A DNA stretch of 64,000 nucleotides from Armatimonadota bacterium (GTDB lineage: Bacteria > Armatimonadota > Armatimonadia > Armatimonadales > Capsulimonadaceae). Made by a program: the position numbers and the translations under genes. The stretch lies in assembly GCA_019239955.1 (NCBI GenBank), contig JAFAZD010000289.1:1-64000 (forward strand), in the 5' to 3' direction. How positions within the stretch are numbered: position 1 is the first letter of the stretch; every line of letters begins with the position of its first letter. Below, piece by piece: positions 1-64,000 of the stretch. The notes under the pieces were generated by a model, which saw nothing but the letters and a program-made list of their open reading frames with translations, was not told where the DNA came from and did no database searches.

Positions 1-249
1 GGGCGTGACGTTGGCGTGAATCAGCAGCAGGATGATGGCGGCGATGATCGCGAGCAGCCCGGCGTAGGCGACGGCCCCGCCGATCGCCAGGGACACGGCC
101 TGCCGGCCGGCCTGAGACGCCTTCTGGGTCATCTCATTCTTGGCGAGCGTGATCTCCTGTCGCACCAGCGTGGTCGTCTCGTGCATCAGATCGCCCAGCA
201 GCTCGCCCACCGACCGCTCCGTCTTCGCTTGAGGTTGTTCAGATGGCAT
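1..249 (-). CDS. Phage-holin-family/DUF1469-like small membrane protein (runs off left edge)
   Basis: Reverse-strand translation MPSEQPQAKTERSVGELLGDLMHETTTLVRQEITLAKNEMTQKASQAGRQAVSLAIGGAVAYAGLLAIIAAIILLLIHANVTP; open to the window edge. Confidence 0.7.
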   Translation of the reverse strand, partial: MPSEQPQAKTERSVGELLGDLMHETTTLVRQEITLAKNEMTQKASQAGRQAVSLAIGGAVAYAGLLAIIAAIILLLIHANVTP

Positions 250-814
250 CACTCGTCCTCAGCGCCACATCCGGGTCTCTGCTCTCCGGCTGCACGCCCC
301 CCGCGTCATAGGGCTTACCCACGGGAACCGGGAGCAAGGCATCGGAACTACTCGTGGTGGCCGAAGCGCCGCCCACGCCTGTGCTTTTCAGGAAGCGGGC
401 CGCGACCAGCCCCAGGAGGACGGCGCTGCCGAGGAACAGGGCGGGCTGCTGCCGGGCGAAATTCTGCACTTCGTCCACGACATCGTCCACGTCCCGCTCG
501 CGCAGATAGCCGGAGAGTCGCGTGATCTGCTCGGCGGCTTTGTCGCCCAACTGCGCCACGGCCCCCTGGCCCTGCCCCTGAAGGTGGTTGCTGCTCAGGA
601 GCAGCGCCTGCGCGACGTCGCTGAGGCCCGCAGCGGCGTTGTCTTTCTGAGTCCCTAACTGACTCTTCACCTGTTCACGCGCTCGGTCCAGCAAGCCCCC
701 GGCCATCTCCTTGCCCTGCTGGACGGCCTGCTTGCCCTGCTCGACCGCCTGGTGTGCCTGTTCTTTGGCCTGCTCCGCAAGCGGCGGTGCAGGGCTAGTT
801 GAATTGTCTGACAT
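239..814 (-). CDS. DUF883-like / stress-associated protein with C-terminal TM helix
   Basis: From internal Met (MSDNSTSPAPPLAEQAKEQ...), amphipathic AKEQAHQAVEQGKQAVQQGKE helix followed by FARQQPALFLGSAVLLGLVAARFLKS; overlaps the start of the holin-like gene. Confidence 0.6.
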   Translation of the reverse strand: MSDNSTSPAPPLAEQAKEQAHQAVEQGKQAVQQGKEMAGGLLDRAREQVKSQLGTQKDNAAAGLSDVAQALLLSSNHLQGQGQGAVAQLGDKAAEQITRLSGYLRERDVDDVVDEVQNFARQQPALFLGSAVLLGLVAARFLKSTGVGGASATTSSSDALLPVPVGKPYDAGGVQPESRDPDVALRTSDAI

Positions 815-1038
815 TCGTGGTTTCCTTTGCGATTCACACATCACGTCCTCTGGAGAGGGTGATGCGTTCATTTTTGCGGGCAACAATATCTACCCGCTAT
901 TGCTGTGTATTTAAACGAACATTGTGTAAAACGTCATCTTTTCGTTCAGAAGTCCCGACAAATTTTTCGAAAATTGACCACTCATGGTTTCATCCCTCGC
1001 CCCATCGGAACATATCTGGTGATATTTTTGTTATATGA

Positions 1039-1068
1039 CTTGACAGTATCACGCTCAAATGCTATACT
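1039..1068 (+). promoter_or_regulatory. Sigma-70-like promoter (TTGACA-17 bp-TATACT) overlapping a HAIR-like HspR operator (CTTGACA-N7-GCTCAAA)
   Basis: TTGACA 1040-1045, TATACT 1063-1068, spacer exactly 17 nt; CTTGACA 1039-1045 / N7 / GCTCAAA 1053-1059 resembles HAIR consensus CTTGAGT-N7-ACTCAAG. Confidence 0.75.
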
Positions 1069-1106
1069 GATGGCAATGCAAGTTCGACAGCGGGGGGAGC
1101 GCGTCC

Positions 1107-2228
1107 ATGGCGGTTGATTATAAAGATTATTATCAGATTTTGGGAGTGCCCAAGGCGGCGACCGAGAAGGAGGTCAAGGCGGCATACCGTAAGCTCGCGC
1201 GCCAGTACCACCCGGACGTCAACCCCGGTGACAAGACGGCGGAGGAAAAATTCAAGGACGTGGGCGAGGCCTACGAAGTGCTCTCCGACGCCGACAAGCG
1301 CGCCAAGTACGACCAGTACGGCGACCAGTGGAAGGCCTTCAGTCAGGGCGGCACAGGGTCCCATCCGGGGGCGGCGCAGGGCGGCGTCTACACCGGCAAC
1401 TTCGACTTCGGCGGCGGGGGCATTGACGACTTCCTATCATCCCTGTTCAGCGGCGGGACGGGCGGCGGGGGCTTCGGCGGCTTCAGCCGCGCCGAGCGGC
1501 GGGCCGGGATGCGCGCGGGCGGCCAGGAGGTCGAATACCCCATTGAGATCGGGCTGGAGGAGGCGTTCAAGGGCACCAGCAAGACGTTCACCCTGAGCCT
1601 GCCGCAGACGTGCGACAAGTGCGGCGGCTCCGGCGCGATCTCCGCCGGGAAAAGCAAGCCCTGCCCCATGTGCGCCGGGACCGGCAAGGTCAAGGGCAAC
1701 CGGGGCTTTTTCGGCAACAACACCTGCCCGCAGTGCGCCGGGACGGGGCAGGCCGTCGAGGTCTGCCCGCAGTGTCACGGCGACGGCACGATCAGCAAGA
1801 GAAAGCCGATTGATGTCAAAATCCCGGCGGGCATTGGTGACGGGCAGCGCCTTCGGCTCGCCGGACAGGGCGCGGGCGGCGGCGACCTGTACCTGAAGGT
1901 CACGATTCGCCCGCACCCGCAGTTCGAGCGCGATGGCGATGATCTGCGGACGGAGTTCAGCGTCCCCTACACCGTCGCCGCCCTCGGGGGGGAGGCCGCC
2001 GTAGAGACGCTGGGCGGGCGCAAGGTCGTCGCCGTCCCGGCCGGCACGCAGAGCGGGCGGTCTTTCCGCCTGGGCGGCCTGGGGATGCCCCACCTCAAAG
2101 GCGGGGGCGCGGGCGATCTCTACGCGAAGGCGAAAGTGACTGTGCCCAAGGACCTCTCCCCGCGCGAGCGCGACCTGCTGACGGAGTTGGCGAAGCTGCG
2201 GCAGGACAGCGTGAAGGTGAGCAAATAG
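1107..2228 (+). CDS. dnaJ: Chaperone protein DnaJ
   Basis: J domain with HPD (YHPDVNPGD), G/F region, four CxxCxGxG zinc repeats, C-terminal substrate domain. Confidence 0.97.
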
Positions 2229-2248
2229 GACCTAACCCTGGCTGCAGG

Positions 2249-2274
2249 TGGGGGCATGGTGTGGCATGCCCCCA
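2249..2274. repeat. Hairpin TGGGGGCATG-GTGTGG-CATGCCCCCA between dnaJ and hspR
   Basis: 10-bp perfect inverted repeat with 6-nt loop. Confidence 0.8.
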
Positions 2275-2293
2275 CAGGTGAAGGAACACGACA

Positions 2294-2692
2294 ATGGCAT
2301 ATGTGAAAGACAGGGACGAACCCATCTACACGATCAGCATTGCGGCCAAATTAGTGCGTCCCATCGGCAGGCCCAGGCCGGGTGATGGCGAGGCCGCCAA
2401 GCCGATCCACGCGCAGACCCTGCGCATGTACGACCGGCTGGGACTCGTCAAGCCCCGCAAGGTCGGCAAGAACCGGTTCTATTCCGACCGCGACATTGAG
2501 CGGCTGCAATTGATTCAACATTTTACACAGGACAACGGTATCAACTTGCCCGGCGTCGCCTACATCTTCTCCCTGATGGAGCAGATGGAGCAGATGGAGG
2601 CCGCCACCGACCGTCTGGAGGCGATGCTTCGGGAGGCGGAACAGGCGTGCGAGGCGCTCCGCAAGCGCGTCGGCAAGCATAATGAGGAGTAA
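2294..2692 (+). CDS. hspR: MerR-family heat-shock repressor HspR
   Basis: IYTISIAAKLV...IHAQTLRMYDRLGLVKPRKVGKNRFYSDRDIERLQLIQHFTQDNGINLPGVAYIF; located in a dnaJ-clpC operon. Confidence 0.88.
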   Translation: MAYVKDRDEPIYTISIAAKLVRPIGRPRPGDGEAAKPIHAQTLRMYDRLGLVKPRKVGKNRFYSDRDIERLQLIQHFTQDNGINLPGVAYIFSLMEQMEQMEAATDRLEAMLREAEQACEALRKRVGKHNEE

Positions 2693-2697
2693 GACCA

Positions 2698-5154
<2,457 letters not shown>

Positions 5155-5226
5155 AGAACTGCCAAGTGGCGGGCCCCCTGTCCGCCCCTTCTCTGATGAT
5201 GGCGCAACAAACGAAGTGAGTGCCGA

Positions 5227-6021
5227 ATGAAGCCGAAAGACAGGCCTCTCGTGCTCGTGCTACTCCTTGTCTGGTTGGGAGCACATGGTCAAGATGCATA
5301 CGCACGCTCAAAACAGGTGCGGACGCCGCCTAGACACATCCAACACAAGACACGCGGCGACACAAACTTGTTACAGTCGGTGTACTCGCTCGGCGAGAGG
5401 ATGGGGAAGCGGGACGCACAGGTGCATCAGAACCTGCTTGTCCAGGTCAAGGGTATCCCCACCATAAAGAACGACTGGCCCTCTGCCCTGATGATAATCG
5501 AGACCGCGTCCGCCCAGGACAAAGGCCATAAGACGGAGGACGAGCGCCTCGCCGCCTTGGTCTGGAAGGCTCCGCCCACGGCGCAAAGGGCCTACGCCCA
5601 CTGGTTCGTCACCGGGTACGTCCATGGCCGCCGCCATTACCTCAGCGGCCCACAGACACCACCGACCGATGCCGGGAACCTGCGGGTACTCTGGCCGGCG
5701 GTGGCGCTGTACGCCCAGGACCATGACGGGCTATTGCCTCCCCTCCGCGATGCCCATGCCTTCCAGGCGGCGCTCCTGCCCTACGTCAGCAACTACGCTG
5801 GCTACTTTCGAGACGTGACCACCAGGGAGCCGTACCGGATCAACCGGAGGCTAGCCGGGAAGACGCTCGCGTCCGTCGCTGACCCGTCCCACACCGTCCT
5901 CCTGTATCAAGCGTCCCCATTCCTCCGAGGTGGCCCGTACGTCCTCTACCTGAACGGCGATGTACGGAGAGTCAACGTGGTGCAGTGGCGGCAGATATGG
6001 CTAACGCTCGGCAGCCATTGA
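5227..6021 (+). CDS. Hypothetical secreted protein with prepilin-like/DUF1559-type C-terminal motif
   Basis: N-terminal hydrophobic segment; LWPAVALYAQDHDGLLPP ... DPSHTVLLYQ ... YLNGDVRRV. Confidence 0.5.
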   Translation: MKPKDRPLVLVLLLVWLGAHGQDAYARSKQVRTPPRHIQHKTRGDTNLLQSVYSLGERMGKRDAQVHQNLLVQVKGIPTIKNDWPSALMIIETASAQDKGHKTEDERLAALVWKAPPTAQRAYAHWFVTGYVHGRRHYLSGPQTPPTDAGNLRVLWPAVALYAQDHDGLLPPLRDAHAFQAALLPYVSNYAGYFRDVTTREPYRINRRLAGKTLASVADPSHTVLLYQASPFLRGGPYVLYLNGDVRRVNVVQWRQIWLTLGSH

Positions 6022-6178
6022 AGCACATATCCCCTCAGTAATATCACGCGGCGTTGACACCGCCTCGGAAGAGGTAACACTCGCGGTCTGACATAGCGCC
6101 GCCCCCGCCAAGCCCGCAAGTTGTGCGCCCTTTTCTTTTGATACGCCCCTTCCTTATTCCTTCGGGTACAATTCTCCC

Positions 6179-6508
6179 GTGGTATCTCCTCAGCGCATCC
6201 AGCAAGTCACCGAAGAGATCGCCCGCCGCTTCCACCCGGATCGGATCATCCTGTTCGGCTCCTATGCCTACGGCACGCCGACCGAGGACTCCGATGTGGA
6301 CCTGCTGGTCGTGATGCCGTCTGAGGGGCGCGACATCAAGAAGGCCATCGAGATCCGGCAGGCCATCGGCGTGAATTTCGCAATGGATCTGCTGGTCTAC
6401 GACCCGGACTATCTGCGACAGCGTATCGAATGGGAAGATTGGTTCTTGCGCGAAATTACGCAAAAGGGCAAAGTGCTGTATGAAGCCGATCACGCAGGAG
6501 TGGGTTGA
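6179..6508 (+). CDS. Minimal nucleotidyltransferase (MNT) antitoxin-like protein
   Basis: ILFGSYAYGTPTEDSDVDLLVVMP (GS-x-DxD nucleotidyltransferase motif); GTG start; overlaps downstream HEPN gene. Confidence 0.85.
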   Translation: MVSPQRIQQVTEEIARRFHPDRIILFGSYAYGTPTEDSDVDLLVVMPSEGRDIKKAIEIRQAIGVNFAMDLLVYDPDYLRQRIEWEDWFLREITQKGKVLYEADHAGVG

Positions 6509-6869
6509 CAAAGCCGAGGGAGATTGGGCAGCGCTTGGCCGCGAACTGCGGGCGCGCAAGGCTCCCAACTATGATGACGCCTGCTTCCATGCTCAACAAT
6601 GTGCGGAGAGGTACCTCAAAGCAAGGCTTCAAGAAGCATCTATTGCCTTCCCGCGAACGCATGACCTGATTGATCTGCTTAACCTGGCGCTCCCTGTCGA
6701 ACCCCTCTGGAGCGCCCTTTTCCCAGCCGCGAATGCCATTAGCGGCTACGCCGTCGCCTTCCGCTATCCCGGCAGGAGCGCCACAAGAACAGAGGCACGA
6801 GAGGCGCAACGTTTCTGCCGCACCATCCGCGAGGCGGTGCGGCTCAGCCTGGGTCTGCCCGTAGGATGA
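6480..6869 (+). CDS. HEPN-domain protein (toxin partner of MNT)
   Basis: WVDKAEGDWAALGRELRARKAPNYDDACFHAQQCAERYLKARLQ...FPRTHDLIDLL typical HEPN; 29-nt overlap with MNT. Confidence 0.85.
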   Translation: MKPITQEWVDKAEGDWAALGRELRARKAPNYDDACFHAQQCAERYLKARLQEASIAFPRTHDLIDLLNLALPVEPLWSALFPAANAISGYAVAFRYPGRSATRTEAREAQRFCRTIREAVRLSLGLPVG

Positions 6870-6873
6870 ACAG

Positions 6874-6993
6874 CAGCGGCATCCTGCGCCGCGAGTTCGG
6901 CGAGGGCGACACGGTGGTGGCGGACCGCGACGGCGGGCGCATCGTCCCGCCTCAAGGTCCCAAGCGCCCAGAGAGAAGGCGTCGCGGCCTGAA
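6874..6993 (+). pseudogene. Degenerate duplicate of the clpC 3' end
   Basis: SSGILRREFGEGDTVVADRDGGRIV matches ClpC C-terminus SSGILRREFREGDTVVVDRDGERIV; nucleotide similarity continues to GGCGTCGCGGCCTGAA, with a 2-nt deletion disrupting the frame. Confidence 0.85.
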
Positions 6994-6999
6994 AATCGA

Positions 7000-7029
7000 G
7001 GGAGGGGCGCGACATGTCGCGCCCCTCCC
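7000..7029 (+). terminator. Perfect 30-nt palindrome GGGAGGGGCGCGACATGTCGCGCCCCTCCC, likely the ancestral clpC terminator
   Basis: 15-nt arms, perfect self-complementarity, just after the clpC 3'-end relic; followed by GCTTTTG. Confidence 0.65.
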
Positions 7030-7051
7030 GCTTTTGCGGTACAATTACTCT

Positions 7052-8767
7052 ATGAAACGGCCTATGAGATTGATGACGTGGTCCATCGGTGTCAAGATCG
7101 GGACAGGGTTCGGACTGGCGCTGGCGATCCTGCTCGTAATCGGCGGGGTCTCCTACCGCAGCATCAATAACCTGAGCGGCACAGCGCGGTGGGTGGAGCA
7201 TACAAACCAGGTGCTGACGCAGCTCGAAGGGATGCTGTCCACCTTGAGCGCAGCGGAGGCGTCGCAACGGGCTTACCTGCTCACCGGGGACGGACGTTAC
7301 TTGCAACCCTATTACGATTCGGACGCGGCGGTCACGGATCCCCGAGGGCCTTTCAAGCAGGCCAGGGCACTGACCGCCGACGATCCGACCCAGCAGCACA
7401 GCCTGGATGTCCTGGACCCCCTCGTGAGGGCAAAGATGGCCGATATCCAGCACACGATTGAGATTCGGCAGAGGAATGGGCTGCCGGCGGCGGTCGCGGC
7501 CGTCCAGGCGGAGGCGGGAAACCAGTCGATGGGCCGGATTGAGGCTATCGTGGACGGGATGAAGGACCGGGAGCAGAGCCTGTTGAAGAGTTTCTCCCAG
7601 GAGCAGGACGATACGGGGCGCTGGGCCATTAATACGATCCGCTGGGGGACCGCCATCGCCTTCCTGGTGGTGTTGGTCACGGGCTACTACATCACCCGCA
7701 TCATCGCTAAGCCGCTCCGGCAGATTACGGGGGTGGCGACGCGCATCGCCGCCGGCGACATCTCGATGGACGTGGCCTCCGATGGACGAGCCGACGAAGT
7801 CGGCGAGCTGGCGCGCACGTTTGCCCGGATGACGACCGGACTGCGGGAGTTGACGTCGGAGATCACGGCGGGCATCAACGTGCTGGGCTCATCGGCGGGC
7901 GAGATCCTGGCCTCCACCACCGAACTGGCCGCCAGCGCGGCAGAGACGGCCACCGCCGTCACCCAGACCACCACCACCGTCGAAGAGATCCGCCGGACAT
8001 CGGAGGACGCCAGTCGCAAGGCGCGGCACGTGGCCGAGAGCGCCCAGAACGCCGACCGCGTCTCCCAGGAGGGGCGCCGCGCCACCGGCGAGGCCATCGC
8101 CGGCACCGAGCGCATCCGCGAGCAGATGGGCTCCATCGCCGAGAGCATGGGGCGCCTCTCCGAGCAGGGGCAGGCCATCGGCGAGATCATCGCCACTGTG
8201 GACGACCTGGCCCAGCAGTCCAACCTGCTGGCGGTCAACGCCGCCATCGAGGCCGCCAAGGCGGGCGAGCAGGGCAAGGGCTTCGCGGTGGTGGCCCAGG
8301 AGGTCAAGAGCCTGGCCGAGCAGTCCCGGCAGGCGACCACGCAGGTGCGGGCGATCCTCAGCGACATCCAGCGGGCGACGGGGGCGGCGGTGATGGCCAC
8401 GGAGCAGGGGGGCAAGGCGGTGGAGGCGGGGCTGGCGCAGTCGGTGCAGGCGGGCGAGTCCATCCAGGCCCTGGCGGACCATGTGTCGGCGGCGGCGCAG
8501 GCGGCGGCGCAGATCGCGGCGTCGAGCCAGCAGCAGCTGGCGGGGATGGACCAGGTGGTGCTGGCGATGGAGAGCGTCAAGCAGGAGAGCATTCGGAACG
8601 TGGACGGGGCGCGCCAGTTGGAGGCGGCGGTGCGAAGCCTCACAGAGTTGGGCCAGAGGCTGAAACAGCAGGCGGACCGCTACCGGGTGGAAAAAGAGCA
8701 GGAAACCCCGATTTCCGCAGAGCAGGGCAAGCCGATCTCCAGGATGATGGTCCCCGTGAGGAGATGA
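7052..8767 (+). CDS. Methyl-accepting chemotaxis protein with CHASE3-like sensor and HAMP
   Basis: Start at MKRPMRLMTWSIGVKIGTGF (ORF-track start at 6866 runs through the clpC relic); HAMP RIIAKPLRQITGVATRIAAGD; MCP hairpin IGEIIATVDDLAQQSNLLAVNAAIEAAKAGEQGKGFAVVAQEVKSLAEQS. Confidence 0.93.
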   Translation: MKRPMRLMTWSIGVKIGTGFGLALAILLVIGGVSYRSINNLSGTARWVEHTNQVLTQLEGMLSTLSAAEASQRAYLLTGDGRYLQPYYDSDAAVTDPRGPFKQARALTADDPTQQHSLDVLDPLVRAKMADIQHTIEIRQRNGLPAAVAAVQAEAGNQSMGRIEAIVDGMKDREQSLLKSFSQEQDDTGRWAINTIRWGTAIAFLVVLVTGYYITRIIAKPLRQITGVATRIAAGDISMDVASDGRADEVGELARTFARMTTGLRELTSEITAGINVLGSSAGEILASTTELAASAAETATAVTQTTTTVEEIRRTSEDASRKARHVAESAQNADRVSQEGRRATGEAIAGTERIREQMGSIAESMGRLSEQGQAIGEIIATVDDLAQQSNLLAVNAAIEAAKAGEQGKGFAVVAQEVKSLAEQSRQATTQVRAILSDIQRATGAAVMATEQGGKAVEAGLAQSVQAGESIQALADHVSAAAQAAAQIAASSQQQLAGMDQVVLAMESVKQESIRNVDGARQLEAAVRSLTELGQRLKQQADRYRVEKEQETPISAEQGKPISRMMVPVRR

Positions 8768-9036
8768 CAGACCGGTCCCTGTCTGCGGCGCCCAATCCAG
8801 CCCGCCTCCGCCGATCCCGGGTCAGGCTCACCAGGCCTGGTACGTCGGCTGTCGTCTTCCCGCATCTCTTGGCCGACGCGCCGGGAGTCCTCACCAGCGC
8901 CTGCCGCCCCCTTCCTCCTTAGTCCATCAAAGACAGGCCGCTCCTACGCCACCCAGACCGGGGAAACCGTGAGTGCTGCTCCCCCTGCGAACGGCTCTCC
9001 CTACCGCCCCTGGATATACCCAGCCCTTACCCCCTG

Positions 9037-9064
9037 CCCCTCGGACGAATGCGTGTCCGAGGGG
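9037..9064. terminator. Hairpin CCCCTCGGAC-GAATGCGT-GTCCGAGGGG downstream of MCP gene
   Basis: 10-bp perfect stem; no clear T-tract. Confidence 0.45.
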
Positions 9065-9187
9065 CGTCATAAATTCTTCACAATCGGACGGTAAAGTCTC
9101 ATTCATGGGGGCACACTCGATGCCTGAGTCACCCGGCAGTGGCGCTGACCGTCACCCCCGCTATGACCAAGCAAGAAAGAACCATTT

Positions 9188-10147
9188 ATGTCCGGTACGA
9201 CTACGGATGCCTTTTCCGGCACGAAGCCTTCCAGTGTGCTTTTCGTGCATATCCCCAAGACGGCTGGGACGACGTTGAATCGAATTTTGGAGCGCGAGTA
9301 TTCAACGCCCGCCTCCTACCAGGAGCCATCCGGCGTCGGCTCCAGGGACGGGTGCGCCGGAGTGGAGGCCATGACCGAGAGCGAGCGCCGCCGCTTCCGC
9401 GTGTTCAGCGGCCACTTCCCCTTCGGCGTCCAGCGCCTCCTGCCGCCGCCCGTGTTCACCGTCACCCTTCTGCGTGATCCGCTCGAGCGGGTCCTGTCAC
9501 AATACTACCATGTGGCGCGCACGTCGGACCATTGCCTGCATCGGCGGCATCGGGCCGAGGAAAGCCCGCACCCGAGCCTGACCGAGTTCCTGAGCGCCGG
9601 GGCCGTCACTTTAGACAACTGGCAGGCGCGGGTGCTGGCGGGCCCGGAGGCGATGGCCCTCCCGTTCGGCGCGTGCGTGCGGGACGTGCTGGAGCAGGCC
9701 AAGAAGAACCTCGCCTGCGACATCGCCCTGGCGGGCCTGACGGAGCGCTTTGACGAGACGGTGGTTCTGCTCTGGCGTCGCCTCGGCTGGATCATGCCCT
9801 GCTATCTGCGCGAGAACGTGGGCTGGAACCGCCGCGGCCGGGATGAGGTGCCGCGCGAGGCCCTGCGGCTGATCTGGCAGCAGACGCAGTGGGACCGGGA
9901 GCTCTACGCCTTCGCCGCCGCGCGCCTGGAGGAACAGATCGCCCGACAAGGCGCCGCCTTCGCCGACGACCTGCGCCGCTTCCGCATCGCCAATGTCCGA
10001 TACCGGCGGCTGAAGGTCCTGATCCATTCGCGGCCGCTGCGGCCGCTCAGGAGCCTCCTGTCCACCGGCCACAAGATCGGCCTGGATGCGACGCTGCGGA
10101 CGGTCTTCGGCCATAGGGGCCCATCACCAGCGAACATCTCCCCATAA
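9188..10147 (+). CDS. Sulfotransferase-family protein
   Basis: VLFVHIPKTAGTTLNRIL (PAPS-loop-like motif) and VTLLRDPLERVLSQYYH. Confidence 0.85.
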   Translation: MSGTTTDAFSGTKPSSVLFVHIPKTAGTTLNRILEREYSTPASYQEPSGVGSRDGCAGVEAMTESERRRFRVFSGHFPFGVQRLLPPPVFTVTLLRDPLERVLSQYYHVARTSDHCLHRRHRAEESPHPSLTEFLSAGAVTLDNWQARVLAGPEAMALPFGACVRDVLEQAKKNLACDIALAGLTERFDETVVLLWRRLGWIMPCYLRENVGWNRRGRDEVPREALRLIWQQTQWDRELYAFAAARLEEQIARQGAAFADDLRRFRIANVRYRRLKVLIHSRPLRPLRSLLSTGHKIGLDATLRTVFGHRGPSPANISP

Positions 10148-10273
10148 TACCGTCTGGTTTGAGCAGCAGGAAAAGCGGCCGGTGGGGGCGAACAGGAGGA
10201 CAGAGAGAACGATAACCGCTCCCATCAAAATGCCCAGGAACATCCCCAAAGACGCCTGGCAGCACGGCCACTC

Positions 10274-12244
10274 ATGAACAACGACTTGAATCAGTCCCCG
10301 GACATCTACGCGGTGCAGACGCGGGCGGTGGGGCCGCCAGGCGAGCTGCCGCTCACGCCGGAGATGCTGCTGACGCGGCCCAGTGGGGACATCTTTGCCC
10401 TCAGCCAGAACGCCGGCATGGGCTGGGACCCCCGCAAGCTGAATCGGCGCGAGTTCCTCCTGCTCAGCACACAGGGCGGACTTCGCGCTCCCGACGGAAC
10501 GCCCATCGCCCTCGGCTACCACACCGGGCACTGGGAGGTCGGCCTGCTGGTGCGGGCGGCGGCGGAGGAGATCACCGCCCTCGGCGGCCTCCCCTTCGCC
10601 GGCTACTGCTCCGACCCCTGCGACGGGCGCAGCCAGGGGACGACGGGCATGATGGACAGCCTGCCCTACCGCAACGACGCCGCCGTCGTCTTCCGCCGCC
10701 TGATTCGCTCGCTCCCCAACCGGCGCGGCGTCCTGGGCGTGGCGACCTGCGACAAGGGCCTGCCGGCCATGATGATGGCCCTGGCCGCCATGCGCGACCT
10801 GCCCTGCGTGCTGGTCCCCGGCGGCGTGACGCTGCCGGCGGCCCATGGCGAGGACGCGGGCAAGATTCAGACCGTGGGCGCGCGCTTCGCGCACGGGCAA
10901 ATTAGTCTCAGGGACGCCGCGCAGCTGGGCTGCCGCGCCTGCGCCACGCCGGGCGGCGGCTGCCAGTTCTTCGGGACGGCGGCCACGGCGCAGGTCGTGG
11001 GGGAGGCGCTCGGCCTGGCGCTGCCGCACGCCGCCCTCGCGCCGTCGGGCCAGCCGATCTGGCTGGACATGGCCCGCCGCTCGGCCCAGGCCCTGGTGCA
11101 GTTGGACGATCAGGGGCTGCGGACCGGCGATATCCTCACGCCGCAGGCGGTCCGCAATGCCATGACGGTCCACGCGGCCTGCGGCGGCTCGACCAACCTG
11201 CTGCTGCACGTCCCCGCCATCGCCCACGCCGCCCGACTCCCGCGCCCGACCGTGGAGGACTGGCACGCGGTCAACGTCGCCACGCCGCGCCTGGTGGACG
11301 TGCTGCCCAACGGCCCCACGGACCACCCCACCGTCCGATTCTTCCTGGCAGGCGGCGTCCCGGAGGTGATGCTCCACCTGCGCGCGCTGGGGCTGCTCCA
11401 CCTGGACTGCCTGACGGTGACGGGGCGGACGCTGGGGGAGAACCTGGACGATTGGGAGCGGTCGGAGCGCCGCGTCCGGCTCCGACAGCGACTGCGCGAA
11501 CAGGACGGGGTGGACCCAGACGATGTGATCCTCTCTCCCGACCGGGCGCGGGCGCGCGGGCTGACCAGCACCGTCACCTTCCCGCGCGGCAACCTGGCCC
11601 CCGAAGGCGCGGTCATCAAGAGCACCGCCATTGACCCCAGCGTGGTGGACGCCGACGGCGTGTACCGCAAGGTCGGGCCGGCGCGCGTCTTCACCACCGA
11701 GCGCGCCGCGGTCGCCGCCCTCAAGGGGCAGGGTGACAAGCCCGTGCGGCCCGACGACGTGCTGGTGCTGATCTGTCGCGGGCCGATGGGCGCGGGGATG
11801 GAGGAGACGTATCAAGTCACCTCCGCCCTCAAGTTTTTGCCCTGGGGCAAGCATGTCGCCGTGCTCACGGACGCCCGGTTCTCCGGCGTCTCCACCGGGG
11901 CCTGCGTCGGCCACATCGGCCCGGAGGCGCTGGCCGGCGGCCCCATCGGCCGGGTGCTGGATGATGACCTGATTGAGATCGAGATTGACCGCAATCGCCT
12001 GGAAGGCCGTGTGGACCTGGTCGGCCACGGCGACGTGCGTTTCAGCGCCGAGGAGGGGGCGGCGGTGCTCGCCGCTCGCCCGCCCCGGTCCGACCTCGCC
12101 CCGGACCCGAATTTGCCGGACGACACGCGCCTCTGGGCTGCCTTGCAGGCCGTGAGCGGCGGGACGTGGGGCGGGTGCGTCTACGACGCGGAGGCCGTCA
12201 TCGCGCGGCTGGGAGGGGACATCGGTGCGCCTGTCCCTGGCTGA
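10274..12244 (+). CDS. IlvD/Edd-family dehydratase, YjhG/YagF (D-xylonate dehydratase) type
   Basis: [85 protein letters not shown]. Confidence 0.9.
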
Positions 12245-13310
12245 GATTCTGGACGAACACAGACGACAGTTTGAGGCGGACCCCTCGACCGCTGACAGGT
12301 CGCTGCTGGAGTCCGCCAAGCGGACCCTCCGCACCCAACTACGGAGGAGCCCCTGGACCTCACAACTCGTTCATGGGGGATACGATCTCTATTTCCGCCT
12401 GGGCGACAAGCAGGCCATCGTGGATATGCTGTCACGATACCTGATGCAGCCGCTTCAGGTCGAGGAGGAGGCCTGGGCGCGGTGGGAGGTTGTTGACAAT
12501 CTAGCCATGCTCAACCGTTCAGAGGGAACGGAGTCGTGCCGGATGGTTGTGGGCAAGCACAAGGAATTCTTGGCGTGGTCCCGGAGGCACTTGCCGCATG
12601 ATCGCCTGCTCTGGGTAATGGGGGACGGCACACAGGCCATCTGCTGGATAGTCGCCGGACAGGGGGAAGAGTGGCTTCAAGTCTTTGAGGAGGTCGTGGC
12701 CGACATCACTCCCACCGAGGTGAACCGCTATGACCGCTTTCTTTATCTGCGAACCGCCGGTGGGGTACTCAGTGAAATGGGACGGCGGAACGAGGCGCTG
12801 CGGGTTGCACAAAGAATTCGGGACCTCTGCCGCGAGGACACCCGCTGGGAGCGCGCCCCGGCCATGGAAGTCGAGTCCTTTGCCCTGGAGATGAAGATTC
12901 ACCGGAAGCGCCAGGACGTCGCTGAGGTCCGTCGCATCGGTCTGGAGGCGACCGCCCTTTTGGAAGACATGGAGCGCGACGCCCCTGCCACCAGCCAGAC
13001 CCAGAGGCAGCGGATGAGAACACTCTACCATAATGCCGCAGCGCCTTTGTACTTCGCCCAGCAATACGATTTGGCCGTGCCTCTGTTTCGCCGCGCCATC
13101 GAACTGGGAATCCGCGAAGAGTGGACCTTCCTGTGGCTGGCCGCGTCACTTTGGGCGATGACCGGAGACCGCGTCCAGGTGCTGGCTCTTCTGGAGAGGG
13201 CTGCTCCGCTCAACTGCGGCGGCAATTTGCGTCGCTGGGTGTTGCCGGAGTTCGCGGATGTCGCCACCGACCCGGATTTCCTGAAGGCTGCCGGCAAGCC
13301 GCAACAGTAG
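12225..13310 (+). CDS. TPR-like helical repeat protein of unknown function
   Basis: GTG start overlapping the dehydratase end; helical repeat pattern ([14 protein letters not shown]..., [18 protein letters not shown]). Confidence 0.55.
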
Positions 13311-13313
13311 GGG

Positions 13314-14045
13314 ATGATGAGGAAACTGAACGTACTGATGACCGGCGTTCACGGACGGCTGGGGCCGCATCTGGTGCCACCATTCCGCGAGAGGTATGCG
13401 TTGCGGACCCTGGACCGGCAAGAGTCGCCGGACGACCCGCACTGCGTCCTGAGCGACTTGCAGGACCGGGACGTGCTGCGGCGGGCGATGGCGGGCGTCG
13501 ACGTGGTGGTGCATCTGGCGGCCACGTCGGACGAGGCCCCCTTCGTGGAGAACCTGGTCCCCAACAACGTCGTGGGCGTCTACAACGTTTTCGAGGCCGC
13601 CCATGAGGCGGGCGTGCGCCGCATCGTCTTCGCCAGCTCCGTCCATGCCGTCACGGCCTCGGGCCCCGACCCCCCGGTCCGCGTCAGCGATCCGCCCCGC
13701 CCGATAACGACCTACGGCGTCACCAAGGTCTTCGGCGAGACGCTGGGCCGCTACTACCACGACCGGCGCGGGATGGAGTTCGTCGGGATTCGGATCGGGG
13801 CTTTCCAGCCCTACGACAGCGCGCTGCTGCGGCAGAAGCCGCTCATGCGGGACCTGTGGCTCAGCCCCCGCGACGCGGCCCGGCTGTTCGTCCGGGCCGT
13901 TGAGACGCCGCAAGTCGGCTACGCCCTCGTCTTCGGCACCTCCCGCACGTCGCTGGAACGCCTGAGCCTGCAGGAAGCGCGGGAAGTGTTGGGGTATGAG
14001 CCGGAGGATGACGTTGCCGCGCTCAACCTCCCCGAGCCCGAGTGA
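13314..14045 (+). CDS. NAD-dependent epimerase/dehydratase (extended SDR)
   Basis: VLMTGVHGRLGPHL, VDVVVHLAATSDE, TYGVTKVFGE. Confidence 0.88.
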   Translation: MMRKLNVLMTGVHGRLGPHLVPPFRERYALRTLDRQESPDDPHCVLSDLQDRDVLRRAMAGVDVVVHLAATSDEAPFVENLVPNNVVGVYNVFEAAHEAGVRRIVFASSVHAVTASGPDPPVRVSDPPRPITTYGVTKVFGETLGRYYHDRRGMEFVGIRIGAFQPYDSALLRQKPLMRDLWLSPRDAARLFVRAVETPQVGYALVFGTSRTSLERLSLQEAREVLGYEPEDDVAALNLPEPE

Positions 14046-15039
14046 GGCCCTGAAAATAGGCCACGCTGCGGCGGAGCACGTCCCACTCCTCGGCGGCGAC
14101 CGTGGCCGAGTCCGCGCCCCGCTCCCACGCGCTGGAGTAGGGTTCGTCCTGCGGACGGCCCTTCTCCCAGAGGAGGCACAGGGCCGGTAGGAACTGGGTC
14201 GTCGTGGTTGGGGGATAGCACGCCCACCAGTCCGGCTCCAGCAGCGGGATGGTGCGGGTCGCCTGCGCCCCGATCTCGATTCCCGGCAGGACATCATGGC
14301 CGTTCCGCCTGATGATGCCCAGAATGGCCGGGAAGTCAATCACACCGTCGCCCGCGGCGCAGCGGACCAGCCGGTAGCCCTCCGGCGCGAAGTGGAGCGT
14401 GTAGTCCTTCAGGTGGACGTGCCGGATCAGGGGCGCGATACGGCGCGCGTACTCGACCGGGTCCTCGGCGACCGCCAGCGGATTCCCCGTGTCCAGCGTC
14501 ACGCCGTAGGCCGGACTGTGCCCGGTCATCTCGGCCAGGCGCAGCAGGTCGTCACTGGTGGCGTCCTGGTGGTTCTCCATCGCCAGGCACAACCCGTGGT
14601 CCTCCGCGAACGGGAGGACTTCCCGCAGGCGCTCCGCACTGCGCTGCAGGTGCGCCTCCCAGCCGTCGGCCAGCGCGCGCCGGTCGCCGCAGAGGACGCG
14701 GCTGAGCATCACGCGGACGACCCGCGCCCCCAGCGCCGCGGCGGCTTGCAGGTACGCGCGTATCTCGCCCGCCTCGGCCGCCGCCAGCACCCCGAAATCC
14801 AGGACGACGCGCAGGCCGCGCGCCGCCAGCGCCTCGCCGAAAGCCTCCGGGGGCAGCGTCTCCGGCGACGGCAGCCCTAGTTCGACCCCGGCCAAGCCCA
14901 TCCCCATCGCCGCATCCAGCAGGCCTGGTATGCCCAGCGGCTCGCCCACTCTCTCGCCGGCCTTCGTGGGGAGAGACCCCATGACGTGTGGGATTCCGTG
15001 TACGGTCAGGGCCATATTGAGTCGTGCGCTGTTGCTCAT
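14023..15039 (-). CDS. Sugar phosphate isomerase/epimerase (xylose isomerase-like TIM barrel)
   Basis: GLCLAMENHQDATSDDLLRLAE..., YGVTLDTGNPLAVAEDPVEYARRIAPLIRHVHLKDY. Confidence 0.85.
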   Translation of the reverse strand: MSNSARLNMALTVHGIPHVMGSLPTKAGERVGEPLGIPGLLDAAMGMGLAGVELGLPSPETLPPEAFGEALAARGLRVVLDFGVLAAAEAGEIRAYLQAAAALGARVVRVMLSRVLCGDRRALADGWEAHLQRSAERLREVLPFAEDHGLCLAMENHQDATSDDLLRLAEMTGHSPAYGVTLDTGNPLAVAEDPVEYARRIAPLIRHVHLKDYTLHFAPEGYRLVRCAAGDGVIDFPAILGIIRRNGHDVLPGIEIGAQATRTIPLLEPDWWACYPPTTTTQFLPALCLLWEKGRPQDEPYSSAWERGADSATVAAEEWDVLRRSVAYFQGLTRARGG

Positions 15040-15085
15040 CTCCTTTGACCTTCTGGGACCGGCGAAATTTCGATGTGGTCAGCGC

Positions 15086-15619
15086 TCACGAGCATGAGAA
15101 AAAACTAACCTGGCAAGAAAAGTGAGGGAACATACAAGGGGTGATGCTCCCGCGGAGCCATTCCACAAGAAACTCCGTCATACTCAAGGAAAAACGTTCA
15201 TATTCAATGAACTTGCTGTCATAGACGATTGTTGTCCATCTGTCCGGCTCGTTCTCGGTTAACCAGCACAATGTGTCCCCATTATCAGTTCTCCCCCACG
15301 ATAGGAGTCCTCCAGCAACCGGCCAGGTAGCAAAGGGGCACTCATGAGGTGTGCTCAGTCGGCACTCCTCATAAGCCTCCAGAAGAAGCCGCTGAAACCG
15401 AAAAAAGCTCAGTGTCGCGGAAAATGGGTTCAGTGGCCAGAGGAAGCTGAAATCCTCCGGGCCAAAATACCCGGTTCCATAGGTGTCGATGTAAGACTTG
15501 TAATCGTTCGGTAACTGAGTATCAAGCCTATGTTCAGTGCGTTGCCAAGACGCTTCCTCTCCTACTTCTAGCGGAGCAACTGGCGGCGGTATCAATTGTT
15601 TCAGTGCTTCTATGGACAT
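15086..15619 (-). CDS. SMI1/KNR4 (SUKH) family protein
   Basis: EHRLDTQLPNDYKSYIDTYGTGYFG, LLSWGRTDNGDTLCWLTENEPDRWTTIVYD. Confidence 0.75.
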   Translation of the reverse strand: MSIEALKQLIPPPVAPLEVGEEASWQRTEHRLDTQLPNDYKSYIDTYGTGYFGPEDFSFLWPLNPFSATLSFFRFQRLLLEAYEECRLSTPHECPFATWPVAGGLLSWGRTDNGDTLCWLTENEPDRWTTIVYDSKFIEYERFSLSMTEFLVEWLRGSITPCMFPHFSCQVSFFSCS

Positions 15620-15729
15620 ACTCGGACATACTCAATGGAGACACCGACTCGTTCGTGGGTAAAGGCGGCTCGAAGTTAACGTCAACCCTGGCCCCCGGAA
15701 CAAGGCTCTGCCCCGCGATGCCGCCCGCT

Positions 15730-16056
15730 TTATCCCTCGTCGGAGGGATTGAAAATGCGCTCAATGTCCCTCGCGCCATGCAACACGCGCACGATCTCCA
15801 GCCGCGTCTCGGTCGCCATGTAGAAGATCAGGTACTTGGCGAACTTGGGAACCGGCCACATCCGCAAACCCGGCAACTCCGGGTTGCCGTAGTTGCGCAC
15901 AACTCCCATGCCCGGCATGAGCGCCAGTTTCCTGAAGGTGGCCTCGGTCGCGGCCAGAAAACGGTCTGAAGCGTCAAAGCCGCCGTGTTCGGCGATGTGA
16001 TCGGCGGCGTCCATCAGGTCGCGTTTGGCCTCGGGCCTTCGGATGATCTCACGCAT
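15730..16056 (-). CDS. RelE/ParE-family toxin
   Basis: RRPEAKRDLMDAADHIAEHGGFDASDRFLAATEATFRKLALMPGMG...YLIFYMATETRLEIVRVLHGARDIERIF. Confidence 0.88.
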   Translation of the reverse strand: MREIIRRPEAKRDLMDAADHIAEHGGFDASDRFLAATEATFRKLALMPGMGVVRNYGNPELPGLRMWPVPKFAKYLIFYMATETRLEIVRVLHGARDIERIFNPSDEG

Positions 16057-16372
16057 CGCTCGCGGGGATTCCTTTGCGGCGGGCGGCGCGATCCCGCACC
16101 TCCTGGCGGATGTCCTGCCAGTCCTGAGCGGTCATGGGGGTGGCCGGGCCGCTGCGGATGCCTTCCAGCAAGAGCTGCTCCAGGTGGGCGGCGTCGCGGA
16201 TCGTGTTGGGGGGGGCGGGCAGATCGGCGGTGAAGTCTTCTTCCTCGGTCTCCGGCTCAACGATGACGCGAAGTCTCTGACCGGCGAACGCGCCCTCTTG
16301 AAGCAGGGCCGTGATTTCCTCGCTCGTCCCTTCAATGATCTGGGCTTGTGCGACTTGCATACTGTTCTCCAT
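16049..16372 (-). CDS. Cognate antitoxin-like protein of the ParE-type toxin
   Basis: Immediately upstream with 8-nt overlap; acidic C-terminal helix region AQDWQDIRQEVRDRAARRKG. Confidence 0.65.
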   Translation of the reverse strand: MENSMQVAQAQIIEGTSEEITALLQEGAFAGQRLRVIVEPETEEEDFTADLPAPPNTIRDAAHLEQLLLEGIRSGPATPMTAQDWQDIRQEVRDRAARRKGIPASDA

Positions 16373-16419
16373 CTATCTGTTGCCTTTAGTGTAGCACAGA
16401 TCGGCCCCGAAAGCGCGCG

Positions 16420-17262
16420 TCAGGCCCGGCGGCGCACGCGGCCGCCGTTGGAGGGGTGCGGGTGAGTCACCATGGCGATCGCAAAACGGGTGGCGTAGCC
16501 TACCCCACTGGCGGCGGGTTGCGGGTCCAGCGTCATGATCCGGCCCACCCGCGTGCCGTCGGGCAAAGTCCCCCGATAGACTTGGTCCCCTTGATTATGC
16601 ATCTCGTCTGCGGGGCGGGGCCGGTATGGCTCGTTCTTGTATAGGCGGTCGGCCAGATCATCCGGGACGAAGAACTGCGAGGTGAAGGTCGCCGGGGTCG
16701 TCCCGTCGCGCAGGTAGCGCACCTTGAAGTGAATGTGGGTCGTGCGGCCGTGATACCAGCCGGGGAAGATGGTGTGGAACGTGACCCGCCCATGCCCATC
16801 GGTCGTCTGATAGCCGCGCAGCCAGTTCTCGCCCTTGGTGTCCTCCGGGTTGAGGCCGCGCGGTTCATCCGAGTACACGCCCAATGCGTCCACATGCCAG
16901 ACGTCCACCTGTGCGCCCGGCAGGGGGACGAAATGCTCTCTGGTTGCGCTGGCGTAGAGGGTCAGGTCCAGGCGCAGGGGGATCGCGTCCGTGATGGAAG
17001 GCCGACGACTGCCGGCGCGCAGGTCGGAGCGCTGGAGCCGCTCATTGACGTAGAACGGCCCCTGGGTGAGCGAGGGGGAGGCGACGAGATGCACCTCCGG
17101 CCCCCTCCCCTCGGCGGCGGTAAGCCAGCCGCCGCTCGTGGCGATCACCAGCCCCGCCCGTCCCGCGACGGCGAGCGCCTGCCGGCGGGTGAACAGGCGG
17201 CCGATGAATTGGTCATCTTGGTCCATGGGAGACAGTCTATCGGCCGCGCGTGAAAAAGGCAT
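16420..17262 (-). CDS. Intradiol ring-cleavage dioxygenase-like protein with N-terminal Tat-like signal
   Basis: TRRQALAVAGRAG; GAQVDVWHVDALGVYSDE, GRVTFHTIFPGWYHGRTTHIHFKV. Confidence 0.88.
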   Translation of the reverse strand: MPFSRAADRLSPMDQDDQFIGRLFTRRQALAVAGRAGLVIATSGGWLTAAEGRGPEVHLVASPSLTQGPFYVNERLQRSDLRAGSRRPSITDAIPLRLDLTLYASATREHFVPLPGAQVDVWHVDALGVYSDEPRGLNPEDTKGENWLRGYQTTDGHGRVTFHTIFPGWYHGRTTHIHFKVRYLRDGTTPATFTSQFFVPDDLADRLYKNEPYRPRPADEMHNQGDQVYRGTLPDGTRVGRIMTLDPQPAASGVGYATRFAIAMVTHPHPSNGGRVRRRA

Positions 17263-17305
17263 GAAGAATTAACCCACGCACGGCGTTTTCATCGAATTTT
17301 CATGA

Positions 17306-18274
17306 TTGCCCGATATGATAGGAGCATATCGGAAGCGCGCTGCGCTGCGTGCAGGGGAGACTGCGATGGCTGACAACGAGACTTTGGAGCGGCGAACGAC
17401 CCGCCGCGACGTCCTCCTTCTGGGGGCCAGCGGACTGGTGACGCTGGTGGGCTTCGGGTGCCGACGGGCGGGGGCGGTCGTCGCGGCCCATCCGTCCGTG
17501 CCCCTGTCCACGCCCGCGTTGGAGGAAGGCCCGTTCTGGGTGGGCGAGACCGGGGCGGCATTCCACCGCTCCGATCTGCGGGCGAACCTGGACGGCACCA
17601 ACGTCCAGAGCGGCCTGCCGCTGCACCTGGAGATGACCGTCTCACACGTGCGCCACGGCGTCGTCACCCCGCTGCCCAACGCCTTCGTCTACCTCTGGAG
17701 CGTCAACGCCCTGGGGGTGTATTCAGATGAGGCGCAGGAGCGGACGGCGCGCGAGACCTACCTGCGCGGCTACCAGGTGACGGACGCGCGCGGGCGCGTC
17801 CGGTTCCTGACGCTCTACCCCGGCTGGTACGGCGGCCGGACCGTCCACATCCACGCGCGGGTCCGCACCTACCCCCAAAACGACCCCGCCCGCCAGCCCT
17901 CGTCCGACTTCGAGACCCAGCTGTTCTTTGACGACGCCGTCACGGACCATGTGCTGCGGACGGTCAGCCCGTACAACCAGCGGCGCGGCCGCGACACCAC
18001 CAATCGCACAGATCACGTGTACATAGGCGCGGCGCTTGACGGTACACGCGCGCGGGACAGCGGCGCGCTCACGACGCTGCACGTGGCCGAGGACGGCGGG
18101 CACGCCCGTGCATCCTTCCACATGGTCCTGGACCTGTCCAAGCACGCCCGTCCGGGGATGCCCCCCGGCGGCTTCGGTGGCCCCCCACCCGGCCCTCCGC
18201 CGGGGGGCTTTGGCGGTCCGCCGCCCGGCCCACCACCCGATGGCTTCGGCGGTCCGCCGCCCCCCGGTGACTAG
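17306..18274 (+). CDS. Intradiol ring-cleavage dioxygenase-like protein (paralog) with Gly/Pro-rich C-terminal repeat tail
   Basis: TTRRDVLLLGASGL signal; NAFVYLWSVNALGVYSDE, GRVRFLTLYPGWYGGRTVHIHARV; C-terminus [35 protein letters not shown]. Confidence 0.88.
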   Translation: MPDMIGAYRKRAALRAGETAMADNETLERRTTRRDVLLLGASGLVTLVGFGCRRAGAVVAAHPSVPLSTPALEEGPFWVGETGAAFHRSDLRANLDGTNVQSGLPLHLEMTVSHVRHGVVTPLPNAFVYLWSVNALGVYSDEAQERTARETYLRGYQVTDARGRVRFLTLYPGWYGGRTVHIHARVRTYPQNDPARQPSSDFETQLFFDDAVTDHVLRTVSPYNQRRGRDTTNRTDHVYIGAALDGTRARDSGALTTLHVAEDGGHARASFHMVLDLSKHARPGMPPGGFGGPPPGPPPGGFGGPPPGPPPDGFGGPPPPGD

Positions 18275-19104
18275 GTGGGATAAAGGCTCATCCCGCCGTC
18301 CACGCACAACACTTGTCCGCTGACGAACCGCGCCCCGTCCCCGGCTAGGAAGGCCACGGCATCGGCGACCTCGGCTGGGGTGCCGTAGCGCTCCAGCGGC
18401 ACCGACTCGTCCCGCATCTCCGGCCGGGTGGGGCGCGTCGCCAGAAAGCGGGCGGTCATGGTGGGGCCGGGGCTGAGGGCGTTGACACGAACGCCGTGGG
18501 GCCGCAGGTCCTTGGCCAGACAGCGCGTGAACTCCACGATGCCGGCCTTTGCTACCGCGTAGGCGACCCCGTCGGCGACGCCTATGTGGGCGGCGACGGA
18601 GGCGATGTTGATGACGGACCCCGCGCGCCGGGCGATCATGCCGGGGCAGACGGCGCGGCAGACCAGCATCGTGCCGATCAGGTTGCGGTCCAGGATGGCG
18701 CGGACATCCTCCAGGGGAATGCCGAGCGCAGTGTTGGGCCGGGGCTTGCCGCCGCGCGCCGCGATGTCGCCGCCCGCGCAGTTGACCAGGATGCCGATCG
18801 GCCCCAGCGCCGCCTCCGCCTGCCCGATCAGCGTCCGCACCGCCGCCTCATTGGCGATGTCTCCGGTGACGGCGACGGTCCGGCCCCCGTGCCGGGCGAT
18901 CTCCTCGGCGACCGCCTGAAGAGTGGTCGCCTCGCCGAACTCGGCGGGAGCGTCCTCGGAGATGTCGTGGACGGCGACCGCCGCGCCCAGCGCCGCCAGC
19001 CGGTCGGCGATGGTCCGCCCCAGCCCGCGCCCCGATCCCGTCACCAGGGCGGTTCGCCCCGTCAATGGCCCGTCCATGTCTGTTATACTCATTGCGCCGT
19101 CCAC
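18271..19104 (-). CDS. SDR-family oxidoreductase
   Basis: [46 protein letters not shown]. Confidence 0.9.
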
Positions 19105-19868
19105 CCGCCGTCAATAAAGAGGGGGCTGCCTGTGATGAAAGAGGCGGCGTCCGAGGCCAAAAAAACCGCCGCGCCCGCGATCTCGTGCAGCTCGCCCCAG
19201 CGCCCCATCGGAATCTTGGAGACGAACGCCTGGTATTTGGCCGGGTCATTGAGCAGCGGCAGGTTCATGGCGGTGGCAAACGGCCCCGGACAGATCGCGT
19301 TCACCGTCACCCCCTGCGCCGCCCACTCCAGGGCCAGCACCCGCGTCAGGTTCAGCAGCCCGGCCTTGGCCGAGGCGTAGGGCGCCCGGCCCGGCAGCGC
19401 GATCACGGACAGCATGGACCCCATGTTGATGACGCGCCCCCAGCCGCGCGCGCACATGCCCGGCCCGAACGCGCGGGCGCAAAGAAACGGGGCCTTGAGG
19501 TTGACGGCAATTACCGTGTCCCAGTCCGCCTCGGCCAATTCCGCCGCCGCGCCCCGCACGTTGACGCCCGCGTTGTTGATCAGGATATCTATGGGACCCA
19601 GCGCCGCCTCCGCCTCCGCCGCCAGCCGCGTCACCTCGTCGCTGTGAGATACGTCCGCCGCAAGCGCGACGACGCGCCGCCCGGTCTCCCGCCCGATCTC
19701 GTCCGCGGCCCGCTCGCAGTCCGACAGCGTCCGCCCGGCGATGGCGAGGTCCGCGCCGGCCTGGGCCAGCGCCGTCGCCATGACCCGCCCCAGCCCCTTA
19801 GCGCCGCCCGTCACCAGCGCCCGCCGCCCATCCAGCCGGAAGAACTCCAGCACACTCTTTTCGGCCAT
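19089..19868 (-). CDS. SDR-family oxidoreductase
   Basis: Likely start [52 protein letters not shown]. Confidence 0.9.
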
Positions 19869-19933
19869 TTTCTCCGTTCCCACGTTGCTGTCACCCCAGT
19901 TCGCCGGCCAGCCGCGAATTCCCTCCTCGACAA

Positions 19934-21235
19934 TCAGGATCGCCAGGCGGGGCCGTTGGGGAACTCGTATTCCGCCAGTGACTCTGGCCGCATGGTGATG
20001 CTGTATCCCGGCGCGACCGACGGCATGTACCGGCCCCCCCGCATCACCACCGGGTCTACGAAGTGCTCGTGCAGGTGGTCCACGTATTCTAACAGCCGGT
20101 CCTCCAGCGACGCCCCCACGCACAGGTAATCAAAGAGGGACAGGTGCTGGACGTACTCGCACAGGCCCACGCCCCCGGCGTGCGGGCACACTGGGACGCC
20201 GAACTTGGCCGCCATCAGCAGCACCGCCAGCACCTCGTTGACGCCGCCCAGTCGGCAGCTGTCCACTTGGCAGAAGCGGATCGCGCCCGCCTGCAGGAGC
20301 TGCTTGAAGATCACCCGGTTCTGGCAGTGCTCCCCGGTCGCCACGCCGACCGGAGCGACCGCCCGCGCGATGGCCGCGTGCCCCAGCACGTCGTCGGGGC
20401 TGGTCGGCTCCTCGATCCACCAGGGGTCGAACCGCGCCAGTTCCTTCATGGCGGCGATGGCCTCGCCGACATCCCAGATCTGGTTGGCGTCCAGCATCAG
20501 CTTCCGGTCCGGCCCGATCTCCGCGCGGATGAGGGCGGCGCGGCGCATGTCGTCTTCCAGGTCGCGTCCGACCTTGATCTTGAAGTGCGACCAGCCCGCC
20601 GCCAGCGCCTCCCGGCAGAGCCGTCGCAGCTTCTCGTCCGAGTAGCCCAGCCACCCGGCCGACGTGGTGTAGGCGGGGAAGCCCTCCGCGCGCATCTGCG
20701 CCTCCCGCGCCGCCCGTCCGGGGCGGCTGCGCCGCAGGATGTCAAGCGCCTCGGATGGGGTGAGCGCATCCGTGATGTAGCGGAAGTCCAGGCAGCGGAC
20801 CAACTCCTCCGGGGTCATGTCCGCCAGGAGCTGCCAGAGCGGCTTGCCCTCTCGCTTGGCCCACAGGTCCCAGACGGCGTTGACCATGGCCGCCGTGGCG
20901 AGGTGGATGACGCCCTTTTCGGGGCCGATCCAGCGCAACTGGCTGTCGCCGGTGATCCGCCGCCAGAACGCGCCCATGTCCGCCGTGAAGTCCTCCAGGG
21001 CGGCGCCAAGCACCAGCGGCGCGAGGGCGCGAATGGCGGCGACGCAGACTTCAGTTCCGCGCCCGGTGGTGAAGGTCAGGCCGTGCCCCTCCAGGCCGTC
21101 AGGGCCGTCCGTGCGGAGGACGACGTAGGCGGCGGAGTAGTCCGGGTCGGGGTTCATCGCGTCCGAGCCGTCAAGCGCGCGCGAGGTGGGGAAGCGGATG
21201 TCGCGGGCGATGACCTCGGTGAAACGAGTCGGCAT
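19934..21235 (-). CDS. Enolase-superfamily L-fuconate dehydratase-like protein
   Basis: [68 protein letters not shown]. Confidence 0.9.
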
Positions 21236-21250
21236 GATCTGCTCCTTATG

Positions 21251-21898
21251 TCACCACTCAAACTCAACCGCCCGCAGGAAGGCGCGGGCGAGGACCATGT
21301 GGCCCGTCAGGCCGGGGTGGACGCGGTCCCAGGCGAGGGTGGCGGGGTAGAGGTGGGCCAGGACGGCATTAAAAGCGGCCTGGGTGTCCACGAAGAGGGC
21401 GTTGTGCTTCTGGGCGAGACGCTTGACGGCGGCTCCGTAGCGGTCCATCTGGGCGCGCATGAGGTCCTGCGTGTTCGGCTCGATGTAGAAGGGGGTCATC
21501 AGGACGAGGCCGGTCACGGCGGGGAGGGTACGTGTCACCAGGTCGTCCAGCGTCCGCTCGTATTCATCCAGGGGGACATGGCGCTCCGGGCGGGTGGGGC
21601 TGTCGAACTGCCGCCACACGTCGTTGATGCCGATCATGACCGAGAGCCAGTCGGGTTTCAGGCCCAGCACGTCGCGCTGCCAGCGGGCGGCGAGGTCGCG
21701 GACGGTGTTGCCGCTGGTTCCCATGTTGATGACCCGGATGCCGAGATCGGGGCGGGTCGCGCCGAGCAGGGCGTCCACGAGCGAGACGTAGCCGGAGCCG
21801 AGCGCGCCGCCCATGCCCTCGCCGACCGGCTGGGCGCGGCCCGCGTCGGTGATGGAGTCGCCGATCATGACGAGCTTGGTGTTCTTGGTGAGTTTCAT
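21251..21898 (-). CDS. SGNH/GDSL hydrolase family protein
   Basis: VMIGDSITDAGR, GTSGNTVRDL, IGINDVWR, WDRVHPGLTGHMVLA. Confidence 0.88.
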   Translation of the reverse strand: MKLTKNTKLVMIGDSITDAGRAQPVGEGMGGALGSGYVSLVDALLGATRPDLGIRVINMGTSGNTVRDLAARWQRDVLGLKPDWLSVMIGINDVWRQFDSPTRPERHVPLDEYERTLDDLVTRTLPAVTGLVLMTPFYIEPNTQDLMRAQMDRYGAAVKRLAQKHNALFVDTQAAFNAVLAHLYPATLAWDRVHPGLTGHMVLARAFLRAVEFEW

Positions 21899-21920
21899 GC
21901 GTACCTCAGTACCTCAAAGA

Positions 21921-22056
21921 ACCTACCCCTGGCCGCAAGCGGCCTGTCCCCTCCCTGCCAGGGAGGGGAGAGAGCAGGGCCATCGTCATGGAAAGGTCCC
22001 CTCCTCGCCCCTTCCCTGGCAGGGAAGGGGCAGGTCGCTTGCGACCGGGGTTAGGT
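21921..22056. mobile_element. MITE-like palindromic intergenic element (copy 1)
   Basis: ACCTACCCCTGGCCGCAAGCGGCCTGTCCCCTCCCTGCCAGGGAGGGG with inverted counterpart ACCTAACCCCGGTCGCAAGCGACCTGCCCCTTCCCTGCCAGGGAAGGGG at right end; related copy at 60972-61109. Confidence 0.75.
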
Positions 22057-22067
22057 CTGACGCAGGG

Positions 22068-22496
22068 TCAGGTGATCTCTGGCCGATAGATCATCATTTG
22101 GTCCGGGTCTGGCAGGGGCGTGAAGCCGAGGGACCGGTAGACCCCGTGGGCGTCGTGGGTGGCGAGCATCCAGCGGCGCAGGCCCTGGTGCTCCGGGTGA
22201 TGGAAGGCGAAGCGGACCATCGCGCGGGCGAGGCCGCGCCCCCGGTGCGCCTCGGTGACAAAGACATCGGCGATCCAGGCGAAGGTCGCGCGGTCGGAGA
22301 CGACGCGCAGGCAGCCGACCTGCTCCCGGCCCCGGTACGCGCCGACGACCAGAGAGGAGCCGTTGACGGCGCGCCGCAGCACCCCCGGTGTCAGATTCAG
22401 GCTCCAGTAGGTCGTCGCCAGCCAGTCGTAGACCCGCTCCACGTCGAAGCGGTCGCGCGCGTCGTCCAGTTCGTACTCGCCGTGGCGGACGATCAT
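22068..22496 (-). CDS. GNAT-family N-acetyltransferase
   Basis: VTEAHRGRGLARAMVRFAFHHPEHQGL. Confidence 0.85.
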   Translation of the reverse strand: MIVRHGEYELDDARDRFDVERVYDWLATTYWSLNLTPGVLRRAVNGSSLVVGAYRGREQVGCLRVVSDRATFAWIADVFVTEAHRGRGLARAMVRFAFHHPEHQGLRRWMLATHDAHGVYRSLGFTPLPDPDQMMIYRPEIT

Positions 22497-23341
22497 GCGC
22501 GCAGGCCCGCCTCCGTCAGCAGGCGCTGCGTGTTGGCGACGGAGCGGGCGACGCCGGTGAAGGGGTCCTCCTCGGCCTCGTACTCGATGTTGAGCCAGCC
22601 GTCGAAGCCCGCCGCCTTGAGCGAAAGCAGGCAGTCAGGCAGGTCCACCTCACCCTCGCCGATGGCCTGGCCCGTGAACTTGACGCCGTCAATGCTGGTG
22701 TAGGCGAAGCCGGCGTAGTCGTCCGGGACGGCCCGGAAGTCCTTGAAGTGGACCATGCCAGCGCGGGGGGCGAGGCGGGCGACGGCCTCGTGCGGGGCCT
22801 GATGGACCAGCAGGAAGTTTCCGGTGTCGGGGTTGGCGCGCAGTGCGGGGCTGCCGACGGCGTCCAGGATGTCTGCCACCTGGTTGCTGCGGCCCGCCAG
22901 CGTGCCGTGGTTTTCTAATGCGAGGGTGACGCCCTTGCCGTGGGCGTAGTCGGCGGCCTCGCGCAGCCCGGCGACGATCCAGTCGAAGACCTGCTGAAAT
23001 GTCAGGCCGGGGCGCACGTCCCCGGCGAAGACGCGCACGGTTCGCGCGCCGAAATGGACGGCGCTGTCCACGCCGTCCCGGATCACCTGCACCTGGGCCG
23101 CGCGCTGGGCGGGGTCGTCCTGGGCGAAATTGTTGGACACGGAGTAGACGCCCATCGCCAGACCCGTCTCGCCCAGGGCCGCCTCCACGGCGGGCAGTTC
23201 CGCCTCCCGATCCTTCCAGAAGAAGTCGAGCAGTTCCACGCCCTCCACACCGAGGCGATGGGCCTCACGGATGAAGCCGGGGATGTCCAGCCCGCGCCGC
23301 GCCGCCGCGACGTAGCTCCACATGCTGATGCCGAGTTTCAA
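22493..23341 (-). CDS. Sugar phosphate isomerase/epimerase (TIM barrel)
   Basis: Probable TTG start giving (M)KLGISMWSYVAAARRGLDIPGFIREAHRLGVEGVELLDFF; LALENHGTLAGRSNQVADILDAV. Confidence 0.85.
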   Translation of the reverse strand: MKLGISMWSYVAAARRGLDIPGFIREAHRLGVEGVELLDFFWKDREAELPAVEAALGETGLAMGVYSVSNNFAQDDPAQRAAQVQVIRDGVDSAVHFGARTVRVFAGDVRPGLTFQQVFDWIVAGLREAADYAHGKGVTLALENHGTLAGRSNQVADILDAVGSPALRANPDTGNFLLVHQAPHEAVARLAPRAGMVHFKDFRAVPDDYAGFAYTSIDGVKFTGQAIGEGEVDLPDCLLSLKAAGFDGWLNIEYEAEEDPFTGVARSVANTQRLLTEAGLRA

Positions 23342-23380
23342 AATCGTCTCCTTGTGCGACGGCAGGCCCCCACCCCGGAG

Positions 23381-23543
23381 GCCCCCACCCCGGCTTGTCC
23401 CTCGCCACCCCTCCCCCATCGGAATGGGAGAGGGGCCAGTGACTTCAAGCCCAGCGCCTACCGACAAAAGGCACAGCCTGATAAGAGTGGCCCCTCTCCC
23501 GGCCCTGGGGGGAGGGGTGCGCGAATGCGCCGGGGCGGGGGGC
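23381..23543. mobile_element. Second-type inverted-repeat intergenic element reaching the holB stop codon
   Basis: Left GCCCCCACCCCGGCTTG...CACCCCTCCCCC...GGGAGAGGGGCCA versus inverted right GCCCCCCGCCCCGGCGC...CACCCCTCCCCC...GGGAGAGGGGCCA. Confidence 0.65.
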
Positions 23544-24640
23544 TACTCCGTCAAAGTCGTCAGCCTTGTAAACAAAACTTCGATAGCAAGTTGGGCGTTG
23601 GCGTTGCGCTCGACGGCGCGGCGGAGGGCGAGGAGCAGGGCCAGCGCCTCCTCCAACTGGGCGGGCACGTAGCGCTCGGCGGCCCCGGCAAGTTCCATAA
23701 AGCGGTCGGCGTTGACCGGGTGGGCGCGCTTCTCGCCCAGCAGGCGGATCGCCAGCAGATCGCGGTAGTAGGTCGCCAGCAGGTCCAGGGCGCGCAGCAG
23801 GGAGGCGCGGGCGGGCTTGTCGTCTCCGTCGCCTCCCCCACCCTCCCCCACGTCCTCGTCCATCACCCTAAGTTTCGGCGCGAGCTTGCGGAATTCCTCG
23901 CCGAGTTTGAAGCTCTTGATCGGCGGTGCCGTGACCAGATCGCGGGCGAAGTCCAGCAGCAGGTCGCGGCCCGCCAGCAGCGATGGCGAGCGGGCGAGGG
24001 CGACGGCGCGGCCCAATCTTCCTTCGGAGTAGACGGACAGAAAGCGGGCCTGGGCGGGGGCGACGTTGAAACGCTCGACGAGCGCCCCCTCGATGTCGGC
24101 GGTGGGCAGGACGCCGAAGCGGACGATCTGGCACCGGCTGGCGATGGTGGGCAGGACGGCCGCCGTGGAGGTCGCCGTGAGGATAAAGTGGGCGTAAGGC
24201 GGCGGCTCCTCCAGGGTCTTGAGGAGGCTGTTGCCGGAGCTCTCGTTGAGCCCCTCGGCGTCCTTGAGGATGAAGACGCGCTTTCGGCCCATGATCGGCT
24301 CGAACGCAAGGTCCCGCAGCATGGCATTGTCGGGCGGATTGTCCTTGTCGCCGTCGCGGGGCCAGAGCTGGCCGATGCGGATCATGCGGCCCGCCCCCTG
24401 CGGCTCGACCCGGCGCACATCGGGCGACGTGCCGGCGTCAATGGCGCGGGCGAGCGGGTCCTCCTCCGAGGCTGCACCGCAGAGGGCATTGGCGAACTGA
24501 CGGGCCGTCGTCGCCTTGCCGACGCCGTCAGGTCCGACAAAGAGATAGGAGCCGGCGAGCCGCCCGTCGTCCAGCGCAGTCTGTAGGACGCTGACGGCGT
24601 AGGGCTGGCCGAGGATGGATTGGAAGAGCGGGTTGGGCAT
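23543..24640 (-). CDS. holB: DNA polymerase III subunit delta'
   Basis: MPNPLFQSILGQPYAVSVLQTAL; SYLFVGPDGVGKATTARQFANAL; FILKDAEGLNESSGNSLLKTLEEPPPYAHFIL; IASRCQIVRF. Confidence 0.92.
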   Translation of the reverse strand: MPNPLFQSILGQPYAVSVLQTALDDGRLAGSYLFVGPDGVGKATTARQFANALCGAASEEDPLARAIDAGTSPDVRRVEPQGAGRMIRIGQLWPRDGDKDNPPDNAMLRDLAFEPIMGRKRVFILKDAEGLNESSGNSLLKTLEEPPPYAHFILTATSTAAVLPTIASRCQIVRFGVLPTADIEGALVERFNVAPAQARFLSVYSEGRLGRAVALARSPSLLAGRDLLLDFARDLVTAPPIKSFKLGEEFRKLAPKLRVMDEDVGEGGGGDGDDKPARASLLRALDLLATYYRDLLAIRLLGEKRAHPVNADRFMELAGAAERYVPAQLEEALALLLALRRAVERNANAQLAIEVLFTRLTTLTE

Positions 24641-24755
24641 GAGCGGATCCTGGTGATTATACTTTCGCCGGCAGGGCTTTGTCAAAAAGCTCGCGGTGCG
24701 GGGATGGCATGGTCTATGCTATACCCCACGACAGCACCCCCTGAGGAAAGACACG

Positions 24756-27728
24756 ATGCTCCACCCACACGGCTGGCTCCCGCTGGCGGCGGCAAGCCTG
24801 CTGCTTGCCGCCGCACACGGCCCGGCTCAGGCCAACGACAGTATGTTCCCCCCGGCCCCCGCCGCCAAAGCCAGTATTGACTTTGACGGACACGGGTTCC
24901 TGATCCACGGGCGGCGCACGTTTCTCGTCTCCGGCAGCCTGCACTTCGCCCGCCTGCCCCGCGCGCAGTGGCGGGACATGCTGCTCAAGTTCAAGCGTGC
25001 CGGCTACAACACCGTGCAGACCTACGTGTTCTGGAACTGGCAGGAGCCGAAGGAGGGCGAGTGGGATTTCTCCGGCGACCATGACCTCGACGGGTTCCTG
25101 AAGCTGGTCGGGCAGATGGGAATGTACGCCACCGTGCGCGTCGGCCCCTACTGCTGTGCCGAGTGGGACAGTGGCGGCTACCCGGTGTGGCTGCGCTTCA
25201 AGCCGGACATGGCCGTGCGCCGGGACAACCCGCAGTTCATGGCGGAGGCCGGCGAGTGGTACGCCAAAATCCTGCCCATCGTCGCCGCCAACCAGATCAA
25301 CCGGGGCGGCCCGGTCATTCTGCTGCAGATGGAGAACGAGCACGGAGAGGCGTGGGGCACGGACATGCCCAACAGCTATTTCCGCAAACTGCACGACATT
25401 GTGATGGGCGCGGGCATCCAGATTCCCTGGTTCTTCAGCGGTCTGCATCACGGCTCCGACCCGGCGGGCGACCATCCCTGGGACAACGCGGGCCGCACCA
25501 GCCCCTGGTACTCGACCGAGTTCTGGGCCGGCTGGATCGGGCGGCACGGGCCGCCGGACGCGGGACAATTGCGAGCCATCGAGCGAGGCGACTGGAAGAT
25601 TCAGGCCTACGGCGGCAACGGCTACAACCACTACATGCTGTACGGCGGGACGAACTTCGGGACATACAATAACGACGAAGATGCCGCCTCGTATGATTAC
25701 GGCGCGGCCATCAGCCAGGGCGGCGGCCTGCGGACGCTGTACTACCGGGACAAGCGCGCAGCGCTATTCGCCACCTCCTTCCCGGAGATTCTGGAAGACA
25801 GCCGCGACGCGACGGCGCAGTATGCCAAAGCCGCCACCGGGGCCGGCGTCCGCGTCACCGCGCGGCAGGGCCTAGCGGGGACGATCCTGTACCTGGACAA
25901 TCCCGGCGACCAGCCTGTGACGACGCGGGTGAGGGATGCGTCGGGCGGCGTTTTTCCGGCCGCAGGGCCGCTGACGCTCGCGCCGGGCGAGATCATGCCG
26001 GTGGTGATGGACTACGCCCTGACGCCGGATGTCCAGCTCACGCTGGGCGCGGCGTGCATCCTGGGCATCGCCCGCCAGGGGGATACGATCACGCTGGTGA
26101 CCTATGGGGAACCGGGCAGCCATGGGCAGATGATCTTTCATCTGCTGCGGGCGGGACGGGAAATCAGCCAGGCGCTGACATTCCCGAAGGACAGTCCGGT
26201 GACATCCGAGATCTCCGATGGGGACACGAAGTTTCGGACACTGCAAGTGAGCACCACGCTCGCCGACCGGACCTGGTTTGTGGACGCGGGCGGCACGACC
26301 TCCATTGTGGTCGGGCCGGAGTACGTCGGCGACGCGGCCATGCAGGGCGGACGACTGACCATGAGCGTGGAGTCGGCGGATCGTCCCGTGCTGGCGGATC
26401 CGCTCGGCGGTCAGGTCTGGGTCTACAGCCCCGGCCCCGACCCGCAACATACAGCAATTGAGACCACCCGCACAGGGACAACGTACACGCCGCTGAACAA
26501 TTGGCAAATGCGGCCCGGCGACGCCGAAGCCACGCCGCGCTATGACGACTCCTCTTGGAAGGCCAGCCCGGATCCGCTCCAGATGGGCGCGGACGGAGAC
26601 TACGGGGCCTACGCCTGGTATCGTGCAGCCCTGAACGCGCCGGCCGCCGGCGATTACACGCTGCGCTTTGCGGATGCGGGCGACTGGCTGCGCGTCTTCG
26701 TGGATGGCCGGCCCATCGGCCCCGGTGATGTCCGGGTGCGCGGGGGCAGTCCGGTCGTGCGCCGCATCCCCATTGCCCTGATGCCTGGGGAGCACTCCCT
26801 GGCCGTACTGACGGCCCACTACGGGCGAGACAAGCTGTTCAACTACTACGGGCCGATTGACGATGTGTATGCGAAAGGCCTGAACGGTCCCGTCACCTTG
26901 GAATCGGGCGCGGACACGGCGGCGGGCCGCCCCATCGCCCACTGGCGCATCCGCATGGTCAGCCGGGATGAGGCCGACGCCGCGCGGATGGCCGCACCGA
27001 CGCTGGACACGGGCGGCGGGGGCTGGCAGGACGCGGCGGTCGGGCAGGACGTGTTCGTAAACAAGCCCGGCTTCGCCTGGTTCCGCGCGGACCTCGGCTC
27101 GGACAGCGCCCCGCACCACACGCTGCACTTCGAGAGTGTGGACGACAACGGCACGGTGTACCTGAACGGCAGGCGGCTGATGCGTCACGAGGGCTACGGC
27201 GACCCGTTCGATGTCTCGCTGGACTCGGCCTGGAACCCGAACGGGGCGAACGCGCTGGCCGTGCTGGTGGAGAACACGGACGGCCCCGGCGGCATCACCG
27301 GCCCGGTGACGCTGAACACGGGTACGACCGCCAGTGGCACGACGATCCAGAACTGGCGGATGCGCGGGGGCGTGACGGGATGGGAGGGCGCGGATTGGCG
27401 GCCTCTGTCCTCCTCGGCACCGGGCCGCCCGACCTGGTATCGGGCGACGTTCACCTACCATGTCGCTTCGACCGGGTCGCACCCCGTCCTGCGCGCGACC
27501 TTCGGCGGCCTGTCGCGCGGCTTCTTCTACCTGAACGGCCGCAATCTGGGCCGCTACCCGGAGAAGTCTCCCGCGACCAGCCTCTACCTGCCCGACTCGT
27601 ACCTGAAGGACGGCACGAACACGCTGGCGATTTTTGATGAGGAGGGCCAGCTGCCCACCCGGGTCGCCCTCGTGCCCGACGAAGAGGCGTCCTACACGAC
27701 AACGACGCTGACGCTGGACGCAAGGTAG
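24756..27728 (+). CDS. GH35 beta-galactosidase, secreted, with C-terminal jelly-roll domains
   Basis: Signal peptide; LVSGSLHFARLPRAQWRDMLLKFKRAGYNTVQTYVFWNWQEPKEGEWDFSG; GPVILLQMENEHG; YGGTNFGTYN. Confidence 0.93.
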   Translation: MLHPHGWLPLAAASLLLAAAHGPAQANDSMFPPAPAAKASIDFDGHGFLIHGRRTFLVSGSLHFARLPRAQWRDMLLKFKRAGYNTVQTYVFWNWQEPKEGEWDFSGDHDLDGFLKLVGQMGMYATVRVGPYCCAEWDSGGYPVWLRFKPDMAVRRDNPQFMAEAGEWYAKILPIVAANQINRGGPVILLQMENEHGEAWGTDMPNSYFRKLHDIVMGAGIQIPWFFSGLHHGSDPAGDHPWDNAGRTSPWYSTEFWAGWIGRHGPPDAGQLRAIERGDWKIQAYGGNGYNHYMLYGGTNFGTYNNDEDAASYDYGAAISQGGGLRTLYYRDKRAALFATSFPEILEDSRDATAQYAKAATGAGVRVTARQGLAGTILYLDNPGDQPVTTRVRDASGGVFPAAGPLTLAPGEIMPVVMDYALTPDVQLTLGAACILGIARQGDTITLVTYGEPGSHGQMIFHLLRAGREISQALTFPKDSPVTSEISDGDTKFRTLQVSTTLADRTWFVDAGGTTSIVVGPEYVGDAAMQGGRLTMSVESADRPVLADPLGGQVWVYSPGPDPQHTAIETTRTGTTYTPLNNWQMRPGDAEATPRYDDSSWKASPDPLQMGADGDYGAYAWYRAALNAPAAGDYTLRFADAGDWLRVFVDGRPIGPGDVRVRGGSPVVRRIPIALMPGEHSLAVLTAHYGRDKLFNYYGPIDDVYAKGLNGPVTLESGADTAAGRPIAHWRIRMVSRDEADAARMAAPTLDTGGGGWQDAAVGQDVFVNKPGFAWFRADLGSDSAPHHTLHFESVDDNGTVYLNGRRLMRHEGYGDPFDVSLDSAWNPNGANALAVLVENTDGPGGITGPVTLNTGTTASGTTIQNWRMRGGVTGWEGADWRPLSSSAPGRPTWYRATFTYHVASTGSHPVLRATFGGLSRGFFYLNGRNLGRYPEKSPATSLYLPDSYLKDGTNTLAIFDEEGQLPTRVALVPDEEASYTTTTLTLDAR

Positions 27729-27760
27729 CCTCCGACACCAACGCCGGGGAAGCAGGAGGG

Positions 27761-28213
27761 CTACTGCTCGAAGATGAGACCACGCCGTGCGGCAAGGTAG
27801 TCCCACAGGAGATTGTTGAAGGGCAAGGGCGCGAGACAGAGCAGCAGACCCACCAGGCCACAGGCGGCCCCGACCCATCCGGCGGCCCTCCATCCGCGCC
27901 GCATGTCCCCGAATGAGAGCGGGACGCCGACCACGAATGCCGCGAGGGTGATGATGGCGGCCCCCACCGCCTCCATCATGGGCCGGATGGGAGTGCCCGG
28001 CGGGATGTGGAGCAGAAACAGGGAATGCCGGTAGATCAGCGCGTTCGCAATCAGGCCAACAATGATACCGGTGAACGGAAAGCTGTTCAGCAGGGCGGCA
28101 CGGAGCGTCAGTCTCGGCGGCGGTTCCGGCATCGGCGGGGCGGAGGATGGCTGAGGAGGCCAGACTTCGGGAACCGCGCCTTTCCAATCGGGTCTCTCAG
28201 GCGAGTCAGGCAT
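27761..28213 (-). CDS. Hypothetical membrane protein
   Basis: Three to four hydrophobic segments; overlaps no other credible ORF; downstream of darA-like gene. Confidence 0.5.
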   Translation of the reverse strand: MPDSPERPDWKGAVPEVWPPQPSSAPPMPEPPPRLTLRAALLNSFPFTGIIVGLIANALIYRHSLFLLHIPPGTPIRPMMEAVGAAIITLAAFVVGVPLSFGDMRRGWRAAGWVGAACGLVGLLLCLAPLPFNNLLWDYLAARRGLIFEQ

Positions 28214-28222
28214 GACATCCTC

Positions 28223-28564
28223 TCAGAAGCGCTGAAAGCTCTCGACGTTCAACACGAAGGCGACCGCGCCGCCGGTCTCCACCTTGATGGGGTGCGGCGG
28301 GAACGCGCCGGGCAGGACAGTGGGACTGGTCAGGGTCTCGCCGGGGACGTTGACGAATTCCTCGGCCTTGCCGCAGGCGGACCGGATGACCTCCAGGACG
28401 CGCGGGGCCTCGGCGTCGTCCACGCCGATCAGGACGGTGACGTTGCCCTGGCGCAGAAAGCCCCCGGTGCTGCCCAGTTTGGTGAAGGTGAGGCCGTTCT
28501 CCAGGAGGGCGTCGGCCAGCCTGTGCTTGTCGCGCTCGTGGGCGATCGCGATGATGAGTTTCAT
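28223..28564 (-). CDS. darA: DarA/YaaQ-like cyclic-di-AMP receptor (PII-like fold)
   Basis: MKLIIAIAHERDKHRLADALLENGLTFTKLGSTGGFLRQGNVTVLIGVDD; located directly after tmk. Confidence 0.88.
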   Translation of the reverse strand: MKLIIAIAHERDKHRLADALLENGLTFTKLGSTGGFLRQGNVTVLIGVDDAEAPRVLEVIRSACGKAEEFVNVPGETLTSPTVLPGAFPPHPIKVETGGAVAFVLNVESFQRF

Positions 28565-29175
28565 GGTGCCCCCAGCACAAAGGAGACGCGGGGCCAGAGG
28601 GCGTCGGCGACGGCGTCGGCGCTCTGGGCGGCGTCGAGGATGAGGAAGCGGGACGGCGCGCGGGCGGCGATGTCCAAAAACCCGTCGCGGACGCGCTGGT
28701 GGAAGGCCAAGGCTTCTTTCTCCATGCGGGTGCGGGCACGCTGGCGGGCGAGTCCGACGGCGGGATCGAGGTCCAGCAGGACGGTCAGGTCCGGCGTCAG
28801 ACCCCGGGTCGCATAGGCGTTAAGGCGCTCGATCTCGGCCAGATCGAGGCCACGTCCGTAGCCCTGGTAGGCGAGGCTGGAGTCGGCGTAGCGGTCGCAG
28901 AGCACCGACCCGTTCCCATCCAGGTGCGGGCGGATGGTCCGGGCGACGTGCTGGGCGCGGTCGGCGAGCAGGATGAGCAGCTCGGCGAGCGGGTCCACGT
29001 CTACGCCCATCGGCGGATCCAGGACCAGGCGGCGCAGCTCCTGGCCGAGCGGCCCGTCGCCCGGCTCGCGGGTGGTCAGCACGTCCTGCCGACCCTCGGC
29101 GCGCAGGCGGGCGGCGAGGCGGGCGATCTGGGTTGTCTTGCCGGAGCCTTCGACGCCCTCAAAGGTAATGAACAT
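28561..29175 (-). CDS. tmk: Thymidylate kinase
   Basis: MFITFEGVEGSGKTTQIARLAARL; DRYADSSLAYQGYGRGLDL. Confidence 0.94.
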   Translation of the reverse strand: MFITFEGVEGSGKTTQIARLAARLRAEGRQDVLTTREPGDGPLGQELRRLVLDPPMGVDVDPLAELLILLADRAQHVARTIRPHLDGNGSVLCDRYADSSLAYQGYGRGLDLAEIERLNAYATRGLTPDLTVLLDLDPAVGLARQRARTRMEKEALAFHQRVRDGFLDIAARAPSRFLILDAAQSADAVADALWPRVSFVLGAP

Positions 29176-29181
29176 GGGATT

Positions 29182-29325
29182 CCACCTCGGCACGAGCGGC
29201 TGAAGCCACTCGCCAGGCGGCTCCGCCGCGACCGTCCTGCCGGACGGGATGGGTTCTTGGCGTCCCCGAGGACGTTCGGCGCGCGACGTCCCCGCGAGCG
29301 GCTTCAGCCGCTCGTGCCGAGGTGG
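29182..29325. mobile_element. MITE-like element with perfect 26-bp terminal inverted repeats
   Basis: CCACCTCGGCACGAGCGGCTGAAGCC at left and its exact reverse complement GGCTTCAGCCGCTCGTGCCGAGGTGG at right; 144 bp, no ORF. Confidence 0.8.
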
Positions 29326-29329
29326 ACGG

Positions 29330-31066
29330 CTATGGCCTGCTGATTCTGACCCGGCGGTTCGGCTCGTTGCCGATGCTCTCGGAGACCAGGTTGCGGCTCT
29401 CGGCGATCTGGTGCTGGAGGCGGCGCAGGAACGAGTTCTGCGGAGGCAACTCCAGGGAGTTGAGGCCCCGGTTCTCCTCCGAGAGCAGCTCCTCGATGGC
29501 CTCCTCGGCCTGCTGGACGGCCTGATCCTCCTCGGTCAGCTCCTGCGGCATCCGGAAGATCTCGCGCAGGACGGTCTCGATCTGGACGTACGTGTTGCTC
29601 TTGATCACGTAGGTGGGGATGTTGCGGCTGATGCCCTCCTGCAGCTTGGCCGGCTCCTTGCGGTAGTTGGCCTTCAGGGCGATGATCGCGTCGGCGTCCT
29701 TGACGTTGCCGACGATCAGGGCGGACGCGCGCAGGGCGCGGATGGCGCGCTCCAGGCGGCTGCGGCTGACCCCGTAGGGGAACAGGCGCACAGTCGCCGG
29801 CAGCGTCCGGCCGCCCGCCGGGGTCTCCGGGGCGGCGGTAGCGAAACCGTTGGTGCGGGCGGATTCGTCCGCCCGCTCAGGTCGATAGCCGCCGCGTGCG
29901 TCGCCATCCTCGCGTTCCTCAAAAAGCGAGGCGGTACGGTCGCGGGCGGACGGGCGGACGGCCTCCAGGTCCGACTTCTGGACGACCTCGACCTGGCCGC
30001 TGGCGTTGCGAACCCGGATCTCGGGGCGGGGCTGGCCGCCGCGCAGCATCCGGTCCACGGTCTTGGTGACGTCGTGGTGGATGGCGAGCTTGTCCACCTC
30101 CATGATCTCGATGATGACGTCGAAGGTCGGCGGGGCCTTGCGCTCCAGCACGGTCTTCTGCGTGCCGCGCCGCTTGGCCTCGTCGTCGGAGAGGGTGACG
30201 GCCTGGATGCCGCCGACCAGGTCCGAGAGCGTCGGGTTCATCAACAGGTTTTCCAGCGAGTTGCCGTGCGCCGTGCCGACCAATTGGACTCCGCGCTCGG
30301 CGATGGTGCGGGCGGCGAAGGCCTCCTGCTCGACGCCGATCTCGTCAATGACCACGACCTCCGGCATGTGGTTCTCCACGGCCTCGATCATGACGGCGTG
30401 CTGGTCCTCCGGGGTCGTCACCTGCATCCGGCGGGCGTGGCCGATGGCCGGGTGCGGGATGTCGCCGTCGCCGGCGATCTCGTTGGAGGTGTCCACGATG
30501 ACGACGCGCTTCTTGAACTCGTCGGAGAGCACGCGGGCGACCTCGCGCAGCTTGGTGGTCTTGCCACGGCCCGGGCGGCCCAGCATCAGGATGCTCTTGC
30601 CGGACTCGACGATGTCGCGGATGATGTCAATGGTGCCGTAGACGGCGCGTCCCACGCGGCAGGTCAGGCCGATGACCCGGCCCTGGCGGTTGCGGATGGC
30701 CGAGATGCGGTGCAGCGTCCGCTCAATGCCCGCCCGGTTGTCCTTGCCGAACGCCCCGACGCGGGCGGTGACGTAGTCAATGTCCTCGACGGTGACGGAC
30801 GTGCCTTCGCGCAGCCAGACGACGCGGCCATCGGAGAAGCGCGCCTCGGCGTCACGCCCCAGGTCCAGGACGATCTCGATCAGGCCGTGAGTCATGTCGT
30901 CGCCGTCGAACGCGGTGTGCAGCGGAGGCGGCAGGATTTCCAGCAGCTGGGCCAGGTTGTCGGTGACGCGCAACTGATTTGCGGACAGGGGCGGGAGGGC
31001 GGCGGGCAGGTCGGCGGCGTCGATCCGGGTCTGGTCCATCGCCTGGGTGTAGTCTCGGTCGGTCAT
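29330..31066 (-). CDS. R3H/AAA ATPase (SpoIIIAA/Ycf45-like single-stranded nucleic-acid-binding ATPase)
   Basis: [60 protein letters not shown]-terminal [12 protein letters not shown]... and R3H-like region. Confidence 0.88.
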
Positions 31067-31195
31067 GGATAGGGTGGACTGGTCCTTCCTGATTGGCGGG
31101 AACCTGGCGGCCCGAAATGGCGTAGAAACAGGCGTTCCCAATCATATGATACCCGAAAAAGCCCCGTTTGCGGCGGGGCGGCGAACGGAGGACGG

Positions 31196-32029
31196 ATGCA
31201 CATTCTGGTCATCGGGGCGCACCCGGATGACGCCGAGTACCGGGTCGGCGGCACGGCGGCGCTCTGGCGGGGGCGCGGGGACGAAGTGCGCTACCTGTCG
31301 GTCACGGACGGGAGGCGGGGGCACTACGCGGAGGAGTACGCGCGCGAGCCGGAAAAGCTGGCCGCGCGGCGGCGGGCGGAGGCCCGGGCGGCGGCGGCGC
31401 TGATTGGCGTCTCCTGCGCCGACCTCGGCGTCCCCGACGGTGAGGTCTACGTCACGCCCCAGACGACCATGGCCTTGGTCCGCGAGATTCGGCGGTTCGG
31501 CCCGGAGCCGGGCGCGGGACCTGACCTGGTCATCACCAGCCGGCCCGTGGATTACCACCGGGACCACCGGTACGCGGCGCAGATGGTGCTGGACGCCTCC
31601 TACATGCTGACGGTCCCCCTGTTGTGCCCGGACACGCCGGCCCTCGCCCGAATGCCGGTCATCGCCTACTGGTTCGACGACTTCACGGAAGCGGGGCCGT
31701 TTCGGGGGGACGTGATCGTGGGGATTGACGCCGTGCTGGATTCCAAGAACTCTCAGCTGGCCGCCCACGAGTCGCAGTTCTTCGAATGGCTGCCCTTCAA
31801 TCGCGGGGAACTGGACCGGGTGCCCGCCGCCGAGCGGCTGGCGTGGCTGCGGCGAACGACGACCGAGCCGGTGGCCGCGCACGTCCGATCCGTCTGCGCC
31901 GAGAAGTCGCACGCGCCCCTGCCGCCGGGCCGCCACGCGGAGGCCTTTCAGATCAGCGAGTACGGCCGGCGGCCCTTGCCGACAGAGTTGGCAGCCCTGT
32001 TTCCGCCGTCGAACGGCGGCCCGGTTTGA
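31196..32029 (+). CDS. PIG-L/LmbE-family deacetylase
   Basis: ILVIGAHPDDAEYRVGGTAALW; PVDYHRDHRYAAQ. Confidence 0.92.
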   Translation: MHILVIGAHPDDAEYRVGGTAALWRGRGDEVRYLSVTDGRRGHYAEEYAREPEKLAARRRAEARAAAALIGVSCADLGVPDGEVYVTPQTTMALVREIRRFGPEPGAGPDLVITSRPVDYHRDHRYAAQMVLDASYMLTVPLLCPDTPALARMPVIAYWFDDFTEAGPFRGDVIVGIDAVLDSKNSQLAAHESQFFEWLPFNRGELDRVPAAERLAWLRRTTTEPVAAHVRSVCAEKSHAPLPPGRHAEAFQISEYGRRPLPTELAALFPPSNGGPV

Positions 32030-32110
32030 CTCCGTCCACGCGCGAATGGTATAATAGGACACTCTCTGCCGCCGTATCGGGCGGCGGCCGGGCAGAAAGG
32101 TAATCGCAGT

Positions 32111-33538
32111 TTGAAACCGAAGGCACGTACTCTGGGCGGCGGACTGGCCGTGGCCGCACTGACGGCCGGCGTGTTCGCGTGGGGGATGCATCTGGGGCCG
32201 GGCCGCCCGCCCGGGCACAACCTGCTCAAAGCGACCATTGCGGCGGGGCCGAGGCCGGTCACGGGCATCATGCTGGCCTCCCTCAAGCAGCGCATGGCGC
32301 AGGCGGGCGGCCCAGACGCGCGGGATCAGGGCGACGCCTCCGACTCGGACAGCCCCGGCGCGATCTTCCAGGACGTTTACTCGCTGCTCCGGCGCAACTA
32401 TGTGGACCCGCTGCCGGATGACACCCACCTGGCGCACGGCGCGGCGGCGGCCATGCTGGCGTCGCTGGGGGACCCCGAGTCACGCTTCCTGGAGCCGGCG
32501 GACATGGCGGAACTGACCGGCGAGGCGAAGGGACAGTACCACGGCCTGGGGGCCGTCACGGCGGTGCGCAAGTTCGTCCACCCCAAGCAGGGCGACGCCC
32601 CCTCCTACACCGAATTCCGATTGACGGTCGTGGCCCCGCTGCCGGGCAGCCCGGCGGAAAAGGCGGGCCTGCGGCCCGGCGATTACGTCACCGACATCAA
32701 CGGACAGTGGATCGCCGCCTACGATCCGGCGCTGGCCGCCTACAAATCCCTGGACGCCGCCAAAAACGACCCCGTGGCCTTCAACAAACTGGCGGCGCAG
32801 ATCGAGAAGAAGGAGGCCGACGCGCTGGCGCTGACGCAGGCCGAGTCCAAGCTGACCGACGGGTCGCAGAAGTCGCTGACGCTGACCGTCGTTCGGCCCG
32901 GCGCCCCGCAGCCGCTGAAGGTGACGGCGGACGACAGTGCGCCGACGACGGTGACGCCCGTGACCGGAAAGATGCTGCCGGCCGGCGTCGGCTACATCAA
33001 GATCGCGCAGTTCACCGACGGCGCGGACAAACAGTTCGACTCCGTGCTGTCCTCGCTGGACACGGGCCTCAAGGGTCTCGTGCTGGACCTGCGCGACTGT
33101 CCGGGCGGGCTGCGCGACGTGGGGGCGGCCATCGCCTCGCGGCTGACCACGGCGGCGACGCTGGGAATCCTGGAGACGAAGGGCAAGAAGCAGACGCCGC
33201 TGACGCTCTCACCGCATAAGCAGGTCGCCTGCCCCATCGTCGTGCTGGTGAACGCGGGCACGGCGAACACCGCCGAGCTGGTGGCGGCGACCTTGCAGGC
33301 GAGCGGCAGCAAACTGGTCGGCGTCAGCACGTTCGGCGACGCGGGTGACGTCAAGCCCATCGCCCTGCGCGACGGGTCGGGCTTCACGATGACGGTCGGC
33401 AAGCTGCTGACGTCGCAGGGCAGGGAGTTCGCGGATGTCGGCATCAAGCCGGATTTGGTCGTCCTAGACGCCCCCGGCGGCGACGCGCCGCTGACGCGGG
33501 CGATTGGGGCGCTATCGGGGCAGGTGGCGCGGCGTTAA
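32111..33538 (+). CDS. S41 (C-terminal processing peptidase) family protein, catalytic dyad apparently lost
   Basis: CTP/PDZ architecture; nucleophile motif reads NAGTANTAE rather than GxSASASE, and Lys motif FGKG reads FGDAG. Confidence 0.82.
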   Translation: MKPKARTLGGGLAVAALTAGVFAWGMHLGPGRPPGHNLLKATIAAGPRPVTGIMLASLKQRMAQAGGPDARDQGDASDSDSPGAIFQDVYSLLRRNYVDPLPDDTHLAHGAAAAMLASLGDPESRFLEPADMAELTGEAKGQYHGLGAVTAVRKFVHPKQGDAPSYTEFRLTVVAPLPGSPAEKAGLRPGDYVTDINGQWIAAYDPALAAYKSLDAAKNDPVAFNKLAAQIEKKEADALALTQAESKLTDGSQKSLTLTVVRPGAPQPLKVTADDSAPTTVTPVTGKMLPAGVGYIKIAQFTDGADKQFDSVLSSLDTGLKGLVLDLRDCPGGLRDVGAAIASRLTTAATLGILETKGKKQTPLTLSPHKQVACPIVVLVNAGTANTAELVAATLQASGSKLVGVSTFGDAGDVKPIALRDGSGFTMTVGKLLTSQGREFADVGIKPDLVVLDAPGGDAPLTRAIGALSGQVARR

Positions 33539-33554
33539 GGGACAGGAATCATTC

Positions 33555-34898
33555 ATGATGCGTGTGGGACAGGTATTCGGAAGAATCGTCGGGACGGCGG
33601 CTCTGCTCGGCGTGGCGTTCGCGGGCGGGGTCAGCTACAAGGACCTGCGCGCGATGCCGCCGGGGCAGCCGCTGAAGGTGATGCTGAGGCGGATACGGAC
33701 GGATGTGGCGTCGGCGTTGGTGACGGCGGCGCACGGACAGGCGGAGGCTTATACGCCCTATGAAATGTACGCCGACGTGCTGGCGACTCTGCGGGCGAAC
33801 TACTTCGGCAAGGCCATTGATCCGACCCAGATGACCTACAACGGCATCCGTGGGATGATGGGGGCCGTCCACGACCGCTACACGCGCTTCCTGGACCCGA
33901 AGGCGTACAAGGACATGATGGAGGAGAACCACGGCGACTTCGTCGGCATCGGCGCGCTGCTGGGGACCAACAAGCAGCAGCAGGTCTACGTAGTGCGGGT
34001 GCTGCCCAAGACCCCGGCGCTGCGGGCGGGCGTCATGGCCGGGGACATCATCATGAAGGTGGACAGTCATCCCACGCTCAAGATGAAGGACACCGACGTC
34101 GTCAAGCTGATCCGGGGCGAGCCGAACACGAAAGTGACGCTGACCATGCTGCGTAAGAGCGCAGCCAAGCCCGTAATAATCACCATCACGCGCGACGTCG
34201 TGCAAACGGAAGTGGTGCAGCACACGATGATCGACCCGGCGAACAAGATCGGGTATGTCCAACTCAGCGTCTTCAACGAGGAGAGCGATGTGCAGTTGGG
34301 CAAGGCCCTGGCCGACTTGCAGAGTCAGGGGATGCGCGGGCTGATCTTCGACCTGCGCGAGAATCCCGGCGGCCTGCTGGACGTGGCGCGGGAGGTGGCA
34401 AGCCGCTTCATCCCGAACGGCCCCATCGTCTGGATCAAGGATCGCTCGGAGACGGCGGCGACGATGGAGCACCTGGACGTGGACACGGGCCAGCACCGCA
34501 ACCACCTCAAGTATCCGCTGGTCGTGCTGGTCAACGGCAACAGTGCAAGCGCGGCGGAGATCGTCTCCGGGGCGATCAAGGATACCGGGGCGGGCGTGCT
34601 GGTCGGCGAGAAGACGTTCGGCAAGGGCCTGGTGCAGACGATCATGAGCCTGCCGGACGGGAGCGCCGTGGCGATCACGACGCAGCACTACTTCACGGCC
34701 AGCAAGAACGACATCAACCACAAGGGGATCGAGCCGAACATCGTGGTGCATTACTCGGACGCGGACCAGCGCAAGATGTTCGCCTTCCAGCGCGACCACC
34801 CGGATGCATTCTACGACATCAAGTACGATACGCAACTTCAGCGGGCGATGTCGGCGGTGCGCGACCAGATGCGTGTCGCCAGCGCCCGCCCCTGGTGA
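33555..34898 (+). CDS. S41-family carboxy-terminal processing peptidase (active-site motifs intact)
   Basis: PDZ VYVVRVLPKTPALRAGVMAGDIIMKVD; VNGNSASAAEIVSGAI; GEKTFGKGLVQT. Confidence 0.93.
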   Translation: MMRVGQVFGRIVGTAALLGVAFAGGVSYKDLRAMPPGQPLKVMLRRIRTDVASALVTAAHGQAEAYTPYEMYADVLATLRANYFGKAIDPTQMTYNGIRGMMGAVHDRYTRFLDPKAYKDMMEENHGDFVGIGALLGTNKQQQVYVVRVLPKTPALRAGVMAGDIIMKVDSHPTLKMKDTDVVKLIRGEPNTKVTLTMLRKSAAKPVIITITRDVVQTEVVQHTMIDPANKIGYVQLSVFNEESDVQLGKALADLQSQGMRGLIFDLRENPGGLLDVAREVASRFIPNGPIVWIKDRSETAATMEHLDVDTGQHRNHLKYPLVVLVNGNSASAAEIVSGAIKDTGAGVLVGEKTFGKGLVQTIMSLPDGSAVAITTQHYFTASKNDINHKGIEPNIVVHYSDADQRKMFAFQRDHPDAFYDIKYDTQLQRAMSAVRDQMRVASARPW

Positions 34899-34922
34899 CG
34901 GCCTGAAAACCGCCTGAAAGAT

Positions 34923-34950
34923 GTAGGGGCATGGCATGCCATGCCCCTAC
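34923..34950. repeat. Perfect 28-nt palindrome GTAGGGGCATGGCATGCCATGCCCCTAC
   Basis: Perfect self-complementarity; intergenic; related to hairpin at 2249-2274. Confidence 0.85.
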
Positions 34951-34959
34951 GATGTTACC

Positions 34960-35916
34960 ATGTCCACGCAAACGCCCCCGACTGCCGCCCCCACGCCCCC
35001 CGCAGATTCCCTGGCCCGCCAGCTCCGTGTCCTGAAGGCGCTCGTCGGCCTGCTCGCGCTCGCGCTGACGGGCGGCGTGGGCTATTATCTGTATCAGCGG
35101 CACCTGGGCCAGCCGGTGACGATCCTGGTCGGCGGCAAGCGAGTGGCGACGGTGCTTAACGCGGCGACCGCCGACCGGGTTCTCGCGGAGGCGGAGCGGG
35201 CCAAGGTCGGTGCGGCATTCGCGGCCCAGACTCCGCTCCGCCTGCAAAAGATTCAGTTCCTGCGCGCCCCAGCGGGCGTACCGGCCGACGCCGATGCCGT
35301 GGCGCGGCAGAAACTCATGGGGGCGCTCAAGCTACGCGTCCATGCGTCCGTGATCGTCGTCAACGGCCGGTCGAGCATCGGCCTCCCCGATGCGGCCAGG
35401 GCGCAGCAGACCTTAGAGGCAGTCAAGGACCACTTCGCGCAGATGCCGCCGCAGGCGCAGGTCGTGGGCGAACCGCAGATCGTGGAGAAGGTCGCCATCG
35501 TGCCGAAGGTGATTGACACGGCACGGGCGCGGTCCACACCGGAGGCGGCCGCGCCGTACTTCTGGACACCGCCGTCGGTGAAGACCTACATGGTGCAGCG
35601 CGGGGACACGGGCTTTCGGATCGCGGCACGCAACCACATCTCGTTCACCGACTTCCTGACGGCCAATCCGGGGAAGGACCTGAACAAGCTAAGACCCGGG
35701 GACACGGTGAACGTGCAGAAGATGCCGCTGCTGCTGACGGTGCGAGTCAAGAAGACGTTCACGCGGGACGAGCCGATCGTGGCCCACGCGCCGCCGGGCG
35801 AGGCGGGCCTGCAGCGGGTGACGTATGTGGTGACATACCTGAACGGCCAGGAGACCAAGCGGGACGTGACCAACATGGACATGCTGGACAAGCCGCGTAC
35901 ACAACTCTCGCTTTAA
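34960..35916 (+). CDS. LysM/G5-domain cell-wall-associated protein with N-terminal TM
   Basis: VKTYMVQRGDTGFRIAARNHISFTDFLTANPGKDLNKLRPGDTVNV (LysM) followed by G5-like VKKTFTRDEPIVAHAPPGEAGLQRVTYVVTYLNGQETKRDV. Confidence 0.8.
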   Translation: MSTQTPPTAAPTPPADSLARQLRVLKALVGLLALALTGGVGYYLYQRHLGQPVTILVGGKRVATVLNAATADRVLAEAERAKVGAAFAAQTPLRLQKIQFLRAPAGVPADADAVARQKLMGALKLRVHASVIVVNGRSSIGLPDAARAQQTLEAVKDHFAQMPPQAQVVGEPQIVEKVAIVPKVIDTARARSTPEAAAPYFWTPPSVKTYMVQRGDTGFRIAARNHISFTDFLTANPGKDLNKLRPGDTVNVQKMPLLLTVRVKKTFTRDEPIVAHAPPGEAGLQRVTYVVTYLNGQETKRDVTNMDMLDKPRTQLSL

Positions 35917-35984
35917 GGTGAGTACCGGAACGCCCCTCGTCCTTCAAACGGCGAGGGGCGTTTCTTCGCGGGAGGTGAGAGGAC

Positions 35985-36072
35985 CGGAGAGGGTGGGATT
36001 CGAACCCACGGTGACGTCACCGCCACTCTCGTTTTCGAGACGAGCGCACTAGACCAACTATGCGACCTCTCC
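35985..36072 (-). tRNA. tRNA-Ser (CGA)
   Basis: GGAGAGG/CCTCTCC acceptor stem, GGGTTCGAATCCC T-arm, anticodon loop CTCGA AAA within CUCGU...ACGAG, extra variable arm, discriminator G. Confidence 0.92.
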
Positions 36073-36086
36073 GTGATGAGGTAAAA

Positions 36087-36159
36087 AGGGGCCGGGCGGA
36101 ATCGAACCGCCGGCACAGAGTTTAGGAAACTCTTGCTCTATCCCCTGAGCTACGACCCC
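36087..36159 (-). tRNA. tRNA-Arg (CCT)
   Basis: GGGGTCG/CGGCCCC acceptor stem, TAGCTCAGGGGATAGAGCA D-arm, anticodon loop TTCCTAA, GCGGTTCGATTCCGC T-arm. Confidence 0.92.
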
Positions 36160-36253
36160 TTGTGCGACGCCGTTGTATTATACCGGCTCGGGCGGGGGAT
36201 GTCAACGGCGCCCACCCCGCCCGCATCGGGCCACCTTCCCCATAGGAGAAGCG

Positions 36254-38512
36254 TTATCGCTGCAGCTTCGGGATGCGCTCGGAAATCCCTACGTCGATGT
36301 ATTGGCCGCCGAACGTCTGGTGGCAGTGGACGGCGATCTGGTTGTCGGCGTTGGGGATGATGCCCTGCCGGGACGCCTGGCTCAAGGGGCGGTATTCGTA
36401 GGAGGTGATGAAGCCGGGCGCGGAGTAGGCCGGAATCCCGTTGATGTAGACGTCAATGTCCTCGTCGTGGTAGTCATGGACGACGAGGTGGCTGATCTGC
36501 ACAGGCGTCAGGGGGCCTGGGTTGAACGTGCGGCGCAGCCAGATGTCGCCGGGGGTGTCCGTCCAGGGCGTCCCGATGATGCCGTGGCCGGGCGTGTCGG
36601 TCCCGAAGCCGCCGGGGCCGGTTTTCCAGGCCGAGTCGTCGAACGACGGCTGGAACCAGTCCGCCGCCGGGGCCATGGTTGTGTACCTCCAGGTTTGGCT
36701 TGTCTTCTCCGAAGTCGGAAGAATCGCCCGGTAAGTCGGAACCGGGTACTGGAAGTGGTTGGCCTTCGCAATCGCCGCCGGGTCGCATTTGAGTGTGCGG
36801 TCATAGGTCATCAGGCCATTCAGTTCAGTCTCAACGTCCGTGATCTGCGTGTAGACCGCGGCGCTCAGGCCCTTCTGGTCGCGGAAGGTCTTGAGCTGGC
36901 CGGCGAACTCGCCGTACAGGTCTTCGAGGCTGGCCCCGGTCTTGACGTTGGTGTAGCCGCCGCCGCCGGCGGTCCAGGTGTGGCCCGGAACCAGATAGCC
37001 GATGCCGCCGTATTCGCCGCAGGCCAGCGCCTGGGTGGCGCTGGGCGCCGGACAGGCAGGGGGCGGGTAGCTGTGGATGTCCATCAGATCGCCGACGCCG
37101 AAATAGCCGCCGCCGCTGGCCTGGTTGACCAGGCGCGAGGGGTCGAGCGTCTTCACCAGGCTCACCAGGCGCGGGGTGTCGAACTGCCCCTGGCCCTCGT
37201 TGAAGATATCCCACATGATGATGGACGGGCTGTTCCAGAGTGTCTGGACCATCCCCTGCAGCTCCGTCTCGAACTCCGGCTTGTCAATCGGCGGCGGGTT
37301 CCCCGTGTAGGAATTGGGCGAGGGCATGTCCTGCCAGACCAGCAGGCCGAGATGATCGGTCCAGTAGTACCAGCGGGCGGGTTCGACCTTGATGTGCTTG
37401 CGCACCATGTTGAAGCCGTAACGCTTCATGGCCTGGATGTCCGCCTTCAGGGCCGCCTCGTTCGGCTGCGTATAAATGCCGTCGGGCCAGAACCCCTGGT
37501 CCAGCGGGCCGATCTCGAAGAGGAACTTGTTGTTCAGGAACATCTTCTTGACGCCGTGATCCACCCCCAGGGAGATTTTCCGCATTCCGAAGTAACTCCG
37601 CACCTGGTCGGCGACCGTGCCATTCTGGATGAGTTTTACGGTGAGGTCATAAAGGAACGGGTGATCGGGGGACCAGAGCTTTTGATTGGCGATGGGGAGG
37701 CAGAGCGCCGCGCCGGGCCGGCCCGTGACGGTCTTTACGATGGAGCCGGAGGCCAACACCGTGACGACCGCTTTCGTGGCTGGCGTGGGAGCCGTTGCAT
37801 TGACCGTGACGCTCACCCGGTGTGTGTCGATGTTGGGGACGATCTTCAAGCCCCGGACCGATGTGCGAGCCACCGGCTCCAGCCAGACGGTCTGCCAGAT
37901 GCCGGTCGTCGGCGTGTACATGATGCCGCCGGGGTGGGTGGTCTGCTTGCCGCGCGGCTCCCCCGCCAGGTCGGTCGCGTCGAAGACGCGCACGATGAGT
38001 TCCTGCGGGCCTGTCTTCGTGAGGAAGGGAGTGATGTCGTAAGAGAACGGCAGATACCCGCCCCGGTGGACGCCGACGCTTTTACCGTTGATGTAGACTT
38101 CCGACTCGAAATCCACCGCGCCGAAGTTCAGCATGACCCGCCTGCCCCGCCAGGCGGGCGGCACGACGAAGCGGCGTCGGTACCACAGCCGGTCATGGTG
38201 CTCCATGACGCCCGACAGCGCCGACTCCACGGGATACGGCACCAGAATTTCGCCCGACAGCTTGCGGCCCGTCGGCACGAGGTCGCCCTCGGTCCCGGGC
38301 TGGTACTCCCAGACGCCGTTGAGATTGAGCCAGTCGACACGGGTCATCTGGGGGCGGGGGTACTCCGGCCATGGCCTCTTCGGGTCCACCTGCCGTGCCC
38401 ACTTGGTCATCAGCGGCGCCTGCTTCGGCGACCAGGCCCGCGCGGCCCCTGGCCAGAGGAACGGCAACACGGCGGCCATGCAGAGCGCCCATGAGAGTTT
38501 CTTCAAAGACAT
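36254..38512 (-). CDS. Secreted glycoside hydrolase family 2 protein
   Basis: WLNLNGVWEYQPG; RRFVVPPAWRGRRVMLNFGAVDFESEVYINGKSVGVHRGGYLPFSYDIT; WDIFNEGQGQ; ACGEYGG. Confidence 0.9.
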   Translation of the reverse strand: MSLKKLSWALCMAAVLPFLWPGAARAWSPKQAPLMTKWARQVDPKRPWPEYPRPQMTRVDWLNLNGVWEYQPGTEGDLVPTGRKLSGEILVPYPVESALSGVMEHHDRLWYRRRFVVPPAWRGRRVMLNFGAVDFESEVYINGKSVGVHRGGYLPFSYDITPFLTKTGPQELIVRVFDATDLAGEPRGKQTTHPGGIMYTPTTGIWQTVWLEPVARTSVRGLKIVPNIDTHRVSVTVNATAPTPATKAVVTVLASGSIVKTVTGRPGAALCLPIANQKLWSPDHPFLYDLTVKLIQNGTVADQVRSYFGMRKISLGVDHGVKKMFLNNKFLFEIGPLDQGFWPDGIYTQPNEAALKADIQAMKRYGFNMVRKHIKVEPARWYYWTDHLGLLVWQDMPSPNSYTGNPPPIDKPEFETELQGMVQTLWNSPSIIMWDIFNEGQGQFDTPRLVSLVKTLDPSRLVNQASGGGYFGVGDLMDIHSYPPPACPAPSATQALACGEYGGIGYLVPGHTWTAGGGGYTNVKTGASLEDLYGEFAGQLKTFRDQKGLSAAVYTQITDVETELNGLMTYDRTLKCDPAAIAKANHFQYPVPTYRAILPTSEKTSQTWRYTTMAPAADWFQPSFDDSAWKTGPGGFGTDTPGHGIIGTPWTDTPGDIWLRRTFNPGPLTPVQISHLVVHDYHDEDIDVYINGIPAYSAPGFITSYEYRPLSQASRQGIIPNADNQIAVHCHQTFGGQYIDVGISERIPKLQR

Positions 38513-38529
38513 GGTTGCGTGCGTCCCCT

Positions 38530-39345
38530 TTACTGCGGCGTCGGTGCGGCCTTTGGCGCATCCAAACGCTCGACGCCATCAATTGCGGCCAGGGCCATAA
38601 TGCGCGGCTTGACGATGGCCGCCCACACCTTGTAGCCTTCGCTGTTGAAATGCAGACCATCCGCCCTCAGCAATCTGAGCTGCGGCTGATCGTCGGCCGT
38701 CAAGAGCTGTGAGTGCGGATCGATGAAGCTCAACTTCTCGGCCTGTGAGTTAGTCTCAACGCTGAACCTCTCGATGAGAAAATTCACTTCCAGATTCTTG
38801 GGTTCCTGCTTCCAGCGCGCGACGGTGGGATTAATTGCCAGGTAGACGATGCGCGTCTCCGGCAGGGCCGCGTGGATTTTGGCCACAAAGTCCTTGTAAT
38901 CCTGGAAGACCTGTTGGGGGGTTTCGTTGCCGTAGGCGAGATCGTTGGTGCCCGCGCAGAGGACGATGATTTTCGGCTTGTAGGGAATGGCGATGCGGTC
39001 GGCATACCGTGTGCTGTCGTGAATGAAAGAACCGCCAAACCCGCGGTTGATCACCGGGATCTCCGGGAAGTCCTGCGCCAAAGTCGTCCACATCCGAATG
39101 CTCGAGCTGCCCATGAACAGCACCGCGCCGGTGGGCGGCATCCGCTTTTTGTCGGCCTCCTGAAAAGCGTTGATTTCCGAAGCATAGGGCGCATTGGCCG
39201 GCAGGGGCGCATCAACGGGCGAGGCCGCCTGCGCCAGAGCCGGGGGGCTACCGCTGGGGCCGAATGTCAACCCTCCAATCATTAGGACGTTGGCCCCCAG
39301 GGCGAGTGTAAACAGTTGCCTGAGGGTTGCTTTGAGTTTTTTCAT
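38530..39345 (-). CDS. SGNH/GDSL-family hydrolase, secreted
   Basis: VLFMGSSSIRMWTTLAQDFP; NRGFGGSFIHDS; LCAGTNDLAYG; DGLHFNSEGYKVW. Confidence 0.88.
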   Translation of the reverse strand: MKKLKATLRQLFTLALGANVLMIGGLTFGPSGSPPALAQAASPVDAPLPANAPYASEINAFQEADKKRMPPTGAVLFMGSSSIRMWTTLAQDFPEIPVINRGFGGSFIHDSTRYADRIAIPYKPKIIVLCAGTNDLAYGNETPQQVFQDYKDFVAKIHAALPETRIVYLAINPTVARWKQEPKNLEVNFLIERFSVETNSQAEKLSFIDPHSQLLTADDQPQLRLLRADGLHFNSEGYKVWAAIVKPRIMALAAIDGVERLDAPKAAPTPQ

Positions 39346-39357
39346 GGGTTTTGTCTT

Positions 39358-42300
39358 TCACTTCCGCAGAGACGCGGCGGTCAGGCCGGGAGCATTGATA
39401 GCGCGGAGGGTGAAGGAGCCGAAGAGGGACTGTCCCTTGACGGCCCGGATCGCGTGGTCGGCTACCCAGGAACCGCTGAGGCCATGCGGGCCGGCGACTT
39501 CGCGGCTGGCAAACAGCGCCATGCCGGTCACGGTCGCGTCGGCACGGCCCACGAGAGGAACATCGGTCGGCAGCAGCGCGAGGCCCGCGCCGCTGTTGTC
39601 CGAGAGCGTCATCCAGTGCAGGCCGCGCTTGGAGGCCCGGAACAGGGTGTCGCCGGCCCGCGCCGTCCCCGACGGCTCGCCCAGATGCCCGGCGGGGTAG
39701 TCGGTGAAGAACGAGTCGCGCTGCCAGGCCATCCGGGTCATGCCGGCCGGCACCGCGAATTTGACGCCCTCCTCCCACAGACCGATGTCGGGCACGGTCC
39801 AATTCAGGGTCCAGGCGACCGTCATCTCGGCATCAGGCTTGAGGTCATACGTCGAAGCGAGCGTACCGAGCGTAGGCCCGCCCGCCGCCGCGAGGACGGT
39901 GCTCGTCACGGTGACGCGCATCGCGCCGCCCGTCCCCGGTGTCGCCGTGACGTGAGCATCGGTCGGGACCGGCGGCTGCTTGGCGCGGTACATTCCCCGC
40001 TCGCTGCCGCTCTTTGCCTCGCCCAGGTTGAGCGTCGGGCCGCCCAGCAGCACGTCCCGGCCGTTGACGCGCCAGGACTGAATGGTCCCGGCGCGCTTGT
40101 CGAACGTGATCTGCTGGACGGAGTTCTGGATCGTGAGCGTGTCCGGGCCGCCCTGCGCGGTCAATGCCCCGCCCGGCGCCATTGCCTCCGGCGCGGCGGG
40201 GAGGGGCACGCCCTCCACCGCGAGGTTGAACGCGACGACCGGAGTGCCGTCAGGATGGTTGAATTCCAGCCGCAGCGCCGTCATGGCGGTCGGGGCCGGG
40301 AACGTGGCCGTGGTGGACTGCATTGGCGCACAGGCGAGATGCAGGACGCCGCTTTGCAGATTGGCATCGCCGTTCAGCGCGGTCCAGCGGCAGGTCAGCT
40401 CTTTCAAATCCGTGAACGAGTAATGGTTCGTGATCGGGACCGTGCAGGCGCCGCCCGCCGGATTGACCGTGCGTGTTCCGGCCACGACCGGGCTGTAGGC
40501 GCTCTTGACGATCCACCACTCGGGCTTGGGCACCCGGTAGGCGGACACGATGCCCTTGTTGTTCTCCTGGCGCAGATGGTCCGGGCCGTACCAGAAGTCG
40601 GTCGTGGTGTCGGCGTTCCTGTCGGCGACGCCCTGGTTCTGCCACTCCCAGATGAACGAGCCGAGGATGTTCGGGGCCTTCCACAGCTTGTCCCAGGTCT
40701 TGATGAGGGTCTCGGACCATAGGTCGGACGCGCCGGGGTCGTAGTCCTGGACCTCCTTCTCGTAGAACGTGTGCGGATGCTCCGTGATGTTCGCGCCCCA
40801 GCGCGTGTCCCTGGCGTAACGGTCAATCGAATCCGGGCCGGGGTAGTGATCGTCTTTCCAGGACTGGCCCTTGATGCTGGCCGGGTCCTGCCCGGAGACG
40901 AAGGCCGGGCGGGTCGGGTCGGTCTTCTCGACCAGGTCGAAGGCCTCCTGCGAGTCGATCCCGTAGGGGTTCTCGTTGCCGAGGCTCCAGGCCAGCACGC
41001 AGGGCCGGTTCTTGTCCCGCGCGACGGTCTCCTGGGCGCGCTGCAAGAGATAGGGCGCATATTTGGGGTCTTTGACCTGGTCATTGATCCAGCAGTAGGG
41101 GACTTCGTCGAGAATGTACATGCCCTTTTCGTCGCACAGCTCCAAAAATCGCTGGGCATGGTTGTAGTGGCTGGTTCGGACCGCGTTGATGTTGGCGGCC
41201 TTCATGAGCGTCAGGTCTTTGACCCAGTTGGCCTCGGTCAAGGCAAAGCCTTTGTCCGCCCAAAAATCATGCCGGCAGATGCCCGTGCATTTGATGGGCA
41301 TTCCGTTCCAGAGGACGACGTTGTTCTTGATCTCGATCTGCCGGAACCCGAACCGCTGCTCGACTCTTTCGAGTGGTTTTCCATGGCTGGTCATCGAGAA
41401 AACCACATAATACAGGTTCGGCTTCTCCGCCGACCAGAGGGCGGGCGCCTTCACCGGGGCCCTCATGGTGACCCGCGCGGTCCCATCCGCCTGGATGCGG
41501 CCCTGGCCCGTCAGAGTCACGGCGGTCGGCCGCCCGTCGCCGCGCATCAGCCTCCCCGCGACGGCCACGGCCTGGCCCGGTGTTCCCTTGACGCTCAACT
41601 GGGTGAACAGCGTCGCGTCTTTATAGTTGGCGGCCAGCGGCGTGCGTACCGTGATGTCGTCCACGTGCGTCTGCGGGACGGCGATCAGCGACGTGTCCCG
41701 GTAGATGCCGCCCATGCACTGGAAGTCGCCGGTCTCACAGTCGTCGGACGGCGTGGTCTTGGAGACGCGCACGGCGAACAGGTTGCGCCGGCCCGGCGTG
41801 ACGAGGCCCGTCAGGTCGACATCGAACGCCGTATAGCCGCTCTCGTGGTACCCGGCCTTCTGCCCGTTGACGAACACCTCCGCGCCGTCTAAAGCGCCGT
41901 CGAAGTGCCAGTAAACGCGCCGGCCCGCCCAGGAGGCCGGCACCGTGACCCAGCGCCGGTAGAGGCCGACGGTGTTGTCCACGGCGTCGTAGGTCGGCAA
42001 CGAGTAGCCGTACATCTCCCAGTTGGACGGCACCGGCAGGTCGTGCCAGCTGGCGTCGTCAAAGCGGGCCGTGGCGAACGCATCCCGCGTCGCCGCCGAC
42101 AGGTTCCCGTTGACAGGTTTCGGGGCGGGGGGCCGCCAGGCGACTTCCCGACCGTTCTCGGTGACTCGGATCTGGAACTCCCGCAGCGAGGCCCAGTGTT
42201 GGCCGGAGGTACCGGTCACGGTGACGCGGACATAGCGGACATCGGCGGGGGTCAGCGTGACGGGGCCGTTGCCGATCCCCGGCGCGGCGGTCGCGTCTGC

Positions 42301-42783
42301 CAGGGTTTTCCATCCCCCACTCTTGTTACGCCCTTCGATACGGCACTGGTAAGAGTCACCGGCATTCTCCCAGATCAGGGTCGCGCCGGAGACGTGCCGC
42401 GCTCTCCCGAGGTCCGCCTGAAGCCACTGCGGATAGTCGCCGCTGCTGGCGCACCAGCGCGTGTCGACATTGCCGTCGAAAGCGTTCTCGGGCGGGTTTT
42501 CGGTCTGGCTGGTCGAGGCCGTCAGCCCGGTCCTGACGGCCTCACCCGGCTGGAACCGCCCCGCTTTGATCTGTCCATACGTAAGCTGAAACCGCCAGAC
42601 GCCGGTCATCGGCAGGTTCCAGGGGTTATGGGCGCGGAGCTGATCCGGCGGCATCGGCGCGGCCGCCGGTAAGGGCAGCGGGAGCGACGCGGGCGAGACG
42701 CGCCCGACATCCTGCGCGGATGCGGGAAATGCAAGCGCGACGAGGAGCGGCGACAGGAGAAACGCGAGAGACCGGGTTTTCAT
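39358..42783 (-). CDS. Secreted GH2 beta-galactosidase with F5/8-type-C-like (discoidin) insert
   Basis: MKTRSLAFLLSPLLVALAFPASA signal; ENPPENAFDGNVDTRWCASSGDYPQWLQADLG; ICRHDFWADKGFALTEANWVKDLTLMKAANINAVRTSHY; WSLGNENPYG. Confidence 0.93.
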   Translation of the reverse strand: MKTRSLAFLLSPLLVALAFPASAQDVGRVSPASLPLPLPAAAPMPPDQLRAHNPWNLPMTGVWRFQLTYGQIKAGRFQPGEAVRTGLTASTSQTENPPENAFDGNVDTRWCASSGDYPQWLQADLGRARHVSGATLIWENAGDSYQCRIEGRNKSGGWKTLADATAAPGIGNGPVTLTPADVRYVRVTVTGTSGQHWASLREFQIRVTENGREVAWRPPAPKPVNGNLSAATRDAFATARFDDASWHDLPVPSNWEMYGYSLPTYDAVDNTVGLYRRWVTVPASWAGRRVYWHFDGALDGAEVFVNGQKAGYHESGYTAFDVDLTGLVTPGRRNLFAVRVSKTTPSDDCETGDFQCMGGIYRDTSLIAVPQTHVDDITVRTPLAANYKDATLFTQLSVKGTPGQAVAVAGRLMRGDGRPTAVTLTGQGRIQADGTARVTMRAPVKAPALWSAEKPNLYYVVFSMTSHGKPLERVEQRFGFRQIEIKNNVVLWNGMPIKCTGICRHDFWADKGFALTEANWVKDLTLMKAANINAVRTSHYNHAQRFLELCDEKGMYILDEVPYCWINDQVKDPKYAPYLLQRAQETVARDKNRPCVLAWSLGNENPYGIDSQEAFDLVEKTDPTRPAFVSGQDPASIKGQSWKDDHYPGPDSIDRYARDTRWGANITEHPHTFYEKEVQDYDPGASDLWSETLIKTWDKLWKAPNILGSFIWEWQNQGVADRNADTTTDFWYGPDHLRQENNKGIVSAYRVPKPEWWIVKSAYSPVVAGTRTVNPAGGACTVPITNHYSFTDLKELTCRWTALNGDANLQSGVLHLACAPMQSTTATFPAPTAMTALRLEFNHPDGTPVVAFNLAVEGVPLPAAPEAMAPGGALTAQGGPDTLTIQNSVQQITFDKRAGTIQSWRVNGRDVLLGGPTLNLGEAKSGSERGMYRAKQPPVPTDAHVTATPGTGGAMRVTVTSTVLAAAGGPTLGTLASTYDLKPDAEMTVAWTLNWTVPDIGLWEEGVKFAVPAGMTRMAWQRDSFFTDYPAGHLGEPSGTARAGDTLFRASKRGLHWMTLSDNSGAGLALLPTDVPLVGRADATVTGMALFASREVAGPHGLSGSWVADHAIRAVKGQSLFGSFTLRAINAPGLTAASLRK

Positions 42784-42960
42784 GATCGTCTTTCGGGATG
42801 TTGGAGTCCCACCCGGCGTTGAAACGCCGGGATCATCCTCCGGGAAGAAAAGTCCCTGCGGGACTGAAGAGGGCATGCCATGCCCCTCCGTCCTCAGCCC
42901 TGGAGGGGCTTCCTCCTTGCCTCGCCGGCCCGGCAATCCATTGCCGGATTCGCCGGAGGA

Positions 42961-44433
42961 CTATCGGTACTCCGGCAGGTAGTCCTTTTCGGCGTCGAAG
43001 AGTTCCAGCGTCATCTGCTTGATCTCGGCGGGACTGCACACGGCGGCGCAGAGAGGGTCGAGCATCAGGGCGTGGATGGCGGCCTCTTTGGAGCGTTCGA
43101 TGATGGCCTGGGCGGCGAGATCGAAGACGCGCATGTTGGAGTCGCAGAGGGCGGCCATCTGGGGCGGCAGATTGCCGTAGCGGGTGGGATTGACGCCGTT
43201 CTGGTCGATCATGCAGGCGACCTCCACGCAGCCGTCGGCGGGCAGGTTGGTGATCAGCGCGCCCGCGCCGCCGACGTTGTTGAGGACGTTGCCGTGGATG
43301 CGATACGGCTGATCCTTCTCACGCGCCTCGATGATCCAGGAGCCGTACTCCCAGGAGCGGGCGCGATCAGAGATGGGTTCCTCGCCGCGCAGCTGCCTCA
43401 TGCGGCGCTCGTCGGCGCCCTTGCGCCAGTTGGGCCAGTTGTCGGCGTAGAACGAGGAGCCGCCGTCGTAGCCGTCGCGCGAGTATTTCTCGATCAGGTC
43501 CTTGCGCTTGCGGTAGTAGGGCAGGTACTCGGAGAGGTGGCCGCTAGATTCGGTGATGAACGCGCCGAAGTGCAGCATCATGTCCTTGCGAACTAAGTCC
43601 TTGGCGTCGTTGGGGTTGGAGGGGCTGCCGGCGAGGTCCTGGCGGGCCTTCTCCATCAGAAGGGGGTAGAGGTCCTTGCCGTTGTGCTCCAGCTTGGTGA
43701 ACCAGGCCAGGTGATTGATGCCGGCGCACTCCCAGGTCATCTGCTCATAGGGGACGCCGGCGCGGCCCGCGAGCAGGTGGCTGGTGCCCTGGACGGAGTG
43801 GCAGAGGCCGACGACCGGCATGAACGAGGTGCGCCCGGCGGCCAGGCACATGATGTTCATCGGGTTGGTGTAGTTGAGCACGATGGCCTGGGGGCACAGG
43901 CGCTCGGCATCTTTTAACACGTCCAGGAACACGGGGACGGTGCGGAGGGCCTTGAACAGCCCGCCGGGACCGATGGTGTCGCCGATGCACTGATCGACGC
44001 CGTACTTGGCGGGGATGTCGTTGTCGAAGCGGACGCAGGCCGTGCCGCTGACCTCGATGCAGCAGACGATGTAATCGCTGCCGGGCAGCACCTGGGTGCG
44101 GTCAGGCGAGGCCTCCACCTTCCAGTGCGTCTTGCCCATCTGCTGGGTCTGGTTCTGGATGATCTTGTGCATCGTCTCCAGGCGGTCGGTGTCGATGTCC
44201 ACCAGGGCGATGGTGCCGCCCTGCTCGCCGGGGGTACGCAGGATGTCGTTGACCAGGGTGGGCGTGAAGCCGCTGCCCGCGCCGAGCATCGTCACCTTGA
44301 TGGGCCGGCGCATCTGCCCGGGCAGGCCGACGGCCTCCGCGCTCTTGGTGTGGGCGGCGTGGCCCTCCTCTTTCTTCACCTCGGTCTTCTTCTCGGTCTC
44401 TTCGATTACGTCTTCGGTCACGGCAGTCGCCAT
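42961..44433 (-). CDS. GH4-family alpha-galactosidase/glucosidase-like protein
   Basis: KVTMLGAGSGFTPTLVNDILRTP; VLNYTNPMNIMCLA; GLCHSVQGTSHLLA; WECAGINHLAWF. Confidence 0.93.
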   Translation of the reverse strand: MATAVTEDVIEETEKKTEVKKEEGHAAHTKSAEAVGLPGQMRRPIKVTMLGAGSGFTPTLVNDILRTPGEQGGTIALVDIDTDRLETMHKIIQNQTQQMGKTHWKVEASPDRTQVLPGSDYIVCCIEVSGTACVRFDNDIPAKYGVDQCIGDTIGPGGLFKALRTVPVFLDVLKDAERLCPQAIVLNYTNPMNIMCLAAGRTSFMPVVGLCHSVQGTSHLLAGRAGVPYEQMTWECAGINHLAWFTKLEHNGKDLYPLLMEKARQDLAGSPSNPNDAKDLVRKDMMLHFGAFITESSGHLSEYLPYYRKRKDLIEKYSRDGYDGGSSFYADNWPNWRKGADERRMRQLRGEEPISDRARSWEYGSWIIEAREKDQPYRIHGNVLNNVGGAGALITNLPADGCVEVACMIDQNGVNPTRYGNLPPQMAALCDSNMRVFDLAAQAIIERSKEAAIHALMLDPLCAAVCSPAEIKQMTLELFDAEKDYLPEYR

Positions 44434-44541
44434 GATGAATTCTCCTTGTCATGCTGAGTCAGCACCGGCAATGTACGGCATGCAACAGAGGAAATCCTGC
44501 CCGATGACGAGAACCTTCCCGAAAAAGGGGAGGGAAAGAAC

Positions 44542-45642
44542 GTGACCCACACCGACGCGGCGGGAGCGCAGGACGCGGTGGAGTTCGCCTGGTTCGCGCC
44601 CTGCTGCGAGGATGATTGTGAGCTCCTCGGCGTGCCGGACCCGGCGCTGGCCTCCACACCGGAACACGTCCGCGAGGTCATCCGGGCCGCCGAGCGGACT
44701 GGCTTCCAGAACATCCTGCTGCCCAGCGGCTTCAACACCGGCGTGGACAGTTGGACGACGGCCGCCGCAGTCGCCTATGAGACACACACCCTCTCGCTGT
44801 TGCCCGCAGTGCGGGTCGGCGAGTCCCATGTGCCGATGTTCGCCCGCGCCGCCGCCAATCTGGACCGGATGCTGGGCGGGCGACTGAACGTCAACATCAT
44901 CTCCAGCCCGATCGTCGGTCTGCCCCCGGAACCGTCGGCCGTGCGTTACGGGCGCACACGAGAGTTCATGCACTTGCTGAAGGCCTTCTGGACTCAGGAG
45001 CACGTGACGTTCGCGGGCGAGTATTTCCAGTTTGACCTCAAGGCCGACCTGCCCCGCCCGGTCCAGCCCGGCGGGCCGCCCCTGTACTTCGGCGGCGCCT
45101 CGCCTGAGGCCAAGCGGGCCGCCGCGGCGGAGGCCGACGTCTACCTGTTCTGGGGCGATACGGTCCTCGCCATCCGGGCCGGCATCGTCGAGATGCGCGC
45201 CCTGGCGGCAGAGCAGGGCCGCACGCTGGTCTACGGCCTGCGCGTCCATGTCATCGCCCGCCCTACGGAAGAGGACGCGCGGGCCGCCGCGGACCGTCTA
45301 GTCAGCCGTCTGAGCGCCGACGTCGGAGAGACCATCAAGCAGCGGGCGCTGGACCGTGAATCGGTCGGCAAGGCGCGGCAGAACGAGCTTCTGGCGCAGG
45401 GCGACTGGGCGGATACATCCCTCTGGACGGGGATCGGGCGCGGGCGCGGCGGATGCGGAACGGCGATCGTCGGCAGCTACGACCAGGTGGAGGCCAAATT
45501 GCGGGAGTACATGAACGCCGGCGTGCGCGCCTTCATCCTCTCCGGTTATCCGCATGGCCCCGAGGCCGCCCGTTTCGGCCAGCACCTCCTGCATCGCTTT
45601 GCGCGCACGACCTGCCGAGAGATGCTCGGCCGCGAGGGCTGA
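44542..45642 (+). CDS. LLM-class flavin-dependent oxidoreductase (alkanesulfonate monooxygenase SsuD-like)
   Basis: EFAWFAPCCEDD..., LLPAVRVGESHVPMFARAAANLDRMLGGRLNVNIISSP; PLYFGGASPEAKRAAAAEADVYLFWGDT. Confidence 0.9.
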   Translation: MTHTDAAGAQDAVEFAWFAPCCEDDCELLGVPDPALASTPEHVREVIRAAERTGFQNILLPSGFNTGVDSWTTAAAVAYETHTLSLLPAVRVGESHVPMFARAAANLDRMLGGRLNVNIISSPIVGLPPEPSAVRYGRTREFMHLLKAFWTQEHVTFAGEYFQFDLKADLPRPVQPGGPPLYFGGASPEAKRAAAAEADVYLFWGDTVLAIRAGIVEMRALAAEQGRTLVYGLRVHVIARPTEEDARAAADRLVSRLSADVGETIKQRALDRESVGKARQNELLAQGDWADTSLWTGIGRGRGGCGTAIVGSYDQVEAKLREYMNAGVRAFILSGYPHGPEAARFGQHLLHRFARTTCREMLGREG

Positions 45643-45688
45643 CGTGTTCCCTCCGCCGTCACCCGATCTATCGAGACCGGCTCACGCC

Positions 45689-45865
45689 TCACCGATCTGC
45701 TATCCCTGAAGCCTTGCCATCTCCGGCGATGGGTCCGGGACCCGCCACGTCGTCACGCGTAACGGCTTCTCCCCACGCGCGTAGGCGATCCCAACCCGTC
45801 AGGCCCACCCCCAGCAGGTCGTCCAGCCGAGGACTGGCTGCCTGTGCGGCCGGTTGATCACTCAT
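45689..45865 (-). CDS. 58-aa small protein / possible second RiPP precursor or accessory peptide
   Basis: MSDQPAAQAASPRLDDLLGVGLTGWDRLRAWGEAVTRDDVAGPGPIAGDGKASGIADR; preceded by CAGGAGGAAGAAGCG Shine-Dalgarno; co-directional, last ORF of the cluster. Confidence 0.5.
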   Translation of the reverse strand: MSDQPAAQAASPRLDDLLGVGLTGWDRLRAWGEAVTRDDVAGPGPIAGDGKASGIADR

Positions 45866-45972
45866 CGCTTCTTCCTCCTGCGTTGCTACGGTCGGGAACG
45901 AACCTCCCGACGGAACTCCTCGGTGAGCGCCGCCTTTTCCGCCGCAGACAGGTCCACCGCAGCGCGAGACGT

Positions 45973-46440
45973 TCACTTGGCGAAAGTCGTCCTCGTCCGT
46001 CCGGTCAACACTCTCATGGCATGACGACAGTGACGACGCGGGTGACGTAGGGCGTAGAGGATCTGTCTCCAGGGCACGGCCCTCTCCGCCCCCACGACGA
46101 CACCGGCCACAGCGGCCTCCGAAACCGGCGGATCCGGGAAGACATTGCCGTCTCCCAGGCAGGAGAATTGCCGGGTGCCCGCCGGCCCCGGCGTGACGGC
46201 AATCACCCGATGCACCACCAGCACCCCCCCCAGGCAGTAAGCAATGACGTCTCCCACCGCAATGTCCTGCCGCCCGCATTGCAGGCGCAGGCGGGCACCG
46301 GGTAGGAATGTCGGGGCCATACTCCCGCCTTGCAGGGTGATCCAGATTTCGCGCCGCGCCCCCTGCCAGAGGGCGCAGAGCGCATCCAGCCGGGCCGGGT
46401 CGAGGGCGGCCTCGGCGACACGCGCCGTGTCCTCGCTCAT
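45973..46440 (-). CDS. S24/S26-family peptidase-like protein (signal-peptidase-I fold) of RiPP-type cluster
   Basis: WITLQGGSMAPTFLPGARLRLQCGRQDIAVGDVIAYCLGGVLVVHRVIAVTPG; ATGA overlap with HprK-like gene. Confidence 0.82.
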   Translation of the reverse strand: MSEDTARVAEAALDPARLDALCALWQGARREIWITLQGGSMAPTFLPGARLRLQCGRQDIAVGDVIAYCLGGVLVVHRVIAVTPGPAGTRQFSCLGDGNVFPDPPVSEAAVAGVVVGAERAVPWRQILYALRHPRRHCRHAMRVLTGRTRTTFAK

Positions 46441-47420
46441 GCCATCTGCTCCGCAAACGACAGCAGAATCCGGGCGGTCACATCGGGCGGCCCCACGATC
46501 AGTCGGCGGCAGGGGTGGCGGGTGACGATCTCGGCGGCGGCCTCCAGCCGGGCCGACGGGGCAGGGTCGCCGTGTCCCATCCCCCGCGCCAGGCGCAGGG
46601 CCGCCTCGCCACCGGGGATCGGCTGCAGGGCCGGCGGGCCGAAGCCATCCAGAAAGAACAGAAGGACGCTCTCCTGAGGGCAGGGCCGCGTGGGCCTGGG
46701 CAGGGAGACGGCGTATTTGGGATCATCGGGCTTGGCCTGGTACCAGTGTCCAGTTGGGGGACTTTCCAGCAGACTCCGGCCGCCGGGCCGCAGGGCCAGC
46801 CCACGCGCCCTCACAAAGAGCCGGCCGTCGCGCCGGTCAATGAACGCTCTTTCGTCGTTAAAGAAATCCGCCCCCTGCGCCGCCAGGGCGCTGGCGAGGG
46901 TGCTTTTGCCGCACTTGCTGGGGCCGAGCAGGACCAGCGCGGTGTCGCCGTGCGCGCAGACGGCAGCGTGCAGGCTGACCAGGGACGACTCGCGCAGCAT
47001 CAGCCAAGTTAGAGTTAATTCTAGGTACAGCGGCCAACGTTCGGGGGCCAGGACACGGAGAACTCCGTCGCGCAGTTCCAGGGATGACGCTCCGGCAAAC
47101 ACGGAGTCGGCATAGAGATGTGATGACGAGGCGGTAAACGGCGTAAACCGGCACCCTTCAGGAGAGTGCAAAAACGCTGAGAGGTCTTTCGGCTCCGACG
47201 CACACGTCCAGCCAATCTCTGGGACGCCGTCTTCCAGTGAGACTCGGATCTCGGAGCCAGGCGCCCACATCTCCTCCGGCAATGCGGTAGGATGAGACGG
47301 CCGCACTCCGAGCGACGAGTCCAGAACCAGCCGACACGACCAGCCGGCCATGTCGACGGACAAGTTGGTCTCAGGCGCCCTCTCCGCTCCCCCCAATAGC
47401 AGGTTATGGTCACTTACCAA
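46437..47420 (-). CDS. HPr-kinase-like (HprK-type) serine kinase of RiPP-type cluster
   Basis: LVLLGPSKCGKSTLASALAAQGADFFNDERAFIDRRDGRLFVRARGLALRPGG; HprK-like Walker A. Confidence 0.8.
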   Translation of the reverse strand: MVSDHNLLLGGAERAPETNLSVDMAGWSCRLVLDSSLGVRPSHPTALPEEMWAPGSEIRVSLEDGVPEIGWTCASEPKDLSAFLHSPEGCRFTPFTASSSHLYADSVFAGASSLELRDGVLRVLAPERWPLYLELTLTWLMLRESSLVSLHAAVCAHGDTALVLLGPSKCGKSTLASALAAQGADFFNDERAFIDRRDGRLFVRARGLALRPGGRSLLESPPTGHWYQAKPDDPKYAVSLPRPTRPCPQESVLLFFLDGFGPPALQPIPGGEAALRLARGMGHGDPAPSARLEAAAEIVTRHPCRRLIVGPPDVTARILLSFAEQMA

Positions 47421-47486
47421 AGTCGGGATTGCTTTCTAATTCTTGAGGATAGCAAAAATCCTGCCAATCCCCTCTGCCATAACCGG

Positions 47487-48785
47487 CTAGAATGCCACCG
47501 GCAGCGCGGCAAGTGATCGGAATCGGAAGAGGCATTCGGGCTTCCACTGCGGCGTCCGCGTGGTCAGGCGCATTCGCGGCAGTGCTTGCAGGAGACATGT
47601 GAAAGCGATCCGCGCCTCAGTTCGCACCAAAGCCGCCCCCAGGCAGTAGTGGATTCCCGCACCGAAGGCCAGATGACGATTTGGGGTGCGCGTAATGTCA
47701 AAGCGATCGGGATCAGGGAACTGACCGGGATCGCGGTTCGCGGCACCGAGGAAGGTCTCGACACGCTGACCAGGAGAGATCGTGATGCCCTGAAGGGTGA
47801 TGGCTTCGCGGGCGCAGCGGAACGTTCCACGTTGCACGGGGCTTTCATAGCGCAGCATCTCCTCTACGGCCGACGGCATCAGTTCCGGACGGCTCTTGAG
47901 CAGTTCGTACTGCTCCGGGTGGCTGAGCAAGGTCAGCATCCCGTTGGCGAGCAGGTCCACTGTGGTCTCGAAGCCCGCAATCAGCAACAGCATACAGGTC
48001 CCGACCAATTCCTCGTCGGTCAGCCGATCATCCGCGTCACGCGCCGTGACCATTGCGCTGATCAGATCCTCACCAGGCAGATCACGCCGGGCGCGCACCA
48101 ACCCGTCAAAATAGGCCTGGAGTTCCGTCAGCCCTTTTCTGGCGACACAGCGTTCCCCGTCGGTGATCCGTTTCGTGTGTGCCTGGACGATCTGGTTGGA
48201 CCATGCCGCAAACTGTTCCCAGTCTTCCACAGGAATCCCCAGCAGTTCTGAGATGACCATAACGGGCAACGGCAGAGCAAAGGCAGGAATAAAATCCATG
48301 CCGCCGTCTGCCCGCACGCCGGCAATAAGTGCATTCGCGATCTGTGTAATGCGAGATTCCAAGTTCGCGACACGCGCGGGCGTGAACGCCCCGCTACTCA
48401 GGCGGCGAAGGCGAGTATGATCGGGGGGATCTGTCCCCTGCATCGTCCTAGCGAGAACGCCGAGTTGCCCGTCCGGGACGAGAAATTGGGGATACTTCGA
48501 TACCCGAGCCTCTTTGAGAATTGCGGCGACATCGTCGTAGGCTACCACCAGCCAAGAACCACCGGTACCACCGGGGAATTGACGCCAGTATGGAGTGCCG
48601 ATCTCGCGCAAGACCTGATACGTGGGGTAGGGATTCGCAAAAAACGCTGAGCTGCTAAGATCCATTTCAACTTCCGTCCTCACTCCCAAAGCCTCTCCGC
48701 CGGCGGATTGCTGGGGGGTCGTTGAGCGTGTATTCAATTCATGGTGTGTAATTAAAGCATGCCCGCCAGGTGACGGCCGCTCCAT
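47487..48785 (-). CDS. Cytochrome P450 (start may be internal Met at 48665)
   Basis: Heme motif LAFGAGIHYCLGAALVRTEARIAF; I-helix LLLIAGFETTVDLLANG; ExxR EEMLRYESPV region. Confidence 0.95.
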   Translation of the reverse strand: MERPSPGGHALITHHELNTRSTTPQQSAGGEALGVRTEVEMDLSSSAFFANPYPTYQVLREIGTPYWRQFPGGTGGSWLVVAYDDVAAILKEARVSKYPQFLVPDGQLGVLARTMQGTDPPDHTRLRRLSSGAFTPARVANLESRITQIANALIAGVRADGGMDFIPAFALPLPVMVISELLGIPVEDWEQFAAWSNQIVQAHTKRITDGERCVARKGLTELQAYFDGLVRARRDLPGEDLISAMVTARDADDRLTDEELVGTCMLLLIAGFETTVDLLANGMLTLLSHPEQYELLKSRPELMPSAVEEMLRYESPVQRGTFRCAREAITLQGITISPGQRVETFLGAANRDPGQFPDPDRFDITRTPNRHLAFGAGIHYCLGAALVRTEARIAFTCLLQALPRMRLTTRTPQWKPECLFRFRSLAALPVAF

Positions 48786-49805
48786 TCACGGAGTAGGAGT
48801 TCGCTGTCCGGCGCGAGGAAGAACAGGACATGCTGCTCCCCTCGGCTCAGGCCGGCCGGCCGCCTCCCGAGCCGCCGCGAGGGCATTCGGGAGCGCGACG
48901 GCCCGCCCGCCGATCCTGGAGATCAAGGACTGCATAGTGCCCGCCCGACCGACCTCTAGGAACAGCCGGACACCGTCCTGCTGCATCCGTTGTACGCCGG
49001 GCATCAACTGAGATGGCGACATGGCAAGCTGTGACCAGTGGGTGGCGTCAAAACCTGCCTCCATCCAATCCCCTCGACAAGTGGAAAAAAGGCGCCTTTG
49101 CGTGTCTCGGCGCGGGATGGGCGCCATCGCGGCCTCAAACGTCGCACATCCTTCCCGCAAAAGGCACGAATGAAAGCCCCAGGGCAGAGGAACCGGCTGC
49201 GTCTTGTACCCCGCGTTGCTCAAGTCTCTTAGGAGCGCCGCGACCGCCGAGCGCTCCCCCGACACCACCGTGAGTTCAGGCGCCAGCAGGCAGCCGATCG
49301 ATATCCGGTCGCCGAACGGCGCGATGGCCTGTGCGCACTCCGGCGCGGATAACCAGAGGAAGGCCATCCGACAGCCCTCCGCGTCCGGCTCGAGCAGCCG
49401 GCCGGTCAGGACCGCAACTTGGAGAGCTTCCCGGAGGTCCAGGGCGCCGGCCGCGTATGCGGCGGCAACTTCGCCGATACTGAGGCCGATGACGTTGCCG
49501 GCATCGAAGCCGTAGTGCCTCAGCAGCCGGAACAGGGCGATCTGGAGACTGACCTGGAGCGGGAATAATAATGATGCACGCGTGACAACCGCGTCCTGAG
49601 GAAATGCTGCGAGTCTGCCCTTCAGCGACCATCCCGTCTCCTCGGCGAGCACCGTGTCACATTCCGTGAGCAACTCCTCGAGGTGTGGCTCGCGCACACT
49701 GAGAGACCGTATCCAGGAGACCTCGATGGGCGTACACCCTCCAAAGGCAAACGCCATCTTCTCCCGCGGCAGGAGATCCAGCCAAGCGAACAGGCTGTCA
49801 AGCAT
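48786..49805 (-). CDS. Stand-alone acyltransferase (malonyl/acyl-CoA:ACP transacylase-like)
   Basis: NVIGLSIGEVAAAYAAGALDLREALQVAVLTGRL (GxSxGE nucleophile elbow); PLPWGFHSCLL (downstream His); LEVGRAGTMQSLI. Confidence 0.88.
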   Translation of the reverse strand: MLDSLFAWLDLLPREKMAFAFGGCTPIEVSWIRSLSVREPHLEELLTECDTVLAEETGWSLKGRLAAFPQDAVVTRASLLFPLQVSLQIALFRLLRHYGFDAGNVIGLSIGEVAAAYAAGALDLREALQVAVLTGRLLEPDAEGCRMAFLWLSAPECAQAIAPFGDRISIGCLLAPELTVVSGERSAVAALLRDLSNAGYKTQPVPLPWGFHSCLLREGCATFEAAMAPIPRRDTQRRLFSTCRGDWMEAGFDATHWSQLAMSPSQLMPGVQRMQQDGVRLFLEVGRAGTMQSLISRIGGRAVALPNALAAAREAAGRPEPRGAACPVLPRAGQRTPTP

Positions 49806-49842
49806 ACGATGTCATCCTCCAGTGAGAGAGCGGGATCACGGC

Positions 49843-50160
49843 CTACGCGCCTGAAAACCCCTCACCCCTCTCCAGCAACCCACGCGCCGACAGATCCGCC
49901 ACCGCTGCGCGGATATCTTCATCCAAATCGGTTTCCGCAGGAATGGGAAAGGCCGAGCGCAGCCGCTGGACACAGGTCGCCAGCGTCGTCTCACCATCAC
50001 AGCACTCCCAGATCAGGGCTGCGCTGGCATTCAAAAAGTGGACCCGGCCATCCTCCGGCTCCCGGACCAGCAGATCACGCCCCGCCGGCCTCACGGGCAG
50101 GTCCCGGCGCCGAGGTAGCAGGCCGCCGGCCGTTCTCTCTTCTTTCGTATCCGACATCAA
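49843..50160 (-). CDS. PqqD-family RiPP recognition element protein
   Basis: RPAGRDLLVREPEDGRVHFLNASAALIWECCDGETTLATCVQRLRSAF. Confidence 0.88.
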   Translation of the reverse strand: MMSDTKEERTAGGLLPRRRDLPVRPAGRDLLVREPEDGRVHFLNASAALIWECCDGETTLATCVQRLRSAFPIPAETDLDEDIRAAVADLSARGLLERGEGFSGA

Positions 50161-50200
50161 TGATTGCTTCCTTCCAGCATTTTTCTTGGTCTATCAAAGT

Positions 50201-50236
50201 GGCCGGGCGTGGGCCGTGAACCGCCCATGCCCGGCC
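50201..50236 (-). terminator. Strong intra-operon hairpin between precursor peptide and pqqD-like gene (possible attenuator/RNA stabiliser)
   Basis: Minus strand GGCCGGGCATGGGC-GGTTCACG-GCCCACGCCCGGCC, 13 paired positions with one A/C mismatch; no strong U-tract. Confidence 0.65.
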
Positions 50237-50245
50237 GGAAGCCTC

Positions 50246-50377
50246 TTAATAGTACGGCCCACCGCCAGATGCTCCCCACACTTCCATGGATTCCAGCAGT
50301 TCCGCTTCGGTATAAGAACTGATAGCGGGCTTTTCGTAGGGAAGTTGGGTCTCCTCGACAGTCTCTGTTGTGTTCAT
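50246..50377 (-). CDS. Candidate RiPP precursor peptide, 43 aa (not in ORF track)
   Basis: MNTTETVEETQLPYEKPAISSYTEAELLESMEVWGASGGGPYY*; SD AGGAGGTGAGCG-ATG; start overlaps the stop of the upstream isoprenoid-synthase-like gene (ATGA, 50374-50377). Confidence 0.85.
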   Translation of the reverse strand: MNTTETVEETQLPYEKPAISSYTEAELLESMEVWGASGGGPYY

Positions 50378-51354
50378 GCGCTCACCTCCTTCCGTGTGCG
50401 TGATAAGGAATGGCCGAGCACCGCGAACAGGCAGGTCGGGAGCGCCTCCTGCACGGCCAGCGGCAGGCCCGCGGAATGCGGGGTTATCTGCCGCCAGTCG
50501 GCGAGGACTCGCGGGCCTTGTTCTGCAATGCGCGCTGCCACGACGGGAGGCGCCTCCCGGTCGAGCGCCTCTCCGACACGGTTCGGGTGGCCGGCCGTCG
50601 CGTCGTCATCTAGGTCCACTGCGTCGTCCACCCAGCCCCAGAACACGCCGCATCGGCACAGCCAGCGCAGGTGGCGGCAGTAGGCCGACGGACACACCCC
50701 GGTCGCCACCAGCCAGGCTGGGAGCGCCATCACAACGAAAGGCAGGGCTGACTTGCGCTGCCAACCCGCCATCCGCGCGGCGTGGCCGCGCGCATCCAGA
50801 GTGGTGCGCTCCGCCGCGTACATCTTCACGATGGCATGGCGGAGCGTTCGGACAACCTGCGGGCGGGCGTCGACTTCCGGCAACATAGCGAGTTGACGGA
50901 AATACTCGTCCGCCAGCACCACCAGCGGCGGGGCCTCTCCCAAGGACATCTTTTGCCCTAGAAGCAACGCCTGGAGCGTCCGCTGTGATAGAGGGTCCTG
51001 CACCGCTCCCGCATCCACTAAATCATCGTAGATGCCTATAAGTAGGTTTGCCACCGTCCCTAGACGGGCGATGGCCCCCCGTCCGGCATACGCGAGCGGC
51101 ACCGGGGCGACGAAGAACTCCGTCAGCACCGCACCGACGCCCAGTTGTGTCACGGCCTGCGCCTCAGCGTCCGGGAGGCCCCACACGGCCAACAATCGCT
51201 GCCAGTTAGTCTCACCGATTTGGTCGACCAGAAACAGTCGCTCGGCGCGGCCACGCTCCTGCACCGCCGCCTGACACCGGACGTACAGTTCCGGGACGGA
51301 GAACAGGTTGACCTCCCACAGCGCACGCCAGAGAAGATACGAGAAACCGCTCAT
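50374..51354 (-). CDS. Isoprenoid-synthase-like all-alpha protein with two DDxxD motifs
   Basis: LLIGIYDDLVDAG (first Asp-rich motif) and WGWVDDAVDLDDD (second). Confidence 0.72.
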   Translation of the reverse strand: MSGFSYLLWRALWEVNLFSVPELYVRCQAAVQERGRAERLFLVDQIGETNWQRLLAVWGLPDAEAQAVTQLGVGAVLTEFFVAPVPLAYAGRGAIARLGTVANLLIGIYDDLVDAGAVQDPLSQRTLQALLLGQKMSLGEAPPLVVLADEYFRQLAMLPEVDARPQVVRTLRHAIVKMYAAERTTLDARGHAARMAGWQRKSALPFVVMALPAWLVATGVCPSAYCRHLRWLCRCGVFWGWVDDAVDLDDDATAGHPNRVGEALDREAPPVVAARIAEQGPRVLADWRQITPHSAGLPLAVQEALPTCLFAVLGHSLSRTRKEVSA

Positions 51355-52427
51355 TGCGCCCCCGCAAATCGGGACAGAGCCTCCAGGCAGTACGCCGTGG
51401 TGACTTCCTCAGAGCCGAAATGTTTGATGTCGGGAGCCGAAGGGCCTCCCTGCAGCCGGATCTCCCGCCGCGTGCCGGAGGAGCAAAGAAACAACTGCAT
51501 CGGGGTCTTCCGCCGGTCCCAGGTGTAAAAGGCCGCAGACGGCCATGAGCCGTCCGCGCCCTGACAGTCGAGAAGGGACCGTACCGCATCCGCCTGAGCC
51601 CGGCCAGTCACCTCGAAATTGGCTAGCACACAAACCGCCATCGCCGTTCGGAGCGCCGTGCCGAAAGAGCCGTCCGGTTGCTGCAGGGACAGCAGCCGCT
51701 CCAGGATGGTGTCTCGGGCCGTACCCAAAGACCGTGCCCCTTCCCGATATGCCCGCGAGTACATGTAATACAACACGGTCTCGTCCGTATAATAGGCACT
51801 GTGCTCCTCCGGGCGAGGCCCACAAAAGGTGCGCTGCAGGTACTCGGAAACCGGCCGCGTGGCCTCGCACTCGCCCAAGCAGAGCAGGGCGTTGGCATTG
51901 ATCCCACAGCAGACGTCGTTGCCCTGAGGGACCATGTAGAGGAACGGGAGCATGTCGTCGAAGGCCGGCGGCTCGGCCAGGAACCACGTCTGGAAGAGCC
52001 CATCGGGCGTCCGGTTCGCCAGGAGGGCAGCCGTACTGAGAGTGCTGATGCCCTCCCGTTCCAGAACGAAGGCGACACAGGAAGTCGTGTCAACATCGGG
52101 CACGAGGGACAGTGGTACCGACACGCCCACCGTGGGAATAGGGAGGGTCTGCTCACGGGCGAAGTAGCGACAGAGGCCCGGCCCGTCTACTTCTACGGCC
52201 AGTGCGTCAATCACCCGCCGCCGGATATCCCGCGCATCCGCGCCCGGTACCCAGCGGAGGCAATCAGCCACGCAGGATGTCAAAAACGTCAACGTCTCAA
52301 AAGTATTGTCCGTCCGCTGGAAGACATCTACGGATGACCTCAGGCGGAACTGACCTGACGGGCGCTGCTGCTTGTGCAGAAACGTGACGCCCGCCTCAAT
52401 ACCATTTTTCAGATGCTGGATTTCCAT
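51351..52427 (-). CDS. Squalene/terpene-cyclase-like protein (prenyltransferase/squalene oxidase repeats)
   Basis: Start MEIQHLKNGIEAGVTFLHKQQRPSGQF; QW-like repeats LSLQQPDGSFGTA and LDCQGADGSWPSAAF; DVDTTS reminiscent of class II DxDD-type motif; ATGA overlap with next gene. Confidence 0.78.
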   Translation of the reverse strand: MEIQHLKNGIEAGVTFLHKQQRPSGQFRLRSSVDVFQRTDNTFETLTFLTSCVADCLRWVPGADARDIRRRVIDALAVEVDGPGLCRYFAREQTLPIPTVGVSVPLSLVPDVDTTSCVAFVLEREGISTLSTAALLANRTPDGLFQTWFLAEPPAFDDMLPFLYMVPQGNDVCCGINANALLCLGECEATRPVSEYLQRTFCGPRPEEHSAYYTDETVLYYMYSRAYREGARSLGTARDTILERLLSLQQPDGSFGTALRTAMAVCVLANFEVTGRAQADAVRSLLDCQGADGSWPSAAFYTWDRRKTPMQLFLCSSGTRREIRLQGGPSAPDIKHFGSEEVTTAYCLEALSRFAGAQ

Positions 52428-53494
52428 GACTTCCAATCTTGCTGAAGCACCCAAAACTGGCGGCGGATTCTGTGCCGGACGTAGGGCAGCCGGTCCTGCA
52501 TACGGTCCCGCACGCGCAGGTGAAACAGAGAGCGATCCAGCGGGCGTCCCGGCCCTTCGAAGAACTGCCGACGGACCTGCGCCGCCAGTGCCGACACCAC
52601 GGGCGATGTGTCGGATCGCAGAGAGTCCGGGGGGGCGATCCCCAGGAGGTCTTGCGCCAAAGCCAAGCCCAGCCACAACACCCGCTCACACCCGAGGCCC
52701 TTCGCCTGTGCGGCCAGTGCGCGGCCGTCCAAATCCGGGAGGGCGCGCAGCAGCGCGGCCACGTCGCAAATCCAACCCAGTCGTTCCCAGCAGTGCTTGG
52801 CGCCATGGACGCACAGCACGAGCAGCAGGTCCTCCGGCGCCAGCGTGAGCACCGTCACGCTCCCGATCTGGACGGTTCGCGCGCGATCCCAGAGGCCGTC
52901 CATGTCCAGCGGCAACGGGAAGAACCGGGGCCGAAAATGCCAGTGCAGTTCGACCAGCATGGCGTCCGACGCGCGGCGGAAGTTGTACTCGCAGTCGGCC
53001 CGCAGATGTTCCGCCTCCTCGCGCGCATCGCGGAACTGGTGCTCCGGCTGATAGCCGACGGTCCGCAGCAAGTCCCCCGCGCGCAGAATGTCGGTGGGCC
53101 GCAGCAGGATGTCCAGATCGCCGCAGGCCCGGAGCGTCAAGTCGCCGTACACGGTGGCGGCGAGAACGGGTCCTTTGTAGGGAATGGCGGCAATGCCATG
53201 AGACCGGAAAAGAGTCAGCAGTGTGTCCAATTCATCCATCAACTGCTGGTTACGCGCGGCGTTCACGTGAGACAGGAGACGCAGCTTACTCAGAACCGGC
53301 GGCGGCGGTTGCGGGGCGCTCGGCCCACGCAGCCGGTGGTAGAGCAGCGGGGCCACACTCTGCCGTCGCGCCAGCGAGAGCAAAGAGTCCCACTGGGCGG
53401 TCTGCATCGAGCACGTTCGGACAGGCTGGGTGGGTGTAAACACATCTCGCAAACAAGCGAGAAGTAGTTCCCATTCCGGCTGCATCTGTGTCAC
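52409..53494 (-). CDS. Nucleotidyltransferase-family protein (NTP_transf_5-like) of RiPP-type clusters
   Basis: HGIAAIPYKGPVLAATVYGDLTLRACGDLDILLRPTDILRAGDLL; overlaps cyclase-like gene by 19 nt. Confidence 0.85.
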   Translation of the reverse strand: MTQMQPEWELLLACLRDVFTPTQPVRTCSMQTAQWDSLLSLARRQSVAPLLYHRLRGPSAPQPPPPVLSKLRLLSHVNAARNQQLMDELDTLLTLFRSHGIAAIPYKGPVLAATVYGDLTLRACGDLDILLRPTDILRAGDLLRTVGYQPEHQFRDAREEAEHLRADCEYNFRRASDAMLVELHWHFRPRFFPLPLDMDGLWDRARTVQIGSVTVLTLAPEDLLLVLCVHGAKHCWERLGWICDVAALLRALPDLDGRALAAQAKGLGCERVLWLGLALAQDLLGIAPPDSLRSDTSPVVSALAAQVRRQFFEGPGRPLDRSLFHLRVRDRMQDRLPYVRHRIRRQFWVLQQDWKSWKSSI

Positions 53495-53630
53495 ATGAAT
53501 CTCACGAATTGGTCATTCAAAAACTAAACGAGCATCGCTGCCATTATCTGATTGGGCTTGCTCTGCCTACATCTGAAATGGCTAAAGCCTAGATTAGCAC
53601 TAGAGCATAAAACGTGCCAAAACACCGTCT

Positions 53631-53665
53631 CCCGATGGTTATGGCCGTCGGGAAGAGATTTTTTT
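53631..53665 (+). terminator. Rho-independent-like terminator on + strand upstream of the RiPP/terpene operon
   Basis: CCCGATGG-TTATGG-CCGTCGGG stem followed by AAGAGATTTTTTT. Confidence 0.7.
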
Positions 53666-53799
53666 ATATGAGACAGAGGGAAGAAGGGGAAGAACGTCCA
53701 GCGACCCCGGAATGGCAGGCGACCTTGACGGTGTGTACGCCTCAAGCGGACGCTCAAGGAAAAGTGTCCGGTCGCACTGCCATCGGGTTTTAGCACAAG

Positions 53800-55389
53800 C
53801 TACTTGGACTGCCGGAGCAGGCCGTATTCGAGACTGTCCACGACGGCGTGCCAGCTCGCGTCAATGATGTTGGTGGAGACGCCGATGGTGGACCAGGTGT
53901 CCTCGGCGTCGGCGCTGTCTACGATGGTGCGGACTTTCGCGGCCGTGCCCTCCCGGCCGCTGATGACGCGGACTTTGAAGTCGGTCAGGCGGATGGACGC
54001 CAGTTCGGGATAGTACTGGGTCAGCGCCCGGCGCAGGGCGCTATCCAGGGCATTGACGGGACCGTCGCCCTCGGCCACGGTCAGAATCTCCTCGTCGCCG
54101 ACGCGCAGCTTCAGGGTCGCCTCGGTGATGGCGTCGGGGTCGTCGCCGCGCTTCTCAACGATGACGCGATAGCCGACCAGATCAAAGAGGCGGCGGTAGC
54201 TGCCGGTGGCCTTCTTGACCAGCAGCTCAAAGGAGGCCTCCGCGCCCTCAAACGAGTAGCCCTCGTGCTCCAGCTGGGCGACCTGCTGCAAGATGGCCTT
54301 GGTCTCCGGGCTGCTCTTTTGCAGATTGAGATTGTCCTTCTGCACCTTTTCCAGAATGGTGGACGCGCCGGACAATTCGCTGACTAAAATCCGGCGCTCG
54401 TTGCCGACCAGTTCCGGGCTCAGGTGCTCGTAGGTCTCCGGGTTCTTCCGCAGGGCGTCCACGTGCAGGCCCGCCTTGTGGGCGAACGCCGACCGCCCGA
54501 CGTAGGCGGCGGAGGATTTCGGCGGGACGTTGGCGATCTCGTCCACGTAGTTGGCCATGTCGGTGAGTTCGGCCATGTGCCCGGCGCAGGAGAGATCATA
54601 GCCCAGTTTCAGTCCCAGGGAGGGGATGATGCTGGTGAGGTTGGCATTGCCGGTGCGCTCCCCCAGCCCATTGACCGTGCCCTGGACCTGGATGCAGCCG
54701 ACCTGGACGGCGGCGAGGGAGTTGGCGACGCCGCACTCGGCGTCGTTGTGCGTGTGGATGGCGAAGCGGCCCTGCGGGAAGCGGGCGATGACCTCCGCGA
54801 CGATGCGGGCGACATCGTGGGGCAGCGTGCCGCCATTGGTGTCGCAGAGGGCGATCACGTCCACGCCGTTGTCCAATGCGGCTTGCAGGCACTGGGCCGA
54901 GTAGTCCGGGCTGCGCTTATAGCCGTCGAAGAAGTGCTCGGCGTCGTAGATGACCTCCCGGCCCTGCGACTTGAGGAATTGCGTCGTGTCAGCGATCATC
55001 GCCAGGTTTTCGTCCAGCGGCAGGCGCAGGGCCTCCGTCACCTGGAAGTCCCACGACTTGCCGACGAAGGTGATTACGGGAGTTTCGGCGTCGAGCAACT
55101 GGCGCAGCATCGGCTCGTCGGCGGCGGCTCGGTTCGCGCGGCGGGTGCTGCCGAAGGCGGCGAGCTTGGCGTGGTTAAGTTTGACGGACTTCATCCGCTC
55201 GAAGAAGTCTATGTCTTTGGGGTTGGAGCCGGGCCAGCCGCCCTCAATGTAGTCCACGCCGAAGGCGTCCAGGCGGCGGGCGATCTTGACCTTGTCCTCA
55301 ACGCTGAAGGAGATGCCCTCGCCCTGCGAGCCGTCGCGCAGGGTGGTGTCATAGATGTCGATGTGGGTTCGTTTTTGCATTTTTTCCAT
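53800..55389 (-). CDS. cimA: Citramalate synthase
   Basis: DIYDTTLRDGSQGEGISFSVEDKVKIARRLDAFGVDYIEGGWPGSNPKDIDFF; LeuA dimer-like C-terminal domain. Confidence 0.93.
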   Translation of the reverse strand: MEKMQKRTHIDIYDTTLRDGSQGEGISFSVEDKVKIARRLDAFGVDYIEGGWPGSNPKDIDFFERMKSVKLNHAKLAAFGSTRRANRAAADEPMLRQLLDAETPVITFVGKSWDFQVTEALRLPLDENLAMIADTTQFLKSQGREVIYDAEHFFDGYKRSPDYSAQCLQAALDNGVDVIALCDTNGGTLPHDVARIVAEVIARFPQGRFAIHTHNDAECGVANSLAAVQVGCIQVQGTVNGLGERTGNANLTSIIPSLGLKLGYDLSCAGHMAELTDMANYVDEIANVPPKSSAAYVGRSAFAHKAGLHVDALRKNPETYEHLSPELVGNERRILVSELSGASTILEKVQKDNLNLQKSSPETKAILQQVAQLEHEGYSFEGAEASFELLVKKATGSYRRLFDLVGYRVIVEKRGDDPDAITEATLKLRVGDEEILTVAEGDGPVNALDSALRRALTQYYPELASIRLTDFKVRVISGREGTAAKVRTIVDSADAEDTWSTIGVSTNIIDASWHAVVDSLEYGLLRQSK

Positions 55390-55581
55390 TCCGGGTGATG
55401 CCCCCAGCCCCCAATTCTATGGGAGTCGGGGGAGGAGACAATGCGCGATGCCGTGCGGTCCGGCCCGACCGGGGCGGCACGCGCAGGGTGTCACCCGGTC
55501 GGGCGGATAATCATGATGCGAATGGCGATGTCCAGAGTTCGTTTTGGCATTTTCGTTTGATGGCACAGGGACGAGTGAGTG

Positions 55582-55707
55582 GCGAGCGGTTGAAACCGCT
55601 CGCTAGGCGGCTTCGCCGCGACCGTCCAGGGGACGGAAGAGACGCCCCCGGCGTCCCGTCCGCGAGGACGGTCAATCCGTAGCGAGTGGTTTTAACCGCT
55701 CGTCTGC
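55582..55707. repeat. Intergenic inverted-repeat element containing GCGAGCGGTTGAAACCGCTCGC
   Basis: Left GCGAGCGGTTGAAACCGCTCGC palindrome, right AGCGAGTGGTTTTAACCGCTCG; internal GGCGGCTTCGCCGCGACCGTCC shared in style with 29182-29325. Confidence 0.7.
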
Positions 55708-55750
55708 GTCACATCAGTTATCATACCATCCGGAAGCCTTGCGGAGCCTG

Positions 55751-56359
55751 TCATGAATCGGAGGATGCATAACGATCCAGCAGGCGTTCCAGATGAGCCT
55801 TCGCCTGGGGCCACTCCTCGACGATGACGCTATAGTATACCGAATCGCGGACGAAACCGTCCGGCAGGATGCGGTGGCGGCGCAAAACGCCCTCACGGAT
55901 GGCCCCGATGCGCTCCATGGCGCGCTGAGAGCGCTCGTTGCGGGCGTCGGTCTTGAGCTGGACTCGGATCAGGCCCAGGGTCTCGAAGGCGTGGCGGAGC
56001 AGCAGATACTTGCATTCCGTATTGATACGGGTTCGCTGGGCGGCGGGCGTCAGCCATGTCCAGCCGATCTCCAGTTGCCGATGTACGGGCACGATGTCCA
56101 GGAAGCGCGTACTGCCGACAATGGCGTTCGTCTCCTGGTCCATGATCGTGAACGGCAGGGAGGTCCCCCGCGCCTGCTCCGCCAGGGCGGCCCGCACGAG
56201 ACCCTGCATATCGGCCAGCGCCTCCGGGCGCGCCACGGGCATATAGCGCCAGATGTCAGGATGGCGTCCGGCCTCCCACAAGCCAGCGGCATGGTCCGGC
56301 TCCATCGGGACGAGTCGGGCGCGCTGGCCCGTGAGTAGGATGGGCCGGAAGTCGATCAC
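55751..56359 (-). CDS. GNAT-family N-acetyltransferase
   Basis: IMDQETNAIVGSTRFLDIVPVHRQLEIGWTWLTPAAQRTRINTECKYLLLRHAFETLGLIRVQLKTDARNERSQRAMERIGAIREG. Confidence 0.92.
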   Translation of the reverse strand: MIDFRPILLTGQRARLVPMEPDHAAGLWEAGRHPDIWRYMPVARPEALADMQGLVRAALAEQARGTSLPFTIMDQETNAIVGSTRFLDIVPVHRQLEIGWTWLTPAAQRTRINTECKYLLLRHAFETLGLIRVQLKTDARNERSQRAMERIGAIREGVLRRHRILPDGFVRDSVYYSVIVEEWPQAKAHLERLLDRYASSDS

Positions 56360-56694
56360 AGCGCCGCCTCGCCCTCCTCGCCGGTGCGGATGCGGATGGC
56401 GCGCTCAACCTCTGTGACGAAGACCTTGCCGTCGCCGATCTCGCCCGTGCGGGCGGCCTCCTCAATCGCGGCGACGGCCGCATCGGCGAGGTGGTCCGGG
56501 ACGACCGTTTCGATCTTGATCTTGGGCAGCAGGTTGACGACGTAGGTGTTGCCCCGGTACTTCTCGGTGTGGCCGCGCTGGTGGCCGTAGCCGCGCACGT
56601 CGGTAACGGTCAGGCCGACGACGCCGACATCTTCCAGGGCGTCCTTGACATGATCGAGTCTCATGGGACGGATGATGGCCTCGATTTTTTGCAT
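56356..56694 (-). CDS. glnB: Nitrogen regulatory protein P-II
   Basis: MQKIEAIIRPMRLDHVKDALEDVGVVGLTVTDVRGYGHQRGHTEKYRGNTYVVNLLPKIKIETVV...GEIGDGKVFVTEVERAIRIRTGEEGEAAL. Confidence 0.94.
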   Translation of the reverse strand: MQKIEAIIRPMRLDHVKDALEDVGVVGLTVTDVRGYGHQRGHTEKYRGNTYVVNLLPKIKIETVVPDHLADAAVAAIEEAARTGEIGDGKVFVTEVERAIRIRTGEEGEAAL

Positions 56695-56739
56695 AAGATC
56701 GCCCCCCGCCCCCAATGCTGGGGGAGCCAGAGCGCAGGA

Positions 56740-57834
56740 TCAGTCGTGCATGACAATCCCCGCGACTAAGTCGCCCATCTGGCGGCAGGTGACGTGGTTC
56801 CTGTGATCGGCTTCCATGATGTCGCGGGTGCGGTAGCCGCCTTGCAGAACGCGGGAGACGGCGTCCTCGACGTCGCGGGCGGCGGCCTCCGCGCCGAGCG
56901 AGTAGCGCAGGAGCAAGGCACCGGAGAGGATGGTGGCGAGCGGGTTGGCCTGGCCCGTCCCCGCGATGTCGGGTGCGCTGCCGTGCGAGGGTTCGTAAAG
57001 GCCGAACGTGCCGCCGTCCACCTTGCGCTCGCCCAGGGAGGCGGAGGGGAGCATCCCCAGGGAGCCGGTGAGCTGGGCGGCCTCGTCGCTGAGGATGTCG
57101 CCGAAGAGGTTCTCGGTGACGATCACATCGAAGGACTGCGGACGGCGGACCAGGTCCATCGCGCAGGCGTCCACCAGTTGGTGCGAAAGGATGACATCGG
57201 CATATTCTTTCGCCACCTCGGTGACGGTCTCGCGCCAGAGGCGGGAGGTCTCCAGGACGTTGGCCTTGTCCACGCTGAGGACGCGCCGGTTTGGGCGCAC
57301 CTGCGCGGCGCGGAAGGCAACGTGGGCGATGCGGGTGATCTCGTCGCGGGTGTAGACGCAGGTGTCCAGCGCGCGGTCGCCGTCCCAGCCTTTGGGCTGG
57401 CCGAAGTAGAGGCCGCCGGTCAACTCGCGGACCACCAGGATGTCGAAGCCGCCCTCGACCAGATCGGCGCGCAGGGGACAGGCGGAGGCGAGGCTGGGGT
57501 AGAGGACGCAGGGGCGCAGGTTGGCGTACAGGCCCAGCTTCTGGCGCAGCGGCAGCAGCGCGCCGCGCTCCGGGCGCAGGTTGGGGTCGGGGATTTTGTC
57601 ATACTTCGGGCCGCCGACCGCGCCCAGATACACGGCGTCGGCGCGCTGGGCGAGATCAAGCGTGTCCAGGGGCAATGGGTGGCCGGTGGCGTCGTAGGCC
57701 GCGCCGCCGACAAGGGCTTCGTGCAGGTCGAGGTGCAGGCCGTGCTTTTTGGCGGCGGCCTGCAAGACCTTGACGCCTTCGTGCATGATCTCCGGGCCGA
57801 TGCCGTCGCCCGGTAATACCGCGATGGTGGGCAT
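56740..57834 (-). CDS. leuB: 3-isopropylmalate dehydrogenase
   Basis: [72 protein letters not shown]. Confidence 0.95.
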
Positions 57835-57843
57835 GATGGGTTC

Positions 57844-58731
57844 CTATCCGTCTTCCGCCGCCCGATGATACTGCGGCGTCCACTCGACAAAGCTCAGGGG
57901 CAGGCCGCGCCAGTAGTATTGGTACCGGGCGGACTGCCAGCCGGAATAAATCTCCTCCCAGCACAGTTGGCCGTAATGGGGCCGCATCGAATCTTCGACG
58001 AGCGGCTGCGAGACGCCCTGGTAGCGATAGTCTACGGAGATGCGGAGGCGATCCGGGGTGACATTGGGCAGGCCCTTGTGGACGAGGTGGCTGTGGAACA
58101 GCAGCACATCGCCCGCCTCGAAGTCCGATGCAGCCCAGGCGAAGGGAAGTGCCTCCGTGTCAATGCCCAAGCCGCCCGCGCCGAGCGCCCTGTGGACCGG
58201 GTAAAGGCCCTGCCGGTGTGAGCCGGGCAGGACGGCGAGGCTGCCCTGCTCCTGGGGGCAGTCGGCCAGCGGCATCCAGGCAGTCCAGGTCTCCGGCGTG
58301 CCCTGGATGTGAACGTAGTCCTGGTGCGCGGGCGTCGTGAACGCCGTCGCCTGCGGGAAGATGATGCGGGTGATGTTGCGGGCATGCGGCAGGGTCGGCT
58401 CGCCGAACAGCGTGTCCAGGACGGCGATCAGCGACGGGTGGTGCGCCAGGGCGTGGAAGTCTTCCAGCCGCATGACCCGGTCATACACGGCCATGAATGC
58501 CGGCTCCGGCTCGATGTGCCGGACGCCCGGCGCGGCGATGCCCTCCATCGGGTCCGCGCCCGGCGCGAGCCAGCCCGCCTCGGCACACAGGTCCAGTATC
58601 TGACGGCGCACATGCTGTAATGATGCGCGGTCAATCAGGCCGCGCAAGAATAGGTAGCCGTCCTCGCGCGCCCGTTGCCGCAATCCCTCCGGCTGTGTCA
58701 GCAGATCGTTTGAGATGACGAACCCGTTCAT
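57844..58731 (-). CDS. Phytanoyl-CoA dioxygenase family protein
   Basis: MNGFVISNDLLTQPEGLRQRAREDGYLFLRGLIDRASL; HQDYVHIQGTPETWTAWMPLADCPQEQGSLAVLPGSHRQG; HSHLVHKGLPNVTPDRLRISVDYRYQ. Confidence 0.9.
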   Translation of the reverse strand: MNGFVISNDLLTQPEGLRQRAREDGYLFLRGLIDRASLQHVRRQILDLCAEAGWLAPGADPMEGIAAPGVRHIEPEPAFMAVYDRVMRLEDFHALAHHPSLIAVLDTLFGEPTLPHARNITRIIFPQATAFTTPAHQDYVHIQGTPETWTAWMPLADCPQEQGSLAVLPGSHRQGLYPVHRALGAGGLGIDTEALPFAWAASDFEAGDVLLFHSHLVHKGLPNVTPDRLRISVDYRYQGVSQPLVEDSMRPHYGQLCWEEIYSGWQSARYQYYWRGLPLSFVEWTPQYHRAAEDG

Positions 58732-58735
58732 GGCG

Positions 58736-59206
58736 TCACAAGTCGTTTCTGAGAGTCCGCAAAAAATCGTTGAAGCCCATCTTGCGCCAGAAGGTCTGGG
58801 CGGCGGGGTTGGCGCGTACGACCTGGACCTCGATGCTCTCGATGCCGCGCGAGAGGAACCAGGCGCGCAGGCGCTCGTACAGGCGGCGGCCCAGACCCCG
58901 GCCCCGGAAATCGGCACGGACGCACAGGTCGGCGATGTAGCCGCACTCGCGCGTCAGCAGAGTCGGGCGCTGCATGATCTGGCCGAAGGTATAGCCGACG
59001 ACCACCCCTTTCGTCTCGGCGACGTACACGGCGACGGTGTCACAGTCCAGCTGGCCCCGCAGGTAGGACAGGAACCAGTCGGCGGCCTGGGCGTTGGGCC
59101 GCAGGCGCGGCTCGGCGGCGGCGCTGGCCTGCTGCAATTCGCGCCACAGCCCCCCGATCTCCGGCAGGTCGCGCGCCGTCGCCTCGCGGATGAGGATGTC
59201 GGTCAT
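58736..59206 (-). CDS. GNAT-family N-acetyltransferase
   Basis: GYIADLCVRADFRGRGLGRRLYERLRAWFLSRGIESIEVQVVRANPAAQTFWRKMGF. Confidence 0.9.
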   Translation of the reverse strand: MTDILIREATARDLPEIGGLWRELQQASAAAEPRLRPNAQAADWFLSYLRGQLDCDTVAVYVAETKGVVVGYTFGQIMQRPTLLTRECGYIADLCVRADFRGRGLGRRLYERLRAWFLSRGIESIEVQVVRANPAAQTFWRKMGFNDFLRTLRNDL

Positions 59207-59385
59207 GTCAGCATCAACGGTCGTATCAGCACATCAACGGTTGAAACCGTCGCTGATGGCGCTACGCGCCGAGTGTCCGCCTTCGCGGACACAAGAGGGG
59301 CCGGGCCTGTCTCCGCGAAGGCGGAGACTCGGCCGCAGGCCGGGAGCGGCGAATTCATTCGCTGGTCCGGTCAGTGGGACGGGTA

Positions 59386-60948
<1,563 letters not shown>

Positions 60949-60971
60949 GGCGTTGACCTTTCTCCGGCCGG

Positions 60972-61109
60972 ACCTACCCCTGGCCGCAAGCGGCCTGTCC
61001 CCTCCCTGCCAGGGAAGGGGAAGACAGGAAGAGCCACAGCAAGTGCGACGGCCTTCCTCCGTCCCTTCCCTGACAGGGAAGAGACCGCCGCGAAGCGGCA
61101 GGGTGAGGT
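60972..61109. mobile_element. MITE-like palindromic intergenic element (copy 2)
   Basis: ACCTACCCCTGGCCGCAAGCGGCCTGTCCCCTCCCTGCCAGGGAAGGGG; nearly identical 5' half to 21921-22056. Confidence 0.75.
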
Positions 61110-61117
61110 GCTTCGAT

Positions 61118-62875
<1,758 letters not shown>

Positions 62876-62880
62876 GGCGA

Positions 62881-63135
62881 TCAGCCGGGCAGAACGGGGA
62901 CGAGCAGGATTTTCAGATGTTCGTGGTCCTCGATGTCGTTTTCGGCCTCCGCCAGACGCCCATAATAGTCATAGGAGCGGATGTCATCACGGTCGGGCTG
63001 AACGACGACCTCCCACCAGTCATCTCCCGTGTGACGGATGCCGGTCTCAATCACGTTGAGGCGGTAATCCGCCGGCTGGTACGGTTCCAGATAACGCCGG
63101 ACCGTCTCAATCACCTGCTGCTTTTCGTCAACCAT
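62881..63135 (-). CDS. Small alpha/beta protein of unknown function (paralog of 63533-63820)
   Basis: MVDEKQQVIETVRRYLEPYQPADYRLNVIETGIRHTGDDWWEVVVQPDRDD...VEDHEHLKILLVPVLPG-like; overlaps HEPN gene by 8 nt. Confidence 0.65.
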   Translation of the reverse strand: MVDEKQQVIETVRRYLEPYQPADYRLNVIETGIRHTGDDWWEVVVQPDRDDIRSYDYYGRLAEAENDIEDHEHLKILLVPVLPG

Positions 63136-63505
63136 AATCCACCCCAAGCAATCGAAACAATGCAGCGGCATCACGCATCGCGTCGCGGGCAATCGCCGCA
63201 TCCAGAGTGCGTCGCTGATAGTCGGCGACGATTCGCGCCGCGTAGAGGCGCCGGATAATGGCGATACAGTCGGCTTTCGCTTTGGCCTCAAGCGGCAGGT
63301 GCAGTTTGATCAGTTTCGGCATCCCTTTGTGATTGGGCGTCTCCTGCTGGTCGCCGAATGCCACCCCATTCGCGGCTAACTCATGCGCCAAGACGCTGAA
63401 CGCCGCATAATAGAAGCGGCTCACGCAGCTACGATAGCGCCCCGTCTGATACAGTTCACGCGCCGCCTGGAAGCTGTCAACGCCGATCTCCTGCCATGTC
63501 GCCAA
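63128..63505 (-). CDS. HEPN-domain protein
   Basis: SFQAARELYQTGRYRSCVSRFYYAAFSVLAHELAANG...RRLYAARIVADYQ. Confidence 0.75.
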   Translation of the reverse strand: MATWQEIGVDSFQAARELYQTGRYRSCVSRFYYAAFSVLAHELAANGVAFGDQQETPNHKGMPKLIKLHLPLEAKAKADCIAIIRRLYAARIVADYQRRTLDAAIARDAMRDAAALFRLLGVDYG

Positions 63506-63532
63506 GATTCTCGCCCTCCCTGGTGCGCCGTC

Positions 63533-63820
63533 TCAGGACGCGCGGTTCATCCAGTCCGGGACGTCGGGCAGGAGAACGACATGGGCGTTGTCCAGCTTTT
63601 TCAGGTCGCGCTCCACCTTCTCCACGCGGGCGTTATACTCGGCGGGGTTGAGGCTGCTGCGCTGGGAACTGACGATCACGTACCACCAGCGCCCCTCCTT
63701 GTGCGTGACGTCGGGGAGTACGTCCAGCGTGTGGTCGGCGGGCTGATACGGCGCGAGGCGCTCCTCGACGAGGCGGACGATCTCCTGCGCCGTCCGTTCC
63801 GGCGTCGTTGTCTTGTTCAT
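63533..63820 (-). CDS. Small protein of unknown function (paralog of 62881-63135)
   Basis: MNKTTTPERTAQEIVRLVEERLAPYQPADHTLDVLPDVTHKEGRWWYVIVSSQ...LDNAHVVLLPDVPDW. Confidence 0.65.
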   Translation of the reverse strand: MNKTTTPERTAQEIVRLVEERLAPYQPADHTLDVLPDVTHKEGRWWYVIVSSQRSSLNPAEYNARVEKVERDLKKLDNAHVVLLPDVPDWMNRAS

Positions 63821-63848
63821 GGCTGCACCCATAATTGCCTGTGAGCCT

Positions 63849-64000
63849 CAGACTTTTCCTTCTTTTTCCTTGCGTCCCCGCGCGCCGTACCAGGCCGTCC
63901 CGAGTCCGGCGGCAATCCCCACCACGACGAACAGGGCCAGGTTGACGAGCAGGTTCTTGACCGTATCCAAGCCCAGGCGGTCGGTGATAGCATTGTAGAC
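63849..64000 (-). CDS. C-terminal end of a membrane protein (runs off right edge)
   Basis: ...VYNAITDRLGLDTVKNLLVNLALFVVVGIAAGLGTAWYGARGRKEKEGKV*. Confidence 0.55.

Follow-up and report, generated by a model that had tools for sequence, protein, structure and literature searches.

Does a HEPN protein that lies between two paralogous small proteins in an Armatimonadota genome belong to a toxin-antitoxin unit, and if so, which of its neighbours belong with it? The window (the whole stretch of DNA analysed, 64,000 nucleotides of contig JAFAZD010000289.1) carries on its minus strand the genes for small protein A (63533-63820; 95 residues, pI 5.9), for the HEPN protein (63128-63505; 125 residues, TTG start) and for small protein B (62881-63135; 84 residues, pI 4.5). 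The HEPN gene stops at 63128 and the ATG of B is at 63135, an overlap of 8 nt (63128-63135) that may couple the translation of the two genes. The first-pass annotation had described these reading frames, their order, strand and overlap, and the ORF coordinates agree with it throughout. Its view that A and B are paralogs was also borne out, as tblastn with B as the query recovered A (E 7.7e-11, 31% identity), and no MNT partner for the HEPN was found nearby at 62881-63820. The pair at 6179-6869, from which it had distinguished this locus, is a genuine MNT-HEPN pair (GSX10DXD present; PF05168, E 2e-19), and served as an internal control in our scan for the GSX10DXD motif.

Reading downstream on the minus strand, the order is the end of a gene for a small membrane protein (63848-64000), A, HEPN, B, a SUKH-like gene (62375-62875; 166 residues), ilvC (61118-62191), which flanks the module downstream, and leuA; past the end of the window, the contig carries ilvN and ilvB. 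With ilvN/ilvB and the membrane protein upstream and ilvC/leuA downstream, the A, HEPN and B genes thus sit inside a branched-chain amino-acid (ilv) operon, a setting that, like the SUKH-like gene, the first-pass annotation had not described. The small membrane protein, also seen in L146 and L147, is kept between ilvN and ilvC in the family and is fast-evolving (dN/dS about 0.27). SUKH (SMI1/KNR4) proteins are often immunity proteins, and the SUKH-like gene behind B (PF09346, E 4.6e-4, below the gathering score) was considered as a member of the module; this was rejected, as no such gene was found beside the other modules examined. Lying between B and ilvC, low in G+C and missing at the corresponding site in relatives, it is a passenger.

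The presence of paralogs on either side of the HEPN in the window, together with the occurrence of A beside the module in two genomes of the same family (G001 and G005), would suit a single three-gene unit in which two antitoxins flank one toxin. In G001 and G005, however, A follows B, the order being membrane protein, HEPN, B, A, ilvC; A lies upstream of the HEPN only in the genome of the window, and is absent from nearly all other HEPN-B modules. The ilv operon of two further genomes of the family, G002 and G006, contains neither A nor HEPN-B, and leaves about 28-53 nt between the membrane protein gene and ilvC. Comparison of G001 with G005 gave a synonymous divergence (pS) of 0.64 for both HEPN and B but of 0.36 for A, similar to the membrane protein (0.41), ilvN (0.38) and ilvC (0.40); the value for leuA was 0.48. 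By their bootstrap intervals, HEPN and B exceed ilvN and ilvC, and HEPN exceeds A; the intervals of B and A just touch, and that of leuA overlaps those of HEPN and B. The G+C content of A (0.653) is that of its host (0.661 for the window), whereas those of HEPN (0.595), B (0.580) and the SUKH-like gene (0.527) are lower, and windows as AT-rich as the block formed by these last three make up 1%. A is also under strong constraint (dN/dS 0.05). From pS, gene order and G+C we conclude that A tracks the ilv operon and that HEPN-B has a separate history. The idea of an A-HEPN-B unit is thus not supported, and a trio with two antitoxins is very improbable; A is probably an orphan or spare antitoxin, outside the conserved unit.

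Relatives were searched with B and then a B profile was run against 291 Armatimonadota genomes, the loci being scanned in six frames with profiles. Nearly all B-like genes, marginal B matches included, had a HEPN immediately upstream; one match to B, in G260, was spurious. These HEPNs, detected by the profile search, overturned a simpler account in which A and B are ordinary ilv-operon genes and the HEPN is a chance insertion. The reverse search with a HEPN profile gave 32 loci at or above 64.8 bits and two frameshifted ones, and synteny, which the first-pass annotation had suggested searching for, was evident, with a B-like gene directly downstream of the HEPN in 33 of these 34 loci. Such recurrence puts the adjacency of HEPN and B far beyond chance. 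HEPNs of lower score were MNT-linked or came from other systems. The exception, G078:C496 (L118 451-1110), is alone among the HEPNs with B-linked scores in lacking B; the gene behind it encodes a 91-residue protein that also looks αββαβ by eye but does not match the B profile.

In intact loci, the distance from the HEPN stop to the B start varied between -29 and +13 nt (-8 in the window). Profile comparison placed the divergent B proteins of L110, L111 and L114-L117 in the family, L112 and L113 being the least certain. When 53 HEPNs were placed in a tree, those linked to MNT formed one clade (support 97/96); the 28 B-linked HEPNs were compatible with a single group, with a weak support of 62/41 that counts against a toxin-antitoxin reading. 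Distances among HEPNs and among B proteins were correlated (26 pairs; Mantel r 0.47, 0 of 20,000 permutations). The layout is generally that of type II-like toxin-antitoxin systems, with two small, adjacent or overlapping, co-directional genes kept as a pair. Thus, the conserved unit is HEPN-B, without A. What stands of the toxin-antitoxin-like unit first proposed is a recurrent, MNT-less HEPN joined to a paralogous small protein, with toxin-antitoxin anatomy; the sandwich of three genes does not. The genome of the window holds a second, divergent HEPN-B module (L117 1690-2445, G000:C265), immediately ahead of mnmG, whose start it overlaps, and also another tandem pair of genes from the A/B family (L028 8925-9527 of G000:C40, minus strand), which ends at the contig edge.

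The module is patchy, occurring in about 26 of the 291 Armatimonadota genomes, at many unrelated loci and in up to four copies per genome. This sporadic distribution, the empty ilv sites and the separate pS history indicate that HEPN-B has moved as a unit. With flanks confirmed by NCBIfam, modules were found between ftsA and ftsZ, iscS and iscU, rpsJ and rplC, and etfB and etfA, as well as downstream of sufB, pdhC (E2), leuB (twice), guaA and groEL, or upstream of mnmG and leuS; the host operons include the ilv, leu and gua operons. The remaining HEPN-B modules stand alone. No B, and no HEPN of the B-linked clade, was found outside the phylum in roughly a hundred genomes, and searches of plasmids and viral contigs gave no HEPN-B match.

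Addiction modules do not usually reside in essential operons, and the location of HEPN-B could point to a regulatory role, which counts against a toxin-antitoxin reading. MtlR is a non-toxic HEPN protein of the mannitol operon, and HEPN-B might likewise act in cis on its own operon as an RNA-processing or regulatory unit, for example by cleaving or binding the polycistronic mRNA. The position of modules inside housekeeping operons such as ftsA/ftsZ, rpsJ/rplC, iscS/iscU, etfB/etfA and ilvN/ilvC, or next to leuB, guaA, sufB, pdhC, mnmG and leuS, would agree with this, as would the resemblance of the predicted fold of B to KH-II RNA-binding domains. The operons are unrelated, however, and each is occupied only sporadically, with empty sites in relatives, which makes a fixed role in any single operon unlikely. 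Moreover, the catalytic residues of the HEPN are invariant, unlike those of MtlR, and B is acidic with no evident KH GXXG motif in the alignment. We regard a cis-acting unit as improbable. The intra-operon habitat itself may, speculatively, offer a safe harbour, coupled expression or a means of sensing host shut-off.

The HEPN protein belongs to PF05168 (HEPN-T; E 2.3e-8, 34.6 bits against a Pfam cut-off of 22), and its AF2 model (pLDDT 96) has as its best PDB match 2hsb (AF0298; TM 0.75). It also matches the HEPN_IX model of PADLOC (E 4e-4). The first-pass annotation had proposed a check for the Rx4-6H motif; the canonical motif is missing. Instead, RxxADY is present in 21 of 21 sequences, and a histidine within reach occurs in only one of them and is non-conserved. 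Residues R30, Y32, H59, R91, A94, D95 and Y96 are invariant in the same 21 proteins, and Y33 is kept in at least 90%. Use of a second histidine of this kind was proposed earlier for AF0298-type HEPN-T proteins (Anantharaman 2013; PMC3710099). For the HEPN of retron-Kva2, the substitutions H64A, R122A and Y40-42A are each reported to abolish defence, and the wild-type protein, once activated, to degrade tRNA (2026 preprint; PMC13405049). Profile alignment with this protein pairs the predicted catalytic H59 (codon 63329-63331, minus strand), in the loop after helix 2, with H64, the predicted catalytic R91 of RxxADY (63233-63235, minus) with R122, and Y32-Y33 of SRxYY (63407-63412, minus), with a predicted role in substrate positioning, with Y41-Y42, although the helix-3 segment that carries R91 and R122 scores poorly on its own. 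A helix-3 arginine, a histidine N-terminal to it and a conserved YY are thus all present, and by sequence the HEPN is assigned to the AF0298/retron-IX active-site type. This alignment with residues mutated in retron-Kva2, together with the 2hsb-like predicted fold, makes it likely that the HEPN is an active RNase.

According to the first-pass annotation, a HEPN devoid of catalytic residues, coupled with A- and B-like genes occurring widely without a HEPN, would speak against such a unit. The first half holds for the canonical Rx4-6H but not for the alternative H/R/YY site, which is invariant, and B without a HEPN is exceptional (four loci). Thus, the proposal of a toxin-antitoxin-like unit survives.

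B proteins are about 85 residues long and acidic (median pI 4.8, against 9.2 for the HEPNs), with a predicted αββαβ fold (AF2 pLDDT 93). The first-pass annotation had recognised no family for A and B, and searches of Pfam, NCBIfam, PADLOC, PHROGs and the PDB returned nothing significant. A match to Rad4 was discarded (E 0.006, below the model cut-off, in one member only). The Foldseek search gave no significant fold match for B (best E 6e-3); the nearest solved folds were KH-II, RbfA, CDF C-terminal and BolA-like domains (TM about 0.4-0.66, 8-20% identity), αββαβ folds of a SCOP d.52-like class. The resemblance to these domains is one of topology alone, B being acidic; for KH-II in particular there was neither a significant match nor an evident GXXG in the alignments. 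The GSX10DXD motif was absent from 34 A/B proteins and present in the control MNT of the window, so neutralisation by AMPylation is not expected of B. We also considered B as a shrunken MNT and set this aside, as the fold search placed MNT structures no higher than ranks 23 (TM 0.54) and 49 (TM 0.45) and the motif is absent; B may have a remote MNT origin. No DNA-binding domain for autoregulation was found in B, which, like the position of the predicted toxin gene in first place, the reverse of MNT-HEPN, counts against a toxin-antitoxin reading.

Among the surveyed loci, five have an interrupted HEPN next to an open B gene (TAA in G001 and in G032, TGA in G080, and frameshifts in C219 and C299 of G067), and four have B alone with no HEPN (G005:C99, G015:C114, G116:C415 and G018:C795). 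The solo B sites include positions between guaB3 and guaA, near argG and behind moaA. A broken B beside an intact HEPN was not found in the survey. Gene length alone gives p of about 0.08 for all five disruptions falling in the HEPN, and some of the stops or frameshifts may be errors of MAG assembly. The pattern resembles that of a toxin being lost while its antitoxin is kept. It bears on a second reading of the pair, as an effector of abortive infection or stress whose B protein is not a labile antitoxin but a sensor or regulatory subunit; B would remain part of the complex and, given a trigger, switch the RNase on, much as RT-msDNA-WH does in retron-Kva2. By active site, the nearest proven relative of the HEPN is indeed that of retron IX (PMC13405049); B itself, in contrast to many labile antitoxins, has a well-folded predicted structure (pLDDT 93), and some B proteins (L062, L063, L072 and L111) have a C-terminal extension of about 80 residues. 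Solo B genes and B beside broken HEPNs, however, fit a protector better than a sensor, no match was found in plasmid or viral contigs, and the loci read showed no obvious defence neighbours; we consider the effector reading unlikely.

HEPNs without MNT were also seen in other arrangements. In L135 (90-1782), L130 (1534-3217), L169 (168-1815) and L137, a protein of about 250 residues, which in L135 and L169 belongs to the TIGR04255 family, is followed by a protein of 170-200 residues without a family and then by the HEPN; this order also occurs outside Armatimonadota. In L122 (1819-2585) and L139 (788-1563), the HEPN is preceded by a protein of about 120-130 residues, possibly another type of HEPN partner; that of L122, when searched, fell in no family.

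We favour, at a probability of about two in three, a two-gene toxin-antitoxin module formed by a HEPN RNase toxin and B as a new proteic antitoxin. The HEPN would be a dimeric, metal-independent RNase in which H59, R91 and Y32-33 form a composite active site that replaces Rx4-6H; it would probably target tRNA or mRNA. B, encoded by the downstream gene that overlaps that of the HEPN, would bind the basic HEPN and block it by occlusion; when B is lost, the toxin would act. A would be a B paralog that the ilv operon has retained, and might serve as an orphan antitoxin able to cross-neutralise the HEPN. The toxicity and RNase activity of the HEPN, its binding and neutralisation by B, the role of A and any benefit to the cell are what we infer from the computed pattern. 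In a more elaborate version, which we hold to be conceivable but doubtful, HEPN-B is a mobile toxin-antitoxin lineage specific to Armatimonadota that swapped, or never had, an MNT and uses an αββαβ antitoxin. Lodged in essential operons (ftsA/ftsZ, rpsJ/rplC, iscS/iscU), it would tie the supply of B to operon expression, and transcription shut-off by phage or stress would starve the cell of B and free the RNase.

HEPN-B shares with the type VII HEPN-MNT (HepT/MntA) systems a HEPN with one small partner, a tight two-gene operon and a sporadic distribution, and true MNT-HEPN pairs are also present in Armatimonadota. It differs in that the partner is not an MNT and lies downstream instead of upstream, and in having RxxADY in place of RX4HXY with its AMPylated tyrosine. 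The type VII mechanism, polyadenylylation by MntA (PMC7641770), does not fit a partner without GSX10DXD, and neutralisation by B would differ from the AMPylation performed by MNT. Lacking two of its defining features, HEPN-B is outside this class. The HEPN of retron-Kva2 (a type IX retron) has the same non-canonical site (Y40-42/H64/R122), but HEPN-B has no reverse transcriptase, ncRNA or winged-helix partner, and B is unrelated to the winged-helix protein in length and predicted fold. As in the AF0298-like HEPN-T/UPF0332 proteins (2hsb) and AbiV, the arginine is kept, the histidine of Rx4-6H is replaced and a second conserved histidine lies in the loop between helices 2 and 3 (PMC3710099); a B-like partner is not described for those proteins. 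In the open-access literature, we found neither a B-like partner of a HEPN nor work on HEPN toxins of Armatimonadota. The new elements are the partner family B and the intra-operon habitat.

HEPN toxins rank with the most abundant toxins of prokaryotes. Those known so far are mainly paired with MNT, an enzyme that silences them by chemical means. If the toxin-antitoxin reading is true, a branch of the HEPNs is silenced by a small, non-enzymatic protein, and would show an RNase toxin changing its type of antitoxin. B would then provide a minimal, naturally occurring inhibitor for HEPN active sites of the retron type, and HEPN-B a testable case of toxin-antitoxin modules within essential operons.
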